NCBI RefSeq assembly: GCF_030269685.1
Contig: NZ_BSTT01000014.1
Span: forward strand, 62,001 to 126,000
DNA length: 64,000 nt
Direction: 5' to 3'
Origin: Actinomycetospora sp. NBRC 106378
GTDB lineage: Bacteria; Actinomycetota; Actinomycetes; Mycobacteriales; Pseudonocardiaceae
In this document: in pieces, positions 1 to 64,000 of the stretch
How positions within the stretch are numbered: the stretch's first letter is position 1
Layout of the letters: the number at the start of each line of letters is the position of its first letter
Position numbers and translations under genes: made by a program
The notes under the pieces: generated by a model
Seen by the model: the letters and a program-made list of their open reading frames with translations, nothing else
The model's database searches: none
What the model was told of the DNA's origin: nothing

Positions 1-1086
1 CGCCCGATCTCGGCCCGGCGCTACGTCGAGACCTGGCAGGAGATCGCCCCGTACGTCGGGGTGGTCGACCGGGCCCGCGACGCCGTCGACGGCGTGCACT
101 GCTCGAAGTTCGAGGTGCTCACCGCGATGGCGTTCGCCGCGTTCGCCGACGCGCCGGTGGACGTCGGGGTGATCGAGACCGGGCTCGGCGGCTCCTGGGA
201 CGCGACCAACGTCGCCGACGCGGCCGTCGCCGCGATCACGCCGATCGGCCTCGACCACCAGGACTACCTCGGCAGCGACATCCTCGGGATCGCCCGGGAG
301 AAGGCCGGGATCATCAAGCCGGGGTCGGTGGCGTTGCTCGCGCAGCAGACGCCGGAGGTCGCCCAGGTGCTGCTCGAGCGCGCGGTCGAGGTCGACGCCG
401 AGGTGGCCCGCTCGGGGATCGAGTTCGGGGTCCTGGAGCGTTCGGTGGCCGTCGGGGGCCAGCAGCTGCGCCTGCAGGGCCTCGGCGGCGAGTACGACGA
501 CATCTACCTGCCGCTGTTCGGCGAGCACCAGGCCGGCAACGCCGCGCTCGCCCTCGCCGCCGTGGAGGCGTTCTTCGGGGCCGGGTCCTCCCGCCGGCTC
601 GACCTGGAGGCGGTGCGCGACGCGTTCGCGGCCGTCCGCGTGCCCGGGCGGCTGGAACGCCTGCGCTCGGCGCCCACTGTGGTCGTCGACGCCGCGCACA
701 ATCCGCACGGCGCGTCCGCCGCGGCGGCCGCGGTCAAGGCCGAGTTCTCCTTCCGCCGCCTGGTCGGCGTCGTCGCGATCATGGCCGACAAGGACGCCGA
801 CGGGATCCTCGCCGCCCTGGAGCCGATCCTCGACGAGATCGTCGTGACCGGGATGTCCTCGCCGCGGGCGATGGACCCCGACCGGCTCGGCGCGCTCGCC
901 GTCGCCCGCTTCGGCTCGGAGCGGGTGGTGGTCGAGACCCGGATGGACGCCGCCCTCGAGACCGCCGTGACGATGTCCGAGGAGACCTCCGACGACGGGG
1001 CCACCGCCGGCGGTGGCGTCCTCGTCATCGGGTCCGTGGTCGCCGCCGGCGAGGCCCGCACGCTGCTCGGACGGGAGCCCGCATGA
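1..1086 (+). CDS. folC: Folylpolyglutamate/dihydrofolate synthase, 5'-truncated by the window edge
   Basis: Adds glutamates to folates (and dihydrofolate synthase in bifunctional forms) in the cytoplasm, with ATP. The reading frame is open from base 1, so the N-terminal P-loop part lies outside the window. Visible FolC signatures are GLGGSWDATN, the GLDHQDYLG stretch, EKAGIIKPG, and the C-terminal domain signature VVDAAHNPHGASA. The stop overlaps the next start in an ATGA, so the DUF4233 gene is translationally coupled. The folC-DUF4233-ndk order is conserved in actinobacteria and supports the call. Confidence 0.95.
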   Translation, partial: RPISARRYVETWQEIAPYVGVVDRARDAVDGVHCSKFEVLTAMAFAAFADAPVDVGVIETGLGGSWDATNVADAAVAAITPIGLDHQDYLGSDILGIAREKAGIIKPGSVALLAQQTPEVAQVLLERAVEVDAEVARSGIEFGVLERSVAVGGQQLRLQGLGGEYDDIYLPLFGEHQAGNAALALAAVEAFFGAGSSRRLDLEAVRDAFAAVRVPGRLERLRSAPTVVVDAAHNPHGASAAAAAVKAEFSFRRLVGVVAIMADKDADGILAALEPILDEIVVTGMSSPRAMDPDRLGALAVARFGSERVVVETRMDAALETAVTMSEETSDDGATAGGGVLVIGSVVAAGEARTLLGREPA

Positions 1087-1475
1087 CCGCCCCGGACAAG
1101 ACCCCGGACGAGGACCTCCGGCCCCCGGACCCGCGGCGCGCGTTCCGCGGACCCGCGTCGGCCTGTCTGGTCCTCGAGGCGATCGCGGTCCCGCTGGTGC
1201 TCCCGGTGATGAACTACGTCGAGGGCGGCATCACGGCCCCGAAACTGACGCTGGTCCTCGTCCTGACGGTCGGGATGATCGTGGGCTGCGTGGTGATCCT
1301 CAGACCGTGGGGTCTGCCGTTCGCGGTCGGCCTCCAGGTCCTGATGCTCCTCGGCTGGGTGCTCTCGCCCTCCCTCGGCGTGCTGGGGCTGATCTTCTGT
1401 CTGGTCTGGGCGCTCATGCTCTGGATGCGCCGTGAGGTGATTCGTCGGCAGGAGGCCTGGTTCGCCCCGCGCTGA
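1083..1475 (+). CDS. DUF4233 small integral membrane protein
   Basis: 130 aa, no known biochemical role. After a charged proline-rich N-terminus (about 20 residues) there are roughly four hydrophobic segments (about 25-45, 52-72, 76-92 and 93-112), then a basic tail RREVIRRQ, which suggests a cytoplasmic C-terminus. It overlaps the folC stop by 4 bases (ATGA). DUF4233 proteins sit between folC and ndk in most actinobacteria, and the family call rests on that position plus the size and membrane pattern. Confidence 0.85.
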   Translation: MTAPDKTPDEDLRPPDPRRAFRGPASACLVLEAIAVPLVLPVMNYVEGGITAPKLTLVLVLTVGMIVGCVVILRPWGLPFAVGLQVLMLLGWVLSPSLGVLGLIFCLVWALMLWMRREVIRRQEAWFAPR

Positions 1476-1492
1476 GCTGCGAGGGTGGCCCG

Positions 1493-1654
1493 ATGGGCTC
1501 CGACAACCGTGCCCGCCGCGCGCAGCGCTCGCGGGACAAGACGCGTGAGGTCCGTCGCGCCCGGCGGACCGCGATCGAGGTCGACGAACTCGAGCTCGAC
1601 GACGTCGAGCAGCGTGTCCCCGAGGATCCCCTGCCGGATCCGCTGGGCCGATGA
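1493..1654 (+). CDS. Small charged hypothetical protein (53 aa)
   Basis: Candidate short gene. ATG at 1493 is preceded by GAGGGTGG at 1481-1488, a reasonable Shine-Dalgarno at 4-5 nt. The product is strongly bipartite: residues 1-26 are arginine-rich (RARRAQRSR...VRRARR) and 27-48 are acidic (EVDELELDDVEQ). It lies 17 bp after DUF4233 in the same direction, so it is probably the last gene of that operon. I recognise no family. The compositional split and the ribosome binding site favour a real gene over chance. Confidence 0.5.
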   Translation: MGSDNRARRAQRSRDKTREVRRARRTAIEVDELELDDVEQRVPEDPLPDPLGR

Positions 1655-1782
1655 CCGCGCCGGGCGCGACGCGCCCGACGTGATCGGACGACCGGCTGTC
1701 CCGGGTCGCCGTCCGTGATCGACCCACCCCGTCTCCCGCTGCCGGAGCCGGAGCCGGACGGACCGTGCGACGCCGGTCTCAG

Positions 1783-1788
1783 TAGGCT
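1783..1788 (+). promoter_or_regulatory. Probable -10 box of ndk
   Basis: TAGGCT fits the actinobacterial TANNNT -10 consensus and stands 37 bp before the ndk start codon, giving a leader of about 30 nt. No convincing -35 box is visible upstream. Confidence 0.5.
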
Positions 1789-1825
1789 CGTCACGGACAG
1801 TCGAGAGCGAACAGAGAGGAGCGCC

Positions 1826-2233
1826 GTGTCCGACGAGCGCACCCTGGTGCTGGTGAAGCCGGACGGCGTGCAGCGCGGACTGGTCGGTGAGGTCATCTCG
1901 CGCATCGAGCGCAAGGGCCTGCGGCTGGTCTCGCTGGAGCTGCGCGACGTCGAGCGGTCGGTGGCCGAGCAGCACTACGCCGAGCACGCCGAGCGTCCGT
2001 TCTTCGGCGAGCTGATCGGGTTCATCACCTCGGGCAAGGTCGCCGCGATGGTCGTCGAGGGTCCGCGCGCGATCGCGGCGTTCCGGCAGATCGCCGGCGG
2101 CACCGACCCGGTGGAGAAGGCCACGCCCGGCTCGCTGCGCGGCGACCTGGCGCTGGAGACCGGCTCGAACATCGTGCACGGCTCGGACTCCCCGGAGTCG
2201 GCCGAGCGCGAGATCAAGCTCTGGTTCGGCTGA
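1826..2233 (+). CDS. ndk: Nucleoside diphosphate kinase
   Basis: Transfers the gamma phosphate of ATP to nucleoside diphosphates through a phosphohistidine. 135 aa, the normal family length. It shows [18 protein letters not shown] at the N-terminus, the active-site histidine in [16 protein letters not shown], and the typical end LWF. The GTG start at 1826 follows AGAGAGGAG (1814-1822) and gives the canonical N-terminus; the same frame is open further upstream but without family similarity. Its 3' end overlaps the convergent hydrolase gene by 20 bp. Confidence 0.97.
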
Positions 2234-3101
2234 TCCCGACGATCCCCTCGATGACGGCGGGCCACGAGGCCCGCGCGAGGTCGTGACCCATCCCCGGCAG
2301 CTCGAGGAACTCGGCGCCGGGGATGGCGGCGGCGGTCGCGCGACCGCCGCTGGGGCGGATCACGGTGTCGGCGGCCCCGTGGACGACCAGCGCGGGCATC
2401 GTCAGGCCGCGCAGGTCCGCGGTGCGGTCGCGCTCGCCCACGCACGCGGCGAGCTGGCGCCCGCCGCCCTGACCGTCGTGCGCCACGCTCGCCTCGCGGC
2501 CGGCGGCGCGGCGCATCGTCACCCGCACGTCCTCGTCGTCCTCGGGGGTGCGCGTCGCGGAGCCGATGCGGCGGAAGGCGCGGACCATGTCCTCGACCGG
2601 GTCGGCGGCGGGCGGGCGCAGGAAGTCCGGGACGCGGCGCCAGGAGACCTTGCCGGTCCGCCCGTCGCCCGGGCGGCCCATGATCGAGGTGAGGGACGAC
2701 GTCGCGTCGGGGTGCCGGATCGCGACCTCCTGGGCCACCATCGCGCCGAGCGACGCGCCGACCACGTGGGCCCGTCCGGACGGGACGACCTCGGCGATCA
2801 CCGCCGCCGCGTCGTCGGCCATCTCGCCCAGCGAGTAGACCGGGCGGGCGCGGCGCGTCAGGAAACCCCAGGGCGAGATCCCGCGGCCGGCGAGGTGCGT
2901 GGAGCGCCCGACGTCGCGGTTGTCGAACCGGACGACGAAGCGGCCGCGGGCCGCGAGCTCGTCGCAGAAGTCCTCGCGCCACCAGTCGTAGCTCAACCCC
3001 AGGCCCATGATCAGCAGGACGGCCGGGTCGTCGGGCGAGCCCGTCGTCGTCGTGCAGATCCGCAGGTCGCCGGAGCGGACGAAGCGCTCGGAGCCGGTCA
3101 C
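2214..3101 (-). CDS. Alpha/beta-hydrolase fold protein
   Basis: About 295 aa. A classic alpha/beta hydrolase: oxyanion region [13 protein letters not shown], nucleophile elbow GASLGAM, an acid residue in [10 protein letters not shown], and the catalytic histidine in GMGHDL. It resembles the TAP/esterase-like hydrolases often annotated as putative hydrolases of actinobacteria; the substrate cannot be read from the sequence. The frame is open to 3143, but GTG at 3101 leaves about 60 bp for divergent promoters with the radical-SAM gene and is my preferred start. Convergent with ndk, with a short 3' overlap. Confidence 0.85.
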
Positions 3102-3160
3102 GCGGGATCGTTCGGCCGCGCTCGCGGAGCGGTTCGCGAGCACGTTTACCCTGGAGAACC

Positions 3161-5167
3161 ATGTCCGTCGATGTCACGACCGCGCCGGAGTCGGTGTACG
3201 ACCGGCTCGAGCCGCTGCTGCCCCGGGTCCGCAAGCCCGTGCAGTACGTCGGTGGTGAGCGCAACGCGACGGTGACCCCGTGGGAGGACGCCGACGTCCA
3301 CTGGGCGCTGTGCTACCCGGACGCCTACGAGGTCGGCCTGCCCAACCAGGGCCTCATGATCCTCTACGAGGTCCTCAACGAGCGGCCGGACGCGTTGGCC
3401 GAGCGCACGTACGCCGTGTGGCCCGACCTCGCCGCGCTCATGCGCGAGCACGGGGTCCCGCAGTTCACGGTCGACGGGCACCGGCCGGTCGCGGCGTTCG
3501 ACGTCCTCGGCGTCTCGTTCGCCACCGAGCTCGGCTACACGAACCTCCTCGAGATCCTCGACCTCGCGGGCGTCCCGCTCCACGCGGCCGACCGGACCGG
3601 GGAGCACCCGCTCGTGCTCGCGGGCGGCCACGCCGCCTTCAACCCGGAGCCGATCGCCGACTTCGTCGACCTCGTCGCCCTCGGCGACGGCGAGGAGGTC
3701 GTCGGCGACATCACCGACGTCGTGAAGGCGGCGAAGGCCGAGGGCCTGTCGCGCCACGAGACGCTCGAGCGGCTCGCCGGGGTGCCCGGGGTCTACGTCC
3801 CCGCGCTCTACGCCGTCGACTACGCCGAGGACGGCTCGATCGCGGCCGTGCGCCCGACCTCGTCGGCCGCGCCGGAGCGCATCCACAAACGCACCACGAG
3901 CGACCTCGACGACTGGCCGTACCCGAAGAAGCCGCTCGTCCCGATGGCCGAGACGGTCCACGAGCGGATGAGCGTCGAGATCTTCCGGGGCTGCACGCGG
4001 GGCTGCCGGTTCTGCCAGGCCGGGATGATCACGCGCCCGGTGCGCGAGCGGTCCAAGCAGGGCGTCTCGGAGATGGTGGAGGCCGGTCTGGAGGCCTCGG
4101 GCTACTCCGAGGTGGGCCTGCTGTCGCTGTCCAGCGCCGACCACTCCGAGATCGGCGAGATCGCCAAGGGCCTCGCCGACCGCTACGAGGGCACCGGCAC
4201 CGGGCTCTCGCTGCCCTCGACCCGCGTCGACGCCTTCAACGTCGACCTCGCCGAGGAGCTCACCCGCTCCGGCCGGCGTTCGGGCCTGACGTTCGCGCCC
4301 GAGGGCGGCTCGGAGCGGCTGCGGCGCGTGATCAACAAGATGGTCTCCGAGGAGGAGCTCATCGCGACCGTCGCCACCGCCTACGAGCACGGCTGGCGCC
4401 AGGTCAAGCTCTACTTCATGTGCGGGCTCCCCACGGAGACCGACGAGGACGTCCTGCAGATCGCCGCGATGGCCCACGAGGTCGTGCGGACCGGGCGGAA
4501 GGCGGCCGGGCGCGGGGACGTGCGGGCGACGGTGTCGATCGGCGCCTTCGTCCCGAAGCCGCACACGCCGTTCCAGTGGGCCGCGCAGACGGCGCCCGAG
4601 GTGGTCGACGACCGGCTGCGCAAGCTCCGCGAGGCGATCAACTCCGACCGCTCGCTGGGGCGCAACGTCGGCCTGCGCTACCACGACGGGCAACCGTCGC
4701 TGATCGAGGGACTGCTCTCGCGCGGGGACCGCCGGGTCGGGCGCGTCATCGAGGCGGTCTGGCGCGACGGCGGGCACTTCGACGGCTGGAGCGAGTACTT
4801 CTCGTTCGAGCGGTGGCAGACCGCGGCGGCCGCCGAGCTCCCGCCGCAGGGCGTGGACCTGTTCTGGTTCACCACCCGCGAGCGGGACCAGCACGAGGTT
4901 CTGCCCTGGGACCACCTCGACTCCGGGCTGGACCGGGGCTGGCTCTGGGACGACTGGCAGGACGCGCTCGACTCCCGGGAGCAGGACGACTGCCGCTGGA
5001 CGCCGTGCTTCGACTGCGGCGTCTGCCCGCAGATGGGCACCGAGATCCAGATCGGCCCGACGGCGGGTGCGATGGCCCCGGGCCGGATGCTGCCGCTGAC
5101 GCCGGTGGAGACCCGGACCTCGACGCCCGTGCACAACCCGAGGCTGTCGGAGCAGGGTCCGGCATGA
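3161..5167 (+). CDS. B12-binding-like radical SAM protein, TIGR03960 type
   Basis: 668 aa. The N-terminal half has a cobalamin-binding-like Rossmann region (ALCYPDAYEVGLPNQG, AGGHAAFNPEPIADFVD). The radical-SAM core starts with the 4Fe-4S motif CTRGCRFC at Cys278/Cys282/Cys285. The family is usually encoded next to, or fused with, a DUF2344 protein, exactly as here (ATGA overlap). No reaction has been established for it; tRNA or rRNA modification has been suggested from its distribution next to rne. A TACCCT -10-like box lies 8 bp before the ATG. Confidence 0.92.
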   Translation: MSVDVTTAPESVYDRLEPLLPRVRKPVQYVGGERNATVTPWEDADVHWALCYPDAYEVGLPNQGLMILYEVLNERPDALAERTYAVWPDLAALMREHGVPQFTVDGHRPVAAFDVLGVSFATELGYTNLLEILDLAGVPLHAADRTGEHPLVLAGGHAAFNPEPIADFVDLVALGDGEEVVGDITDVVKAAKAEGLSRHETLERLAGVPGVYVPALYAVDYAEDGSIAAVRPTSSAAPERIHKRTTSDLDDWPYPKKPLVPMAETVHERMSVEIFRGCTRGCRFCQAGMITRPVRERSKQGVSEMVEAGLEASGYSEVGLLSLSSADHSEIGEIAKGLADRYEGTGTGLSLPSTRVDAFNVDLAEELTRSGRRSGLTFAPEGGSERLRRVINKMVSEEELIATVATAYEHGWRQVKLYFMCGLPTETDEDVLQIAAMAHEVVRTGRKAAGRGDVRATVSIGAFVPKPHTPFQWAAQTAPEVVDDRLRKLREAINSDRSLGRNVGLRYHDGQPSLIEGLLSRGDRRVGRVIEAVWRDGGHFDGWSEYFSFERWQTAAAAELPPQGVDLFWFTTRERDQHEVLPWDHLDSGLDRGWLWDDWQDALDSREQDDCRWTPCFDCGVCPQMGTEIQIGPTAGAMAPGRMLPLTPVETRTSTPVHNPRLSEQGPA

Positions 5168-6012
5168 GCTACAAGGGGGAGGCGGCGCACCCGTCGGCGC
5201 CGACGGTCGCGAAGGTCCGGATGCGGTTCGCCAAGCGCGGCCGCGCCCGGTTCAGCTCGCACCGCGACGTCGCCCGGGCGATGGAGTGGGCGCTGCGCCG
5301 CGCGGGCGTGCCGGTGTCGCTCTCCCAGGGCTTCAGCCCGCACCCCCGGCTGTCCTGGATCGGGGCCTCGCCCACCGGCGCCGCGAGTGAGGCCGAGTTC
5401 GTCGAGATCGGTCTGACCACCGACCTCGACCCGGTGGACGTGGCCCGTGAGGTCGGGGCGGTGCTGCCCGAGGGGCTCGTCGTCCTGGACGTGGTGCGTT
5501 CCGGTCCCGGCGCCCTGGCCGACCGCATCGACGGCTCCGCCTGGCGGGTCGAGCTGCCCGGGGTGGACCCCGCGGCGCTCGCCGCGGCGGTGGACGCGCT
5601 GCTCGCCGCCGAGGTCGTCGAGGTCGAGCGGATGACCAAGAACGGCCCGCGGACGCTGGACGTCCGCTCGGCGCTCGTGTCGATCACCGTCGAGGACGCC
5701 GTCACGGAGCCGTCGCTCGCACGTCACCCGAACGATGACCGGACACCGGACGACACGCCGCCGACACGCCCTGCGGGAGAGACCCACCGCCGTACGCATG
5801 CACGATCGGCGGTGTGTGGGACACTGTCGGCGGTCGTACGGCACACCACGCCGGCCGTACGACCCGACGACGTGGTGAGCGCGCTGCGTATCGTCGCCGG
5901 GCTGGAGCCGCCCGTCCCCGTCAAGGCGACGAGGACGGCGCAGGGCCGGCTCGACGACGACGGAGCGCTGCTCGACCCGCTCGAGGCGGACCGCGACCCG
6001 ACCGGTCGTTGA
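5164..6012 (+). CDS. DUF2344 / TIGR03936 radical SAM-linked protein
   Basis: 282 aa partner of the preceding radical-SAM enzyme, whose stop it overlaps (ATGA). Typical motifs are VRMRFAKRGRARFSSHRDVARAMEWALRRAGVPVSLSQGFSPHPRLS near the N-terminus (given here as landmark residues 18-66) and a conserved end VVRHTTPAVRPDDV...GLEPP. Between about residues 180 and 215 there is a low-complexity, Asp/Thr/Pro/Arg-rich stretch. The DNA around 5832-5864 contains perfect 10-bp inverted arms within the coding sequence. The function is unknown beyond the association with radical-SAM chemistry. Confidence 0.9.
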   Translation: MSYKGEAAHPSAPTVAKVRMRFAKRGRARFSSHRDVARAMEWALRRAGVPVSLSQGFSPHPRLSWIGASPTGAASEAEFVEIGLTTDLDPVDVAREVGAVLPEGLVVLDVVRSGPGALADRIDGSAWRVELPGVDPAALAAAVDALLAAEVVEVERMTKNGPRTLDVRSALVSITVEDAVTEPSLARHPNDDRTPDDTPPTRPAGETHRRTHARSAVCGTLSAVVRHTTPAVRPDDVVSALRIVAGLEPPVPVKATRTAQGRLDDDGALLDPLEADRDPTGR

Positions 6013-6141
6013 CCCCGCACCGCGCGGCACGTCCCGGGATTGTCGTGGCCGCCCCGCGCGGACGGTCGCTCCAGGCGAGACCACGCGATGCCCTCGTGTG
6101 GCCGCGACCGCGAGGTCGCGCCCGGGGGCCGAAGGAGTTGC

Positions 6142-9100
6142 ATGTCCGAGAACGACGCACACCCCGAGGCGTCAGCACTGCCCGCCGACCCCGAGGCGGG
6201 TGGCCGGGGTCGACCCGACGCGGCCGCGCTCGCCGCGCTCCCCGACAAGCTGCGGGTCCACGCGCTCGCGCGGCTGGTGGGTTCCTCCAGCCGTGAGGTG
6301 CTGGCTCTGCTCGCCCGGCTCGAGGTGGCTGCGCGCAGCGCCCAGTCCAGCGTCGACCGCGCCACGGTCTCGCAGGTGGTGGAGTACTTCTTCCCGAGCG
6401 AGCCGCCGCCCGCCGCGGCCGTCGAGGAGGCCGTCGAGGTCTCGGCGGCCGCCGACGCCGCCGACGCCGCCGACGCCGTCGAGGTGCTCCCCGACATCCC
6501 GGCGGACCTGACCGTCGACGACCCGGCCGCCGACGCCGCGCCGCGCGTCACCGGCGCCATCAGCACGGCCCCGGCCGCCCCCGCGGCGCTCTTCCTGGCA
6601 CCCGACGTGACCACCCCCGCCGCCCCGGCCGCCGACGAGGAGGGGACCGGTGGCGGTCGCCGCCGTCGCCGCGGCAGCCGTTCGGCCGGGGTCGTGACGC
6701 CGGCCCAGGGTGACGGCGGGCCGTCCGAGGACACCACCGAGGACACCACCGACGACGACACCACGACCGGGTCCGGCCCGGCCGCCGACGGCACGGACGC
6801 CGACGGCGACGACGAGTCCGGTCGTCGCCGCCGTCGTCGGGGCCGCCGCGGCCGTGGTCGCGGACGCGGGGGCGACGAGTCCGCCGGGGACGACGACGCC
6901 ACCGACGAGTCCGAGGACACCGACGACGCCGAGGACGGCGACGAGCAGGACACCGACGACACCGAGGACCAGGGCGACGCGTCGTCCGACGAGGGCGGCA
7001 CCGAGTCCGGGTCCTCGCGCCGGCGGCGCCGGCGTCGGCGTCGGGGCTCCGACGACGCGTCGGACTCCGCGACCCCCGACGACCCGCCGAACACCGTCAC
7101 CCACGTCCGCGAGAAGGCCGAGAAGTCGGAGAAGGCCGAGAAGTCGGACAAGAGCGAGCCGCGGCGCTCCAGCGACGACGAGGTCAAGGGCGTCAAGGGC
7201 TCGACCCGGCTCGAGGCGAAGCGGCAGCGTCGTCGGGACGGCCGGGAGGCCGGCCGCCGTCGTCCGTCGATCCTCTCCGAGTCCGAGTTCCTGGCCCGCC
7301 GCGAGGCCGTCGAGCGGACCATGGTCGTGCGCCAGCAGGCCGACCGGAACCAGATCGGCGTCCTCGAGGACGGCGTGCTGGTCGAGCACTTCGTCGCGGG
7401 CAGCGGCCAGAACTCGATGGTCGGCAACGTCTATCTCGGCCGCGTGCAGAACGTGCTGCCCTCGATGGAGGCGGCCTTCGTCGACATCGGTCGCGGGCGC
7501 AACGCCGTGCTCTACGCCGGCGAGGTCAACTGGGACGCGGCCGGGCTCGACGGCAAGCAGCGCAAGATCGAGCACGCGCTCTCCTCGGGCGACGCGGTGC
7601 TGGTCCAGGTCACCAAGGACCCGGTGGGCCACAAGGGCGCGCGGTTGACCACCCAGATCAGCCTGCCGGGCCGCTTCCTGGTCTACGTGCCCGGCGGCGG
7701 CGCCACCGGCATCAGCCGCAAGCTGCCCGAGCCGGAGCGCAAGCGCCTCAAGGAGATCCTCAAGCGGATCGTCCCCGACGAGGCCGGCGTCATCATCCGC
7801 ACGGCCGCGGAGGGCATCGAGGAGGCCGAGCTCGAGGCCGACGTCCGTCGCCTGGCGGCGCAGTGGGAGGTCATCGCCGCGACCGGTGACACGAGCGGCA
7901 AGGGCAAGAACAAGCCCAAGGCGCCCTCGCTGGTGCACGAGGAGCCCGACCTGCTGATCCGGGTCGTGCGCGACATGTTCAACGAGGACTTCTCCTCGCT
8001 GGTCATCTCCGGCGAGCAGGCGTGGGAGACCCTCGAGGGCTACATCTCGCACGTCGCCCCGGAGCTGGTGCCGCGTCTGTCGCGCCACACCGGCCCGGAG
8101 GACGTGTTCAGCGCATACCGGATCGACGAGCAGCTCATGAAGGCCCTCGACCGCAAGGTCTGGCTGCCCTCGGGCGGCACGTTGGTGATCGACCGGACCG
8201 AGGCCATGACGGTGGTCGACGTCAACACCGGCAAGTTCACCGGCTCCGGGGGCAACCTCGAGGAGACGGTCACCCGGAACAACCTCGAGGCCGCCGAGGA
8301 GGTCGTGCGCCAGCTCCGGCTCCGTGACATCGGCGGCATGATCGTCATCGACTTCATCGACATGGTGCTCGAGTCGAACCGCGACCTCGTGCTGCGCCGG
8401 CTCACGGAGTGCCTCGGGCGCGACCGGACCCGCCACCAGGTCGCCGAGGTCACCTCGCTCGGGCTCGTCCAGATGACCCGCAAGCGGGTCGGGCAGGGTC
8501 TGCTCGACGAGTTCTCGACGGTCTGCGAGCACTGCAAGGGCCGCGGCGTCATCGTGCAGGCCGAGCCGGTCATCGCCCCGAACGGCGGTGGCCACAGCCA
8601 CGAGCCCACCCGGTCGAACTCGGGCTCCGGTTCGGGCTCCGGCGCCGGCTCCGGCTCCGGGTCCGGCTCGGGCTCCGGTGACGCCGGGTCCAACGGCACG
8701 GGCGAGTCCGGCTCGGCCGGGTCGAACGGCTCGGGCGGCGGCTCCGGCCGTCGTCGGGGCCGCGGCCGGCGCGGCGCGTCCTCCGACGGCGGCTCCCCGA
8801 GCACCGTCGCGGCGACCGCCAACGGCCACGCCGGCCCCGTCCCCAGCCCGGCCGACATCGCAGCCCGCCGTGCGTCGGGTGAGGCCGAGGAGGGCCAGGA
8901 GCCCGAGGAGGCCCAGGAGCCCGAGGTGGCTCTGGAGGCCGACTTCGCCGACGAGTCCACCGGGTCGGTCGAGGAGACGGCCCCGACGACTCCCGACGCG
9001 GCCGCCGAGGCGACCGCGGAGGCCGCGGAGGCCGCGGGCGAGCCCGAGGTGGCCCTGGAGGCCGACCTGGCCGAGGAGTCGACCGGGGCGGCCGACAACG

Positions 9101-9561
9101 CCGACGAGGCCGCGGGCGCCCCGGTGGAGGAGGCCCTCGCCGTGACGCCGGCGGCCGACGCCGCGCCGGAGACGTCGGCGGTGACGTCCGGGGTGACGTC
9201 CGAGGCGACGTCCGGGGTCGAGCCCGAGGTGGCCCTCGAGGCCGAGCTGGCCGAGGAGTCGGCCGGCGAGGCCGACGACACCGGCGAGGCCGCGGGCGCG
9301 CCCGTGGAGGACGCCGACCCGGCTCCGACGACGACCGGACCGGTCTCCGAGGAGCCGGACCAGCCGGAGGACCCCGACGAGCCGTTCATCACCGGGCGGA
9401 TCGGGGCGATGGCCCCGCCGAAGCCCGTGGTGGAGGACGAGCCGGAGGAGACCGAGGCAGCAGCACCCGTCGTCGGGAACGCCGAGCCGGCCCCGAAGCG
9501 GCAGCGGCGTCGCGCCGCGTCCCGTCCCGCGGGCCCGCCCGTGGCGGTGGGCGGGAACTGA
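6142..9561 (+). CDS. rne: Ribonuclease E/G
   Basis: 1139 aa endoribonuclease of RNA decay and rRNA/tRNA processing. Residues about 1-375 are disordered, with arginine clusters ([18 protein letters not shown] and others) and acidic blocks likely to bind RNA and partners. The catalytic core runs from about 380 to 805: S1-like region, Mg-binding aspartates in VVDVNTGKF (about 692) and VIDFIDM (about 735), and the Zn-link motif CEHCKGRG (about 795). The tail has a Gly-Ser run and three imperfect copies of an EPEVALEA unit. ATG at 6142 follows GAAGGAG (6131-6137); the frame is open upstream but without similarity. It precedes rplU-rpmA-obgE, as in other actinobacteria. Confidence 0.96.
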   Translation: MSENDAHPEASALPADPEAGGRGRPDAAALAALPDKLRVHALARLVGSSSREVLALLARLEVAARSAQSSVDRATVSQVVEYFFPSEPPPAAAVEEAVEVSAAADAADAADAVEVLPDIPADLTVDDPAADAAPRVTGAISTAPAAPAALFLAPDVTTPAAPAADEEGTGGGRRRRRGSRSAGVVTPAQGDGGPSEDTTEDTTDDDTTTGSGPAADGTDADGDDESGRRRRRRGRRGRGRGRGGDESAGDDDATDESEDTDDAEDGDEQDTDDTEDQGDASSDEGGTESGSSRRRRRRRRRGSDDASDSATPDDPPNTVTHVREKAEKSEKAEKSDKSEPRRSSDDEVKGVKGSTRLEAKRQRRRDGREAGRRRPSILSESEFLARREAVERTMVVRQQADRNQIGVLEDGVLVEHFVAGSGQNSMVGNVYLGRVQNVLPSMEAAFVDIGRGRNAVLYAGEVNWDAAGLDGKQRKIEHALSSGDAVLVQVTKDPVGHKGARLTTQISLPGRFLVYVPGGGATGISRKLPEPERKRLKEILKRIVPDEAGVIIRTAAEGIEEAELEADVRRLAAQWEVIAATGDTSGKGKNKPKAPSLVHEEPDLLIRVVRDMFNEDFSSLVISGEQAWETLEGYISHVAPELVPRLSRHTGPEDVFSAYRIDEQLMKALDRKVWLPSGGTLVIDRTEAMTVVDVNTGKFTGSGGNLEETVTRNNLEAAEEVVRQLRLRDIGGMIVIDFIDMVLESNRDLVLRRLTECLGRDRTRHQVAEVTSLGLVQMTRKRVGQGLLDEFSTVCEHCKGRGVIVQAEPVIAPNGGGHSHEPTRSNSGSGSGSGAGSGSGSGSGSGDAGSNGTGESGSAGSNGSGGGSGRRRGRGRRGASSDGGSPSTVAATANGHAGPVPSPADIAARRASGEAEEGQEPEEAQEPEVALEADFADESTGSVEETAPTTPDAAAEATAEAAEAAGEPEVALEADLAEESTGAADNADEAAGAPVEEALAVTPAADAAPETSAVTSGVTSEATSGVEPEVALEAELAEESAGEADDTGEAAGAPVEDADPAPTTTGPVSEEPDQPEDPDEPFITGRIGAMAPPKPVVEDEPEETEAAAPVVGNAEPAPKRQRRRAASRPAGPPVAVGGN

Positions 9562-9571
9562 TCTCCCGACG

Positions 9572-9609
9572 CCGGTCCGGCGACCCCGGGGACGGGGGAG
9601 CCGGACCGG
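9572..9609 (+). terminator. Hairpin after rne
   Basis: Perfect 10-bp arms CCGGTCCGGC (9572-9581) and GCCGGACCGG (9600-9609) around an 18-nt loop, starting 10 bp after the rne stop. There is no T-run, as is common for actinobacterial terminators. It separates rne from the rplU promoter. Confidence 0.5.
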
Positions 9610-9614
9610 GCGGG

Positions 9615-9620
9615 TATCGT
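9615..9620 (+). promoter_or_regulatory. Probable -10 box of the rplU-rpmA-obgE operon
   Basis: TATCGT, a TANNNT-type -10, lies immediately after the rne hairpin. It implies a leader of about 100 nt before rplU, long enough for control by ribosomal protein, although I see no recognisable structure. Confidence 0.45.
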
Positions 9621-9729
9621 GGAGCGAGCAGTGCCGGGGTGGACCACGTCGGCACCCGGTGAGGCGCCCTCGGGGGCGGGCCTCCCGACCCAGACCGAAC
9701 GTCCAGCACGACAGGAGCCTGCGTCCGAG

Positions 9730-10029
9730 ATGTACGCGATCGTGAAGACCGGCGGCAAGCAGTACAAGGTCGCGGTCGGCGACGTCCTCGACGTGGAGCT
9801 GCTCGACGGCGACTCGGTCGACCTGCAGCCCGTGCTCGTCGTCGACGGCTCGACCGTCCTGTCCTCCGCCGACGACCTGGCGAAGGTCTCGATCACGGGC
9901 ACCGTCCGTGGTGAGACCAAGGGCCCGAAGATCAAGATCATGAAGTACAAGAACAAGACCGGCTACAAGCGGCGCGTCGGCCACCGTCAGCGCTACAGCC
10001 AGGTCGAGATCACCGGTATCTCGAAGTAG
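9730..10029 (+). CDS. rplU: 50S ribosomal protein L21
   Basis: 99 aa, usual length. Starts [14 protein letters not shown] and contains the conserved C-terminal [16 protein letters not shown] region of L21. ATG at 9730 has AGGAG at 9713-9717, 12 nt upstream. First gene of the operon with rpmA 13 bp downstream. The frame extends upstream to 9619 but only this start fits the family. Confidence 0.98.
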
Positions 10030-10042
10030 GGGAGCGGAACAC

Positions 10043-10300
10043 ATGGCTCACAAGAAGGGTGCATCCAGCTCCCGCAACGGTCGCGACTCCAACGCCCAGC
10101 GGCTCGGGGTCAAGCGCTTCGGCGGCCAGGTCGTCAAGGCCGGCGAGATCCTTGTCCGCCAGCGCGGCACCAAGTTCCACCCGGGTGTCGGCGTCGGCCG
10201 CGGCGGGGACGACACGCTGTTCGCGCTGATCCCGGGCGCGGTCACGTTCGGCACCAAGGCCGGGCGCAAGAACGTCAACATCGTGCCGGTCGAGGCCTGA
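10043..10300 (+). CDS. rpmA: 50S ribosomal protein L27
   Basis: 85 aa. N-terminal [28 protein letters not shown] and [20 protein letters not shown] are diagnostic for L27, whose N-terminus reaches the peptidyl-transferase centre. The N-terminus begins directly with MAHKKG, so it lacks the cleavable extension seen in Firmicutes. The ribosome binding site is GGAGCGGA at 10031-10038. Confidence 0.98.
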
Positions 10301-10327
10301 GCCTCCACCAGCAGCATCAGCAGGCGA

Positions 10328-10355
10328 GGGGCGGGCCCGGGATCGGGTCCGCCCC
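10328..10355 (+). terminator. Hairpin between rpmA and obgE
   Basis: Arms 10328-10338 and 10345-10355 pair over 11 bp with one G-U wobble around a 6-nt loop, followed by TTCGTCTGTG. It lies 28 bp after rpmA and could attenuate read-through into obgE, lowering GTPase expression relative to the ribosomal proteins. Confidence 0.45.
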
Positions 10356-10379
10356 TTCGTCTGTGTCGAGGAAGGCAAC

Positions 10380-11924
10380 ATGGCTCGTTTCGTCGACCGC
10401 GTGACGCTCCACGTGACCGCCGGTGCCGGCGGACACGGGTGCGCCTCCATCCGTCGGGAGAAGTTCGTGCCGCTCGGGGGCCCGGACGGCGGGAACGGCG
10501 GCCGCGGCGGCGACGTCGTGCTCGTGGCCGACCCCGGCGTGCACACGCTCCTGGACTTCCACCACCGGCCGCACGCCGTCGCCGGCAACGGCCGGCCCGG
10601 CATGGGCGCCTTCCGCAACGGCGCGAACGCCGAGGACGTCGAGCTGGCCGTGCCCGAGGGCACCGTCGTGATGTCGCCCGAGGGCGAGGTGCTCGGCGAC
10701 CTGAACGTCCCCGGGATGCGTTTCGTCGCCGTCGCGGGCGGGCGCGGGGGTCTCGGTAACGCCGCCCTGGCCGGCCCGACCCGCAAGGCACCCGGCTTCG
10801 CGCTGCTCGGCGAGCCCGGTGACAGCCGCGACCTCGTCCTCGAGCTGCGCTCGATGGCCGACGTCGGGCTGCTGGGCTTCCCGAGCGCCGGGAAGTCCTC
10901 GCTGGTCTCCGCGCTCTCGGCGGCGCGGCCGAAGATCGCCGACTACCCCTTCACGACGCTCACCCCGCACCTCGGGGTGGTCAGCGCGGGCGACTCGACG
11001 TTCACCGTCGCCGACGTGCCCGGCCTGATCCCGGGGGCGTCCGGTGGCAAGGGGCTCGGACTGGACTTCCTGCGCCACATCGAGCGCTGCTCGGTGCTCG
11101 TGCACGTCGTCGACTGCGCCACCTTCGAGACCGACCGCGACCCCGTCTCCGACATCCGCGCGCTCGAGGCCGAGCTCGCCGCCTACACCCCGGCGCTCGG
11201 CACCGACCTCGCCGACCGGCCGCGCATCGTGGCGCTGAACAAGATGGACGTGCCCGACGCCGCCGACCTCGCCGAGCTGGTGCGCCCGGACGTCGAGGCG
11301 TTCGGCTGGCCCGTCGTCGAGATCTCCACCGCGGCCCACACCGGCCTGCGGGAGCTGACGTTCCTCATGGCCGGGGCGGTCGAGGAGGCGCGCCGGACGG
11401 CGCTGGTCACGGTGCCGCCGCGGGTCGTGCTGCGGCCGAAGGCGGTCGACGACGCCGGGTTCACCGTCGCCGCCGACACCTCCGTCGACCCCGTCGAGGG
11501 GCCGGCGTGGGTCGTGCGTGGGGAGAAGCCGGAGCGCTGGGTCCGTCAGACCGACTTCGCCAACGACGAGGCGGTCGGCTACCTCGCCGACCGGCTGGCC
11601 AAGCTCGGCGTCGAGGAGGCGCTGGCGGAGGCCGGGGCGTCGCCGGGGGACATGGTCACGATCGGGGTGCACACCTTCGACTGGGAGCCCTCGACCCCGG
11701 CCGGGGTGGCCGCCCTGGGCCAGCCGGTGCAGGCGGGCAACCGCGGCACCGACGCCCGGCTGGACAACGTCGGGCGCGCCGACCGGTCGTCCGCGTCCGA
11801 GCGCAAGGCCGCCCGGATCGAACGCCGGCGGCACCGCGACGACTCCGAACTCGGTGTCGCGTCATGGGCCGACGGGGGAGAGTCCGTGTCGTGGGAGAAC
11901 CTGGCCGGGTGGGACGAGGAGTAG
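10380..11924 (+). CDS. obgE: Obg family GTPase (CgtA)
   Basis: 514 aa ribosome-associated GTPase of 50S maturation and stress control. The glycine-rich Obg domain (about 1-157; [30 protein letters not shown] region) is followed by the G domain: P-loop GFPSAGKSS (about 165), switch I TTLTP, G3 DVPG and G4 NKMD. The C-terminal OCT domain is about 340-430 ([17 protein letters not shown]), then a basic tail that is long, as in actinobacteria. ATG at 10380 follows GAGGAAGG. proB starts 3 bp after the stop, so the two are likely cotranscribed. Confidence 0.97.
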
Positions 11925-11926
11925 CG

Positions 11927-13081
11927 GTGAGTGCCCGCAGCACCGTGCAGGAGGCGCGGCGGCTCGTCGTGAAGGTCGGGTCGTCGTCGCTCACCAGCGT
12001 GTCCGGCGGGCTCGACGTCTCGCGGCTGGACGCGCTCGTCGACGCCGTCGCGGCGCGGGCGGCGACCGGGACCCAGGTCATCCTCGTGTCGTCCGGCGCC
12101 ATCGCGGCCGGTCTCGCCCCGCTCGGGCTGTCGCGTCGCCCGCGGGACCTCGCGACCCAGCAGGCCGCGGCCTCCGTCGGGCAACTGCATCTCACCCGGG
12201 CCTACGCGGACGCGTTCGCCCGGCACGAGCGCGTCGTCGGGCAGGTCCTGCTGACCAGCCACGACGTCGTCCGTCGGGCCCCGTACCGGAACGCGCAGCG
12301 CACCTTCGAGCGGCTGCTCGGGCTCGGCGTGGTGCCGGTGGTCAACGAGAACGACACGGTGGCCACCGACGAGATCCGGTTCGGTGACAACGACCGGCTC
12401 GCGGCGCTCGTCGCCCACATCGTCGGGGCGGACGCGCTGGTGCTGCTCTCCGACGTCGAGGGCGTCTACGACGACGACCCACGCGTGCCCGGGGCCGCCA
12501 TGATCGACGAGGTGCACGGCATGGCCGACCTCGCCGCCGTGCGGGTCGCGAAGCCGGGTGCCACGTCCGTCGGCACCGGCGGGATGGCCTCCAAGCTCGC
12601 GGCCGCCGACCTCGCCTCCGGTGCCGGGGTGCCCGTCCTCGTCGCAGGGGCGGCGAACGCGGCCGCCGCGCTCGGGCCGGGCGACGTCGGCACGGTGTTC
12701 GCGCCGACCGGCCCGCGGCTCTCGGCCCGACGGTTCTGGCTGCGGCACATGGCCGGCTCGCGCGGCCGCCTCCATCTCGACGACGGGGCGGTGCAGGCGG
12801 TCACCTCGGGTCCGGCCACGACCCGCCGTTCGCTGCTCGCCGCCGGCATCACGGGTTCGGACGGCGACTTCGAGGCGGGCGACGTGGTGGAACTCGTCGG
12901 CCCCCGCGGCGAGACCGTGGCGCGCGGGGTCGTGGCGTTCGACTCCGAGGAGATGCCGGAGCTGGTGGGTCGCAAGACCCGTGATCTCGCCCCCGAGCAG
13001 CGCCGCGAGGTGGTGCACGCGGACGACCTGGTCCCGGTGGGCCGCCGGGCGTCGGCGGTGGCGGCGACGACCGCGCCCTGA
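11927..13081 (+). CDS. proB: Glutamate 5-kinase
   Basis: 384 aa. First step of proline synthesis: phosphorylates glutamate with ATP. It has the amino-acid kinase fold with [11 protein letters not shown] at the N-terminus, [26 protein letters not shown] and GTGGMASKL, followed by a C-terminal PUA domain (about 280-370). The frame is open far upstream; GTG at 11927 is chosen because GAGGAG at 11916-11921 (the end of obgE) gives the ribosome binding site and the canonical N-terminus. Its partner proA follows after a 316-bp repeat-rich gap. Confidence 0.96.
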
Positions 13082-13085
13082 TCCC

Positions 13086-13366
13086 AGCCCACCCGCCGTC
13101 GGGAACGGTGCGGCCCGTCGGCCGGACCGACCGGAGCTGCGCGTCGCGCACACACTGCGGAGGGATCGGAGAAAAGTTCCGGTCACCCCTGCGCGTCGCG
13201 CACACCGGTCGTGGTCCCGGCGCGGACGTGTGTGCGTGACACGCAGGGGTCGCGAGGATTCAGCCGTGAGCCCGGCGGAGTGTGCGCGTGACGCGCAGGA
13301 GTCGGCCTCGGTGTTCACGATTCCCGGGCGACGCGGCCCCGAGCCGAGCCCACCCGCCGTCGGGAA
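13086..13366. repeat. Repeat-rich spacer between proB and proA, bounded by 20-bp direct repeats
   Basis: AGCCCACCCGCCGTCGGGAA occurs at 13086-13105 and again at 13347-13366. Between them are four copies of a 17-19-bp near-palindromic motif in both orientations: CTGCGCGTCGCGCACAC at 13137-13153 and 13189-13205, and the reverse type GTGTGCGCGTGACGCGCAG at 13228-13246 (degenerate) and 13280-13298. No convincing gene lies in this 316-bp interval. The arrangement looks like a small inserted repeat cassette, or REP-like DNA. Confidence 0.7.
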
Positions 13367-13397
13367 GGGCGTGGGACGAGATCGGCATACTGGTCCG

Positions 13398-14651
13398 ATG
13401 AGCACTCCCGCCGACATCGTGACCGACTGCGGCGAGCGGGCGGCGGCGGCCGCACCGGCCATGGCGGCGGCGAACGACGCGCAGGTCGCGGCGGCGCTGC
13501 GGGGGATGGCCGACCTGCTGGTGTCGAAGGCGCCCACGCTCGTCGTCGCGAACACCGCGGACCTCGCGGCGGCGCAGGACGCGGGGATGACCGGCGCCCT
13601 GCTCGACCGGTTGCGGCTCGACTCCGACCGGCTCACGGCCATGGCCGACTCGCTGCGCATCCTGGCCGACGTGCCGGTGCCGCCGCGGGACACGGTGGTC
13701 GAGGAGCGCCCGGACGGGCTGCGGCTCATCGAGCGCCGGCGCCCCGTCGGGGTGATCGGCGCGAACTTCGAGGCGCGGCCGAACGTGGTGGTCGACGTGG
13801 CGTCGCAGCTCGTGAAGTCGCGGAACGCGGGGGTGCTCCGCACCGGCGGGGCGGCGCTCGCGTCGGCGAGCGCGCTGATGGCGGACGTGGTCGGGCCGGC
13901 GCTCGCGTCGGCGGGACTGCCCGCCGACGCGGTCACGCTCGTCGGCGACGCGAGCCGGGAGTGCGCGGTCGAGCTCGTGCGGCGGCCGGGGCTGATCCCG
14001 CTGGTGATCCTGCGGGGGTCGGGGGAGACGACGCGCTCGCTGGGGCTGGAGGCCGCGCAGCACGGGGTGCGGACCCTGGCCCACGCCGACGGCGGCGGGG
14101 TGCTCTATGTCGACCGGGCGGCGGACCCGGAGCTGGCGGCGAGGCTCGTGACGGAGTCGGTGGACCGGCTCGGCGTCTGCAACCGGCTCAACCTGCTGCT
14201 GGTCGACGCGCCGCAGTGGGACACCGTCTCCCCGGTCCTGGTCAAGCTGCTCGCCGACGCCGGGGTCACCGCGTCGCTGCCGCCGCACGAGCACGCCCTC
14301 GGGCACGAGTGGGCGCTCGACGACGGGCACGAGGCGACGGTGACGGTGGCGCCCGCGCAGGGGCCGGCCGACGCGGCGGCGATCGCGAACCGGGAGACCT
14401 CGGGGCTGGCCGCCACCGTGGTCACCGCCGACGAGGCGGCCGCGCGGACCTTCCTCGACACCTACGCGGGCACCGGTGCGTTCTGGAACGCCACCACGCG
14501 CCTGCTCGACGGGTTCAAGCTGCGGCGGGTGCCCGAGACCGGCATCAACGTCGACCACGTGCCCGGCCCCCGCGGCCCGGTGGTCTTCACCGACCTGGTG
14601 CTGCGGCAGTTCGTGGTGGTTCCGGCGTCGACGGCCGTCGGCCTGACCTGA
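13398..14651 (+). CDS. proA: Gamma-glutamyl phosphate reductase
   Basis: 417 aa, NADPH-dependent reduction of glutamyl-5-phosphate, the second step to proline. Aldehyde-dehydrogenase-like fold with RRPVGVIGANFEARPNV, GSGETTRSLG and the catalytic cysteine in DRLGVCNRLN. It ends with the conserved WNATTRLLDGFKLRRVPETGIN...GPRGPVVF region. ATG at 13398 has no Shine-Dalgarno, but CATACT at 13386-13391 stands 6 bp upstream as a -10-like box, so a leaderless transcript is likely, separate from proB. Confidence 0.96.
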   Translation: MSTPADIVTDCGERAAAAAPAMAAANDAQVAAALRGMADLLVSKAPTLVVANTADLAAAQDAGMTGALLDRLRLDSDRLTAMADSLRILADVPVPPRDTVVEERPDGLRLIERRRPVGVIGANFEARPNVVVDVASQLVKSRNAGVLRTGGAALASASALMADVVGPALASAGLPADAVTLVGDASRECAVELVRRPGLIPLVILRGSGETTRSLGLEAAQHGVRTLAHADGGGVLYVDRAADPELAARLVTESVDRLGVCNRLNLLLVDAPQWDTVSPVLVKLLADAGVTASLPPHEHALGHEWALDDGHEATVTVAPAQGPADAAAIANRETSGLAATVVTADEAAARTFLDTYAGTGAFWNATTRLLDGFKLRRVPETGINVDHVPGPRGPVVFTDLVLRQFVVVPASTAVGLT

Positions 14652-14868
14652 CCGGCCACGGCCGGGCACCGCGCAGGTGCCCGGCCGCTCCCCCCAGCGG
14701 CCGCAGCCGGACGTGACCGGCTGCAGGTGACGGCGCGTCCCCCCTCGCGCCGTCGACCCACAAGGGATACCGACAAGATCGGGTCGGGCGCCAGCGGCCG
14801 GGAAAAGGTCGAGACGAACGAGCCGCCGACCAGGTATTTCTCTGCGACCGTCGGGCATAGTGACGCGC

Positions 14869-15819
14869 ATGGGGGAGCAGGGGGAGAGGCCGCGGCAGGG
14901 GGAACCGGGACGACGTCCCGCGCCCGTCCCACGGGACGGGTCACCGCGGCGGGAACTGGCGCACTGGCTGCGACGCAGTCTCGCGGAGCACGGCGAGCCG
15001 ACGCTCGAGGCGATGCTCCGGGGTCTGCCCGACGAGGTCCGGCTGAGCCGGTCGGCCCTCGCGAAGGCCCTCCGGGGGGACACGTTCGCGTACCTGCCCC
15101 TCGTACGGGCGGTGCTGCGGACCGCGGGGGCCGACGAGGACGAGGTCGCGGCCTGGACCACCTACTGGCACGAGCTCGACGGGCTCGAGCAGCGCCGCCG
15201 ACGCAACGAGACGGTGACGGCCGATCCGCCGCCGTGGGCCGCGTCGCCGTCGCCGGTGACGCCGTCGCCGTCGCCCTCGGCGGAGGTCGGCCCGGAGCCC
15301 CCGCCCCCGGCGTCGGAGCCGTCCCGACGGCGGGTCCCGGTCGCCCTCGTCGCCGGCGGGGCGCTCGTGGCCGGTGTGGTCCTGGCTCTGCTGTCCGTGG
15401 CCCTCTGGTCCGGTCCGATCGGGCCCTCGGAGTCGGCGAGCGCGACCGTCCTCGCGCCGGTCACCACCACCGTGCCCAAGACGTTCCGGCTCGTGGGCTC
15501 GTCGCGGGACATCACCGACGGCCGACTCCTCTGGGCCGCCACGTTCGACCCGGGGACCGGCCGCTTCTTCCCGCAGGACAAGCCCTGCCTGGTGCGGACC
15601 GACGGCACCTTCGACTGCGGCCAGTACTACCTCGGTCGGCAGTTCGACCCGGACACCGACCGCTACCGCATCGACCTGTTCGTGGCCGACTCCGACGCGA
15701 GCAACGCCCTCCTGCAGTACCAGATCGACAAGGGGGGCCCGGACGGTCCGAACCCCGGCATCCCGACCCTGCCCGCCGGGACGACGGTGGTCGGCGACCG
15801 GTGGTACACCCGGTCCTAG
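14869..15819 (+). CDS. Membrane-anchored protein with N-terminal helix-turn-helix-like domain
   Basis: 316 aa, no family name recognised. Residues about 20-100 are helical and soluble (ELAHWLRRSLAEHGEPTLEAMLRGLPDEVRLSRSALAKALRG), resembling the XRE-type HTH regions of actinobacterial regulators. A Pro/Ser linker follows, then one transmembrane helix (about 155-180), then an extracellular domain with two cysteines (CLVRTDGTFDC). This is the layout of a one-component membrane-bound regulator, but DNA binding is unproven. ATG 14869 is preferred because CATAGT (14856-14861) lies 7 bp upstream; GTG at 14860 is the alternative. Overlaps the convergent membrane gene by 4 bp. Confidence 0.7.
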   Translation: MGEQGERPRQGEPGRRPAPVPRDGSPRRELAHWLRRSLAEHGEPTLEAMLRGLPDEVRLSRSALAKALRGDTFAYLPLVRAVLRTAGADEDEVAAWTTYWHELDGLEQRRRRNETVTADPPPWAASPSPVTPSPSPSAEVGPEPPPPASEPSRRRVPVALVAGGALVAGVVLALLSVALWSGPIGPSESASATVLAPVTTTVPKTFRLVGSSRDITDGRLLWAATFDPGTGRFFPQDKPCLVRTDGTFDCGQYYLGRQFDPDTDRYRIDLFVADSDASNALLQYQIDKGGPDGPNPGIPTLPAGTTVVGDRWYTRS

Positions 15820-17426
15820 CCGGGGCGTCGGAACCGGGCCGTCGCGCCGAGGGCCAGGGCCGCCAGGCCGCTGACACCGGCCGTCAGGAAGAGGTAGGAA
15901 CCGAGCCAGACGTGCTTGGAGAGCTCGTAGTAGCCGTCGCCGAGCACGGCGAGCGTGACGATCGCGAGCCCGAGCAGAGCGGTCGCGCCCGCGACGCGGA
16001 CCAGCCCGACGACGAGCGGGTCGGCCCGGTGGACGCGGGGCAGCACCGTGACCGCGGCGGCGCCGAGGGCGACGACGACGAGCGCCAGCGGCAGCCACCC
16101 GAGCGGGATCGCGTCCAGCCACCGGACGAGGAGGCTGGTCTGCGGACCGGCCTCCGGGTAGACGGTCCGGCCCTCGAAGTGCTCCGGTGCGGTGCCGAAG
16201 GGTGCCGACGGCAGGTAGGTCAGCTGGGGCCGCAGGGTCGCGGTGAGGCCGCGGCCCACCATCGTCGCCACGGCACCCGGGTGCTCGAGCAGCAGCGTCC
16301 GGGCCTCGGCGCGGGCGGCGTCGGGGCGGTCGCCGACGGCGGTCGCCCAGCCCGGGATGCCGATCCCGCCCGCCCAGTAGTAACCCTCGCCGGAGTGCGC
16401 GGCCGCACCGGGCGGCAGGCCCACGGCGGACGCGACGACGTCCGGCCCGATCTCCGGCATGGCGGCGGTGAAGATCAGGTTGTGGGCGTTGACCGTCGCG
16501 TAGGTGCGCTCCTGGCCCTCGACGGCGGCGCTCACCGGATACGCGGCGCCCGCCAGGAGCGCGACCGCGACGAGAGGTCCGGCGAGGCGCCACACCCGGC
16601 CCGCCCGTCCCCGGGCCGACCGGACCACGACGAGCGCAGCGCAACCGGCCGCGACCAGGCCGATCGGGACGAAGCCGGGCTTGGCGGTGGCGCCCACGAG
16701 TCCGCCGACCCCGACGAGCCCGAGGGCGACGAGGCGCTGCCGGCGGTGGTCGGGGCGCGTGCCGGCGACGACGAGGAGGCCGACGAGCACCGCGACGGTC
16801 GCGACGAGAGCGGTCGGCTCGGCGTAGAGCGACACGAGGAACCGCGTCCACCAGGAGACGCCGAGGAGCCCGACCAGCGGGACGACGACGAGTGCGACCC
16901 GCCACGGCCGCACGGTGGCGAGCGTCGCTGCACCGATCCCGACCACGGCCGCGGCGAGGCCCGCGAACAGCCACGCGTAGGTGGTCAGCGAGAAGGTGCC
17001 CGGGCCGCCGGGCACGACCAGTCGCAGCAGCAGTGACGCCGAGGAGGGCGCGGCCGTGCAGGGGGCGGCGCCGGTGGTGAAGGCGGTGACCACCACGCCG
17101 CGCCACAGCGCGACCCGCGACGGCGTGTCCGGGGTGAGGCCCGCGGTGCAGAACAGCCGGAACGCGTCGCCGTTGTCGCCGACGCCGATCAGCCCGCCGC
17201 CGAGGCCCGGCAGCGTGACGAGCCCGATCCGCAGGGCCAGCGCGAGGACGGTCGCGAACGCCGTCGAGCACCCGAGGGCGACCGGCACGACGACGGCGCG
17301 CGGGACTGTCGCCGCCGCGTCGCGCAGGTCGGACGCGGCGCTGCGCAGGCCGGTGCCCCGCCGCGCGCGGGCGGGCAGAGTGGTGAGGTCGATCCGCCGA
17401 CCGTACGAAACGCTCTCAGCGATCAC
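15816..17426 (-). CDS. Polytopic membrane protein, GT-C glycosyltransferase-like
   Basis: 536 aa with about ten hydrophobic helices spread from residue 45 to the end. The first extracytoplasmic loop contains an acidic stretch GVGDNGDAFRLF, reminiscent of the catalytic acidic motif of GT-C enzymes that use lipid-linked sugars; a large loop lies around 290-400. A role in cell-wall glycan assembly is an inference from topology only. GTG start overlaps the acyl-CoA synthetase stop in a GTGA, so it is the second gene of that operon, although no functional link is obvious. Confidence 0.65.
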   Translation of the reverse strand: MIAESVSYGRRIDLTTLPARARRGTGLRSAASDLRDAAATVPRAVVVPVALGCSTAFATVLALALRIGLVTLPGLGGGLIGVGDNGDAFRLFCTAGLTPDTPSRVALWRGVVVTAFTTGAAPCTAAPSSASLLLRLVVPGGPGTFSLTTYAWLFAGLAAAVVGIGAATLATVRPWRVALVVVPLVGLLGVSWWTRFLVSLYAEPTALVATVAVLVGLLVVAGTRPDHRRQRLVALGLVGVGGLVGATAKPGFVPIGLVAAGCAALVVVRSARGRAGRVWRLAGPLVAVALLAGAAYPVSAAVEGQERTYATVNAHNLIFTAAMPEIGPDVVASAVGLPPGAAAHSGEGYYWAGGIGIPGWATAVGDRPDAARAEARTLLLEHPGAVATMVGRGLTATLRPQLTYLPSAPFGTAPEHFEGRTVYPEAGPQTSLLVRWLDAIPLGWLPLALVVVALGAAAVTVLPRVHRADPLVVGLVRVAGATALLGLAIVTLAVLGDGYYELSKHVWLGSYLFLTAGVSGLAALALGATARFRRPG

Positions 17427-18973
17427 TCATCCGGGTCTCGTGGAATACGGCGTGTCGGCTGGACGGTGTCCCGGAGGACCCGTTTGAGGAGCTTGCCCGA
17501 CTGGTTGCGGGGCAGCTCCTCGATCACGTGGACCGACTTCGGCACCTTGAACCTCGCGAGCCGGCCCTTCGCGTGCTCGACGAGGGCGGCGGACTCGAAG
17601 CCGTCCGCGTGCTCGGGGCGCAGCACGACGAACGCCGTGACCGCCTCGATCCACTTCTCGTCGGGCGTGCCGATCACGGCGACCTCGGCGACCGCCTCGT
17701 GGGTGTAGAGCGCGTCCTCGACCTCGCGGGAGGCGACGAGGATGCCGCCGGTGTTGATCACGTCCTTGATGCGGTCGACGACGGTGATGAAGCCCTCCTC
17801 GTCGATGCGCACGAGGTCGCCGGAGTGGAACCAGCCCTCGCGGAACGCCGCGGCGGTCTCCTCGGGCTTGTCCCAGTAGCCCTCGCAGAGCTGGGGCGAG
17901 CGGTAGACGACCTCACCCGCCTCGCCGGGCGCGACGTCGTCCCCGTTCTCGTCGATGACGCGCAGCTCGACGAACAGGACCGGGCGGCCGCAGGACTCGG
18001 GGCGCTCGTCGTGCTCCTCGGGCTGCAGGACGGTGGCCAGCGGACCGATCTCCGACTGGCCGAAGCAGTTGTAGACGCCGAGCTCGGGCAGCCGCTCGCG
18101 CAGCCGGGCGAGGATCGGTCCGGGCATGATCGATGCGCCGTAGTGGGCCTTGCGCAGGCTCGACAGGTCGCGGGTCGCGAAGTCGGGGTGGTTGACCGCG
18201 GGCACCCACACCGTCGGCGCGAGGAACAGCGAGCCGATCCGGTCGGCCTCGACGCGGCGCAGGATCTCGGGGACGTCGGGCGCCTCCATCATCCGCACGG
18301 TCGCCCCGACCGCGAGGTAGGGCAGCGTGAAGACGTGCATGCCCGCCGAGTGGTAGATCGGCATGGCGACCAGCGGGTCGTCGTCCTGCTCGAAGCCCAG
18401 GGCGTGCAGGCACGAGACGTAGTGGTGGACGAGCCCGCGGTGGGTCATCATCGCGCCCTTGGGCTTCGACGTGGTCCCACTGGTGTAGAGCAACTGGACC
18501 AGGTCGCCGTCCTCGACCGTCACGTCGAGCTCCGGCACCTCGCCCGTCCGCGCGGCCTCGAGCAGGCTCCCCGGGGCGTCGCGCAGCGGCACGACCTGGT
18601 CGGGGCGGTGGTCGAGCGCCTCGACGTGCCCGGCGAGCGCCGGGTCGACGGCGAGGACCTTCGAGCCGGACTGGTCGACGAGGTACGCGAGCTCCTCGCC
18701 GGTGAGCGCGTAGTTGATCGGGACGTGGACCGCACCCATCCGGGCCGCACCGAGGAAGCTCAGGACGTAGGCGTCGGAGTTCCGCCCGTAGGTGGCCACC
18801 CGGTCGCCCTGGGCCACGCCGAGCCCGCGCAGCCAGCCGGCGGTGCGACTCGTCGCCTCGTCGAGCTCGCGGTAGGTCCAGGAGCGGTCGCCGAAGACCA
18901 GCGCCGTGCGGTCGGGCGTGCGGCGGGCGCTGCGGCGCAGGACGCCGTCCACGGTGTTGGCGCGGGTGTCCAC
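17423..18973 (-). CDS. AMP-forming fatty-acyl-CoA synthetase, FadD type
   Basis: 516 aa ANL-superfamily ligase that would activate a carboxylic acid to its CoA ester. The AMP-binding P-loop is LLYTSGTTSKPKGAMMTH (Ser replaces the usual Gly after TT), with A5 motif YNCFGQSE, hinge GDLVRIDEEGFITVVDRIKDVI and the C-terminal catalytic lysine in NQSGKLLKR. The substrate is unknown; the length and motifs fit medium or long-chain acids. GTG at 18973 is chosen over 19009 because GGAGAGGA precedes it and it gives the usual N-terminus. Coupled to the downstream GT-C-like gene. Confidence 0.9.
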   Translation of the reverse strand: MDTRANTVDGVLRRSARRTPDRTALVFGDRSWTYRELDEATSRTAGWLRGLGVAQGDRVATYGRNSDAYVLSFLGAARMGAVHVPINYALTGEELAYLVDQSGSKVLAVDPALAGHVEALDHRPDQVVPLRDAPGSLLEAARTGEVPELDVTVEDGDLVQLLYTSGTTSKPKGAMMTHRGLVHHYVSCLHALGFEQDDDPLVAMPIYHSAGMHVFTLPYLAVGATVRMMEAPDVPEILRRVEADRIGSLFLAPTVWVPAVNHPDFATRDLSSLRKAHYGASIMPGPILARLRERLPELGVYNCFGQSEIGPLATVLQPEEHDERPESCGRPVLFVELRVIDENGDDVAPGEAGEVVYRSPQLCEGYWDKPEETAAAFREGWFHSGDLVRIDEEGFITVVDRIKDVINTGGILVASREVEDALYTHEAVAEVAVIGTPDEKWIEAVTAFVVLRPEHADGFESAALVEHAKGRLARFKVPKSVHVIEELPRNQSGKLLKRVLRDTVQPTRRIPRDPDE

Positions 18974-19048
18974 GTCGTCCTCTCCGGAGCAGTGCGTGTG
19001 CGCGGTCACTCTCGCTTCTTGATCGGCGCGCGTCCAGCCGCCGGGCGG

Positions 19049-19304
19049 GCGCGACCTGGCTGCGCGAGGGTCACGTGAGGCATCCCTGGAGGCCGGTCGA
19101 CCTGCCTGGCGTGATTCTCGTGGGGGTCGTGCTGGGGCGGGCGCGACCTGGCTGCGCGAGGGTCACGTGAGGCAGCCCCGGAGGCCGGTCGACCTGCCAG
19201 GCGTGATTCTCGCGGGGGTCGTGCTGGGGCGGGCGCTGCCTGGCTGCGCGAGGGTCACGTGAGGCAGCCCCGGAGGCCGGTCGACCTGCCTGGCGTGATT
19301 CTCG
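19049..19304. repeat. 92-bp tandem repeat, 2.8 copies, each carrying a 56-bp imperfect palindrome
   Basis: Units begin at 19049, 19141 and 19233; the last stops after 72 bp. Each unit contains a 56-bp element (19065-19120, 19157-19212, 19249-19304) whose ends are inverted: CGAGGGTCACGTGAGGCA on the left and a right arm of type TGCCTGGCGTGATTCTCG. The array fills most of the 377-bp gap between the divergent acyl-CoA synthetase and rpmF genes. Related single copies lie at 36802, 36895 and 60452. Not CRISPR: the spacers are as conserved as the palindromes. Confidence 0.9.
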
Positions 19305-19328
19305 TCCGGGGCGGCACGCCGGGCTTGT

Positions 19329-19344
19329 TGGCAACCGTTATCAT
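19329..19344 (+). promoter_or_regulatory. Zur-like palindrome overlapping a leaderless rpmF promoter
   Basis: TGGCAAC-C-GTTATCA (19329-19343) is a 7-1-7 inverted repeat with 5 of 7 pairs, and its right half equals the TGATAAC half-site typical of actinobacterial Zur boxes. It overlaps TATCAT (19339-19344), a TANNNT -10 box placed 6 bp before the ATG, so a bound repressor would block the promoter of a leaderless mRNA. Zinc control is inferred from the motif and from the target gene. Confidence 0.5.
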
Positions 19345-19350
19345 CACGGC

Positions 19351-19521
19351 ATGGCAGTCCCGAAGCGCCGGATGTCCCGCGCGAACACGCACGCCCGCCG
19401 CTCCCAGTGGAAGGCGTCGGCGCCCGACCTCGTGCCCATCACGGTGAACGGCCGGGAGATCCGGGTGCCGCGGCCGTTGGTGCGGGCCTACCAGCGCGGG
19501 ATCCTGCGCCCGGAGGACTGA
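19351..19521 (+). CDS. rpmF: 50S ribosomal protein L32, cysteine-free form
   Basis: 56 aa. [21 protein letters not shown] is the L32 N-terminal signature (quoted in part as landmark residues 1-20). There is no cysteine anywhere, so this is a zinc-independent (C-minus) L32, unlike forms with a four-Cys zinc ribbon. Cysteine-free L32 is common in actinobacteria, but alternative ribosomal proteins of this kind are also classic Zur targets. No Shine-Dalgarno; the start codon follows a -10-like box by 6 bp. YciI-like gene downstream at 31 bp. Confidence 0.93.
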
Positions 19522-19552
19522 CTCCGGGCCCGGGTGGCGCCACCATGTCCCG

Positions 19553-19855
19553 ATGCAGCCACCTGCCCCGACGCGCTGGGTGTCGACCTACCGCGCGGTT
19601 CCCGACTTCCTGCCTCTCGCCCGCGAGCACGGCCCGGCCCACGCCGCGCGGCTGCGGGACTTCCGGGCGCGCGGTCTCGTCCTCATGGCCGGGCCGATGA
19701 CCGACCCGTTCGACGGCGACGCGATGGCCGTCTTCGTGAGCCGGGAGGCGGCCGAGGAGTTCATCGCGGGCGACCCGTTCGTCACGAGCGGTGCCGTGGC
19801 GGAGTGGTCGGTGCGCGGGTGGGCGGAGGCGCTCGGCACCTCGCCGGGGGAGTGA
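19553..19855 (+). CDS. YciI-family protein
   Basis: 100 aa with the YCII ferredoxin-like fold: an N-terminal RWVSTYRAVPDF, a conserved histidine (EHGPAHAARLRDF), GLVLMAGPMTD, AVFVSREAAEEFIAGDPFV and EWSVRGW. YCII proteins are small putative enzymes or stress accessory proteins; no specific reaction can be assigned. CACCAT lies 6 bp before the ATG as a possible -10 for a leaderless mRNA. Downstream of rpmF in the same direction. Confidence 0.8.
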   Translation: MQPPAPTRWVSTYRAVPDFLPLAREHGPAHAARLRDFRARGLVLMAGPMTDPFDGDAMAVFVSREAAEEFIAGDPFVTSGAVAEWSVRGWAEALGTSPGE

Positions 19856-19873
19856 GCGGCAGCGACCCCCGGC

Positions 19874-20083
19874 TCAGCGCCCGCGGCGTCGATCCCGGCC
19901 GAACAGGCCACCGGACGCCACCAGGAGCCCGAGCACGACCAGGACGATCCCGATGATCAGCCACAGCCGCTGCCCGGTCATGAAGCTGCCGCCGACCAGG
20001 CCGATGCCCTGCAGGGTGAACAACAGGCCGAGCAGGGCGGCGACGACCCCGACGACGCGGAGCGGGGTCCGGGCACTCTTCAT
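19874..20083 (-). CDS. Small two-helix membrane protein
   Basis: 69 aa. Two hydrophobic helices (about 8-30 and 38-60) separated by GGSFMTGQR, ending in a basic tail GRDRRRGR. No known function. A TATCGT -10-like box (20090-20095) stands 6 bp before the ATG, indicating leaderless transcription. It lies 21 bp after recQ in the same direction but seems to have its own promoter. Confidence 0.7.
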   Translation of the reverse strand: MKSARTPLRVVGVVAALLGLLFTLQGIGLVGGSFMTGQRLWLIIGIVLVVLGLLVASGGLFGRDRRRGR

Positions 20084-20104
20084 ACGTCGACGATAGAGAC
20101 TCCG

Positions 20105-22240
20105 TCAGTTCGTCGTCGCCACGGTGAGCGGCAGTACGGCCGGAGCGCCCGCGCGGCGCAGCAGCATCGCGGCGACGGTGAGCGTCCACCCCGAGTCCGA
20201 CACGTCGTCGACGAGCAGCACCGGTCCGGACGACGGGTCCAACCCGCTCGGGACCGACAGCCGTCGGTACACCTCGGCGAGCCGCTGGGCGGAGTTCGGC
20301 GGCTCCGGCTCGCTGTCGTCCTCCGGGTCGGAGTAGAGCGGCGGGGCGTCGTCGGCGAGTGCGCCGAGCAGGGGGAGCCGGCCGATCGACGCGAGGCGCT
20401 GGGCGAAGCTCTCGACGAGGGCGGGCCGGGTCCGGCTCGGCAGCCACACGATCCCGGTGGGCCGCTCCGACCAGCCCCACCCCTTGAGGACCTCGACCGC
20501 CGCGTCGACGACGGCGTCGGGCGTCAGGTCGTCGGCGCGCATCAGGGGGCGCAGCCGGGGACCCCACCCGACGTCGGTGAGCCGGCCGATCGCCCGGCCC
20601 TCCTCGGCGGCCTCCTCGGGCTTGATCTTGCCCTTGAGCGGCACGTCGAGGGCGTCCATGCCGCTCGGCCACTGCTTGCGCGGCGCGAGCGGGACCCCCG
20701 GCCGGTCGAGCACCTCCTGGGCCTGCACGCGGACGTCCTCGCCGACCGACGGGTCGTAGTGCCTCCCGGTGCAGTTGTCGCACCGCCCGCACGGCGCGGC
20801 GCCGGGATCGTCGAGCTGGCGGCGGAGGAACTCCATCCGGCAGCCCTCGGTGGTGATGTAGTCGAGCATCGCCTGCTGCTCGGCGCGCCGGGCCTTCGCC
20901 AGGCCGAGGTAGCGCTTGCCGTCGTACTCCCAGGGCTGCCCGGTCGCCTCCCAGCCGCCCTTGACCCGCTTCACCGCACCGTCGGTGTCGAGGACCTTGA
21001 GCATCATCTCGAGGCGCCCGCGCGACAGCTCCACGCGCGGCTCGAGTGCGGCCGTGGACAACGGGCGACCGGCGTCGGCGAGCACGGACAGGGCCACCCG
21101 CACCTGCGGCTCGCCGGGGAAGGCCAGCGAGGCGAAGTAGGCCCAGATGTCGCGGTCCTCCGGGCCGGGCAGCAGGAGCACCTCGGCGCGCTCCACGCCA
21201 CGGCCCGCACGGCCGATCTGCTGGTAGTAGGCCACCGGCGACTGCGGGGCACCGAGGTGCACGACGAAGCCGAGGTCGGGCTTGTCGAAGCCCATGCCGA
21301 GCGCGCTCGTGGCGACCAGGGCCTTCACGCGGTTGGCCAGCAGGTCGTCCTCGGCGCGCCCGCGGTCGGCCGGGTCGGTCTTGCCGGTGTACGCGGTGAC
21401 GGCGTGGCCCCGCTCCCGCAGGAACGCCGCCAGCTCGTCGGCGGCGCTCACGGTGAGCGTATAGACGATCCCCGACCCCGGCAGCTCGTCGAGGTGCTGG
21501 GCGAGCCAGGCGAACCGGTCGGCGCCCCTCGCCAGGGACAGCACGTTGAGGTGCAGCGACTCCCGGTCCAGCTCACCCCGGACGACCAGCGCGCCGTCGC
21601 CGTCCCCGGAGACGCCCAGCTGGTCGGCCACGTCGGTGGTCACGCGGTCGTTCGCCGTCGCCGTGGTGGCGAGGACCGGGACGCCGTCGGGCAGCTCGGA
21701 GATCAGGGTGCGGAGCCGGCGGTAGTCGGGCCGGAAGTCGTGCCCCCAGTCGGAGATGCAGTGCGCCTCGTCGACCACCAGCAGCCCGGCGGTGCGCGAC
21801 AGCTCGGGGAGCACCTGGTCGCGGAACTCCGGGTTGTTCAGCCGCTCCGGGCTCACCAGCAGCACGTCGACCTGCCCGGCCCGGACCTCGTCGTAGACGG
21901 CGTGCCAGTCGTCGGTGTTCGCCGAGTTCACGGTCACCGCGCGGATGCCGGCGCGCTCGGCCGCCTCGATCTGGTTGCGCATCAGCGCGAGCAGCGGGCT
22001 GACGATGACCGTCGGGCCCTTGCCCCGGGCCCGCAGCAGCGCGGTCGCGACGAAGTAGACCGCCGACTTGCCCCACCCCGTGCGCTGCACCACCAGGGCG
22101 CGCCGCCCGTGCGCGACGAGCGCCTCGATGGCCCGCCACTGGTCCTCGCGCAGCCGTGCCTCGGGCCCGGCGAGGCGCTGCAGCGTGGTCTCGGCGTCGT
22201 CCCGGAGATCGGTGGCCAGACCGGAGGGCGAGGTGGTCAT
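20105..22240 (-). CDS. recQ: RecQ-family ATP-dependent DNA helicase with phosphoribosyltransferase-like C-terminus
   Basis: 711 aa 3'-5' helicase of recombination and repair. Helicase motifs: Walker [11 protein letters not shown] (about 53-62; the usual GGGKS is GWGKS), motif [24 protein letters not shown] (about 155-176), TTATA and QxxGRAGRG. The zinc-binding cysteines CGRCDNC (about 490) follow. At about 674-686 is [13 protein letters not shown], the PRPP-binding signature of type I phosphoribosyltransferases, so the C-terminus looks like a PRTase-fold appendage. Starts ATG 22240 after GTGGAG. Such fusions are known in some actinobacteria; the function of the tail is open. Confidence 0.9.
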
Positions 22241-22316
22241 GGCTCCACGAAAGCACAGGGGTCCGACACCGTGGGGCGGGGTCGTCGGGAAGCCTTGACA
22301 TCAGCCGGAATCCAGG

Positions 22317-22332
22317 ATGCGATATATCGCAT
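22317..22332 (+). promoter_or_regulatory. 16-bp perfect palindrome over the GntR start codon
   Basis: ATGCGATATATCGCAT, a perfect palindrome whose last two bases are the AT of the start codon at 22331. A TTGACA -35 match sits at 22295-22300, so the palindrome covers the -10 and start region. It is the natural operator for the adjacent GntR protein (autoregulation of the GntR-acdS operon). Confidence 0.75.
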
Positions 22333-22978
22333 GCCGGTCCCGACGTCCGACGCCGCCGCCCCGCGCACCTCGCTGCGCGAGCAGGTGTTCGCCCGCCTGC
22401 GGGCGGCGATCGTCGACGGGACGCTGGAGCCGGGGGAGCGGCTGCACGACGCCGAGCTCTGCCGCTGGCTCGGCGTCAGCCGCACCCCCGTACGGGAGGC
22501 GATCGCGCGGCTCGAGCTCGCGGGGCTCGTCGTCGTGAAGCCGGGGAGCTCGACCGTCGTGAGCCCGCTGGACCAGCGCGCCGCGCGGGACGCGGCCGAG
22601 GTCGCCGCGGCGATGCACGAGCTGGCCACCCGCAGCGCCGCCCCGCACCTCACCGAGCAGCACCTGCAGGCCATGACGGCGGCGAACGGCCGGTTCGAGC
22701 GGGCTCTCGCCCGGGCCGACGTCGACGCCGCCGTCACGGCCGACGACGCCTTCCACCGCATCCCCGTCGAGGTCGCGGTCAATCAGGCGCTCGGCGACAC
22801 CCTCGAGCAGGTCACGCCCCTGCTCCGACGCATGGAGCGCACGCGCTTCGCGTCCCTGACCGGGCGGGCCTCGGTCGCCCAGCACACCCGCATCGTCGAG
22901 CTCGTGGCGGCCGGCGACGCCGACGCGGCGGGCCGCGAGGCCCGCGCCAACTGGCTCACCCTGACCTGGGAGAACTGA
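22331..22978 (+). CDS. GntR-family transcriptional regulator, FCD-like (FadR subfamily)
   Basis: 215 aa. Winged helix at residues 14-75 ([16 protein letters not shown]...[32 protein letters not shown]), then an all-helical ligand domain with histidines at DDAFHR and QHTRIVEL typical of FCD metal/acid binding. Its stop overlaps the acdS start (TGATG), so it most likely senses a substrate or product of the ACC deaminase branch. ACC deaminase is usually governed by Lrp-type AcdR in proteobacteria, so a GntR partner is a notable variant. No Shine-Dalgarno: ATG lies inside the operator palindrome. Confidence 0.9.
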
Positions 22979-23985
22979 TGTCCCTCGACGACTTCGACCG
23001 CTACCCGCTGCTGTTCGGGCCCAGTCCGGTCCACCGGCTCGACCGGCTCACCGCCCACCTCGGGGGCGCCGCGGTCTGGGCGAAGCGCGAGGACGTCAAC
23101 TCCGGGCTCGCGTACGGCGGCAACAAGACGCGCAAGCTGGAGTACATCGTCCCGGACGTCCTGGCCAGCGGCGCCGACACGCTCGTCTCGATCGGCGGCG
23201 TGCAGTCCAACCACACCCGCCAGGTCGCCGCGGTGGCGGCGAAGCTCGGCCTGAAGGCGCGCCTGGTGCAGGAGCGCTGGGTGGACTGGCCGGACAGCGT
23301 CAACGACAAGGTCGGGAACATCCTGCTCTCCCGCATCCTCGGCGCCGACGTGCGGCTCGACCCCGCGGGCTTCGACATCGGCCTGCGCGACTCCTACGAG
23401 CGCGCGCTGCAGGAGGTCCGCGACGCCGGTGGCGTGCCGTACGGCATCCCGGCCGGGGCCTCCGAGCACCCGCTCGGCGGGCTGGGCTTCGCGCAGTGGG
23501 CCCGCGAGGTGGAGGCCCAGGAGGCCGCCCTCGGCGTCTTCTTCGACACGATCGTCGTCTGCACCGTCACCGGCTCCACCCACGCCGGGATGATCGCCGG
23601 CTTCGCGGACTCCGACCGGCCCCGCCGCGTGATCGGGATCGACGCCTCCGCGACCCTCGAGAAGACCCGTGACCAGGTCGACCGCATCGCCCGGCACACC
23701 GCGAAGCTGATCGGCCTGGAGCGCGACCTGCGCGACGACGAGGTCACGGTGCTCGAGGGCTGGGCGGGCGATCGCTACGGCGTCCCGGTCGCCTCCACCC
23801 GCGCGGCCATCGAGCTGACCGCCCGCCTGGAGGGCGTGATCCTCGACCCGGTCTACGAGGGCAAGTCGATGGCCGGGCTGGTCGACCTGGTGGTGAGCGG
23901 GGAGATCGAGCGCGGCTCGACGGTGCTCTACGCCCACCTCGGCGGCCAGCCGGCCCTCAACGCCTACTCCGGGGCCTTCGCCTGA
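22978..23985 (+). CDS. acdS: 1-aminocyclopropane-1-carboxylate deaminase
   Basis: 335 aa PLP enzyme converting ACC, the ethylene precursor of plants, to 2-oxobutanoate and ammonia. The PLP lysine is Lys50 in [11 protein letters not shown], with Ser77 in [12 protein letters not shown]. The Tyr-Glu pair in DPVYEGKSM and the LYAHLGG.PALN end match true ACC deaminases rather than D-cysteine desulfhydrases. Length and motif order agree with characterised AcdS proteins. Start ATG overlaps the GntR stop. The gene suggests contact with plants or another ACC source. Confidence 0.93.
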
Positions 23986-24009
23986 TCACGCCTGATCACG
24001 CCTGATCAG
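23981..24009. repeat. Triple 10-bp tandem repeat at convergent stop codons
   Basis: CCTGATCACG occurs twice head to tail and a third time as CCTGATCAG. The acdS stop TGA (23983-23985) is in the first unit and the stop of the convergent small gene (24006-24008) is in the third. Each unit contains the palindrome TGATCA. Confidence 0.8.
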
Positions 24010-24224
24010 ACCGTCTCGAGTGCCTCGCCGGCCTGCCGGACCGCGGGGTCGGAGCGGTCGGCCGCGAGCACGTGCCCGGCGCCGAGGACCAGGGCGACCG
24101 GCCACTCGAGGAGGCCCAGCACGCTCAGCGCGGCGACACCACCGACGAAGACCAGCTGCGGACGGGACAGCCGGAGGGAGCCGACCCACGGGAGGGTGAC
24201 GGTGGTGGTCGGTGGGGTGCTCAT
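24006..24224 (-). CDS. Small membrane protein
   Basis: 72 aa (MSTPPTTTVTLPWVG...). One or two hydrophobic segments at about 25-60 (LVFVGGVAALSVLGLLEWPVALVLGAGHVLAA), then a short charged end. ATG at 24224 is preferred; the frame is open to 24311 without recognisable sequence. The function is unknown. Convergent with acdS, divergent from the MoxR gene. Confidence 0.6.
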   Translation of the reverse strand: MSTPPTTTVTLPWVGSLRLSRPQLVFVGGVAALSVLGLLEWPVALVLGAGHVLAADRSDPAVRQAGEALETV

Positions 24225-24340
24225 CGCCCGGGGTGACCGGTGGCCACCCCGGCCCACACCTCCGTCCCGGACGACGGGTGTGGCCTGCGACCCGTGACCA
24301 GCGGGGGACAACTCGTCGATCTCCGGGCAGGATGCGGTTC

Positions 24341-25222
24341 GTGGGCAGCGACGCGACCGGCCGGACGACTCTCTTCGACTCCGTCGACGACGTCCTCGCG
24401 CGCCTCGGCGAGGTCGGCTACCTCGCGTCCACCGCGGTGGCGACCACCGTGTTCCTGGCCGACCGGCTCGGCAAGCCGCTGCTGGTCGAGGGGCCGGCCG
24501 GGGTCGGGAAGACCGAGCTCGCCCGGGCGGTGGCCGAGGCGACCGACGCCGGGCTCGTGCGGCTGCAGTGCTACGAGGGCATCGACGAGGCCCGCGCGCT
24601 CTACGAGTGGAACCACGCCAAGCAGCTGCTGCGCATCCAGGCCAGCCAGGGGCAGGACTGGGACGCCACCCGCGACGACGTGTTCTCCGAGGAGTTCCTG
24701 CTCACCCGCCCGCTGCTCACCGCGATCCGTCGCGACGAGCCGACGGTGCTGCTGGTCGACGAGACCGACAAGGCCGACGTCGAGGTCGAGGGCCTGCTGC
24801 TCGAGGTGCTCGGCGACTTCCAGGTCACCGTGCCCGAGCTCGGCACCATCACCGCGACGCAGAAGCCGTTCACGCTGCTCACCTCGAACGCCACCCGCGA
24901 GCTCTCCGAGGCGCTCAAGCGGCGCTGCCTGTTCCTCCACCTGGACTTTCCCGACGCCGAGCTCGAGCGCCGGATCGTCGCCTCCCGCGTCCCCCAGCTC
25001 CCGGAGGCACTCGCCGAGGAGCTGGTGCGGATCATCGGGGTGCTGCGGGGGCTCGACCTGCGGAAGGCGCCGTCGGTGTCGGAGACGATCGACTGGGCGC
25101 GCACCCTCGTCGCGCTGGGGCTCGACACCCTCGACGACGACGCGGTCCGCCAGAGCCTCGGCGTCGTCCTCAAGCACCGCGCGGACCTGGTCAAGGCCTC
25201 CTCGGAACTGCGGTTGAACTGA
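24341..25222 (+). CDS. MoxR-family AAA+ ATPase
   Basis: About 293 aa. Walker A VEGPAGVGKTELARAVA, Walker B VLLVDETDKADVEVEGLLLEVL (a Glu/Asp-rich variant), sensor 1 TSNATRELSEALKRRCLF. MoxR ATPases act as chaperones that insert cofactors or assemble complexes together with a VWA-domain partner, and such a gene follows with a TGATG overlap. GTG at 24341 has AGGA 8 nt upstream (24329-24332); ATG 24332 is the alternative. The pair resembles the CoxD/CoxE type, but no CO dehydrogenase or other client is in the window. Confidence 0.92.
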   Translation: MGSDATGRTTLFDSVDDVLARLGEVGYLASTAVATTVFLADRLGKPLLVEGPAGVGKTELARAVAEATDAGLVRLQCYEGIDEARALYEWNHAKQLLRIQASQGQDWDATRDDVFSEEFLLTRPLLTAIRRDEPTVLLVDETDKADVEVEGLLLEVLGDFQVTVPELGTITATQKPFTLLTSNATRELSEALKRRCLFLHLDFPDAELERRIVASRVPQLPEALAEELVRIIGVLRGLDLRKAPSVSETIDWARTLVALGLDTLDDDAVRQSLGVVLKHRADLVKASSELRLN

Positions 25223-26673
25223 TGGTCGCGACACCCGAGCGGGGACTGCCGGCCCACCTCGTCGACTTCGTGCAGGCGCTGCGCCGCCACCACGTCGACG
25301 TGGGGCCGGGTGAGACCGTCGACGCCGCCGCGGTGATGGCGGAGATCGACCTGCTGCGCCGCGAGCAGCTCCGGGAGGGGCTGGCCGCCGCCGTGCTGCG
25401 CCGCAGCGGACAGCGACAGACGTTCGACGCCCTGTTCGAGCTGTGGTGGCCGCTGGGACAGGGCGCCGCGCTCGGGGAGGTCGCGCTGCCCTACGCCGAG
25501 GACGGCTCGGTCGACGTCGACGCCCTGCGTGACCTGCTCGCCCAGCTCCTGGTCGACGGCGACACCGAGGCACTCTCCGAGCTCGCCCGTGCGGTCGTCG
25601 ACGGTCTGGGGACGCTCGGGGCGGGTCGGGGTCCGGGGTCGGGCGGCAGCGGCGGCCAGGGGCGGGACGGGTCCCAGGGTCCGCCGTCGGGGTTCTCCTC
25701 CTACCAGGCGCTGAACAGCGTGAAGCCCGAGACGCTCCTCGCGCGGGTGCTCGCGGAGCTGCGCACCCGTCGGCAGGCCGAGGCGGCCGACAGCCCGTTC
25801 GCCGAGGAGGTCGCCCGCCGCGAGACCCGCGCACGGATCGCCGAGTTCCGCCGGATGGTGCAGGGCGAGACCACGCGGCGGGGCAGCGAGATCCGGGGCC
25901 GGGAGGCCGCCGCGCGCACCGGGGTGCGCCGCCAGGCCGAGCAGACCGACTTCCTCTCCGCCGGCGCCGACACCCTCGCCGACCTGCGACGACGGGTCGC
26001 TCCGCTCGGCCGCCACCTCGCCACCCGACTCGCGGCCCGCCGCCGTCGGGCCCACCGTGGACCGATCGACATGCGCCGCACCCTGCGCCGCTCGATGTCG
26101 ACCGGGGGCGTGCCCGTGAACCTCGTGCACCGGCGCCCGCGGCCCGGCCGCCCCGAGCTGGTCCTGCTCTGCGACGTGTCCGGGTCGGTCGCCGGGTTCA
26201 GCCACTTCACGATGATGCTGGTCCAGGCGCTGCGCGAGCAGTTCTCCCGGATCCGGATCTTCTGCTTCGTCGACGGGTGCGTCGAGGTCACCGACCTGTT
26301 CACGCCGGGTGCCGATCTCGCCGGGATCCTCACCGACGTGCACTCCCGTCGCGGGCTCGTGGCGTGGAGCGGGCACTCCGACTACGGCCGGGCCTTCGAG
26401 CGGTTCGCCGACCGCTGGCCCGACGCCGTCACCGACCGCAGCTCGCTGCTGGTCCTCGGCGACGCCCGCACCAACCACCAGGACCCGGCGCTCGGGGTCC
26501 TCTCCGCCGTCGTCGCGAAGGCCCGGCACGCGCACTGGTTGAATCCCGAACCGCAACGGCAGTGGGGGACCGGCGACTCGGCGGCGATCGAGTACGGCCG
26601 GGTCATGCCGATGCACGAGTGCCGCACGGCGGCCCAGCTCGCCGGCGTGGTCGGCGGGCTGCTCCCGGTCTGA
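25222..26673 (+). CDS. VWA domain-containing CoxE-like protein
   Basis: 483 aa. The C-terminal von Willebrand A-like domain contains the MIDAS-like motif LVLLCDVSGSVAGFS (about 310-325) and a later conserved aspartate (LLVLGDARTN). The middle is arginine-rich (RRRVAPLGRHLATRLAARRRRAHRG), as in CoxE proteins. Start ATG overlaps the MoxR stop (TGATG), so the two are coupled and probably form one chaperone system. The client is unknown; the next gene, nadD, is unrelated. Confidence 0.88.
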   Translation: MVATPERGLPAHLVDFVQALRRHHVDVGPGETVDAAAVMAEIDLLRREQLREGLAAAVLRRSGQRQTFDALFELWWPLGQGAALGEVALPYAEDGSVDVDALRDLLAQLLVDGDTEALSELARAVVDGLGTLGAGRGPGSGGSGGQGRDGSQGPPSGFSSYQALNSVKPETLLARVLAELRTRRQAEAADSPFAEEVARRETRARIAEFRRMVQGETTRRGSEIRGREAAARTGVRRQAEQTDFLSAGADTLADLRRRVAPLGRHLATRLAARRRRAHRGPIDMRRTLRRSMSTGGVPVNLVHRRPRPGRPELVLLCDVSGSVAGFSHFTMMLVQALREQFSRIRIFCFVDGCVEVTDLFTPGADLAGILTDVHSRRGLVAWSGHSDYGRAFERFADRWPDAVTDRSSLLVLGDARTNHQDPALGVLSAVVAKARHAHWLNPEPQRQWGTGDSAAIEYGRVMPMHECRTAAQLAGVVGGLLPV

Positions 26674-26691
26674 GCTGGAACGGAGATGGCG

Positions 26692-27303
26692 ATGCGCGTC
26701 GGCGTCATGGGCGGCACGTTCGACCCGATCCACCACGGACACCTGGTCGCGGCCAGCGAGGCCGCCCTGCGCTTCGACCTCGACGAGGTCGTGTTCGTGC
26801 CCACCGGGCAGCCGTGGCAGAAGGAGAAGAAGGACGTCACCGCGGCCGAGGACCGGTACCTCATGACGGTGGTGGCGACGGCGTCGAACCCGCGCTTCAC
26901 GGTCAGCCGCGTCGACGTCGACCGCGACGGCCCGACCTACACCGTCGACACCCTGCGCGACCTCGCCGCGGTGTTCCCCGACGACGAGCTCTTCTTCATC
27001 ACCGGCGCCGACGCGCTCGAGCAGATCCTGTCCTGGCACCGCGCCGACGAGATGTTCGAGATCGCGCACTTCGTCGGCGTCACGCGGCCCGGGTTCGAGC
27101 TCGTCTCCGACCACCTGCCGAAGGGCGCGGTGTCGCTCATCGAGGTGCCGGCGATGGCGATCTCGTCGACCGACTGTCGCGCGCGCGTCGGGAAGGGCGA
27201 GCCGGTCTGGTACCTCGTGCCCGACGGCGTGGTGCAGTACATCGCGAAGCGCGGGCTCTACCGGAACGGTCGCTCGCCGTCGCGCCTGGAGCACCTGGGG
27301 TAG
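26692..27303 (+). CDS. nadD: Nicotinate-mononucleotide adenylyltransferase
   Basis: 203 aa. Transfers AMP to nicotinate mononucleotide in NAD synthesis. Nucleotidylyltransferase signature [12 protein letters not shown] near the N-terminus (HxGH), and [10 protein letters not shown] (variant of ISSTxIR) near the C-terminus. GGAG at 26682-26685 fits ATG 26692 (6 nt) better than ATG 26686. In most actinobacteria nadD is followed directly by rsfS; here about 2 kb with two extra genes intervene. Confidence 0.95.
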
Positions 27304-27315
27304 CACCCCTCCTTC

Positions 27316-27360
27316 GTGGCAGGAAAGCGTCGTTGCTGTCATCCAGTGGCAGGGACGCCG
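27316..27360. repeat. Dispersed repeat (GTGGCAGGAA.. family)
   Basis: A 25-bp segment (27316-27340) differs from the left arm of the perfect hairpin at 46666-46690 by one base, and a second, degenerate copy starts at 27346. It fills the nadD-to-YdeI gap. Both copies are in the same orientation here, so no perfect hairpin forms. Confidence 0.7.
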
Positions 27361-27379
27361 CATCGTCACAATGTCGTCC

Positions 27380-27991
27380 GTGGACCAGCCGGAGCTCCTC
27401 CTGCCCGACGCCGAGGCCTGGCGCGCCTGGCTGGGTGTGAACCACACCGACCCGGTGGGCGTGTGGCTGGTGCTCGCGAAGAAGGCGGCGTTCACGGCGC
27501 CGGACCCGCCGACGACGTTGGTCTACGCCGAGGCGCTCGACGAGGCCCTGTGCTTCGGCTGGATCGACGGGCAGGTCCGTCGTCGCGACGAGCTCTCGCT
27601 GTTCCAGCGGTTCACGCCGCGGCGGGCGCGGTCCCCGTGGTCGGCCCGGAACGTCGGGCACGTCGACCGGCTCGTCGCGGCGGGCCGCATGCACGACGCC
27701 GGGCTCGCCGAGGTCGAGCGGGCGAAGGCGGACGGCCGGTGGGACGCGGCCTACGCCGGGCCCGCCACCGCGACCGTCCCCGACGACCTGGCGGCCGCCA
27801 TCGCGGCCTCACCCGCCGCGGCGGCCACGTTCGCCACCCTGACCAGCCAGAACCGCTACGCGCTCATCCACCGGCTCGGGCAGCTGAAGACCGCCCGCAC
27901 CCGCGACCGGCGGATCGCCGAGTACGTCGCCATGCTCGAGCGCGGCGAGACGATCTATCCACAGGGTGGCCGGAGGCCCCGTGAGCAGTGA
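27380..27991 (+). CDS. YdeI/OmpD-associated family protein
   Basis: About 203 aa. It has the family pattern AWRAWLGVNHTDPVGVWLVLAKKA (N-terminal), YAEALDEALCFGWIDGQVRRRDE, QRFTPRRARSPWSARNVGHVDRLVAAGRM, and the C-terminal helical part SQNRYALIHRLGQLKTARTRDRRI. These proteins are associated with resistance to cationic peptides in some bacteria, but the mechanism is unclear. CACAAT (27367-27372) is a -10-like box 7 bp before GTG 27380, favoured over ATG 27371. Inserted, with the FIST gene, between nadD and rsfS. Confidence 0.85.
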   Translation: MDQPELLLPDAEAWRAWLGVNHTDPVGVWLVLAKKAAFTAPDPPTTLVYAEALDEALCFGWIDGQVRRRDELSLFQRFTPRRARSPWSARNVGHVDRLVAAGRMHDAGLAEVERAKADGRWDAAYAGPATATVPDDLAAAIAASPAAAATFATLTSQNRYALIHRLGQLKTARTRDRRIAEYVAMLERGETIYPQGGRRPREQ

Positions 27992-28020
27992 TCCGTGCTG
28001 GAGCACGGAGAAGTGCTCAC
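27981..28020. terminator. Imperfect hairpin between convergent YdeI and FIST genes
   Basis: Arms 27981-27998 and 28003-28020 pair with three mismatches around a 4-nt loop. The arm sequence GTGAGCAgtgaTCCGTGC resembles the hairpin at 52089-52132, so it belongs to a small dispersed family. It overlaps the YdeI stop codon and could terminate both genes. Confidence 0.55.
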
Positions 28021-28035
28021 CAGGCCGGAGGCCAC

Positions 28036-29244
28036 CTACCCGAAGGCCAGCACCGACGCGGTGAAACCGTGCAGGTGGTTCCTCGACGCGACCGGCCCGA
28101 TCTCGCCGTCGGCGAAGAACCCGGCGACGCGGGGCGCGAGGCCCCGCCGGATCGCCCGCACGTCGTGCGACGTGTCGTCCCCGAACATCACGCGACCGCG
28201 GCCGGTGCAGGAGAACAGCAGCGCGCCGCCGGCGGGGGCGTCCTCGGAGGTGAGCGCCATGAGGGCGTCGAGGTCCTCGCCGGCGGTCGACGCGTCGCGG
28301 ACGTGGAAGCGCACCGTGCGCCCGACCTCCACGATGTCCCCGACGGTGACCGTCCCGGCCTCCTCGTCGGCCCCGACCACGCCGCGGACCAGGAAGTCGC
28401 CACGCCCGTGCTCGTCGGCGTACTCGTCCATCGCGATCCCGAGGTGCAGGCCGCGCATCGCGAGGGCGGAGTCCTCCTCGCCGAGGTCGCGGAGGATCTC
28501 CTCGAGCTTGCGGTAGGCCGGCTGGCCCGCGAGCGACGTGAGCTGCGAACCCGACGAGCCGGTGACGGTCATCGCCGGGCCGATCGGCCGGCAGCCCTGG
28601 CTGACCAGGGTGCGCACGGACACGTCGCCCCCGAGGAGCACCCCGACGGCGCCGCGCTCGTGCACCTCGCCGTCGAGGAAGAGCCGGGCGCCGCCTGGGC
28701 CGGGTCGCGCCGGGCCGAGGGCCGAGCTGCCCACCGGCGCCGTGGCGAGGCCGCCGACGATCGGCAGACCCGGCAGCGCCTCGTCCGACCGTTCGACGAA
28801 GCCCTGCGCGGGGAACGTGAAGGGGTCGGCCAGCAGCACGGCCACGGCGTCGTCCGCGGCGGGCACCGGCATGCCGCCGACCGAGATGCCGCCCTCGTGG
28901 CGGGCGGCCTGCAGGTGGAAGGGGGTGACCCGCACGCCGGGGAGGGTGGCCGCCCACACCGCCACCGCCGGGGCGTCCTCGACGCCCCGGCCGTCCCCGA
29001 TCACCCCCGACGCCCGGCACCCGAGCGTGGTGGTGGCCCCCGCGATCTGCATCGCCTGCCGCCCGACGGCGGCCGCCACGTCCGGGTCGGGGTGCGAGAC
29101 GAACACCGACATCAGGTCGGGCCGGCGGCCCTGCAGGGGAGCGGTGGCAGCGGCCACGGCGGTCTCGGCGGCGGCCTCGAGGTCGGGCCCCTGGGCGAGC
29201 CCGTCCCCGAACGCCGAGGTCTGCGTGGTCGCGGCGTCGTGCAT
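28036..29244 (-). CDS. FIST domain signal-transduction protein
   Basis: 402 aa. FIST N (about 40-215; SVFVSHPDPDVAAAV, TTLGCRASGVIGDG) and FIST C (about 225-385; RGDFLVRGVVGADEEAGTV, ALLFSCTGRG, VAGFFADGEIGPVASRNHLHGFT). FIST domains are predicted sensors of small ligands, perhaps amino acids, and occur with chemotaxis or cyclic-nucleotide outputs; this one has no attached output domain. CATACT (29251-29256) stands 6 bp before the ATG, so leaderless. Divergent from rsfS. Confidence 0.9.
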   Translation of the reverse strand: MHDAATTQTSAFGDGLAQGPDLEAAAETAVAAATAPLQGRRPDLMSVFVSHPDPDVAAAVGRQAMQIAGATTTLGCRASGVIGDGRGVEDAPAVAVWAATLPGVRVTPFHLQAARHEGGISVGGMPVPAADDAVAVLLADPFTFPAQGFVERSDEALPGLPIVGGLATAPVGSSALGPARPGPGGARLFLDGEVHERGAVGVLLGGDVSVRTLVSQGCRPIGPAMTVTGSSGSQLTSLAGQPAYRKLEEILRDLGEEDSALAMRGLHLGIAMDEYADEHGRGDFLVRGVVGADEEAGTVTVGDIVEVGRTVRFHVRDASTAGEDLDALMALTSEDAPAGGALLFSCTGRGRVMFGDDTSHDVRAIRRGLAPRVAGFFADGEIGPVASRNHLHGFTASVLAFG

Positions 29245-29303
29245 GACCGGAGTATGAACGCCACCACCGACGGTGAAACCAGGGCAGCGGTAAGCTCACC
29301 GCG

Positions 29304-29687
29304 ATGGCCGCCACCGATCACGCGCGCCGCCTGGCCGAGGTCGCGGCCCTGGCCGCCGCCGACAAGCTCGCCCAGGACGTCGTCGCGATCGACGTCTCCG
29401 AGCGCCTCCCGCTCACCGACTGCTTCGTGATCGCCTCGGCGCCCAACGAGCGCCAGGTGCAGGCCGTCGTCGACAACGTCGAGGAGAAGCTGCGCGGCGA
29501 GGACGTCAAGCCCGTCCGCCGCGAGGGCACGCAGGAGGCCCGGTGGGTGCTCCTGGACTTCGGCGACGTCGTCGTCCACGTGCTGCACTCCGACGAGCGC
29601 GACTTCTACGGCCTCGAGCGGCTGTGGAAGGACTGCCCGCACATCGACCTGCCGGCCGAGGTCTCGCTGCCGCGCAGCGCGGAGTGA
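29304..29687 (+). CDS. rsfS: Ribosome silencing factor RsfS
   Basis: 127 aa. Binds L14 on the 50S subunit and blocks subunit joining when nutrients are short. Family motifs: DVVAIDVSERLPLTDCFVIASAPNERQVQAV, WVLLDFGDVVVHVLHSDERDFYGLERLWKD (landmarks at about 25-55 and 81-110). TAAGCT at 29291-29296 is 7 bp before ATG 29304, an unusually clear leaderless promoter. Followed by gpgP after 6 bp. Confidence 0.96.
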   Translation: MAATDHARRLAEVAALAAADKLAQDVVAIDVSERLPLTDCFVIASAPNERQVQAVVDNVEEKLRGEDVKPVRREGTQEARWVLLDFGDVVVHVLHSDERDFYGLERLWKDCPHIDLPAEVSLPRSAE

Positions 29688-29693
29688 GCTGAG

Positions 29694-30293
29694 TTGGTCG
29701 ACCGCATCGTCCTGCTCCGGCACGGACGGACCGCGTGGAACGCCGAGCGCCGCATGCAGGGCCGGCTCGACCCGCCGCTCGACGGGACCGGGGCGGCGCA
29801 GGCGGAGGCGACCGCACCCGGCGTCCGGGACCTCGGACCCGTCGTCGTGCTCGCCTCCGACCAGGCCCGGGCGTGGCAGACGGCGGCGGCGGCCACCGAG
29901 GGTCTCGACGTCGAGCCGCGCAAGGAGCCGCGGCTGCGCGAGACCGACGTCGGGCAGTGGCAGGGGCTCGTCGACCACGAGGTCGAGGCGGGCTGGCCCG
30001 GCGGGCTCGACGCCTGGCGGGGTGACGCGCACTTCCACCCGCCCGGGGGCGAGTCGCGCCACGACGCCTACCTGCGCGCACTGCCGGTGGTGCACGAGCT
30101 GCTCGACGCCGACCTCGACGGGACCGCGCTGCTCGTCGCCCACGGCGGCGTCATCCTGGCGCTGACCTGCGGATTCCTGGGCCTGCCCGCCGAGCACTGG
30201 GGCTCGCTCGCCCCCCTGGGCAACTGCCGGGCCGCGGTGCTGGAGTACCGGATCGACCGCTGGCGCCTCGCCCGGTGGGGCGCCGAGGCGTGA
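29694..30293 (+). CDS. gpgP: Histidine phosphatase, glucosyl-3-phosphoglycerate phosphatase-like
   Basis: 199 aa, branch 1 histidine-phosphatase fold: RHGRT near the N-terminus with the catalytic histidine, ETDVGQWQG, and the second histidine in LLVAHGGVIL. It sits after rsfS, where mycobacteria carry gpgP, whose product dephosphorylates glucosyl-3-phosphoglycerate in methylglucose lipopolysaccharide synthesis. The specific role rests on that synteny. TTG start at 29694, 6 bp after the rsfS stop, so translation is likely coupled. GTGA overlap with the next gene. Confidence 0.8.
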   Translation: MVDRIVLLRHGRTAWNAERRMQGRLDPPLDGTGAAQAEATAPGVRDLGPVVVLASDQARAWQTAAAATEGLDVEPRKEPRLRETDVGQWQGLVDHEVEAGWPGGLDAWRGDAHFHPPGGESRHDAYLRALPVVHELLDADLDGTALLVAHGGVILALTCGFLGLPAEHWGSLAPLGNCRAAVLEYRIDRWRLARWGAEA

Positions 30294-31075
30294 GCCTGCT
30301 GGTGCTGGGCGACTCGCTCAGCTTCCACGGGCCCCGCACCGCGCACCCGGTCGACGAGCCGCGGCTGTGGCCGCAGGTGGCCGGGGCGTGCCTGGGGGTC
30401 CGGACCGACCTGCACGCGGGTCTCGGCTGGACCGCCCGTCATGCGTGGACCGCCACGCGCACCGACCCGAGGGTGTGGGCGTCGGTGCGGACCGCCGACG
30501 CCGTGGTGCTCGGCGTCGGCGGCATGGACTCCCTCCCGTCGCCGCTGCCCACGGCCGTGCGGGAGCTGATCCCGGTGCTGCGCCCGCCGTCGCTGGCCGC
30601 GCGGGCCCGGCGGTTCTACCGGGACCGGCACGCGCGCCTGGTCCGGCTGTCGCGGGGGCGCCCGACGGCGCTGCCGCCCGCCGAGACGGTGCGGTGCCTG
30701 GAGCGCATCCGGGTGGCGGTGACGACGCTGCGTCCGCATGCCCCCGTCGTACTGCTGCTGCCCTCGGTGCACCGCGCGGCCCTCTACGGCGGGGTGCATC
30801 CCGGGCGGTCGGCGCACGTCGCCGCCATGCGGGCGTGGGCGGCGTCGTCGGGCGTGCGGACGCTGGAGGTGGCCCCGCTCGTCGTCGAGCACGTGCTGCG
30901 CGGGCACGGCAACCCCGACGGGATCCACTGGGGCTGGCCGGCCCATCGCGTGGTCGGGGAGGCGGTGGCCGAGCTCGTCCGGACGGAGCAGCGAGTTGTC
31001 CCCACCGGTACCGCGGACCCCGGTTGTCCACAGGACGAGGCGCTGACCTGGGAGGACGCCTCCCGGCGGTCCTAG
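30290..31075 (+). CDS. SGNH-fold protein, octanoyltransferase OctT-like
   Basis: 261 aa. GDS block LLVLGDSLSFHG at the N-terminus, glycine block GVGGMDSL, and a C-terminal DGIHW...H triad element (NPDGIHWGWPAH). Gene order nadD/rsfS/gpgP/this matches mycobacteria, where the fourth gene encodes the octanoyltransferase of methylglucose lipopolysaccharides. Orthology is inferred from position and fold. GTG start is chosen for the GTGA overlap with gpgP. Confidence 0.72.
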   Translation: MSLLVLGDSLSFHGPRTAHPVDEPRLWPQVAGACLGVRTDLHAGLGWTARHAWTATRTDPRVWASVRTADAVVLGVGGMDSLPSPLPTAVRELIPVLRPPSLAARARRFYRDRHARLVRLSRGRPTALPPAETVRCLERIRVAVTTLRPHAPVVLLLPSVHRAALYGGVHPGRSAHVAAMRAWAASSGVRTLEVAPLVVEHVLRGHGNPDGIHWGWPAHRVVGEAVAELVRTEQRVVPTGTADPGCPQDEALTWEDASRRS

Positions 31076-31085
31076 CGTCGGGCGG

Positions 31086-31898
31086 GTGACCCAGGAACCC
31101 CGGCTCCGGCTGCAGGCCGCCCTTCCCGACGACAGGTCGGTGCGGCAGGGCTGGCCCACGGCCCCGCCGGGGACGCCGGGGGCCGGCCTTGCCTACGACG
31201 AGGGGCTGCCGGCGGCCGAGCCGGTGCACGCGAGTGCCTGGGACCCGCCGGCACGGGGGACGGCGCGGTGGCTCCCGGCGTCGTGGGCGGCTGCGCGGTG
31301 GGACCCGGGGCGGTGGGGGGCGGTCGCGCTGGCGGCGGTCGTCGTCGTGGCCGCGGTCGTCGCGGGGATCGGCGTCTGGGGCGGGCGGCCGGTGGCGGAG
31401 CCGGTGCCGCCGCTGCCGGTGGTCGCGGGGGCGCCGTCGTCGTCCGCGGTGGTTCCGCCGGCCGGCGGACGGGTGGTGGTGCACGTGGCGGGGAAGGTCC
31501 GGCGGCCGGGACTGGTGACGGTGGCCGAGGGCGCCCGGGTCGGTGAGGCGGTGGAGGCGGCCGGAGGGCCGCTGCCCCGCGTCGACCTCACGTCGTTGAA
31601 CCTGGCCGCGCGGGTGGTGGACGGGCAGCAGATCGTGGTCGGCGCGCCGGCTGCTGCTCCGGTGGCCGCTCCGGCTGCTGGTCCTGCTGCTGCGCCGGCC
31701 GGGGACGGGAAGCTCGACCTGAACGCGGCGACCCTGGAACAGCTCGACGGGCTGCCCGGGGTCGGTCCGGTGACGGCGAAGAAGATCCTCGACTGGCGGA
31801 CCCAGAACGGCCGGTTCGCCGCCGTGGAGCAGCTCCGCGAGATCCCGGGGATCGGCGAGGCCCGGTTCGGCACGTTGCGCGAGCTGGTGCGGGTGTGA
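31086..31898 (+). CDS. comEA: ComEA-family DNA-binding competence protein
   Basis: 270 aa. A cytoplasmic proline-rich N-terminus, one transmembrane helix (about 78-100), an extracellular SLBB domain (about 130-180; VVVHVAGKVRRPGLVTV), an Ala/Pro linker, and a helix-hairpin-helix pair (about 208-268; LDLNAATLEQLDGLPGVGPVTAKKIL...IPGIGEARF) that binds incoming DNA. GTG start at 31086. comEC follows with a GTGA overlap. The 5' coding region (31121-31146) matches a dispersed intergenic repeat. Confidence 0.93.
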   Translation: MTQEPRLRLQAALPDDRSVRQGWPTAPPGTPGAGLAYDEGLPAAEPVHASAWDPPARGTARWLPASWAAARWDPGRWGAVALAAVVVVAAVVAGIGVWGGRPVAEPVPPLPVVAGAPSSSAVVPPAGGRVVVHVAGKVRRPGLVTVAEGARVGEAVEAAGGPLPRVDLTSLNLAARVVDGQQIVVGAPAAAPVAAPAAGPAAAPAGDGKLDLNAATLEQLDGLPGVGPVTAKKILDWRTQNGRFAAVEQLREIPGIGEARFGTLRELVRV

Positions 31899-34255
31899 GC
31901 GCGCCCGAGGAGCGACCCCGCCTCGACCTGCGGCTCGTTCCCGCCGCCCTCGGCTCCTGGGGGGCGGCGCTCACGGCGCTGGGCCTCGGGTGGGGGCCGG
32001 GCGTGGTGGTCGTGCTGGTGGCGCTGGGGGCGGTGGCCGTCGCGACGCGGCGTCGGGCCCGTCGCTGGGCGGCCGGGCTCCTGGCGGCGGGTGCGTGCGC
32101 GGCGGCGGTGGGCGGGGTCGCGTCCGCCGCGGCGTGGCAGGTCGCCGACCACCCGGTGCACGCCGCGGCGGCGACGGGGTCGGCGGCGACGCTCGAGGTG
32201 GTCCTCACCGACGATCCCGCGCCACTGCGATCGTCCGGGCTCGGCGGGCCCCGGGTGGTGGTGCGCGCCGACCTCGTCGCGGCGCAGACCGGCGGCGGAC
32301 GCTGGGCGGGCCAGGGACAGGTGGTCCTGCTCGCGCCCGCGGCGGGCTGGGTCGGGCTGCTCCCGGGGCAGCGGGCCACCGCGAGCGGGTCGCTGGCGGC
32401 GTCGTCCCGCGGGGACCTGACCGTGGCGGTGCTGCGCACCCGAGGCCCACCGCGCGACGTCGGCCCGGCGCCGGCCGTGCAGGTGGCGGCCGGGGACCTG
32501 CGGGCCGGGCTGCGCGACGCCGCCCGCGCGGTGCTCCCCGAGGACCCGGCCGGGCTGCTGCCCGGTCTCGTCGTCGGGGACACCTCCGGCGTCGGGCCCG
32601 ACCTCGCCGACGACTTCCGGACGGCGGGTCTGACCCACCTCACGGCCGTCAGCGGCTCGAACGTGGCCTACGTGCTGGGTGCGGTGCTCCTCCTGGTGCG
32701 GCTCGTGCGGCTCGGTCCGCGGACGGCGGCGGCACTCGCCGTGGTCGCGCTGGTCGGGTTCGTGGTGCTGGCGCGACCGTCGCCGAGCGTGCTGCGGGCA
32801 GGGGCGATGGGCGCGGTGGTCCTGCTGGCGCTGGCCCTCGGGCGACAGCGGTCGGTGCTGCCGGCGCTCGCCGCGACCGTGGTCGCGCTGCTCCTGGTCG
32901 ACCCGGCGTTGGCCACCGACGCGGGGTTCGCCCTCTCGGTGCTCGCGACCGGAGCGCTGGTGCTGCTCGCGCCGCCGCTGGTCGCCGCCCTGCGTGCGCG
33001 GCGGGTGCCGGCCGGGGTGGCCGAGGCCCTGGCGGTCCCGGTGGCCGCGCACGTCGTGACCGCGCCGGTCGTCGCCGGGCTCTCCGGCGAGGTGAGCGTC
33101 GTCGCGGTGCTCGCGAACCTGCTGGTGGCACCGGTGGTCGCGCCCGCGACCGTGCTGGGCGTGGTGGCTGCGCTGTGCGCGCCGTGGTGGACGTGGGGCG
33201 CCCACGCCGCGGTGTGGGCGGCCGGGCCGGAGGTGTCGTGGCTGGTGTGGGTCGCGCGGCGGTGCGCGGGCGTCGACGGGGCGACCGTGAGCTGGCCGGG
33301 CGGGGTGCCCGGGGGTCTGGTCCTCGCCGGTCTGGTGGTGCTCGGCGCGGTCGCCCTGCGGTGGCGGCGGGTACGGCTCGTGGCGCTGGCCGCGGCGATC
33401 GGGCTCCTCCTGGTGTTCGTCCCGACGCGCGTGGTGCCGGTGGGCTGGCCCCCGACGGGCTGGGCGATGGTGGCCTGCGACGTCGGGCAGGGGGACGCAC
33501 TCGTGCTCGCGACCGGGGAGCCGGGGCGGGCGGTCCTGGTCGACGCGGGGCCCGACGCGGGGCCGGTCGACCGCTGCCTCGCCCGGCTGGGGGTGCGGTC
33601 GCTCGCCCTGGTCGTGCTCTCGCACCTGCACGTCGACCACGTCGGCGGGCTGGCGGGTGCGCTGCGGGGCCGGTCGACGGGTGCGGTGGCGGTGGGTCCG
33701 GTGCGGGAGCCGGTCACGGCCCTGGCGCAGGTGACCGGGCGCGCGCGAGCGGCGGGAGCACCCGTCGTCGGGATGGAGAGGGGGATGGTGCTGCGGTGGC
33801 CCGGGCTCGTGCTGGAGGTGCTGGGGCCCGTGCATCCGAGCGCGCACGTCGACGGAGACGACGGGTCCCAGGTCAACGACACGTCGCTGGTCCTGCGGGC
33901 GACCACGCCGCTCGGGCGGGTCCTGCTGCCCGGCGACGCGGAGCGCTCCTCGCAGGACGCGCTGCTGGCCGCGGGCGTGGACCTGCGCGCCGAGGTGCTG
34001 AAGGTGCCGCACCACGGCTCGCGGTCCTCGCTGCCGCCGTTCCTCGTGGCTCCGGGCGCGCGGTTGGCCCTGGTGAGCGTCGGGCGCGGCAACTCCTACG
34101 GCCACCCGAACCCGTCGATCATGGGCCTGCTCGCCGGGACCGGCGCGTTGGTGCGCCGGACCGACGAGAGCGGGGACCTCGCGCTGGTGCCGGGACCGCG
34201 GGGTCCGGCGGTGGTCGCCCGGGGCGACCCGCTGCCGGACCCGCGCCGTCGCTAG
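31895..34255 (+). CDS. comEC: ComEC/Rec2 competence DNA channel
   Basis: 786 aa. N-terminal DUF4131/OB region, a competence membrane domain with many helices (about 215-510; LTAVSGSNVAYVLGAVLLL), and a C-terminal metallo-beta-lactamase domain (VACDVGQGDALVL; metal site HLHVDH at about 576-581; PHHGS). It would carry single-stranded DNA across the membrane and degrade the other strand. GTG start in GTGA overlap with comEA. Its 3' end overlaps the convergent thrC by 4 bp. Confidence 0.94.
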   Translation: MSAPEERPRLDLRLVPAALGSWGAALTALGLGWGPGVVVVLVALGAVAVATRRRARRWAAGLLAAGACAAAVGGVASAAAWQVADHPVHAAAATGSAATLEVVLTDDPAPLRSSGLGGPRVVVRADLVAAQTGGGRWAGQGQVVLLAPAAGWVGLLPGQRATASGSLAASSRGDLTVAVLRTRGPPRDVGPAPAVQVAAGDLRAGLRDAARAVLPEDPAGLLPGLVVGDTSGVGPDLADDFRTAGLTHLTAVSGSNVAYVLGAVLLLVRLVRLGPRTAAALAVVALVGFVVLARPSPSVLRAGAMGAVVLLALALGRQRSVLPALAATVVALLLVDPALATDAGFALSVLATGALVLLAPPLVAALRARRVPAGVAEALAVPVAAHVVTAPVVAGLSGEVSVVAVLANLLVAPVVAPATVLGVVAALCAPWWTWGAHAAVWAAGPEVSWLVWVARRCAGVDGATVSWPGGVPGGLVLAGLVVLGAVALRWRRVRLVALAAAIGLLLVFVPTRVVPVGWPPTGWAMVACDVGQGDALVLATGEPGRAVLVDAGPDAGPVDRCLARLGVRSLALVVLSHLHVDHVGGLAGALRGRSTGAVAVGPVREPVTALAQVTGRARAAGAPVVGMERGMVLRWPGLVLEVLGPVHPSAHVDGDDGSQVNDTSLVLRATTPLGRVLLPGDAERSSQDALLAAGVDLRAEVLKVPHHGSRSSLPPFLVAPGARLALVSVGRGNSYGHPNPSIMGLLAGTGALVRRTDESGDLALVPGPRGPAVVARGDPLPDPRRR

Positions 34256-35514
34256 AGGCCCAGGGCCTCGCGGACCGCCTTCGACGTCGCCGGGACCGTG
34301 GCCTTCGGGCCGACCTGGTGCTCGATGGCGTCGAGGGTCTTGAGCCCGTCGCCGGTGATGAGCAGGACCGTGTCGGCGTCGGGGTCGAGCTGCCCGGTCT
34401 CGACGAGCTTCTTCGCGTTGGCCACGGTCACGCCGCCGGCGGTCTCGGCGAAGACGCCCTCGGTGCGGGCGAGCAGGCGGATGCCGTCGCGGACCTCGTC
34501 GTCGGTCACGTCGGTGACGGCGCCGCCGGTGCGCCGGACGGTGTCGAGCACGTAGGGGCCGTCGGCCGGGTTCCCGATCGCCAGCGAGCGGGCGATCGTG
34601 TCGGGCCGCTGCGGCCGGACGACGTCGGTGCCCTCGCGGAAGGCGGTCGACACGGGGGAGCAGCCCGCGGCCTGGGCACCGAAGATCTTCCAGTCGGCCG
34701 CGTCGACGAGCCCGAGCGAGACCAGCTCGCCGTACGCCTTGTCGATCTTCGTGAGCTGGGAGCCGGAGGCCACCGGGATCACGGTCTGCGCGGGGATGCG
34801 CCACCCGAGCTGCTCGGAGATCTCGTAGCCCAGGCTCTTCGAGCCCTCGGCGTAGTACGGGCGGACGTTGACGTTGACGAACGCCCAGTCCTCCTGCTCG
34901 AACGCGAGCTCGGTGGCCAGGCGGTTCACGTCGTCGTAGTTGCCCTCGACGGCGAGCAGGTTGGTGTCGTACACGGCGGTCATGAGGACCTTGGCCCGCT
35001 CCAGCGAGGAGGGGATGAGCACGACCGAGTCCCACCCGGCGCGGGCGGCCGCGGCGGCGGTGGCGTTGGCCAGGTTCCCGGTGGACGGGCAGGCCAGGAC
35101 GGTGAAGCCGAGCTCGCGGGCGGCGGCGAGGGCCACGGCGACGACGCGGTCCTTGAAGGAGTGCGTCGGGTTGCCGGTGTCGTCCTTCACCCAGAGGTTC
35201 CGGATGCCGAGCTCGGCGCCGAGCCGGTCGGCGCGGATGAGCCGGGTGAAGCCCGGGTCCATGTTCGGGTGGTCCTCGACCGTGGTCGGCACCGGGAGGA
35301 GCTTCTTGTAGCGCCAGATCGACTTCGGGCCGCGCTCGATCTCCTCCCGGGTGATCGCCGGGAAGTCGTACGCGATCTCCAGGGGCCCGAAACACTGCGG
35401 GCACGCGAACTCCGGGGCGAGCGGGGTGCGGTGGCCGCAGGCGCGACACGAGAGGGCGGCGGCCGGGCCGAGGTCGTAGCCGGTCGACGTCCGGCCGGGC
35501 GCAGTCAAGGTCAT
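34252..35514 (-). CDS. thrC: Threonine synthase, zinc-ribbon long form
   Basis: 420 aa PLP enzyme: O-phosphohomoserine to threonine. The N-terminal zinc-ribbon has Cys23, Cys26, Cys38 and Cys41, the PLP lysine is Lys121 in NPTHSFKDR, and STGNLANATAAAAA is the phosphate-binding loop. It differs from the shorter ThrC of the hom-thrC-thrB operon. Preceded by a SAM-I riboswitch whose basal helix includes the Shine-Dalgarno, so translation should fall when S-adenosylmethionine is abundant. ATG at 35514, 11 nt after GAGGAG. Confidence 0.92.
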   Translation of the reverse strand: MTLTAPGRTSTGYDLGPAAALSCRACGHRTPLAPEFACPQCFGPLEIAYDFPAITREEIERGPKSIWRYKKLLPVPTTVEDHPNMDPGFTRLIRADRLGAELGIRNLWVKDDTGNPTHSFKDRVVAVALAAARELGFTVLACPSTGNLANATAAAAARAGWDSVVLIPSSLERAKVLMTAVYDTNLLAVEGNYDDVNRLATELAFEQEDWAFVNVNVRPYYAEGSKSLGYEISEQLGWRIPAQTVIPVASGSQLTKIDKAYGELVSLGLVDAADWKIFGAQAAGCSPVSTAFREGTDVVRPQRPDTIARSLAIGNPADGPYVLDTVRRTGGAVTDVTDDEVRDGIRLLARTEGVFAETAGGVTVANAKKLVETGQLDPDADTVLLITGDGLKTLDAIEHQVGPKATVPATSKAVREALGL

Positions 35515-35528
35515 GGAAGAGTGTTCTC

Positions 35529-35642
35529 CTCATCTTCCCCGCTCCGTGGCGGGTCGGAATTGGCACCGGTCTTGCGCGTTCAGATCCGCGCCGCCGGTTG
35601 CCGGGGTGTCGTCGGGCCGTTCCCTCTACCCCTCTGGATGAG
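35529..35642 (-). promoter_or_regulatory. SAM-I (S-box) riboswitch of thrC
   Basis: Read on the minus strand: P1 CUCAUC (35642-35637) pairs with GAUGAG (35534-35529). After P1 come AGAGGGG/CACCCC (P2) with GAGGGA and GGCCC, the core GGCAACC, P3 ACCGG/CCGGU, GGUGCCAAUUCC, a P4 hairpin CCCGC/GCGGG, and the closing GGAAGAUGAG. All are diagnostic S-box elements in the right order. The Shine-Dalgarno GAGGAG overlaps the 3' strand of P1. A competing helix between 35515-35520 and 35533-35538 would leave the Shine-Dalgarno in a loop, a plausible alternative state. Confidence 0.93.
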
Positions 35643-35781
35643 CCGTATGCAGTTGTCGGCGTCCGCCGGGCCGGGGCCCGGGGTCGCGCTACGGGCACGT
35701 TACGGCACCCGGAGCACACGGGGCCACCGCCGCGAGCGTTGCCCACGCCACGCTGTCGGAGGTCGGTGCGAGGATGAGGAC

Positions 35782-36783
35782 GTGCCACCGCGAGCCCGGA
35801 GCAAGCCCGTCGACGAACTGCTGCCGGTGCGGCTCGTCGTCGGCGACGAGGGCCTGCTCGTGGAGCGCGCCGTGTCCGCGGCGATCGTCGCGGCCCGCCG
35901 TCAGGACCCGGACGTCGAGGTCCGCACCCTGAAGGCCAACGAGATCACGGCGGGGGTGCTGGCCGAGCTGGTGAGCCCGTCGCTGTTCGCCGAGTCCCGG
36001 GTGGTGGTCCTCGAGGCGGCGCAGGACGCGAACGCCGAGGTCACCACCGTGCTCGTGGAGTACGCGAAGGCGCCGACCGACGGGGTCGCGCTGGTCGTCG
36101 TGCACCCCGGCGGCGCGAAGGGCAAGGCCCTGGTCGACGGGCTGAAGAAGGCCGGCGCGGGCGTGAGCGAGGCCGCGAAGTTCAAGCCCTGGGAGAACGA
36201 CCGGCGGGCCGACTTCGTCCGCACCGAGATCCGGCAGGCGGGCGGCGGCATCACGGGGGAGGCCCTGAACCTGCTGATGGAGGCGGTCGGGGCCGACCTG
36301 CGCGAGCTCGCGGCGGCCGCCTCCCAGCTGGTGAGCGACTCCGGGGGACAGGTCGACGCGGACTCGGTGCGGCGCTTCCACCGCGGGCGGGCCGACGTGA
36401 CGGGGTTCGCGGTGGCGGAGAAGGCGGTGTCGGGCGACCGGGCGGGCGCGCTCGAGGCGCTGCGCTACGCCCTCGACACCGGGGTGCCGCACGTGCTGGT
36501 GGCCGACGCCCTGGCCGACGCGGTGCGCACGATCGCGAGGGTGTCGGCGGCGGGGCGGGGCGACCCGGGGGCGCTCGCGAGCCGGCTGCGGATGCCGCCG
36601 TTCAAGGTGAAGAAGGCGATGGGCCAGGCCCGCGGCTGGGACGCCCCGGGCCTGACGCGCGCGATGGCGCTGGTCGCGGACGTGAACGCCGACGTCAAGG
36701 GCGTCGCGGCCGACGCCTCGTACGCCCTGGAGCGGGCGACCTCGGAGCTCGCGGAGCTGGCCGGGCAGTCGCGCCGGCGCTGA
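35782..36783 (+). CDS. holA: DNA polymerase III delta subunit
   Basis: 333 aa clamp-loader subunit. N-terminal PVRLVVGDEGLLVERAV, SLFAESRVVVLEAAQ, ADVTGFAVAEKAVSGDRAGALEALRYAL and LASRLRMPPFKVKKA are typical of HolA. The frame is open for kilobases upstream on this strand, so the start rests on context: GTG at 35782 with GAGG at 35770-35773. Position after comEC and before rpsT is conserved in actinobacteria. Confidence 0.93.
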   Translation: MPPRARSKPVDELLPVRLVVGDEGLLVERAVSAAIVAARRQDPDVEVRTLKANEITAGVLAELVSPSLFAESRVVVLEAAQDANAEVTTVLVEYAKAPTDGVALVVVHPGGAKGKALVDGLKKAGAGVSEAAKFKPWENDRRADFVRTEIRQAGGGITGEALNLLMEAVGADLRELAAAASQLVSDSGGQVDADSVRRFHRGRADVTGFAVAEKAVSGDRAGALEALRYALDTGVPHVLVADALADAVRTIARVSAAGRGDPGALASRLRMPPFKVKKAMGQARGWDAPGLTRAMALVADVNADVKGVAADASYALERATSELAELAGQSRRR

Positions 36784-36801
36784 TCGCCTCGACCGGCCGC
36801 G

Positions 36802-36857
36802 CGAGGGTCACGTGAGGCATGGCTCGGGGCCCACGGGCCTGCCTGGTGTGCATCTCG
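36802..36857. repeat. 56-bp palindromic element, copy 4
   Basis: Same length and ends as the 19-kb copies: left arm CGAGGGTCACGTGAGGCA, right arm TGCCTGGTGTGCATCTCG, with a different core. It starts 18 bp after holA, between convergent holA and rpsT. Confidence 0.85.
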
Positions 36858-36894
36858 CGGCGGCGCGTCGCGACACTGCCGGCCGGTCGCCGCG

Positions 36895-36950
36895 CGAGGG
36901 CCACGGAGGGCAGGTCGGCGGGGCCCGGAAGCTGCCTGGTGTGCACCTCG
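36895..36950. repeat. 56-bp palindromic element, copy 5
   Basis: Left arm CGAGGGCCACGGAGGGCAG, right arm CTGCCTGGTGTGCACCTCG. It lies 37 bp after copy 4 in the same orientation, in the holA-rpsT interval. Confidence 0.85.
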
Positions 36951-36980
36951 AGCAACGGCAAGGCCCCAGGAACGACGAAA

Positions 36981-37007
36981 CGGGCGCCCCCCGGGAGGGG
37001 ACGCCCG
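36981..37007 (-). terminator. Terminator hairpin of rpsT
   Basis: On the minus strand CGGGCG-t-CCCC pairs with GGGG-gg-CGCCCG around a short loop. It begins 16 bp after the rpsT stop. Confidence 0.65.
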
Positions 37008-37022
37008 TCGTCGGGACCTGGA

Positions 37023-37316
37023 TTAGGCCGGGGTCTTGCCGGCCTTCGCGTCGACCGTGAACGAGGTCGCGCGGTGGGCCATGCGCGACTTCTTGTTCGC
37101 GGCCTGGTTCTTGTGGATGACGCCCTTGCTCACGGCCTTGTCGAGCAGGCGCGCGGCGTGACGGCGGCGCTCGTCGGCGGCGGTGGCGTCGCCGGACTCG
37201 ACGGTCTCGCGGTAGCGACGGATGGCCGTCTTGATCTCGGACTTGACCGCCTTGTTGCGCTGGCGGGCTTCCTCGTTCTTCCGGTTACGCTTGACCTGCT
37301 GCTTGATGTTCGCCAC
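37023..37316 (-). CDS. rpsT: 30S ribosomal protein S20
   Basis: 97 aa, slightly longer than the usual 86-88 through a C-terminal tail [43 protein letters not shown] and [22 protein letters not shown] are S20 signatures. The frame is open upstream to 37541, but GTG 37316 gives the family N-terminus. Divergent from lepA, as in other actinobacteria. Confidence 0.96.
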
Positions 37317-37352
37317 GGGGCTTTCGAACCTCTTGATCGCTGGGGTGTCTTC

Positions 37353-37405
37353 GTGCGGGCGCGCAACAGGCGTCCAGCCCGCACGGCGCAGTGGGCTCCA
37401 GGTTA
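37353..37405 (-). promoter_or_regulatory. rpsT -10 box and leader hairpin
   Basis: TAACCT on the minus strand (37400-37405) is a TANNNT -10. The leader of about 75 nt contains perfect 8-bp arms GTGCGGGC/GCCCGCAC (37377-37384 with 37353-37360). S20 autoregulates its mRNA in other bacteria, so this hairpin is a candidate control site. Confidence 0.4.
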
Positions 37406-37479
37406 CCAACGGCCCTCGCCGACGATGACCGTCGGGGTCTCGTGGGACGATGGAGCAGATACCGCACCAGCAGGAAGGC

Positions 37480-39408
<1,929 letters not shown>

Positions 39409-39432
39409 GCCAACCCTCCCCCTCGGGAAGCC

Positions 39433-39462
39433 CCTTCCCGACGGCGGGTCGGCACGGCTCGC
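39433..39462. repeat. Dispersed repeat CCTTCCCGACGGCGGGTCGG, copy
   Basis: The first 20 bases are as named; the full match to the copy at 60379-60408 covers 30 bp with two differences (positions 12 and 22). Related shorter copies occur at 13086, 13347 (inverted) and 31121 (in comEA). It lies 24 bp after lepA. TAGGAT at 39464-39469, immediately after, is a likely -10 for the helicase gene with a leader of about 95 nt. Confidence 0.7.
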
Positions 39463-39570
39463 GTAGGATGGTCATGTAGGTGCCGAGCTGTCGGCCTGGG
39501 ATGGACTGCGCGTGTGTCGGGTCCGCGGACAGCTCTCACCGTCCGACGAACCCCCACTCGAAAGAGATCT

Positions 39571-41397
39571 GTGACCGACGCTGCTGTCCTGTCCGCTTCC
39601 GACCTCCCGCTCGACCCCTTCCTCGAGGACTCCCTCGACGGCGGGTCCGACGAGACCGTGAACGGTTTCGTCCCGCTCGGTCTCGACGACCGTGTGGTCT
39701 CCACCCTCGTCGAGCAGGGCTTCCAGACGCCGACGCCGATCCAGGCCGAGACGATCCCGCTGCTGCTCGCCGGCCGCGACGTCCTCGGTCTGGCCCAGAC
39801 CGGCACCGGCAAGACGGCGGCCTTCGCGCTGCCGCTGCTCTCGCGCCTCGACGCGAGCGTCCGCGCCCCGCAGGCGCTGATCCTCACCCCGACCCGTGAG
39901 CTCGCGATCCAGGTCGCCGAGGCCGTCGAGTCGTTCGCGACCGGGCTCCCGCACGTCCACGTCGTGCAGCTCTACGGCGGCGCGCCCTACGGCCCGCAGC
40001 TCTCCTCGCTGCGCCGCGGCGCCCAGATCGTCGTCGGGACGCCGGGTCGCGTCGCCGACCACCTCGAGAAGGGCACGCTCGACCTCACCGACGTCGGGTA
40101 CTTCGTGCTCGACGAGGCCGACGAGATGCTCAACATGGGCTTCCTCGAGGAGGTCGAGAACATCTTCGGCCTGCTCCCGGCCGACCGTCAGGTGGCGCTC
40201 TTCTCGGCCACCATGCCGACGGCGATCCGCGAGGTCAGCCGCAAGCACCTCAACGCGCCCGCCGAGGTGTCGATCAAGGGCAAGACGACCACGGCGGCGA
40301 ACACCCGCCAGCGCTACGTCGTCGTGCCCGAGCGCCAGAAGGCCGACGCCCTCGCCCGCATCCTGCAGGTCGAGGACTTCGACGCCGCCCTGGTGTTCGT
40401 CCGCACCCGGCAGAACACCACCGACGTCAGCGAGGCGCTGAACCGCCGCGGGTTCTCCTCGGTCGCGATCTCCGGGGACCTGTCCCAGGGCCAGCGGGAG
40501 AAGACGATCACCGACCTGCGCGCCGGCAAGATCGACGTCCTGGTCGCCACCGACGTCGCGGCCCGCGGTCTCGACGTCGAGCGCATCAGCCTGGTCGTGA
40601 ACCACGACCTGCCGACCGACCCCGAGTCCTACGTGCACCGCATCGGTCGCACGGGGCGTGCGGGCCGCTCCGGCGAGGCGATCTCGTTCGTCACGCGCGG
40701 CCAGATCCGGCTGATGCGGACGATCGAGAACACCACCCGCCAGAAGGCCGAGGAGATGTCGGTCCCCGACACCGACGAGGTCAACGCCCGGCGTCGCGCC
40801 CGGTTCGCCGAGCGCATCACCGCCGAGCTCGGGGGGCACGACGACGGGGGCGACTCCATCGACGTGTTCCGCCGCGTCATCGACGAGTACGTCGCCGAGC
40901 ACGACGTCGACCCGCTGGCCCTCGCCGCGGCGCTCGCGAAGATGGTCCAGGGCGGCAAGCCGCTGCTGGTCGACGAGCTGCCGACGCCCCCGGTGCGGGG
41001 CGAGAAGCGCGGCCGCGACGACAAGCCGGCCCGGGGCCAGGGCAAGCGCCCGACCACGGCGTCCTCCTGGGACGTCGGGTCCGGCACCGACACCTACCGC
41101 ATCGACGTCGGGCACAACCAGCGGGTGAAGCCGGGCGCGATCGTGGGTGCCATCGCCAACGAGGCCGGGCTCGACTCCGCGCACATCGGGCACATCGACA
41201 TCCGCACCGACCACACCCTGGTCGAGCTGCCCGCCGACGTGCCCGACCCCGTCGTGAAGCGCCTCCAGCGGGCGCGCGTGGCGGGCCGACCGATGGGTCT
41301 GCGTCGCGCGTCCGACTCGGAGCGGGCCGGTTCGGGCCCGCGCCCGGAGAAGCGCCGCGCCCCGAGCCGTGACCGTCGGGAGCGCTCGCCCCGCTAG
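39571..41397 (+). CDS. DEAD-box ATP-dependent RNA helicase (DeaD/CsdA type)
   Basis: 608 aa. Q motif (FQTPTPIQAETIP), motif I AQTGTGKTAAF, Ia TPTRELAIQ, II VLDEADEML, III SATMP, VI HRIGRTGRAGRSG. At about 510-580 is a DbpA-like RNA-binding domain (TYRIDVGHNQRVKPGAIVGAIANEAGLDSAHIG), then a basic tail. It unwinds structured RNA in ribosome assembly or cold stress. GTG 39571 is preceded by AAAGAG; the frame is open to 39514 without family sequence. Confidence 0.95.
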   Translation: MTDAAVLSASDLPLDPFLEDSLDGGSDETVNGFVPLGLDDRVVSTLVEQGFQTPTPIQAETIPLLLAGRDVLGLAQTGTGKTAAFALPLLSRLDASVRAPQALILTPTRELAIQVAEAVESFATGLPHVHVVQLYGGAPYGPQLSSLRRGAQIVVGTPGRVADHLEKGTLDLTDVGYFVLDEADEMLNMGFLEEVENIFGLLPADRQVALFSATMPTAIREVSRKHLNAPAEVSIKGKTTTAANTRQRYVVVPERQKADALARILQVEDFDAALVFVRTRQNTTDVSEALNRRGFSSVAISGDLSQGQREKTITDLRAGKIDVLVATDVAARGLDVERISLVVNHDLPTDPESYVHRIGRTGRAGRSGEAISFVTRGQIRLMRTIENTTRQKAEEMSVPDTDEVNARRRARFAERITAELGGHDDGGDSIDVFRRVIDEYVAEHDVDPLALAAALAKMVQGGKPLLVDELPTPPVRGEKRGRDDKPARGQGKRPTTASSWDVGSGTDTYRIDVGHNQRVKPGAIVGAIANEAGLDSAHIGHIDIRTDHTLVELPADVPDPVVKRLQRARVAGRPMGLRRASDSERAGSGPRPEKRRAPSRDRRERSPR

Positions 41398-41408
41398 TCC
41401 GTCCCGAC

Positions 41409-41451
41409 CGAAGGGCCCCCTCGCGCGAGGAACGCGCGAGAGGGCCCTTCG
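41409..41451 (+). terminator. Strong hairpin after the DEAD-box helicase gene
   Basis: 19-bp arms (41409-41427 and 41433-41451) with one mismatch and a 5-nt loop, 12 bp after the stop. The distal half CGCGCGAG..CCCTTCGCTCG is repeated at 41498-41520. Arms begin CGAAGGG, like the terminator at 52632-52678. Confidence 0.8.
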
Positions 41452-41575
41452 CTCGTTCGGGAGCGACCCGGCGGCGGGCGCCCACGGCCCGTCCATCCGC
41501 GCGAGGGGACCCTTCGCTCGGGACCGCGCCACATCGGGTGGCCGCGATCGGGACCCGCGCCTACCGTCGGATGGC

Positions 41576-43510
41576 ATGACGCGCTCGGTCGTGATCGTCG
41601 GTGGCGGACCACGCGGGACCGGGGTGCTCGAACGACTCGTCGCCGGCGCGGCCGGCGCCGGGGTCGACGCCGCACACCCGCTGGACGTGCACCTCGTCGA
41701 CCCGTACCCCGCCGGCGCCGGCCGCATCTGGCGCACGAAGCAGTCCGAGCTGCTGTGGATGAACTCCATGGCCGCCGACGTGACCATGTGGACCGACGAC
41801 TCGGTCACGTGCGCCGGGCCCATCGTCCCGGGTCCGAGCCTCATCGAGTGGGCCGAGGAGGTCCGCGCCGCCCACGCCGAGCCCGAGGGCCGCGTGGGGG
41901 AGGAGATCCGGGCCCTGACGCCCGCGACGTTCCCCACCCGGCAGCTGCAGAGCCACTACCTCGCCGCCGTGCTCGAGAGGGTGCTCGACTCCCTGCCCGA
42001 GGGTGTCCGCGTCCACGTCCACGAGCAGCGGGCCGCCGGAATCGTCGACGGCGACCTGCGCCGCGTGCGACTCGAGGACGGGGAGGTGCTCGACGCCGAC
42101 GCCGTCGTGCTCGCCTCCGGCCACCTCGACGCCGCCCCCACCGACGACGAGACCGCCCTGCTCCGCTGCTCGCAGCGGCTCGGTCTGCGCTACTTCGCGC
42201 CCGAGCAGACGACCGACTCCGACCTCGACGCCATCCCGCCGGGCGAGACGGTGATCGCCCGCGGCATGGGCCTCGCGTTCGTCGACCTCATGGTGCTGCT
42301 CTTCGAGGGCCGCGGCGGCCGGTTCGTCGAGGAGCCCGAGGGTCCCGACGACGGGTCGGGGCGGGGCCGGCTCACCTACGTCCCGTCCGGCCGGGAGGTG
42401 TCGCTGCACGTCGGGTCCGGCCGCGGCGTGCCCTACCACGCGAAGACCGAGTACACGCTGATCGGTCCGCGCCCGCCGCTCCCGCGGTTCTTCGGCCCGG
42501 ACCAGGTCGCCGCGCTGGCCGCCCGGCAGGGTGGGGTGAGCCTGCGCGAGGACGCCTGGCCGCTGATCGCCAAGGAGGCGGGCTGGGGCTGGTACCACGA
42601 GCTGTTCCACGGCCACCCGGACCGCGTCACCGGCGACTGGGACACGTTCGCCGCCGCCTACGCCGAGGTGGACTGGTACTCCGCGGACCGGGAGCGCCTG
42701 GTCGAGCGCCACGTGCCCGACGAGGCCGACCGCCTCGACTTCGAGCAGCTCGACCGTCCGCTGGACGGTCTGCGCACGGACCTCGACACGCTGCAGAAGT
42801 TCCTGCGCAACTACATCAGCGACGACCTCGCGCGCCACGTCGACCCGCGGCACACCGAGGAGCTGGGGGCGTTCACGGCCCTGCTGAGTGCGTTCATGAT
42901 GTCGGTGGAGCTGGCGAGCCGGGGCGGGCTCACCGCGAAGTCGCGGGCCCGGGACCTCGGCTGGTGGCAGAACCTGTTCTCGTCGATGGCCAGCGGCCCG
43001 CCCGGGCCTCGGCTGCGTCAGATGCTCGCGCTCAACCGGGCCGGGTACGTGACCTTCCTCGGGGCCGGGCTCTCGGTGGAGATCGACGAGGCGAGCGGGG
43101 TCTTCGTGGCCACCGGCGCCGCCGTGGACGGCCCGCCGACCCGGGCCACGACCTTCGTCGACGCCCGCCTCGCCTCACCGAGCGTGCGCCGGACCTCCGA
43201 CCCGATGCTGCGGTCGCTGATGCGCGCCGGGCTGGTCGACGAGGAGACGCTGAGCTGGAACGCGTGCTCCCGCGGCGACGACTACTCGGGCGTGATCGAG
43301 CACGCCACCGGGCTGCTGCCGGTGGACCCCGCCGACCACCGGGTGCTCTTCGGGCCCGAGGAGGAGCCGCACCCGCGCCTGTTCGCGATCGGCCCGCACA
43401 CCACGGTGCGCCTGCCGGGTGCCTTCACCCGGCCGAACACGAACAGCCTGAGCTTCCGCGCCAACGACGCGGTCGCTCAGGCGCTCCTCGCGATCACCGA
43501 CGACGACTGA
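41576..43510 (+). CDS. FAD/NAD(P)-binding protein (NAD_binding_9 type)
   Basis: 644 aa. Dinucleotide-binding GxGxxG variant VVIVGGGPRGTGVLERL at the N-terminus, PYPAGAGRIWRTKQSELLWMNSMA, and a second motif around DADAVVLASGHLD. It resembles the family of large, uncharacterised FAD-NAD(P)-binding proteins related to amine hydroxylases; the substrate is unknown. ATG 41576 follows TACCGT (41562-41567) by 8 bp, so leaderless initiation is likely. The 3' end overlaps the convergent sigma gene by 34 bp. Confidence 0.82.
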   Translation: MTRSVVIVGGGPRGTGVLERLVAGAAGAGVDAAHPLDVHLVDPYPAGAGRIWRTKQSELLWMNSMAADVTMWTDDSVTCAGPIVPGPSLIEWAEEVRAAHAEPEGRVGEEIRALTPATFPTRQLQSHYLAAVLERVLDSLPEGVRVHVHEQRAAGIVDGDLRRVRLEDGEVLDADAVVLASGHLDAAPTDDETALLRCSQRLGLRYFAPEQTTDSDLDAIPPGETVIARGMGLAFVDLMVLLFEGRGGRFVEEPEGPDDGSGRGRLTYVPSGREVSLHVGSGRGVPYHAKTEYTLIGPRPPLPRFFGPDQVAALAARQGGVSLREDAWPLIAKEAGWGWYHELFHGHPDRVTGDWDTFAAAYAEVDWYSADRERLVERHVPDEADRLDFEQLDRPLDGLRTDLDTLQKFLRNYISDDLARHVDPRHTEELGAFTALLSAFMMSVELASRGGLTAKSRARDLGWWQNLFSSMASGPPGPRLRQMLALNRAGYVTFLGAGLSVEIDEASGVFVATGAAVDGPPTRATTFVDARLASPSVRRTSDPMLRSLMRAGLVDEETLSWNACSRGDDYSGVIEHATGLLPVDPADHRVLFGPEEEPHPRLFAIGPHTTVRLPGAFTRPNTNSLSFRANDAVAQALLAITDDD

Positions 43511-44289
43511 GCGGCCGAGGCGGCGTCGCGGACCCGGGCGCGCTCACGGAGGCGCTCCAGGGTCTGGGACAGCAGCCGGGAGACGTGCATCTGGGAGATC
43601 GACAGCCGCTCGGCGATCTCGGACTGCGTCTTCTCGTGGACGAAGCGCAGCACGAGAATGGTGCGCTCGCGCTCCGGGAGCGTGCCGACGAGGTCGCGCA
43701 CGAGGGCGCGCGACTCCACGTGGGCGAGGTCCGGGTCGTCGTGGCCGAGGACGTCGGCGACCGTGGTGTCGGTGCCCTGGGTCAGGGTCGAGTCGAGCGA
43801 GTCCGGCCGGTAGGAGTGGTGCGCCGAGATCGCCTCGATGACCTCCTCGCGGTCGATCCCGAGGTGCTCGGCGAGCTCGGTGGCCGTGGGCGCGCGCCCG
43901 AGCTGCTGGCCGAGGGCGGTCGACGCGGTCCCGACCTGCAGGTAGCGGTCCTTCACCCCGCGCGGCGTGCGGATCGTCCACGCGGCGTCGCGGAAGTGGC
44001 GGCGGACCTCGCCCATCATCGTCGGCACGGCGTAGGACAGGAAGTCCCGCCCCTGGTCCGGGTCGAACCGGCGCAGGGCGTGCAGGAGCCCGATCGCGGC
44101 GACCTGCTCCAGGTCGTCCACGGACTCGCCGCGCCGGGAGAAGCGTCGGGCGATGTTGCGGGCGACGGGCCGGAAGGCGTCCGTCAGCTCGGCGACCAGC
44201 TGGTCGCGTCGCGGGTCGACCGCCGGCAACGTGGAGAGTTCCTCCAGCTGCGGGGCGTACTGGTCGTAGGCACTGGTGCGCTCGGACAC
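43477..44289 (-). CDS. RNA polymerase sigma factor, SigB/SigF/SigG subfamily
   Basis: 270 aa alternative sigma factor without region 1.1. Region 2 has SRRGESVDDLEQVAAIGLLHALRRFDPDQGRDFLSYAVPTMMGEVRRHFRD, region 3 the LGRAPTATELAEHLGI block, and region 4 LPERERTILVLRFVHEKTQSEIAERLSISQMHVSRLL (landmarks at about 45-100, 130-150 and 205-240). This subfamily controls general stress and is normally held by an anti-sigma kinase; no RsbW or anti-anti-sigma gene is in the window. GTG start with TGAGGT upstream. Confidence 0.93.
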   Translation of the reverse strand: MSERTSAYDQYAPQLEELSTLPAVDPRRDQLVAELTDAFRPVARNIARRFSRRGESVDDLEQVAAIGLLHALRRFDPDQGRDFLSYAVPTMMGEVRRHFRDAAWTIRTPRGVKDRYLQVGTASTALGQQLGRAPTATELAEHLGIDREEVIEAISAHHSYRPDSLDSTLTQGTDTTVADVLGHDDPDLAHVESRALVRDLVGTLPERERTILVLRFVHEKTQSEIAERLSISQMHVSRLLSQTLERLRERARVRDAASAAQSSSVIARSA

Positions 44290-44447
44290 GGGCAGACCTC
44301 ACAGACGCGCATGGATGCGGTCCGCCTGGCTGCGGTGTGAACCACGACGGGGGAGCAGGGGCCGCCACGATCTGGGCAGGCCCGGAACCAAGACTGGTTG
44401 CTCAACCCTGGGACATCGGCATTCCCCGGGGACGGGGACCTAAACAT

Positions 44448-44485
44448 CCCGACGACGGGTCCCGCCGGGGGGACCCGTCGTCGGG
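44448..44485 (-). terminator. Perfect 16-bp hairpin, terminator of the dehydrogenase gene
   Basis: CCCGACGACGGGTCCC (44448-44463) and its exact complement (44470-44485) with a 6-nt loop, 8 bp beyond the stop of the minus-strand dehydrogenase. It separates it from the sigma-factor gene. The 204-bp gap also has GGTTGCTCAACC (44396-44407), a short palindrome. Confidence 0.8.
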
Positions 44486-44493
44486 ACGGGGTG

Positions 44494-45459
44494 TCAGCGG
44501 GTGAAGACGATCTTGCCGGCGGTCTCGCCGTCGAACATGGAGCGGAAGCCGGTCCCGGCCTCGGTCATCGGCAGCTCCTGGCCGACCTCCGGGGTGATGC
44601 CGGTGGTCGCGACGAAGTCGAGGAGGTCGCGCAGCTCGTCGAGGGTGCCCATCGTGGAGCCGACCAGGTTCTTCTGCAGGAAGAACATCTGGGCGAGCTC
44701 GGCGGGCGGCTGGTTGCCCGAGGTGGCGCCGGAGCAGACGATCGTGCCGCCGGGCACCAGGGAGCGCACGGAGTGCTTCCAGGTGGCCTCGCCGACGGTC
44801 TCGAACACGGCCTGGACCTTGCCGGGCAGCTTGCCGCCCGACTCGAAGACCTGGTGGGCGCCCAGGCGCAGCGCGAGCTCGCGCTTCTCCTCGGTGCGGC
44901 CGGTGACCCAGACCTGCATGCCCGCGGCGCGCCCGAGGGCGATCAGGGCGGTGGAGACGCCGCCGGAGGCGCCCTGCACGAGCATCGTCTGCCCGCCGCG
45001 CAGGCCGGACTTGGTGAACAGCATGCGGTAGGCGGTCAGCCACGCGGTGCCCATGACGGCCCCGGAGACGGCCGACATGCCCTCGGGGCGGGGGAGCGCG
45101 TTGCGCTTCGGGACGACGACGTAGTCGGCGAAGCTGCCCTGGGCCCACTCGGTGAGCATCTTGCGCTTCGGGTCGAGGGTCTCGTCGCCCTTCCAGTCCG
45201 GGTCACCCATCAGCGAGTGCAGGACGACCGGCGTGCCGTCGTCGAGCGTGCCGGCGCCGTCGCAGCCCAGGATCATGGGGAACTGCTCGGGCTTGATGCC
45301 GACGCCGCGCAGCGTCCACAGGTCGTGCATGTTGAGGCTCGCGGCCTCGACCTTGACCCGCACCCACCCCTCGGGGACCTCCGGATCGGGACGCTCACCC
45401 ACGACGAGGGAGGCGAGCGGGTCGTCGCTGTTGGGCTCGGACGCGTAGACGGCGAACAT
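44494..45459 (-). CDS. Zinc-binding-dehydrogenase-family (MDR) oxidoreductase
   Basis: 321 aa medium-chain dehydrogenase/reductase of quinone-oxidoreductase type. GroES-like N-terminus (VKVEAASLNMHDLWTLRG, MILGCDGAGTL) and Rossmann motif MLVQGASGGVSTALI. The cysteines of catalytic-zinc ADHs are absent at the usual N-terminal site, so it is probably a zinc-free NADPH reductase of enones or quinones. ATG 45459 is chosen because TAGGTT (45467-45472) lies 7 bp before it (leaderless). Confidence 0.88.
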   Translation of the reverse strand: MFAVYASEPNSDDPLASLVVGERPDPEVPEGWVRVKVEAASLNMHDLWTLRGVGIKPEQFPMILGCDGAGTLDDGTPVVLHSLMGDPDWKGDETLDPKRKMLTEWAQGSFADYVVVPKRNALPRPEGMSAVSGAVMGTAWLTAYRMLFTKSGLRGGQTMLVQGASGGVSTALIALGRAAGMQVWVTGRTEEKRELALRLGAHQVFESGGKLPGKVQAVFETVGEATWKHSVRSLVPGGTIVCSGATSGNQPPAELAQMFFLQKNLVGSTMGTLDELRDLLDFVATTGITPEVGQELPMTEAGTGFRSMFDGETAGKIVFTR

Positions 45460-45548
45460 GGCGCCGAACCTATCGGGGAGCGCCACCGCGCGCCCGGACG
45501 ACGGAGCGCAGCGGAGCTCGCCGACGGCGGCCCGGTACCGTGGCGGCC

Positions 45549-45749
45549 GTGCTGCACGCCGTCGCGACCTGGTGGGACGGGGTCGAGCTCTGGCTCACCC
45601 AGCTCGACTTCACGCTGCAGGTGATCATCGTGGTCGGCGTCGTCGGCCCGGCCTGCTGGGCGGTCGCCGCCCTCGTGGACACCCTCGTGGAGCGGACGGT
45701 CGCGTGGCGTCTCGCCGCCCTCGAGCGGCGCAGCGGTGCGGCCGACTAG
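45549..45749 (+). CDS. Small single-pass membrane protein
   Basis: 66 aa: amphipathic N-terminus (HAVATWWDGVELWLTQLDF), one transmembrane helix (about 22-45, LQVIIVVGVVGPACWAVAALV), and a charged end. Function unknown. TACCGT (45536-45541) is 7 bp before GTG 45549, which fixes this start over GTG 45540. Divergent from the MDR gene. Confidence 0.65.
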   Translation: MLHAVATWWDGVELWLTQLDFTLQVIIVVGVVGPACWAVAALVDTLVERTVAWRLAALERRSGAAD

Positions 45750-45762
45750 TGGGCCGCTGCTG

Positions 45763-45846
45763 ATGGACCGCCGTTATGCCCGGCTCTGGGTCACGGGCAC
45801 CCTCGTCGCGCTGATACTGCTGGTCCTCGTGCTCAACCTGCGCTGA
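45763..45846 (+). CDS. Candidate 27-residue membrane miniprotein
   Basis: MDRRYARLWVTGTLVALILL then VLVLNLR: a basic N-terminus and one hydrophobic helix. It starts 14 bp after the previous small membrane gene in the same direction. No clear ribosome binding site. The clean topology supports it, but such short frames also arise by chance. Confidence 0.35.
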   Translation: MDRRYARLWVTGTLVALILLVLVLNLR

Positions 45847-45849
45847 GTC

Positions 45850-46638
45850 TCACGAGGACGCGGCCCACCGCGGCGGACGCTTCTCCGCGAACGCGGCCAT
45901 GCCCTCCTGGCCCTCCTCGGAGGCGAAGAACCGCGCCGACAGCGCGAGCATGGCGTCGAAGTCGGCCGCCATGTCCTCCGCGGGGGTGCGGCGCAGCATC
46001 TCCTTGGTCGCGGCCAGCGCCAGCGGGGCGCCCAGGGCGAGCATGTCGACGTAGCGGTCGACGGCGGTGTCGAGCGCGTCGGGTTCGACGGCGGCGTTGA
46101 GCAGCCCGACGGCGGCCGCCCGGTCGGCGTCGAAGACCTCGCCGGTGAGCATCAGCTCGTGCGCGGCCCGGGGAAGCAGGCGGGGGAGCACCGGCACGGA
46201 GATGACGGCGGGCACCACCCCGATGCGCACCTCGCTGAAGGCGAAGGTCGCGCCCTTCGAGTCCGCGCCCGCCCGGCTGGCGACCGCGATGTCGCACGCC
46301 GCGACGAGGCCCACCCCGCCGGCGCGGGCCGGGCCCGCGAGCCGGGCGACCACCGGCTTCGACGAGGTCCACAGCGTGCGCAGGATGTCGGGGAACTCCT
46401 GGACCCCCTGGTCGCCGGCGCCGGCCCCGCGCGACTCGCGCAGGTCCATCCCCGAGCAGAAGACGGTGCCGGTGTGGGTCAGGACGATCACGCGCACGGC
46501 GTCGTCGGCGAGGGCCGTGTCCAGGTGGCCCCGCAGCTCACGGCGCAGCTGGGCGGACAGTGCGTTGCGGTTCGACGGCGAGTCCAGCGTGACGGTCGCG
46601 CGGCCCGCGGCGACGTCGAGGTGCACGAGTTCGGTCAC
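45850..46638 (-). CDS. Enoyl-CoA hydratase/isomerase family protein
   Basis: 262 aa crotonase. Oxyanion-hole segments HTGTVFCSGMDLRE and AGPARAGGVGLVAACDIAVAS. The hydratase Glu pair is only partly recognisable, so it may act on an unusual acyl-CoA. GTG 46638 is preferred over 46722 because TACCGT (46646-46651, minus strand) lies 7 bp upstream of it, and because the upstream frame is the hairpin repeat. Ends with the family's FAEKRPPRW. Confidence 0.88.
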   Translation of the reverse strand: MTELVHLDVAAGRATVTLDSPSNRNALSAQLRRELRGHLDTALADDAVRVIVLTHTGTVFCSGMDLRESRGAGAGDQGVQEFPDILRTLWTSSKPVVARLAGPARAGGVGLVAACDIAVASRAGADSKGATFAFSEVRIGVVPAVISVPVLPRLLPRAAHELMLTGEVFDADRAAAVGLLNAAVEPDALDTAVDRYVDMLALGAPLALAATKEMLRRTPAEDMAADFDAMLALSARFFASEEGQEGMAAFAEKRPPRWAASS

Positions 46639-46665
46639 GGGCGGCACGGTAGCCGCCCCACCCCG

Positions 46666-46722
46666 GTGGCAGGAACGCGTCGTTGCTGTCGCCCGGTGAC
46701 AGCAACGACGCGTTCCTGCCAC
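46666..46722. repeat. Perfect 25-bp inverted repeat (hairpin), dispersed family
   Basis: Arms 46666-46690 and 46698-46722 are exact complements with a 7-nt loop. The outer ends are GTGGCAGGAACGCG and its complement. It stands between the minus-strand LuxR gene and the crotonase promoter, where it would act as a terminator. Related copies lie at 27316-27360 and, inside the MFS coding region, at 48098-48138. Confidence 0.9.
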
Positions 46723-46734
46723 GAGGGGGAGGGG

Positions 46735-47493
46735 TCAGCGGACCACGCCGGCCCGCATGGCGAGGGCGACCATCTGGGCGCGGTCGCCCGTGCCCAGCTT
46801 GCGCCCGATGCGGGACAGGTGGGACTTGACCGTGAGGGCCGAGAGCCCCAGTTCCGTGCCGATCTCGGAGTTGGAGTGACCGTCCGCGACCTGCTGGAGC
46901 ACCTGCACCTCACGCGGCGAGAGCTCGCGCGGGGCACCGTCGACGGCGGCGATGCGGGTCCCGGTCCCGTTCGGCGTCGCCACCGAGGCGTCCGGCTCGA
47001 CGACGCGGCACACGCCCGAGTCGGAGGTCAGGTAGGCCAGCGCGCCGACGCCGAAGGCGGCCTGGGCGGCGGTGTGGTCGTCGGGGCCGACCGCGACCGC
47101 ACGCCAGCCGTCGGCCCGCAGCTCGGCGATGAGGGCGAGCGCGTCGCCCTCCGCGAGACCGAGGTCGACGACGGCGAGCTCGCACGGCGGGCCGGAGCGG
47201 GCACGACGGCGGGCCTCGTCGGCCGAGGACGCCTCGTGCACGGTGCCGGCGCCGGCCTCGGCGAGGGACCGCATGAGCACCTCACGGCGTCGCTCCTCCC
47301 CGTCGACGACGAGCACCGAGAGGCGGGCGCGGTCGTCGTCGGGACCCGAGGTGGCCGGGGCGAAGAGCGCACCGGGCACGGCGCGGTCCGCGTGCGGGGT
47401 CCGTGCGGCCGGGATCATCGCCGGACGGGTGTCACCCGAGGGAGCGGCAGCCTCCGGGCGGACGAAGGACTGGTGATCGATGAGCGGGAACAC
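46735..47493 (-). CDS. LuxR-family response regulator with degenerate receiver
   Basis: 252 aa. Receiver-like domain at about 55-165: acidic pair in VLVVDGEE and a phosphoacceptor-like Asp in LAVVDLGL, but the conserved Thr/Ser and Lys are missing (VAVGPDDH and GALAYLTSDSG stand there). The LuxR-type HTH is at about 185-245 (LSPREVQVLQQVADGHSNSEIGTELGLSALTVKSHLSRIGRKL). No histidine kinase nearby. It may be phosphorylation-independent. GTG start with GGAGTGG just upstream. Confidence 0.85.
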   Translation of the reverse strand: MFPLIDHQSFVRPEAAAPSGDTRPAMIPAARTPHADRAVPGALFAPATSGPDDDRARLSVLVVDGEERRREVLMRSLAEAGAGTVHEASSADEARRRARSGPPCELAVVDLGLAEGDALALIAELRADGWRAVAVGPDDHTAAQAAFGVGALAYLTSDSGVCRVVEPDASVATPNGTGTRIAAVDGAPRELSPREVQVLQQVADGHSNSEIGTELGLSALTVKSHLSRIGRKLGTGDRAQMVALAMRAGVVR

Positions 47494-47748
47494 ACCACTC
47501 CATCGGTCGACCCCCGATCAGGCTTGAGCGCCCCGGTCGAGGTCGAGGTGCGCTCACCGGTCCGGCGAGCACGCGCGGTAGGAACGAATGACACCGGTGT
47601 CGTCCGGGAGGCCACCCGATCAGTCGTACGGAGTCGGCGGCCGTGAGGGATCGGGCCGGTCGGCGCCTGCCCGCTGCACCACACGGAGCAGTGAGACGAG
47701 TGACGTGGATCACGCTACAGCTCGATGGACGCAAGCCCCGGAGACAGC
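47494..47748. other. Gene-free upstream region of the LuxR regulator
   Basis: About 255 bp without a supported gene. It contains the perfect 12-bp palindrome GACACCGGTGTC (47590-47601), a possible regulator site, and no clear -10 box for the LuxR gene. I see no RNA structure that stands out. Confidence 0.5.
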
Positions 47749-47787
47749 GTGGCCCACCGCTGACGCCGGACGTCAGGGGTGGGCCAC
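47749..47787 (-). terminator. Hairpin after the MFS gene
   Basis: 17-bp arms GTGGCCCACCGCTGACG (47749-47765) and 47771-47787 with one mismatch and a 5-nt loop, 17 bp beyond the MFS stop. The same motif occurs twice in the 5' part of the hydrolase gene at 62195-62241. Confidence 0.7.
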
Positions 47788-47803
47788 GGCTGACCGGTGG
47801 GCG

Positions 47804-49933
47804 CTACGACCCGGCGACCGGCGTCCGGGCGCCCCGGGCGGACTGCTCCAGGACCACGTCGTGCCGGGTGCCGCCGACACCGATCGTCAGCGTCTCCGCC
47901 CGCGGCGCGTGGCCCGGTGCGGAGCAGATCAGCAGGGCCGTCCCGGGGCGGGCGCGCAGCGTGAACGTGCCCTCCGAGTCGGTGCGGGCCCGCCCGATCT
48001 GGTGGCCGCTCGCGTCGGTCGCGGTCAGGGTCGCGCCGACCGGGCGGCCCTCGGCGGTGGTGACGCGGCCGGTCAGGACGGCCCCCGACGGTGCGCCGTT
48101 CCTGTCGTTCGACGCCGGCAACGACGCGTTCCTGTCATCGGAGGTGGGCGCCGCGGCGTGCGACACCGTCGGCGCCGGGAGGGCCGGGCCGGCCGGGTCG
48201 CCCTCGGCGGGCTCGACCCGGTCGGCGTCGTCCTGCCCGTGCACGTACTTGCCGCCGCGGAAGAGCGACGCGATCGCCCCGACCAGCGACACCGCGATGG
48301 CGACGGCGAAGACGACCACGAGACCGTCGTGGAAGGCGCCGGTGACGAGGTTCGGGAAGAACTGCTTGCCGACCAGCGTCGCGGCGTTGCCCGGCGGCAG
48401 CGCGCCGAGCACCTGCGGGCCGAGGATCTCGGCCATGGGGTTGTAGCCGAGAAACGCGGCGAACAGGGTGCCGACCGGCGGCAGCGCCGCGACCTGCTGC
48501 GCCACCGGGAGCGGCACGTTCTGCGCGGTCAGGCCGCCGAGGAGCGCCGCGGGCATCGAGGACGCGAGGCCGGCGATCAGCATCGAGAAGAAGATGCCGA
48601 TGGAGAGCGCCATGCCGGAGTTCTGCAGCGTCGACATCATGCCGCTGCCCGCGCCGCGCTGGTCGGCGGGCAGCGAGTTCATGATCCCGGTCATGTTGGG
48701 GGAGATGAACAGCCCCGACCCCACGCCGTTGACGAACAGGATCGCCGCGAACCACCAGTAGTTGAAGTCCGTGGGCAGGATCAGCAGGCCGACGAAGGTC
48801 AGGGCGACGATGACGAGGCCGCCGGTCGCGAACAGGCGCGCGCCGAACCGGTCGGAGAGCACGCCCGAGATCGGCGCGGAGATGAGGAAGCCGACCGTCA
48901 GCGGCAGCACGTAGATCGCCGACCAGAGCGGGGTCTGCTCGTAGTCGTACCCGTGCAGCGGCAGCCAGATCCCCTGCAGCCAGATGATCAGCATGAACTG
49001 CAGGCCGCCGCGCGAGAGGGCGCTCATCAGGGTCGCGACCAGGCCCGACGTGAACGCCCGGATCTTGAACAGCTCGAGGTGGAACATCGGCTGCGTCACG
49101 CGGGTCTCGACCACGCAGAAGATCGCCAGCACGACCACGCCGCCGATGAGGCAGCCGAGGACGAACGGGTTGGTCCACCCCTCGGCGTGCCCGCCGTAGG
49201 GCTGGATGGCGTAGATGACGCCGACGAGCAGCAGGATCAGTCCCACGCCGAAGGTCAGGTTGCCCCACCAGTCGATCTTGTGTTCCCGACGGCCGGCGGG
49301 GTCGCGGAGTGTCTTGTACGCCCAGATCGTGCCGAGCACCCCGAACGGCACGCTGACCCAGAACACGAGGCGCCAGTCGACCTCGGAGAGCACGCCACCG
49401 ACCAGCAGGCCGATGAACGAGCCGCCGATCGCGGCCACCGAGTTGGTGCCGATCGCGAAGCCGCGTCGCTCGGCGGGGAAGGCGTCGGTGAGGATCGCGG
49501 TCGCGTTCGCCATGAGCATCGCGCCGCCGATGCCCTGCACCACGCGCACGAGGATCAGCCACAGCGCGCCACCGCCCCCGGAGAAGGGGTCGAGGGCCAG
49601 CGCGATCGAGGCGACCGTGAACACCGCGAAGCCGGCGTTGTAGATCTTGGCGCGGCCGTACATGTCGCCGAACCGGCCCAGCGTGACCACCAGCACCGCG
49701 GTGACCAGCATGTAGCCCATGATCATCCACAGCAGGTAGCTGATGTTGCCGGGCTCGAGCGGGTTGATGCCGATGCCCCGGAAGATCGCGGGCAGCGAGA
49801 TGAGGACGATCGACGAGTTCATCGTCGCCATCAGCACGCCGAGCGTCGTGTTCGACAGGGCGAGCCACTTGTACCCGGGGTGGTCGGGATGCGCCCGGGA
49901 CACGGGCACGGGCGCCTGCGCGGTCGTGGTCAT
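47804..49933 (-). CDS. MFS drug-resistance transporter (DHA2, 14 TM) with C-terminal carboxypeptidase-regulatory-like domain
   Basis: 709 aa. About 14 helices up to residue 560, with motif A-like [14 protein letters not shown] and [18 protein letters not shown] (motif C region), matching DHA2 exporters. After a linker the last about 90 residues ([25 protein letters not shown]...[21 protein letters not shown]) form a beta-sandwich of carboxypeptidase-regulatory type. The linker (about 598-612) is encoded by a copy of the 46.7-kb hairpin repeat. ATG follows AGAGGT. A palindrome at 49960-49978 is a likely operator. Substrate unknown. Confidence 0.9.
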
Positions 49934-49959
49934 CGGTCGGACCTCTGATCGTTAGGACG

Positions 49960-49978
49960 TGCAACGACAACCGTTGCA
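49960..49978 (-). promoter_or_regulatory. Inverted repeat TGCAACG-N5-CGTTGCA upstream of the MFS gene
   Basis: Perfect 7-bp arms, 27 bp before the MFS start, in the 132-bp gap to the divergent amidohydrolase. Typical size for a TetR or MarR operator; no such regulator gene is adjacent. Confidence 0.6.
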
Positions 49979-50065
49979 TTGTGCACCTATCCACGGTGGG
50001 CGGCACCTGTGACGTGCGTCCGACCCGGACGATCCCCGGGATGCGACACGGCAGGGTGGCCCGAC

Positions 50066-51226
50066 GTGGAACTCGTCAGCGGTCGCCGGGTGATCGTCGA
50101 CGCGGAGCGTCCCCCGCAGGAGTACGCGGCGGTCCTGGTCGACGGCGGCGTGGTCGTCGCGGTGGGACCGACGGCGGAGCTGGTCGCCGCGCACCCGGAC
50201 GTGAACCACCGAGCCTTCCCGGACGCGACCGTCCTGCCCGGTCTGATCGACGCCCACGTCCACCTGGCCTTCGACGTCACGCGCGACCCGGTGCCCGCGC
50301 TCCGCGACGCCGACCACGCGGCCCTGCACGCCACGATCCAGGCCAACGCCGCCACCGTGCTCGCCGCCGGGATCACGACGGTGCGCGACCTGGGTGACCG
50401 CGACGGCCTCGTCGCGGCGTTCCGCGACGACGTCGCCGCGGGCGTCGCCCCGGGTCCGCGGGTCCTGACGGCGGGTGCGCCGCTGACCCCGCCGGGCGGG
50501 CACTGCTGGTTCCTCGGCGGCGAGGTGACCCGCGACGGCGTGCGGGCCGCCGTGGCGTCCCGGGCCGCGGCCGGGCTCGACGTCGTGAAGGTGATGGCGA
50601 GCGGCGGCATGATGACGCCGGCCGGGCCCGGGATCGCGGACACGCAGTTCGACCTGCCGACGCTGCGGCTGGTGGTCGAGGCGGCGCGGGAGGTCGGGCT
50701 GCCCGTCGCGGTGCACGCGCACGGCACGGCCTCGGTCGCGATGGCCGCCCGGGCCGGGGCGGACACGATCGAGCACGCGGGTTGGTACGCCCCCGGCGGC
50801 GGGCGGGACCTGGACGACGCGGTCGCCGAGCTGGTCGCGGTGAGCGGCGCGGTGACGGTGCCGACGCGGTTCCGGGGGTGGCCGGAGTGGCCGGAGCCCG
50901 AGCGCGAGGCCGCGCTCGCCCGACAGCGGTGGGCCGACGGGCACGGCATCCCGGTGCTGGTCGGGAACGACGCCGGCGCGGGCCAGGGGCGGTTCGACGA
51001 CCTGTACGACGCGCTGACCTGGTACGTCGAGGTCGGGTGGACGCCCGCGCAGGTGCTCGCGGCGACGACGTGTCGGTCGGCGGACGCGCTGGGCCTCGGT
51101 GATGTGACGGGGCGCCTGCGGCCGGGCCTCGCGGCGGACCTGATCGTGGTCGACGGGGATCCGTTGGCGGACATCGGCGCCGTGCGGCGTCTCCGCCTCG
51201 TCTGCCGGCCCGGTTCTTGGCGCTGA
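50066..51226 (+). CDS. Amidohydrolase family protein (imidazolonepropionase/prolidase-like)
   Basis: 386 aa metal-dependent hydrolase. TIM-barrel signature LPGLIDAHVHL (HxH metal ligands), the carbamylated or bridging lysine in GLDVVKVMASGG, a histidine in PVAVHAHG, another in DTIEHAGW, and an aspartate in LVGNDAGAG. It ends with the composite beta-domain TGRLRPGLAADLIVVDGDPL. The substrate cannot be read. GTG 50066 has AGGG 9 nt upstream; the frame to 49979 runs through the operator and lacks similarity. Confidence 0.88.
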   Translation: MELVSGRRVIVDAERPPQEYAAVLVDGGVVVAVGPTAELVAAHPDVNHRAFPDATVLPGLIDAHVHLAFDVTRDPVPALRDADHAALHATIQANAATVLAAGITTVRDLGDRDGLVAAFRDDVAAGVAPGPRVLTAGAPLTPPGGHCWFLGGEVTRDGVRAAVASRAAAGLDVVKVMASGGMMTPAGPGIADTQFDLPTLRLVVEAAREVGLPVAVHAHGTASVAMAARAGADTIEHAGWYAPGGGRDLDDAVAELVAVSGAVTVPTRFRGWPEWPEPEREAALARQRWADGHGIPVLVGNDAGAGQGRFDDLYDALTWYVEVGWTPAQVLAATTCRSADALGLGDVTGRLRPGLAADLIVVDGDPLADIGAVRRLRLVCRPGSWR

Positions 51227-51311
51227 CGAGCCGAGGTGCACCCGCGGGACGGGGTGCGATGATCGAGCCCGACGACCCGTCGTCACCGTGCATGCCGACC
51301 TGGAGGCGCTC

Positions 51312-52079
51312 GTGCAGCTGTTCGACCTGACCGGCAAGGTCGCCGTGGTCACCGGCGGGACCCGCGGCATCGGGCTGATGATCGCCCGCGGCCTGCTCGA
51401 CGCCGGGGCCCGCGTCTACATCAGCTCGCGCAAGGCCGCGGCCGGTGACGACGCGGTCCGCGAGCTCGCGCCGCACGGCGACGTCGTCTCGCTCCCGGCC
51501 GACGTGTCGACCGAGGGACAGTGCAAGCACCTCGCGGCGCTCGTGCGGGAGCGGGAGTCGGCCGTGCACGTGCTCGTCAACAACGCGGGCGCCACGTGGG
51601 GCGCGCCGCTCGAGGAGTACCCGGCCGAGGCGTGGGACAAGGTCCTCGACCTCAACCTCAAGGCGCCGTTCTTCCTGACCCGCGCCTTCGTGGATCTGCT
51701 CGAGGCCTCCGGGTCGCCGGAGGAGACGGCCTCGGTGATCAACATCGGGAGCATCGACGGGCTGCGCGTGACCCCGCTGCCGACCTACGCCTACTCGGCG
51801 TCGAAGGCGGGCGTGCACCAGCTGACGCGCGTCCTGGCCGCCGAGCTCGGGCCGCGGAACGTGCGGGTCAACGCGATCGCGCCGGGACCGTTCGAGTCGA
51901 AGATGATGGCGGCGACCCTGGCCGACCGCGGTGACGAGATCGCGCAGAGCTCCGTGCTCGGCCGGATCGGGCAGCCGGACGACATGGCCGGCGCGGCCGT
52001 CTTCCTGGCCTCCCGGGCGTCGGCGTACGTGACGGGTGCCGTGCTGCCGGTCGACGGGGGTATCTGGGCCGCGAGGTGA
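51312..52079 (+). CDS. Short-chain dehydrogenase/reductase, RhlG-like
   Basis: 255 aa classical SDR: cofactor motif TGGTRGIG, NNAGATWG, catalytic Ser-Tyr-Lys in NIGSIDGL and YAYSASKAG, and an end IWAAR. The arginine after the glycine motif (SSRKAA) suggests NADPH. GTG 51312 has GGAGG at 51302-51306; the frame starts at 51288 without a ribosome binding site. It lies at the left edge of the catabolic island and could reduce or oxidise a cyclic alcohol/ketone, but has no copy of the island operator. Confidence 0.88.
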   Translation: MQLFDLTGKVAVVTGGTRGIGLMIARGLLDAGARVYISSRKAAAGDDAVRELAPHGDVVSLPADVSTEGQCKHLAALVRERESAVHVLVNNAGATWGAPLEEYPAEAWDKVLDLNLKAPFFLTRAFVDLLEASGSPEETASVINIGSIDGLRVTPLPTYAYSASKAGVHQLTRVLAAELGPRNVRVNAIAPGPFESKMMAATLADRGDEIAQSSVLGRIGQPDDMAGAAVFLASRASAYVTGAVLPVDGGIWAAR

Positions 52080-52088
52080 GCTCCGCTC

Positions 52089-52132
52089 AGGTGAGCACTT
52101 TTCCGTGTCCTGGCACGGATTAGTGCTCACCT
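52089..52132. terminator. Hairpin between SDR and SRPBCC genes
   Basis: 19-bp arms (52089-52107 and 52114-52132) with two mismatches and a 6-nt loop; the arm starts AGGTGAGCACTTTTCCGTG. Member of the family seen at 27981-28020. It begins 10 bp after the SDR stop. Confidence 0.7.
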
Positions 52133-52152
52133 GCGGGAGGCACCCCCGCGGC

Positions 52153-52614
52153 GTGACCGAGAAGTCGCTCGAAGCGACCCGCGTCGTCGACGCCCGCCCC
52201 GACCAGGTGTTCGCCCTGCTGGCGACCCCCGACCGGCACCCCGAGCTCGATGCCTCCGGCACCGTCCGCGGGTCCCGGACCCATCAGCCGCTCACGGGCG
52301 TCGGCGACGTCTTCGAGATGGAGATGCACGGCCGCGACATGGGCGACTACGTCGTCGACAACCACGTCGTGACCTTCGAGCCCGACGTCGAGATCGCCTG
52401 GGCGCCCGCGACCCACGGCGGTGACCGGGGCGGCCAGGTGTGGGGATACCGGCTGGAGGCGTGCAACGGCGGCGGCAGCACGCGGGTCACCCACGTCTAC
52501 GACTGGTCCGCCGTGACCCTCGAGCGGCTGCTGCCCTACCTGCCGGTGGTCGACGAGGACGGTCTCGCCGCGACCCTGGACCGGGTGGCCGCGGCGGTGG
52601 AGAGCACGCCCTGA
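52153..52614 (+). CDS. SRPBCC (START/polyketide-cyclase fold) family protein
   Basis: 153 aa with the hydrophobic-cavity fold pattern: SLEATRVVDARPDQVFALLATPDRHPELDASG, an antiparallel sheet, GYRLEACNGGGSTRVTHVYDWS, and a long C-terminal helix. It probably binds a hydrophobic ligand; an enzymatic role is not evident. GTG 52153; upstream frame is the hairpin repeat. Confidence 0.8.
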   Translation: MTEKSLEATRVVDARPDQVFALLATPDRHPELDASGTVRGSRTHQPLTGVGDVFEMEMHGRDMGDYVVDNHVVTFEPDVEIAWAPATHGGDRGGQVWGYRLEACNGGGSTRVTHVYDWSAVTLERLLPYLPVVDEDGLAATLDRVAAAVESTP

Positions 52615-52631
52615 CGCTCGTCCCGCTGTGC

Positions 52632-52678
52632 GCGAAGGGCACCGTCGGTCGAGTAGATCGACCGACGGTGCCCTTCGC
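52632..52678. terminator. Perfect 21-bp bidirectional terminator hairpin
   Basis: Arms 52632-52652 and 52658-52678 are exact complements with a 5-nt loop; the arm begins GCGAAGGGCACCGTCGG. It lies between the convergent SRPBCC and SDR genes and can serve both. Confidence 0.85.
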
Positions 52679-52692
52679 TCGGTCAGGGTGGG

Positions 52693-53490
52693 TCACCAGG
52701 CGACGGCACCGCCGTCGACCAGCAGGTTCGCCCCCGTGACGTAGGAGGCCGCCCCGCCGAGCAGGAACACGACCGGCCCGACGAGCTCCTCGGTCTCGGC
52801 CATGCGCCCGAGCGGGATGTCCTTCGTGTACGCCTGCACGTGCGGCCACACGTCGGGGTGCTTCGCCATCGGCGTCGCCGTGTAGCCGGGGCTGACGGCG
52901 TTCACCCGCACCCCGCGGTCGGCCCACTCCAGCGCGAGCGACGTCGTCAGGTGCAGCACGCCCGCCTTCGCGGAGTTGTAGTGCACCTGGGACAGGCCGC
53001 GGTTGGCGATCGAGGCCGAGATCGACCCGATGTTGACGATGCTCCCGCCGCCGTGCGCGAGCATCGCCGCGCCCTCGGCCTGGCAGCACGTGAAGACGCC
53101 GGTGAGGTTGACGTCGATCAGCCGCTGCCACTGGGCGCGTGGCATCTCCTCGGCCGGGGCGTTGTCGTGCACCCCCGCGCAGTTGACGGCGTGACGGAGC
53201 GGGCCCAGCTCGTCCTCGGTACGTCGGACGGCGGTGGCCATCGCGTCGGCGTCGGCGACGTCGGCCTCGATCGCCAGGGCGCGGCGCCCGAGACCCTCGA
53301 TGGCGGCCACGGTCTCCTTGAGGCCGTCGGCGGAGACGTCCAGGCACGCCACGTCGGCGCCGAACTCGGCGAGACCGAGGGCCACGCGGGCCCCGATCCC
53401 GCCGGCGGCTCCGGTCACCAGCGCGACGGGGGCACCGTCGACGTCCAGTCGGAACGACGGGGCGGGACCCGCCGGGAAGGGAGCCGTCAC
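52693..53490 (-). CDS. Short-chain dehydrogenase/reductase in the catabolic island
   Basis: 265 aa classical SDR: VTGAAGGIGARVALGLAE, CLDVSADG (Asp after beta-2, so NAD preferred), NCAGVHDNAPAEE, NIGSISASIA and YNSAKAG with the catalytic Tyr/Lys, SPGYTATPM. GTG start overlaps the flavin monooxygenase stop in a GTGA, so both are one operon behind the operator at 54732. Likely dehydrogenates the alcohol or diol made by the monooxygenase, as carveol-dehydrogenase-type SDRs do in limonene degradation (inference). Confidence 0.9.
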   Translation of the reverse strand: MTAPFPAGPAPSFRLDVDGAPVALVTGAAGGIGARVALGLAEFGADVACLDVSADGLKETVAAIEGLGRRALAIEADVADADAMATAVRRTEDELGPLRHAVNCAGVHDNAPAEEMPRAQWQRLIDVNLTGVFTCCQAEGAAMLAHGGGSIVNIGSISASIANRGLSQVHYNSAKAGVLHLTTSLALEWADRGVRVNAVSPGYTATPMAKHPDVWPHVQAYTKDIPLGRMAETEELVGPVVFLLGGAASYVTGANLLVDGGAVAW

Positions 53491-54674
53491 GCCTGCGACA
53501 CCTGACGCGACTCGCGCTCGGCGGCGTGCTTCGCGGTGAAGGCGTTGATCGCGTCCCACTGCTTCGCGGCCAGCGGGTCGCGCACGCTGCGGGTCCAGGC
53601 CTCGTTCGCGAGCAGGCGACGGTCGGTCTTCTTGAACTTCGGGATCACGTGGTTCGCGAACAGGTGGTAGTGGTGCAGCGTCGCCTCCCACGGCGCCCAG
53701 TTGTGGGCGAACATCAGGTAGGCGCCGAACCCGCCCTTGGACTGCTCCTCGAGACGCTCGATCTGGTTGACGGCGTCGTCGACGGTGCCGATGACGCCCA
53801 TACCCGACTCGATGACGAACTCGATGCGCTCCTTGGTGTTCTCACCCTGGACGCCGAGCTGTGGCGCGGCCGCGGTGTGCTGCAGGTAGTCGAACCACTC
53901 GTTGATGCCGTACTCGACGTCCTTGATCGCCTGGTCCTTGGTGTCGGCGATGTGCATCGGGCCGACGAGGCGCCAGCCCTCGCGGCTGGGCTCGGTGCCG
54001 TGCTCGTTCGCCATCTCCTGGACGACGTCCCAGTGCATCGCCAGGGCGTCGAACCCGGCGGCGCTCATCGTCGCGCCGATCGAGATCATGCCGAGGCCGT
54101 GCTTGCCCACCAGGCGCGGTCCGGACGGCGAGACGATCGCGGCGGTGGCGACCTCCGGGTGCGGCCAGGAGTAGGCGTCCATCTGCAGGCGCGCGTCGAC
54201 CAGCTTGTAGCGACCGGTGTCGATCGAGATCGGCTCGTCGCTGGTCAGCAGGTGCATGAGGACGTCGACGTCCTGCTCGAGCGCGGCGCGCGCGTCGGCC
54301 GGGTCGAGGCCGAACATGCCGGCGTCGGTGGCGAGGGCGCCGGGGCCGACACCGAGGATCGTGCGGCCACGGGTGAGGTGGTCGAGCAGGATCAGGCGGT
54401 CCGCGATGTGGAACGGGTTGTGGTACGGCAGCGACATGACGCCGGTGCCGAGCTTGATGTGCTTGGTCACCTGGGCGACGTGGGCGATGAACAGCATCGG
54501 GTCGCCGATGAGTTCGACGCCGCACGAGTGGTGCTCGCCGAACCAGGCCTCGTCGAAGCCCATCTCGTCGAGGCGCTGCACGAGCTCGACGTCGCGCTGC
54601 AGCGAGTAGGTCGGGTTCTGGCCCACCGGCACGTGGTGCGGGGGCAGGAAGATGCCGAAGCGCATACGGGACAC
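53487..54674 (-). CDS. LLM-class flavin-dependent monooxygenase, limonene 1,2-monooxygenase-like
   Basis: 395 aa bacterial-luciferase-like TIM barrel. N-terminus RFGIFLPPHHVPVGQNPT, FDEAWFGEHHSCGVELIGDPMLFIAHVA, LGTGVMSLPYHNPFHIADRLILLDHLTRGRTILGVGPGALATDA (landmarks at about 40-65 and 76-118), matching the limonene-monooxygenase branch rather than F420 enzymes. It needs reduced flavin from a reductase not seen here. GTG 54674 has GAGGAG 6 nt upstream. The island operator lies at 54732-54749. Confidence 0.87.
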   Translation of the reverse strand: MSRMRFGIFLPPHHVPVGQNPTYSLQRDVELVQRLDEMGFDEAWFGEHHSCGVELIGDPMLFIAHVAQVTKHIKLGTGVMSLPYHNPFHIADRLILLDHLTRGRTILGVGPGALATDAGMFGLDPADARAALEQDVDVLMHLLTSDEPISIDTGRYKLVDARLQMDAYSWPHPEVATAAIVSPSGPRLVGKHGLGMISIGATMSAAGFDALAMHWDVVQEMANEHGTEPSREGWRLVGPMHIADTKDQAIKDVEYGINEWFDYLQHTAAAPQLGVQGENTKERIEFVIESGMGVIGTVDDAVNQIERLEEQSKGGFGAYLMFAHNWAPWEATLHHYHLFANHVIPKFKKTDRRLLANEAWTRSVRDPLAAKQWDAINAFTAKHAAERESRQVSQA

Positions 54675-54731
54675 GAGGACTCCTCATCCAGCGCGGCGAT
54701 GATCGTTTGTGTGACGCCGTTCACGTCACGT

Positions 54732-54749
54732 TTCAACGTACCTGTTGAC
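54732..54749. promoter_or_regulatory. Island operator copy 1: TTCAAC-N6-GTTGAC
   Basis: 11 of 12 half-site bases match GTCAAC-N6-GTTGAC, the sequence found at 59403 and 61315. It lies 57 bp upstream of the flavin-monooxygenase start. On the minus strand it reads AGTCAACAGGTACGTTGAA, sharing 16 of 19 bases with the 59.4-kb copy. Confidence 0.75.
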
Positions 54750-54774
54750 TACCACAGCGGGAAGAGCTGAGGCG

Positions 54775-55270
54775 CTAGTCGTCGCTCGGACCGGGCGCAC
54801 CCGTCGACGTCGGCGGACCGGCGACGACGCCGGCCTCCCGCAGCCGTCGGACCTCGGCGGGGTCGACCCCGATCTCGTGCAGCAGGACGTCGGAATCCGC
54901 CCCGATCAGGGGCGGACCTGCGGCGGGAGCGAGAGGGGCGTCGCCGAACACGACCGGCGTCGCGACCGAGCGGACCGGTTCCCCGTCGGTCGGTCCGCCG
55001 GGGACGTCGACGAAGACGCCGGCCGCTCGGGCCTGAGGGTCGTCGATGAGATCAGCAGCGGTGTTGACCGGCGTCCACCACACGTCGTGCTCGGCGAAGA
55101 TCGTCGCCCACTCGGCCCGGGTCCGGCGCGCGAAGGCCTCGTCGAGCACGGCGACCAGGTCGGCGCCGGCCTTGCGGCGGCCACGGGCGGTGGCGAAGCG
55201 TTCGTCGTCGAGCCGCGGATCGTCGGCGGCCGCCTTGATCCCGGGCCAGTGCCGGTCGGCCTCCGCGGGA
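54775..55270 (-). pseudogene. CaiB/BaiF family III CoA-transferase remnant, 5' part missing
   Basis: About 165 C-terminal residues of a roughly 400-residue enzyme remain: ADRHWPGIKAAADDPRLDDERF, LVAVLDEAFARRTRAEWATIFAEHDVWWTPVNT, DPQARAAGVF, VATPVVFGDAPLAPAAGPPLIGADSDVLLHEIG (landmarks within about the last 160 residues). The catalytic N-terminal domain is absent. Similarity ends at about 55270, exactly where the oppositely oriented MFS remnant begins. The open frame beyond this point is only the antisense of the MFS remnant. Confidence 0.85.
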
Positions 55271-56131
55271 GTGCTGGCCCTGCCCGCCTTCCCCGTCGTC
55301 CGGCAGTCGCTCGGGGTGGTCGTCCCCGAGGCCCGACGTCGCCCCGCGTTCGCGCTGGACGCGATGGCGTCGGAGGTGTCCTTCATCGTGGGGCCCGCCG
55401 TCGGGACCGTCGCGGTGCTGGCCCTGCCGTCGACGACGGCCCTGTGGTCGGTCGGTGCGGCATTCGTCGTGGCCACTGCGGCGCTGTGGTGGCTCGACCC
55501 GGCGGTCCGCTCCGAGCCGGGGCGGACGGACCCGCCCTCGATGCGCCACTGGCTCGGGGCGCCGATGGTCACGGCGCTCGCCGCGGCGGTCGCCGCCGTG
55601 CTGGTCCTGTCGGCGACCGAGCTCGCCGCGGTCGCGGCCCTCACCGCGCGCGGAGAGACCGGATGGTGGGCCCTCGCGAACACCGTGTGGTGCCTCGCGT
55701 CGCTGGCCTGTGGCCTCGTCTACGGCGTCGCCGCGCGCCCGCCGTCGCTCCCGGTCCTGCTCGCCGGCCTCGCGCTGGGCACGGTCCCGGTCGCGTTCGG
55801 CGGGCCCTGGTGGCTGGTCGCCCTGCTGCTCGTGCCCGCCGGCGCGTTCTGCGCCCCGGCCCTGTCCTCGTCCGCCGAGGCGGTCGGGCGGCTCGCGCCG
55901 GACGGCGCCCGCGGCGTCGCGACCGGGTTGCACGGCTCGGCCATCATGCTCGGGGCCGCGCTCGCCCAGCCCCTCACCGGCGTGCTGATCGACCGGGTGT
56001 CCCCGACGGTGGCGCTGCTGGCGGCCGTCGGGATCTGCCTGGTCGTCGCCACGGGCGCGGGGGTGGCCCTCAGAGGAGAGATACCGCCCGCTCGGCCAGC
56101 AGGAACTTCCGCGCCCGACCCGATGGCGTGA
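55271..56131 (+). pseudogene. MFS transporter remnant, N-terminal third missing
   Basis: About 286 residues with roughly eight helices: LPAFPVVRQSLGVVVPEARRRPAFALDAMASEVSFIVGPAVGT corresponds to the middle of a 12-TM transporter (positions near TM4-5), and the rest runs to the normal C-terminus (GLHGSAIMLGAALAQPLTGVLIDR). No start codon, ribosome binding site or promoter precedes it; GTG 55271 is the first possible. Its stop overlaps the 3' end of the CoA ligase gene by 62 bp. Confidence 0.8.
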
Positions 56132-57758
56132 GCGGGACGTCGGCCACCGCGATCTCCGCCACGTGGCGTGGCACCTTGAATCGCGCGAGGTGCTCGGTGC
56201 ACCACGCCACGAGTACCTCGGCGTCGACCGCGTGCCCCTCGCGCGGGACGATCCAGGCCCACCCGACCTCACCCCGACGGTCGTCGGGAACGGGGACGAC
56301 GAACGCCTGGTGCACGCTCGGGTGCCGGGCGAGGACCGTCTCCACGTCGCCGGGCACCACCTGCTCGCCGCCACAGCGGTAGCTGTCCTTGGTGCGCCCG
56401 ACGAGGTGCAGGTACTCGTCGGCGTCGAGGACACCGAGGTCCCCCGTGCGCAGCCACCCTTCCGCGGTGAACGCCGCCGCCGTGGCTTCTGGGTTGCGGT
56501 AGTAACCCGCTGTCACGCCGGGTCCGCGACAGACGAGCTCGCCGATCGAGCCGTTGGGCAGGTCCTCCCCGGTCGCGGTGTCGATCACCTTGTACTCGAC
56601 CAGCCGCCCGTCCAGCGCCGGGTCGCCGGCCACGCCCGCCCGCTTCATCCGGCCGTTCGTGGTCATCCGTCGCTCGGGCGGGTCCTCGGGCCACGTGCAC
56701 GTGGTGGACGCCGTCGTCTCGCTCATCCCGTAGCCCGTGACGACCTCGCCGGGGGAGAGGACCTCGTCGATCTCCGGCCAGATGCCGTGCGGGGAGACCC
56801 CTCCCGAGGAGTAGAGGTGCGTGAGCGACGACAGGTCGCGCGGCGCCGCCCGCTGGACCCGGATGAGTTCCGCGGTCATCGTCGGGATGAGCAGGGCGTC
56901 GTCGGCGCGCTCGGCCTCGATCGCGTCGAGGATCGCCGCCGGGTCGAACGTCCGCCGCATGACCATGCAGCCGCCGACGAAGGGCACCGTCAGCAGGCCC
57001 TCGACGTAGCCGTAGACGTGGAAGAGCGGCAGCGAGAACACGACGCGGTGCGCGTCGGTGTACGCGCGGCCCCACGTCGACCCGTACGCCGTACGGAGCA
57101 GCATGTCGTGGGTGAGCTGGACCCCCTTCGGCTCGCCGGTGGTGCCGGAGGTGAACAGGATGTCGGCGACGTCGTCCGGCTCGCCGGCCGGCACGGTGAC
57201 CGGATCCGCCGTCCCCAGGCCGGCCAGCGTGGTGACGCCGGGCCGGGGGTCACCCGTCTCGTGCACGACGAGGTGGCGCAACTCGGGGGCGGCCGGCGCG
57301 GCCACGCCGCCGGTCCAGTCACCGAGGAGCTCGTCGAGCATCGTCAGGTAGTCGAGGTCGCGGAAGCGGTCCGTCGTGATCAGCACGCTCGCGTCGGAGC
57401 GGCGCACGATGAACCCGAGTTCGTCGCGACGGTTGGCCACGTTTATCGGCACCGTCACGGCCCCGAGCCGGGCGATCGCGTACCGGACCGCCACGAACTC
57501 GGCGTCGTTCGCGAGGACCACGGCCACGTGGTCACCCCGCCCGACCCCGAGGTCGCGCAGGCCGCCGGCCACCCGCGCCGACCAGTCGCGCATCTGCGCA
57601 TAGGTCCAGGTGCCGGCCTCGGTGACGACGAAGGGTCGGTCGGCGAACTCCTCGCACGCGGCGTCGAGGGCGCCCGCGAGGGTCCGTGGCACCCAGGTCG
57701 GGTGCCGCTTCTCGATCGCGGCCCGCCGCTCCGTCGCGGAGCGCGGGTGGACGGTCAC
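56070..57758 (-). CDS. AMP-forming acyl-CoA ligase in the catabolic island
   Basis: 562 aa ANL ligase. P-loop ILFTSGTTGEPKGVQLTH, A5 GYGMSETTA, hinge GDLGVLDADEYLHLVGRTKDSYRCGGEQV, and a C-terminal conserved block (PLTPSGRARKFLL) in which the usual catalytic lysine of GK is replaced by R-A-R-K, leaving a lysine two residues on. It would activate the hydroxy acid released from the lactone. GTG start overlaps the BVMO stop (GTGA), so ligase and BVMO are one operon. Confidence 0.88.
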   Translation of the reverse strand: MTVHPRSATERRAAIEKRHPTWVPRTLAGALDAACEEFADRPFVVTEAGTWTYAQMRDWSARVAGGLRDLGVGRGDHVAVVLANDAEFVAVRYAIARLGAVTVPINVANRRDELGFIVRRSDASVLITTDRFRDLDYLTMLDELLGDWTGGVAAPAAPELRHLVVHETGDPRPGVTTLAGLGTADPVTVPAGEPDDVADILFTSGTTGEPKGVQLTHDMLLRTAYGSTWGRAYTDAHRVVFSLPLFHVYGYVEGLLTVPFVGGCMVMRRTFDPAAILDAIEAERADDALLIPTMTAELIRVQRAAPRDLSSLTHLYSSGGVSPHGIWPEIDEVLSPGEVVTGYGMSETTASTTCTWPEDPPERRMTTNGRMKRAGVAGDPALDGRLVEYKVIDTATGEDLPNGSIGELVCRGPGVTAGYYRNPEATAAAFTAEGWLRTGDLGVLDADEYLHLVGRTKDSYRCGGEQVVPGDVETVLARHPSVHQAFVVPVPDDRRGEVGWAWIVPREGHAVDAEVLVAWCTEHLARFKVPRHVAEIAVADVPLTPSGRARKFLLAERAVSLL

Positions 57759-59371
57759 CGGGCCCCGACGAGGCTGCCGGTGAACGTGAAGCCCTCGTAG
57801 CCGTCGGCCACGACCTGCTCGAGGGTCCGCCGGTACCCGCGCACCCCACCCACGTAGGGCATGAACACGCGCGGCTTCCCGGGCACCTCGGCGCCCATGT
57901 AGTACGACGCGGCCCTCGGGTAGAGCGTGGCCGCCGCGCGCTCGTTGACGTGGTCGACCCACCGCGCCTCGGCCTGCTCCGACGCCTCGATCTCGTCCGC
58001 GCCCTGCTCGGCCGCATGGTCGAGCAGCCCGGCGATCCAGTCGACGTGCGCCTCGATCGAGAGCAGCACGTTCGACAGCAGCGACGGGCTGCCGGGGCCG
58101 GCGATGACGAAGAAGTTGGGGAACCCCGACACCCCGACGCCGAGGTAGGTCCGCGGCCCGGCGTTCCAGTGCTCGCGCAGCGTCCGCCCGCCCCGCCCGA
58201 CGATCTCCGGCTTGAGCAGCGCCCCCGTCATGGCGTCGAAGCCGGTGGCGAAGACGATCGTGTCGAGCTCGATCTCCTCCGCGGTCGTCCGGATGCCCCT
58301 CTCGGTGATCCGGTCGAGCGGTGTCTCACGCATGTCGACGAGGTCGACGTTCTCGCGGTTGAACGTCTCGAAGTAGCCCGAGTCGACCGGCGGGCGCTTC
58401 GCGCCGAAGGGGTAGCCGCGGGGCATGAGCCGCTCCGCCGTCGCCGGGTCGTCCACCTTCTCGGCGATCTTCGCCCGGATGAAGTCGGCCGCCGTGTCGT
58501 TGGCCTCCTCGTCGAGCATGAGGTCGTAGAAGGCGAGCAGGAACCCGAAGCCCGCCGTCGTCCACTGCTCCTCGTAGAGGGCACGGCGCTCCTCGGGCGA
58601 CACCGCGACCGCCGACTGCTTGTTGGGCTTGAACCCCAGACCCGAGGGCGACCAGCGGGCCCGCTCGCGCCGGTCGGCGTAGGTGGCCTTGACCTCGGCG
58701 TCGCGCTCGTCGGAGAGCGGCGCGTTGTTGGCCGGGATCGAGAAGTTGGGAGTGCGCTGGAAGACGGTGAGGCGCTCGACCTGGCGGGCGAGCACGGGGA
58801 TGAGCTGCGTGCCCGAGGAGCCGGTGCCGATGACGCCGACCCGCTGCCCGGAGAGGTCGACCTCCTCATGCGGCCAGGCCCCGGTGTGCAGGATGCGACC
58901 GCGGAAGTCCTCCTGGCCCTCCAGCTGCGGCTGCTTGGTGACCGACAGCTGGCCGGTGGCCATGACGAGGTACCGCGCGCTCCACGTGCCGGCCGAGGCG
59001 CCCTCGGTGGTGACCGTCCAGCGGTGGGCGTCCTCGTCGTACGCCGCGCGCGTCATCCGCGTCGACAGGTGCACGTCGCGGCGCAGGTCGAAGCGCTCGG
59101 CCACGTGGTCGACGTAGCGCAGGATCTCGGGCTGGGTGGCGTAGCGCTCGCTCCAGCGCCACTCCTGCTCGAGCTCCGGGGAGAAGGAGAGCGAGTAGTC
59201 GTAGCTCTCGACGTCGCACCGCGCGCCGGGGTAGCGGTTGACGTACCAGACCCCGCCGAGCCCGTCGTTGGCCTCGACCACCGCGACCTCAAGGCCGCGC
59301 TCGCGGAACGTGTGCAGGGTGCGGAGGCCGGCGAAGCCGGCGCCCACCACGAGCATGTCGACCTGGCGCAT
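57755..59371 (-). CDS. Type I Baeyer-Villiger monooxygenase
   Basis: 538 aa, typical length. FAD motif GAGFAGL (10-16), NRYPGARCDVESYDYS (45-60), the BVMO fingerprint FRGRILHTGAWP (156-167; FxGxxxHxxxWP), and NADP motif GTGSSGTQ (182-189). It inserts oxygen next to a ketone to give an ester or lactone with NADPH and O2. ATG 59371 is fixed by a near-ideal leaderless promoter: TTGACG, 17-bp spacer, TAATCT, 7 bp, ATG. The -35 box overlaps the left half-site of the island operator. Confidence 0.95.
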   Translation of the reverse strand: MRQVDMLVVGAGFAGLRTLHTFRERGLEVAVVEANDGLGGVWYVNRYPGARCDVESYDYSLSFSPELEQEWRWSERYATQPEILRYVDHVAERFDLRRDVHLSTRMTRAAYDEDAHRWTVTTEGASAGTWSARYLVMATGQLSVTKQPQLEGQEDFRGRILHTGAWPHEEVDLSGQRVGVIGTGSSGTQLIPVLARQVERLTVFQRTPNFSIPANNAPLSDERDAEVKATYADRRERARWSPSGLGFKPNKQSAVAVSPEERRALYEEQWTTAGFGFLLAFYDLMLDEEANDTAADFIRAKIAEKVDDPATAERLMPRGYPFGAKRPPVDSGYFETFNRENVDLVDMRETPLDRITERGIRTTAEEIELDTIVFATGFDAMTGALLKPEIVGRGGRTLREHWNAGPRTYLGVGVSGFPNFFVIAGPGSPSLLSNVLLSIEAHVDWIAGLLDHAAEQGADEIEASEQAEARWVDHVNERAAATLYPRAASYYMGAEVPGKPRVFMPYVGGVRGYRRTLEQVVADGYEGFTFTGSLVGAR

Positions 59372-60341
59372 GGTCCCGAGATTAGGTCGCACCCCCGACG
59401 ACGTCAACGTCGCTGTTGACTCGCGCGGTAGCGTCCGCGGCGTAGACTTCGAGCACCTGATCTACGAGAAGGAGGGTCGGATCGCGACCCTCACGCTCAA
59501 TCGCCCGCACCGCGGCAACGCGTTGTGCCGCGCGCTGCGCGACGAGATGGACCTCGTCCTCGACGACCTCGATTCCGACGACGACACCCGCGTGCTCGTC
59601 GTGAAGTCCAACGGCAAGAACTTCTGCACCGGGTACGACCTCACCGAGTGGGCCTATCTCTGGGGCACCGCCGAGACGCCGAGCCGGCCCGAGGACGCCC
59701 GTCCGCACCGGCGCGCCCCGATCTTCTCCCGCCGCGAGTTCCACGAGTCGCGCGAGCGCTGGATGCGGCTCTGGCGCATCCGCCAGGCGACCGTCGGGAT
59801 CGTGAAGGGCGCCTGTGTGGCGGGTGGGCTCGACCTCGCCGGCGTGCTCGACATCGTCTTCGCCGCCGAGGACGCCCGCTTCGGCCAGCCCGAGGCCCGC
59901 ACCATGGGCGAGATCCACATGTTCGGGATGTGGCCGGTCCACCTCGGCATGCGCAAGACCAAGGAGTGGCTGTTCACCGGCGACGAGATGACCGGGATCG
60001 AGGCCGCCGAGCTGGGCCTCGCCAACAAGGCCGTCCCCGCCGACGAGGTCGAGGCCGTCGCGTACGCGTACGCCGAGCGCGTCGCGAACGTGCCGCTCGA
60101 GATGATCTACGCGCACAAGGAGTCGACGAACCGCTGGTGGGATGCCATGGGCATCACCGCCGCGATCGCCGCGGCCAACGACGCGGACGCCATGGCCATC
60201 GCCGGGCCGGCGATGGCCGACTTCGAGCGCATCCAGCGTGCGTCCGGGGTGCGCGCGGCCGTCGAGGACCGCGACGCCCCGTTCAAGGAGCACCGCACCT
60301 ACTGGGACGCCTACCAGGCGGGTGGTTCCTCGTCTTCGTGA
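59370..60341 (+). CDS. Enoyl-CoA hydratase/isomerase family protein (large crotonase)
   Basis: Up to 323 aa. Crotonase motifs YEKEGRIATLTLNRPHRGNAL, VKSNGKNFCTGYDL, and GACVAGGLDLAGVLDIVFAAEDARFGQPE. The insertion around 105-145 (WAYLWGTAETPSRPEDARPHRRAPIFSRREFHESRERW) makes it longer than usual hydratases. The N-terminus is uncertain: family alignment would start near 59440, but there is no ATG, GTG or TTG there; the only in-frame ATG (59370) overlaps the divergent BVMO start. CTG 59457, 8 bp after TAGACT, is another possibility. Confidence 0.85.
   Translation: MVPRLGRTPDDVNVAVDSRGSVRGVDFEHLIYEKEGRIATLTLNRPHRGNALCRALRDEMDLVLDDLDSDDDTRVLVVKSNGKNFCTGYDLTEWAYLWGTAETPSRPEDARPHRRAPIFSRREFHESRERWMRLWRIRQATVGIVKGACVAGGLDLAGVLDIVFAAEDARFGQPEARTMGEIHMFGMWPVHLGMRKTKEWLFTGDEMTGIEAAELGLANKAVPADEVEAVAYAYAERVANVPLEMIYAHKESTNRWWDAMGITAAIAAANDADAMAIAGPAMADFERIQRASGVRAAVEDRDAPFKEHRTYWDAYQAGGSSSS
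59379..59420 (-). promoter_or_regulatory. BVMO promoter with island operator copy 2
   Basis: On the minus strand TTGACG (59407-59402) and TAATCT (59384-59379) are 17 bp apart. The operator GTCAAC-GTCGCT-GTTGAC spans 59403-59420, so a bound regulator would cover the -35 box. The right half-site TTGACT faces the divergent crotonase and could be its -35. Confidence 0.85.
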
Positions 60342-60378
60342 CAGCAAAGCCCTGTCGGCGTGCTCCCATCGTGAGGTC

Positions 60379-60408
60379 CCTTCCCGACGACGGGTCGGCG
60401 CGGCTCGC
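60379..60408. repeat. Dispersed repeat CCTTCCCGACGACGGGTCGG, copy
   Basis: 30-bp match to 39433-39462 with two differences (positions 12 and 22). It lies 37 bp after the crotonase stop, next to the sixth 56-bp element, in the convergent gap between the two crotonase genes. Confidence 0.7.
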
Positions 60409-60451
60409 CGTCGTCACCGGCGCCGAGTCGGAGAGGGGGATCGGCGTCCGG

Positions 60452-60507
60452 TGAGGGTCACGGAGGGCAGGTCCCGGGGCCCGCGGACCTGCCGGGCGTG
60501 CTTCTCG
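60452..60507. repeat. 56-bp palindromic element, copy 6
   Basis: Ends TGAGGGTCACGGAGGGCAGG and a right arm of type CCTGCCGGGCGTGCTTCTCG, again exactly 56 bp. The arms pair over about 15 of 20 positions. It stops 9 bp before the 3' end of the convergent crotonase gene. Confidence 0.85.
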
Positions 60508-60516
60508 GGGAGGAGT

Positions 60517-61284
60517 TCAGCGCCCCGACCACCGGGGTGCGCGCTTCTCGCCGAACGCCCGCGCCCCCTCCCGGGCGTCCTCGGTGGCCTTGATCGCGAC
60601 CAGCTCGGCCTCCTGGCGGGCCCACGCCTCGTCGGCGGGCAGGTCGGCGGCGGCCAGCATCCGCTTCGTCGCCGCGAGGGCCAGCGGCGCGTTCCGGGCG
60701 ATGCGGGCGGCGAGTTCCAGTGCGGCGGACGCGGCGGACCCGGGGTCGACGAGCCGGTTGACCAGCCCCCACCCGTGGGCGTCGACCGCGGAGAAGCGGT
60801 CTCCGGTCAGCGCCAGCTCCGCCGCCACGGAGCGCGGCACACGGTGGGGGAGTCGGAGCAGTCCGCCCGACCCGGCGATCAGCCCGATCCCCACCTCCGG
60901 CAACCCGAACACGGCCTCGGCGGACGCCACGACGAGGTCGCACGCCAGCACGAGCTCGCACCCGCCGGCCAGGGCGAACCCCTCGACCGCGGCGATCAGG
61001 GGCTTGGCGGGCGGCGCCTGGGTGAGCCCGCCGAACCCGCGGCCGGGCACCTCGGGGGCGTCGCCGTCGAGGAAGGCCCGCAGGTCCATCCCGCTGCAGA
61101 AGGTCCCGCCGGCGCCGGTGAGCACGCCGACGGACAACGACGGGTCGGCGTCGAACTCGTCGAGCGTGGCCGCGATGTGCCGGCTCATGGCCCCGTCGAC
61201 CGCGTTGCGCTTGGCGGGACGGTCCAGGGTGATGAGCAGGACCCCGTCGGTCGGCTTCTCCGTGCGCACACCGGTGCTCTCCAC
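60517..61284 (-). CDS. Enoyl-CoA hydratase
   Basis: 255 aa, canonical crotonase: GVLLITLDRPAKRNAVDGAM, oxyanion segments GAGGTFCSGMDLRAF and EGFALAGGCELVLACDLVVAS, PEVGIGLIAGSGGLLRLP carrying a catalytic Glu, and the ending FGEKRAPRWSGR. GTG 61284 follows CAGGCT (61291-61296, minus strand) by 6 bp, with TTGACT 17 bp further upstream overlapping the island operator, so it is leaderless and probably repressor-controlled. Confidence 0.93.
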   Translation of the reverse strand: MESTGVRTEKPTDGVLLITLDRPAKRNAVDGAMSRHIAATLDEFDADPSLSVGVLTGAGGTFCSGMDLRAFLDGDAPEVPGRGFGGLTQAPPAKPLIAAVEGFALAGGCELVLACDLVVASAEAVFGLPEVGIGLIAGSGGLLRLPHRVPRSVAAELALTGDRFSAVDAHGWGLVNRLVDPGSAASAALELAARIARNAPLALAATKRMLAAADLPADEAWARQEAELVAIKATEDAREGARAFGEKRAPRWSGR

Positions 61285-61314
61285 CGGGCCAGCCTGGACA
61301 TCCCCGGACGGCTA

Positions 61315-61332
61315 GTCAACACTGCAGTTGAC
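61315..61332. promoter_or_regulatory. Island operator copy 3: GTCAAC-N6-GTTGAC
   Basis: Perfect 6-bp arms, spacer ACTGCA, in the 63-bp gap between the divergent crotonase and SnoaL-hydrolase-dehydrogenase operons. The left half overlaps the -35 TTGACT of the crotonase. The right half is 15 bp before the GTG of the other operon, so one regulator could control both. Confidence 0.85.
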
Positions 61333-61347
61333 GACAGGGAGGTCACC

Positions 61348-62121
61348 GTGGACATCCACCCGATGGGCGCGCTGATGCGGCGCTTCGTCGTGGACTGGCT
61401 CGACCGGGCGGACGCCGAGGTCCCCCCTCAGATCATGGCGCCGGACTACGCCATCGACATCGCCGGGGTGCAGATGCCCGGGCGCGACGCGTACCTCGAG
61501 GCCACCAGCGCCCAGCTCGCCCGTTTCCCGGGGCTCACCGTCACCGTCCACGACGCGCTCTACACGACCGACGGCCACGCCGCACTGCGCTTCACCGAGC
61601 ACGGCGCGTCGGAGCGGGGTGGAGCGGCGGCATGGCGCGGCATCGGGGTCTTCCGCGCCGAGCACGGCGTCCTCGTGCACAACGCCACCGAGGAGGACTA
61701 CCTCGGCCGGCGCCGTCAGTTGCTCTCCGGCACCCCGGACCCCGTCGACCCGCCGATGGTCGCCCCGTGGACCGAGCCGCCCGCCGACCCCGACCCGGAG
61801 GCCGAGAAGGCCGTCCGCACCTGGCTCGACGCCGGGGCGCCCGCCCGGTCGGGGATCACCTACGACGACGGCGCCGCGCCGGGCGACCTCCTCGGGTCGC
61901 CGTCGATCGCGGTCGACGCCCTGGTCGTCGCCGGACGACGGGTCGCGGTCCACGGGGTCGCCCGCGGGAGCTACGTCGGCGGCCTGCCCGACGCTCCCGA
62001 GCCCGACGGCGCGGACGTCACCCTCGGCCTCGCCGCCCTCCTCGACGTCGCTCCCGACGGCACCCTCACCGGCCACGTGGTCCGCGACCGGCTCGGCGTC
62101 TACCGGGCCCTCACCCGATGA
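61348..62121 (+). CDS. Double SnoaL/NTF2-like fold protein
   Basis: 257 aa. Residues about 1-125 are a SnoaL-like cone fold (MRRFVVDWLDRADAEVPPQIMAPDYAIDIAG, FPGLTVTVHDALYTTDGHAALRFTEHG). After a Pro/Asp linker (about 132-150), residues 150-257 appear to be a second, shorter unit (AVRTWLDAG...VAVHGVARGSYVGG). The fold is shared with limonene-1,2-epoxide hydrolase and polyketide cyclases; no catalytic residues can be assigned with certainty. GTG 61348 has AGGGAGG at 61336-61342. ATGA overlap with the hydrolase gene. Confidence 0.78.
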   Translation: MDIHPMGALMRRFVVDWLDRADAEVPPQIMAPDYAIDIAGVQMPGRDAYLEATSAQLARFPGLTVTVHDALYTTDGHAALRFTEHGASERGGAAAWRGIGVFRAEHGVLVHNATEEDYLGRRRQLLSGTPDPVDPPMVAPWTEPPADPDPEAEKAVRTWLDAGAPARSGITYDDGAAPGDLLGSPSIAVDALVVAGRRVAVHGVARGSYVGGLPDAPEPDGADVTLGLAALLDVAPDGTLTGHVVRDRLGVYRALTR

Positions 62122-63167
62122 CCTCCCCGGAACGCGACGACGGCACGCTGCTCCCGTCCAGTGGGAGCAGCTCGCCATCGTCGACCGACCCCGATGTCAG
62201 CGGTGCGCCACGGCGCGCACCCGATGTCAGTGGAGGGCCACCGCTGACCGGGCCGACCCTCGCCCCCGAGGCCGCCGACCTCCTCCGTCGCCTCACCGAG
62301 CTGGGCCTCCGGCCGTACGCCGAGGTCGGGGTGCTCGCCGCCCGGCACGCCGTCGAGGCCGCGCGATGGATGCAGGGCGAGAAGGTCGCGGTCGCCACGA
62401 CCGACCTCCTCGTCGACGGCGGGGACGGCCGCCTCCCGGCCCGGGTCTACCGCCCCACGGCCGCGCCGAGCACGGAGGTCCCGCTCGTCGTCTGGTTCCA
62501 CGGCGGCGGCTGGGTCTGCGGCAGCGTCGCGTCCGTCGACCGTCCGTGCCGGGCCATCGCGCGTGCTGCGGGCGCCGTCGTCGTCTCCGTCGAGTACCGA
62601 CGCCCGCCCGAGACGCCCTTCCCGGGGCCGCTCGAGGACGCCGTCGCCGCGACCGCCTGGTGTGCCGACCACGCCGCCGAGCTCGGTGCGCACCCCGGAC
62701 GGGTCGTGATCGGCGGGGACAGCGCCGGTGGCAACCTCGCGGCGGCCGCCGCCCGGTGGCTGCGCGACCGGGTCGCGCGCCAGGTGCTCGTCTATCCCGT
62801 GCTCGCGCCGCCCGATCCGGCCGGCTACCCGGCGCACAACGACGGGTACCTGCTCACCCACGCCGACATGGTGTGGTTCTGGGAGCACCACCTCGACGGG
62901 CGCCCCGCGACACCGGACGCCGCCCCGCTGCTCGCGCCCGACGACGAGCTCCGCGGACTCCCGTCCGGCGCGATCGCCGTCGCCGGCTTCGACCCCCTGC
63001 ACGACGAGGGCGTCGCCTACGCGGAGCGGTTGCGCGCGGCGGGCGTCGACGTCGAGCTGCGCGACTGGCCGGACATGATCCACGGCTTCCTCGGCATGGC
63101 CGGCGAGCTGCCGCAGACGGGCTCCCTCATCACCTGGATCGCCGCACAGATCGGGAGAAGCACATGA
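62118..63167 (+). CDS. Alpha/beta hydrolase of the hormone-sensitive-lipase (family IV) type
   Basis: 349 aa. Oxyanion motif WFHGGGWVCGS, nucleophile GGDSAGGNLA, acid in GFDPLHDEG, and histidine in DMIHGFLGM. Monoterpene lactone hydrolases of rhodococci are of this family, which fits a lactone-opening step after the BVMO (inference). The first about 50 residues are Ser/Pro/Gly-rich and encoded by two copies of a dispersed repeat (62195-62241), giving PDVSGAP and PDVSGGP. Start ATG overlaps the previous stop. Confidence 0.92.
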   Translation: MTSPERDDGTLLPSSGSSSPSSTDPDVSGAPRRAPDVSGGPPLTGPTLAPEAADLLRRLTELGLRPYAEVGVLAARHAVEAARWMQGEKVAVATTDLLVDGGDGRLPARVYRPTAAPSTEVPLVVWFHGGGWVCGSVASVDRPCRAIARAAGAVVVSVEYRRPPETPFPGPLEDAVAATAWCADHAAELGAHPGRVVIGGDSAGGNLAAAAARWLRDRVARQVLVYPVLAPPDPAGYPAHNDGYLLTHADMVWFWEHHLDGRPATPDAAPLLAPDDELRGLPSGAIAVAGFDPLHDEGVAYAERLRAAGVDVELRDWPDMIHGFLGMAGELPQTGSLITWIAAQIGRST

Positions 63168-64000
63168 GCGTCAGCGTGGCGGGCGGAGCGACGGGCCGGG
63201 TGGCCGTCATCGGAGGCGGGACGATGGGCCGCGGGATCGCCTACGTGTTCGCCGCCGCGGGCCTGCCGACCACGGTCGTCGAGCCGGACGGGGAACGCGG
63301 GAGCGCGTTGATCGGCGAGCTCGCCGAGCGCGCCCGCACCGGTGCGGACAAGGGCAAGCTCGACCCGACGGCCGCCGACCGCCTCCCGGAGCTCCTCGAC
63401 GTCGTCCCCGACGTGAGCGACCTCGCCGCCGGCCTCGACCTCGTCGTCGAGTCCGTCCCCGAGATCCCGGCCCTCAAGGCGGAGGTCCTGACGGCGGCCG
63501 AGGCGCGGGAGCCCCACCTGCTCGCCTCCAACACGAGCTCGATCTCGATCGACGACCTGGCCGGCACCCTCGCCCGCCCGCAGTCGTTCCTGGGGATGCA
63601 CTTCTTCAACCCGGTGTGGTCGCTGCCGCTGGTCGAGGTCGTCCGCGGCCGGGCCAGCGACGAGCGGGCCATCACCACCGCGCAGGACTACGCGACGACG
63701 ATCGGCAAGGACTCGATCGTGGTCCGGGACGTCCCGGGCTTCGCCACGAGCCGACTGGACAACATCGCCGCGTTCGAGGCGATGCGGATGGTCGAGGAGG
63801 AGGTCGCGACGGCGGCGGACATCGACAAGGCGGCCGTGCTCGCCTACGGACACCCGATCGGTCCGCTGCGTCTCTCCGACGTCGTCGGGCTCGACGTCCG
63901 GCTCGACATCGCGCGGCACCTCTCGACCGTGTACGGCGAGCGCTACGCCGCTCCGGCGATCCTCGAGCGCCTCGTCGAGCAGGGGCACCTCGGGCGCAAG
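63164..64000 (+). CDS. 3-hydroxyacyl-CoA dehydrogenase, cut by the window edge
   Basis: At least 279 aa. NAD motif VIGGGTMGRGIAYVFAAAG, SNTSSISIDDLAG, the catalytic histidine in GMHFFNPV, and VRDVPGFATSRL, GPLRLSDVVGLDVRL of the C-terminal dimer domain. It oxidises 3-hydroxyacyl-CoA in beta-oxidation. ATGA overlap with the hydrolase gene makes it the third gene of the operon. The stop is outside the window. Confidence 0.94.
   Translation, partial: MSVSVAGGATGRVAVIGGGTMGRGIAYVFAAAGLPTTVVEPDGERGSALIGELAERARTGADKGKLDPTAADRLPELLDVVPDVSDLAAGLDLVVESVPEIPALKAEVLTAAEAREPHLLASNTSSISIDDLAGTLARPQSFLGMHFFNPVWSLPLVEVVRGRASDERAITTAQDYATTIGKDSIVVRDVPGFATSRLDNIAAFEAMRMVEEEVATAADIDKAAVLAYGHPIGPLRLSDVVGLDVRLDIARHLSTVYGERYAAPAILERLVEQGHLGRK

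What the first reader, a model, noticed from the sequence alone, without database searches (positions are those of the whole stretch)
54732..61332. One 18-bp operator at three promoters defines a local catabolic regulon
GTCAAC-N6-GTTGAC occurs at 59403-59420 and 61315-61332 with identical spacing, and as TTCAAC-N6-GTTGAC at 54732-54749. All three are in upstream regions of island operons: the flavin monooxygenase/SDR operon, the BVMO/ligase operon with the divergent crotonase, and the divergent crotonase and SnoaL/hydrolase/dehydrogenase operons. At two sites a half-site overlaps a well-placed -35 box (TTGACG-N17-TAATCT for BVMO; TTGACT-N17-CAGGCT for the 61284 crotonase), which predicts repression. 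The AGTCAACAGNNACGTTGA form is shared by two copies. No regulator gene is in the window, so it should lie beyond 64 kb.
Basis: seen in the sequence. Interest (0 to 1): 0.82.

Follow-up and report, generated by a model that had tools for sequence, protein, structure and literature searches.

The report
TetR repressor's four-site catabolic regulon
Four copies of one short palindromic DNA site lie at neighbouring gene groups that probably break down a ketone-like compound, and they are most likely bound by a TetR-type repressor encoded just beyond the window, many of whose relatives in other bacteria sit beside the same site.

Summary
GTCAAC-N6-GTTGAC occurs at only two places in the 6.31-Mb genome (genus Actinomycetospora), both here. 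Its core TCAAC-N6-GTTGA occurs at 6 places, 4 within 9.3 kb: 54732, 59403, 61315 and a fourth at 64058, just past the window end. The fourth heads an operon of acyl-CoA dehydrogenase, acyl-CoA ligase and a TetR gene (66805-67467): the predicted regulator. Of 18 genus genomes, the 5 with this TetR have 2-3 exact sites and the 13 without have none. In relatives, sites stay upstream of the same genes despite rearrangement. Of 61 loci encoding this TetR subfamily, 46 carry the core (165 copies at spacer 6, at most 4 at any other); 0 of 36 loci of more distant TetRs do. Presence tracks the recognition helix: 46 of 55 with [D/N]RA[S/T], 0 of 6 with DRAA/DRAN. Sites overlap -35 or -10 elements at several promoters, so repression by occlusion is likely. 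Binding, effector and substrate are untested. The palindrome alone is not specific: it also occurs in 124 of 364 family genomes without a close TetR.

The parts
54732..54749 (.). operator 1 (TTCAACGTACCTGTTGAC), 66 nt upstream of the LLM monooxygenase start used here (54665, - strand)
   Evidence: a site is kept upstream of the orthologous gene in L024, L026, L027, L054, L056, L058, L059; absent with the gene in L025
52693..53451 (-). SDR, second gene of the LLM unit (approximate start)
   Evidence: Pfam adh_short_C2
53487..54665 (-). luciferase-like (LLM) flavin monooxygenase
   Evidence: Pfam Bac_luciferase, E 5e-44
56070..57761 (-). acyl-CoA ligase (AMP-binding), downstream of the BVMO
   Evidence: Pfam AMP-binding
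57755..59371 (-). Baeyer-Villiger monooxygenase
   Evidence: best solved match steroid monooxygenase 4ap3, 652 bits; phenylacetone monooxygenase next
59379..59407 (-). BVMO promoter: -35 TTGACG (inside operator 2), N17, -10 TAATCT, then 7 nt to the ATG, suggesting a leaderless transcript
   Evidence: TAAYCT at N17 kept in five Actinomycetospora genomes, 6-7 nt before the ATG in four of them
59403..59420 (.). operator 2 (GTCAACGTCGCTGTTGAC), between the divergent BVMO and crotonase genes
   Evidence: exact match, one of two in the genome; site kept upstream of the BVMO in L024, L025, L026, L027, L053, L054, L056, L058, L059
59442..60341 (+). crotonase/enoyl-CoA hydratase family protein; first codon at the conserved position is GTA here
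   Evidence: Pfam ECH_1; GTG in L026
60517..61284 (-). crotonase/enoyl-CoA hydratase
   Evidence: Pfam ECH_1, E 6e-53; NCBIfam PRK08252 over its cut-off
61315..61332 (.). operator 3 (GTCAACACTGCAGTTGAC), between the divergent crotonase and SnoaL genes; its left half is the -35 of TTGACT-N17-CAGGCT
   Evidence: exact match; kept in L024, L025, L026 with N17-CAGGCT and in L027 upstream of SnoaL
61348..62121 (+). SnoaL-like protein
   Evidence: Pfam SnoaL_2
62118..63167 (+). alpha/beta hydrolase, hormone-sensitive-lipase type
   Evidence: Pfam Abhydrolase_3; NCBIfam LipP1 297 bits, below its cut-off of 350
63164..64000 (+). 3-hydroxyacyl-CoA dehydrogenase (runs on to 64033). Beyond the window: operator 4 at 64058-64075, acyl-CoA dehydrogenase 64088-65278, acyl-CoA ligase 65278-66777, TetR regulator 66805-67467, all + strand

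Best explanation
The palindrome (consensus about YRTCAACR-N4-YGTTGAYR) is the operator of the TetR-family repressor encoded at window coordinate 66805-67467, the last gene of the operon headed by the fourth site. The repressor dimer binds four sites at the promoters of: the LLM monooxygenase/SDR unit; the divergent BVMO-ligase and crotonase units; the divergent crotonase and SnoaL-hydrolase-dehydrogenase units; and the acyl-CoA dehydrogenase-ligase-tetR operon, which gives negative autoregulation. At the BVMO and 61284-crotonase promoters a half-site is the -35 hexamer; at the acyl-CoA dehydrogenase promoter the first GT of the site completes the -10 box; RNA polymerase is thus excluded. A pathway intermediate, probably an acyl-CoA thioester, releases the repressor and switches on oxidation of a ketone or alcohol to an ester, hydrolysis, CoA activation and beta-oxidation. 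Shown here by sequence: the sites, their rarity and clustering, the TetR gene, its co-occurrence with the sites, conservation, promoter overlap. Inferred: binding, repression, effector, substrate, order of steps.
For: Exact motif at 2 places in 6.31 Mb, both here; core at 6 places, 4 here. TetR gene in the operon of the fourth site. Genus: 5 of 5 genomes with the TetR have 2-3 exact sites, 0 of 13 without (Fisher P 1.2e-4). Sites kept upstream of the LLM, BVMO, SnoaL and acyl-CoA dehydrogenase orthologs across rearranged clusters with varying spacers. Subfamily: core in 46 of 61 loci, 165 copies at spacer 6 and 0-4 at any other spacer from 0 to 15, against 0 of 36 loci of more distant TetRs. 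In 13 of 61 loci a site lies within 225 bp upstream of the TetR match. Within the subfamily sites go with S/T after DRA/NRA in the recognition helix, 46 of 55, and are absent with DRAA/DRAN, 0 of 6. TA stands four bases before the site in 15 of 120 site orientations, background 0.8%.
Against: No binding or expression data. 15 of 61 subfamily loci have no site, among them L080 and L057 with 54-64% identical TetRs (L057 has lost the cluster; several others are short contigs or the DRAA branch). The exact palindrome occurs in 142 of 390 family genomes: 18 of 26 with a TetR match at E 1e-40 and 124 of 364 without (my tally). Eight motif neighbourhoods in six genomes without such a TetR hold none closer than 34% identity, so other regulators use like sites. 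The relaxed core occurs 1-6 times in each of the 13 genus genomes without the TetR. The 61 loci were found through the TetR, so only the genus test is free of that choice.
Confidence: 0.9

Rival explanations
1. The palindromes are not operators but back-to-back -35 hexamers (TTGAC on each strand) of divergent promoters that happen to lie six bases apart.
For: TTGAC is a -35 hexamer; two of the sites here lie between divergent genes; two half-sites have a well placed -10.
Against: Spacer 6 is fixed: 165 copies against 0-4 for any other spacer. Only 20 of 102 half-site orientations have a TANNNT at N16-N18. At the acyl-CoA dehydrogenase promoter the site overlaps the -10 instead. The exact sites follow TetR presence in the genus.
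Confidence: 0.04
2. The sites are a real operator, but of some regulator other than the TetR at 66805, for example one encoded elsewhere in the genome.
For: Similar palindromes occur in genomes and neighbourhoods without this TetR; no binding was tested.
Against: Perfect co-occurrence in 18 genus genomes; TetR gene inside an operon headed by a site; the same operator beside subfamily TetRs in two phyla with otherwise different gene sets; correlation with the recognition helix.
Confidence: 0.05
3. The motif is a chance palindrome picked out by eye.
For: 22 places with up to one mismatch exist in the genome, most of the GTCGAC type.
Against: Exact pattern only here, conserved at orthologous promoters in relatives while spacers differ.
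Confidence: 0.01

Closest known systems
KstR2 (Rv3557c), TetR repressor of a steroid catabolic regulon
   Different: Operator AnCAAGnnCTTGnT, 14 bp (PMC3068626, passages); 22% identity.
BkaR (Rv2506), TetR repressor of branched-chain keto-acid genes
   Same: Autoregulated TetR with a conserved palindrome at a local cluster holding acyl-CoA genes (PMC3920632, passages).
PfmR of Thermus thermophilus (3vpr)
   Different: About 25% identity; its operator was not looked up here.
EdcR, TetR repressor of estradiol degradation genes
   Same: TetR with a palindrome overlapping -10 boxes of catabolic promoters (PMC8700777, passages).
   Different: Operator TnnCnnTACnAnTnGTAnnGnnA.

Membership tests
TetR family of transcriptional regulators | TetR_N DNA-binding domain | tested here: met
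   PF00440 45.8 bits, cut-off 24; TetR fold in the model of the A. soli ortholog, pLDDT 88.5
TetR family of transcriptional regulators | Palindromic operator at its own operon (autoregulation) | tested here: met
   At sequence level only: operator 4 heads the operon whose last gene is tetR; 13 of 61 loci have a site within 225 bp upstream of tetR
TetR family of transcriptional regulators | Repression relieved by a ligand bound in the C-terminal domain | not testable with these tools
   Domain TetR_C_24 present; ligand unknown
KstR2 | Operator AnCAAGnnCTTGnT | tested here: not met
   Sites here are TCAAC-N6-GTTGA against the published motif
KstR2 | Orthologues share over 50% identity with the M. 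tuberculosis protein (PMC3068626) | tested here: not met
   22% in the structural alignment with 4w97
KstR2 | Regulon of the last steroid rings (ipdAB and others) | not tested
   No search for ipdAB was made; island genes were named by Pfam, NCBIfam and PDB matches

The most novel reading that the evidence does not exclude
One TetR subfamily, marked by DRA[S/T] in its recognition helix, has kept the same TCAAC-N6-GTTGA operator from Actinomycetota to Pseudomonadota while its effector domain and target genes diversified: a modular switch for CoA-dependent catabolic clusters. Genomes with two such TetRs near sites (two in L064; L066 and L102 in one Amycolatopsis genome) would then either cross-regulate or discriminate by spacer and flank, and the site-less DRAA branch would have moved to another operator.
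Probability: 0.6. Interest if true: 0.55.

Novelty: new member of a known kind. Interest (0 to 1): 0.45.

Why it matters
It gives a regulator, an operator and target promoters for an uncharacterised catabolic pathway, and a sequence handle (operator plus recognition-helix letters) for finding like regulons in many uncharacterised clusters of actinomycetes and proteobacteria. It makes effector and substrate directly testable and could supply a biosensor part. The circuit itself is an ordinary TetR repressor circuit.

Tried and rejected
Relaxed core as a genome marker: TCAAC-N6-GTTGA is present 1-6 times in each of the 13 genus genomes lacking the TetR. Many of the listed off-island copies read TCAACC...GGTTGA; C after TCAAC is rare in island-type sites (1-6%). 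The list was cut, so this is an impression of the part shown.

Reverse test, motif cluster predicts this TetR: failed. Eight neighbourhoods from six genomes without a TetR match at E 1e-40 (L147-L154, chosen by me from the places) held no TetR closer than 34% identity.

Completeness of the subfamily count: I first counted 45 of 55 loci, having fetched 20 kb around only 20 of the 26 TetR-bearing family genomes. On checking I fetched the other 6: 1 of 6 has sites, so the count became 46 of 61. L068-L074 were left out as they repeat loci already in the set; the own locus is counted apart (4 sites). The near/far split is my identity cut (34% and more against 33% and less).

A fifth own-genome target: C8:173372 (CTCAACGGACGTGTTGAC), about 120 bp upstream of a sigma-70-type gene; not among the matches listed for the other four TetR-bearing genus genomes; taken as chance.

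Literature: (853 papers) was too noisy to use. (listings) showed no TetR with this operator, letters TCAACN or NGTTGA with TetR family, found 0 papers. I read passages only, of PMC3068626, PMC3920632, PMC4482099, PMC8700777, PMC12882949 and PMC13273656. The motif logos of PMC4482099 are images and could not be read, so a mycobacterial match there is not excluded. Most subscription journals are not in the library.

Terpenoid substrate: not supported. The BVMO is closest to steroid and phenylacetone monooxygenases; the LLM protein matches alkanal monooxygenase and, weakly, 3,6-diketocamphane 1,6-monooxygenase (61 bits).

Full report
Observation. In the window's own genome (G000, 6.31 Mb, window = C14:62001-126000) the exact pattern GTCAAC-N6-GTTGAC occurs at 2 places, both in the window; with one mismatch allowed at 22 places, against 2 for the reversed control. 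The core TCAAC-N6-GTTGA occurs at 6 places, 4 of them between 54732 and 64075. The fourth, GTCAACAGTGATGTTGAA at 64058-64075, lies 58 bases past the window end.

Regulator. The fourth site stands 12 bases before an acyl-CoA dehydrogenase gene, which is followed by an acyl-CoA ligase and a TetR-family gene at 66805-67467. The genome has 102 TetR_N matches; none lies in the window.

Genus test. Of 18 genomes of the genus, 5 (own included) encode the TetR at E 1e-30 or better, the other four at 82-98% identity. Those five have 2, 3, 3, 3 and 2 exact sites; the other thirteen have none (Fisher P 1.2e-4). Three of the thirteen genomes are incomplete (59, 84, 83%). The reversed control pattern is found once in one of the five and once in one of the thirteen. 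The relaxed core does not separate the groups: 4-7 places in the five, 1-6 in the thirteen. The genus name comes from contigs of equal length in a named collection: Actinomycetospora soli, chiangmaiensis and endophytica.

Promoter conservation. In the four genus relatives (L024-L027) and in five of seven loci of family genus g30 (L053, L054, L056, L058, L059), sites lie upstream of orthologs of the island genes, although these are reordered, inverted or partly lost. Of the other two, L055 is a 6.5-kb contig with one site about 100 bp downstream of tetR, and L057 has the TetR without the cluster and no site. Four of the seven g30 loci are on contigs that a named collection calls Pseudonocardia. 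At the BVMO promoter TTGACG-N17-TAAYCT is kept in all five Actinomycetospora genomes, 6-7 bases before the ATG in four of them; L027 has a longer leader. At the acyl-CoA dehydrogenase promoter a TANNGT box shares its GT with the operator in the own genome, L024-L027 and L053, but not in L056. TTGAC[T/G]-N17-CAGGCT before the 61284-type crotonase is kept in the own genome, L024, L025 and L026. Overall TA stands four bases before the site in 15 of 120 site orientations (60 sites), background 0.8%; a TANNNT at N16-N18 from a half-site is found in 20 of 102 half-site orientations. At the 54732 and SnoaL promoters no convincing core promoter was recognised. In two relatives a fifth promoter, before an SDR gene, has a site (L155, L156).

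Subfamily test. Around TetR proteins of 34% identity or more, 61 loci (1.08 Mb) were examined. The core occurs 165 times at spacer 6, in 46 of 61 loci, and 0 to 4 times at any other spacer from 0 to 15. By identity of the TetR: 4 of 4 at 80% or more, 13 of 15 at 50-80%, 5 of 10 at 40-50%, 24 of 32 below 40%. In 36 loci of TetRs at 33% or less the count at spacer 6 is 0. In 13 of 61 a site lies within 225 bp upstream of the TetR match. These loci were found through the TetR, so this shows association, not that a site predicts the TetR.

Tree and helix. A quick maximum-likelihood tree of 92 proteins (before the last six loci were added) puts the 56 related proteins, 46 operator-positive with the own one, and the 36 others, 0 positive, on two sides of a branch, SH-aLRT 99; it warns of long branches. 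In the recognition helix the 56 have R61 and A62 throughout and S or T at 63 in 54; the 36 have K61 in 31, G62 in 35 and A63 in 32. Within the 61 loci, sites occur with DRAS (25 of 30), DRAT (20 of 24) and NRAS (1 of 1), not with DRAA (0 of 5) or DRAN (0 of 1). The DRAA proteins are probably one branch, so this is few independent events. Named members with sites include Klenkia, Geodermatophilus, Conexibacter, Nocardioides, Mycolicibacterium, Sphingobium, Novosphingobium, Pseudomonas typographi, Paraburkholderia xenovorans LB400 and a Rhodoferax.

Limits. The exact palindrome is found in 142 of 390 genomes of the family: by my tally 18 of 26 with a TetR match at E 1e-40 and 124 of 364 without (Fisher P 5e-4). 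Eight motif neighbourhoods from six genomes of the latter kind had no TetR closer than 34%. The palindrome alone therefore does not identify this regulator. Neither binding nor expression was tested.

Function. The genes beside the sites fit oxidation of an alcohol or ketone (SDRs, LLM monooxygenase), Baeyer-Villiger conversion to an ester, hydrolysis (hormone-sensitive-lipase type), CoA activation (two ligases) and beta-oxidation (acyl-CoA dehydrogenase, two crotonases, 3-hydroxyacyl-CoA dehydrogenase). The order of steps is inference and the substrate unknown. The model of the A. soli ortholog (pLDDT 88.5) is closest in fold to KstR2, 2ibd and PfmR, with FadR, AibR and DarR further down. By their entry titles FadR and AibR bind acyl-CoA, DarR binds c-di-AMP. 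With two ligases in the regulon an acyl-CoA is the likeliest effector, but this is a guess.

Comparison. It works like KstR2 or BkaR: an autoregulated TetR with a few palindromes at local catabolic promoters. It is not KstR2: the operator differs and identity is 22%. None of the listings showed a TetR with this operator, in an open-access library that misses most subscription journals.

Noticed in passing
59442-59444: The crotonase at 59442-60341 has GTA where the ortholog in L026 has GTG as first codon; no ATG/GTG/TTG in frame lies close by upstream (the next is TTG at 59238). The gene is absent from L024 and L025, so it may be decaying here.
   Followed up: partly
54775-56131: A C-terminal part of a CaiB-type CoA-transferase and a partial MFS transporter lie back to back between operator 1 and the ligase; the MFS part is kept at 80-82% in L024-L026.
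   Followed up: partly
G001, G003, G007, G008, G012, G013, G015, G016 (places): A pair of TCAAC-N6-GTTGA boxes about 45 bp apart, one of them always TCAACCGCAAGGTTGA or its complement, recurs in these eight genomes, all lacking the TetR: probably another regulator's site.
   Followed up: no
L147 (G103:C2:54001-74000): Five copies of a longer palindrome, about RTCAACRYGCGBGTTGAC, in a region of many small genes, perhaps a mobile element with its own repressor.
   Followed up: partly
L099:1616, 7903, 10312, 14470, 14504, 17090: In Novosphingobium resinovorum the sites lie beside riboflavin kinase and riboflavin-synthesis genes, two LLM monooxygenases, a ligase, a TonB receptor and a thiolase: the regulon there may include flavin supply.
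   Followed up: partly
L064:10932-17931; L067:8462-14547: Two subfamily TetRs within 7 kb; L064 has three sites, L067 (DRAA type) none.
   Followed up: partly
G000:C14:44360-44375 (18 kb before the window): A lone TCAACCGAAAGGTTGA lies about 850 bp from a different TetR gene (C14:43377-43517) and may be that one's own operator.
   Followed up: no
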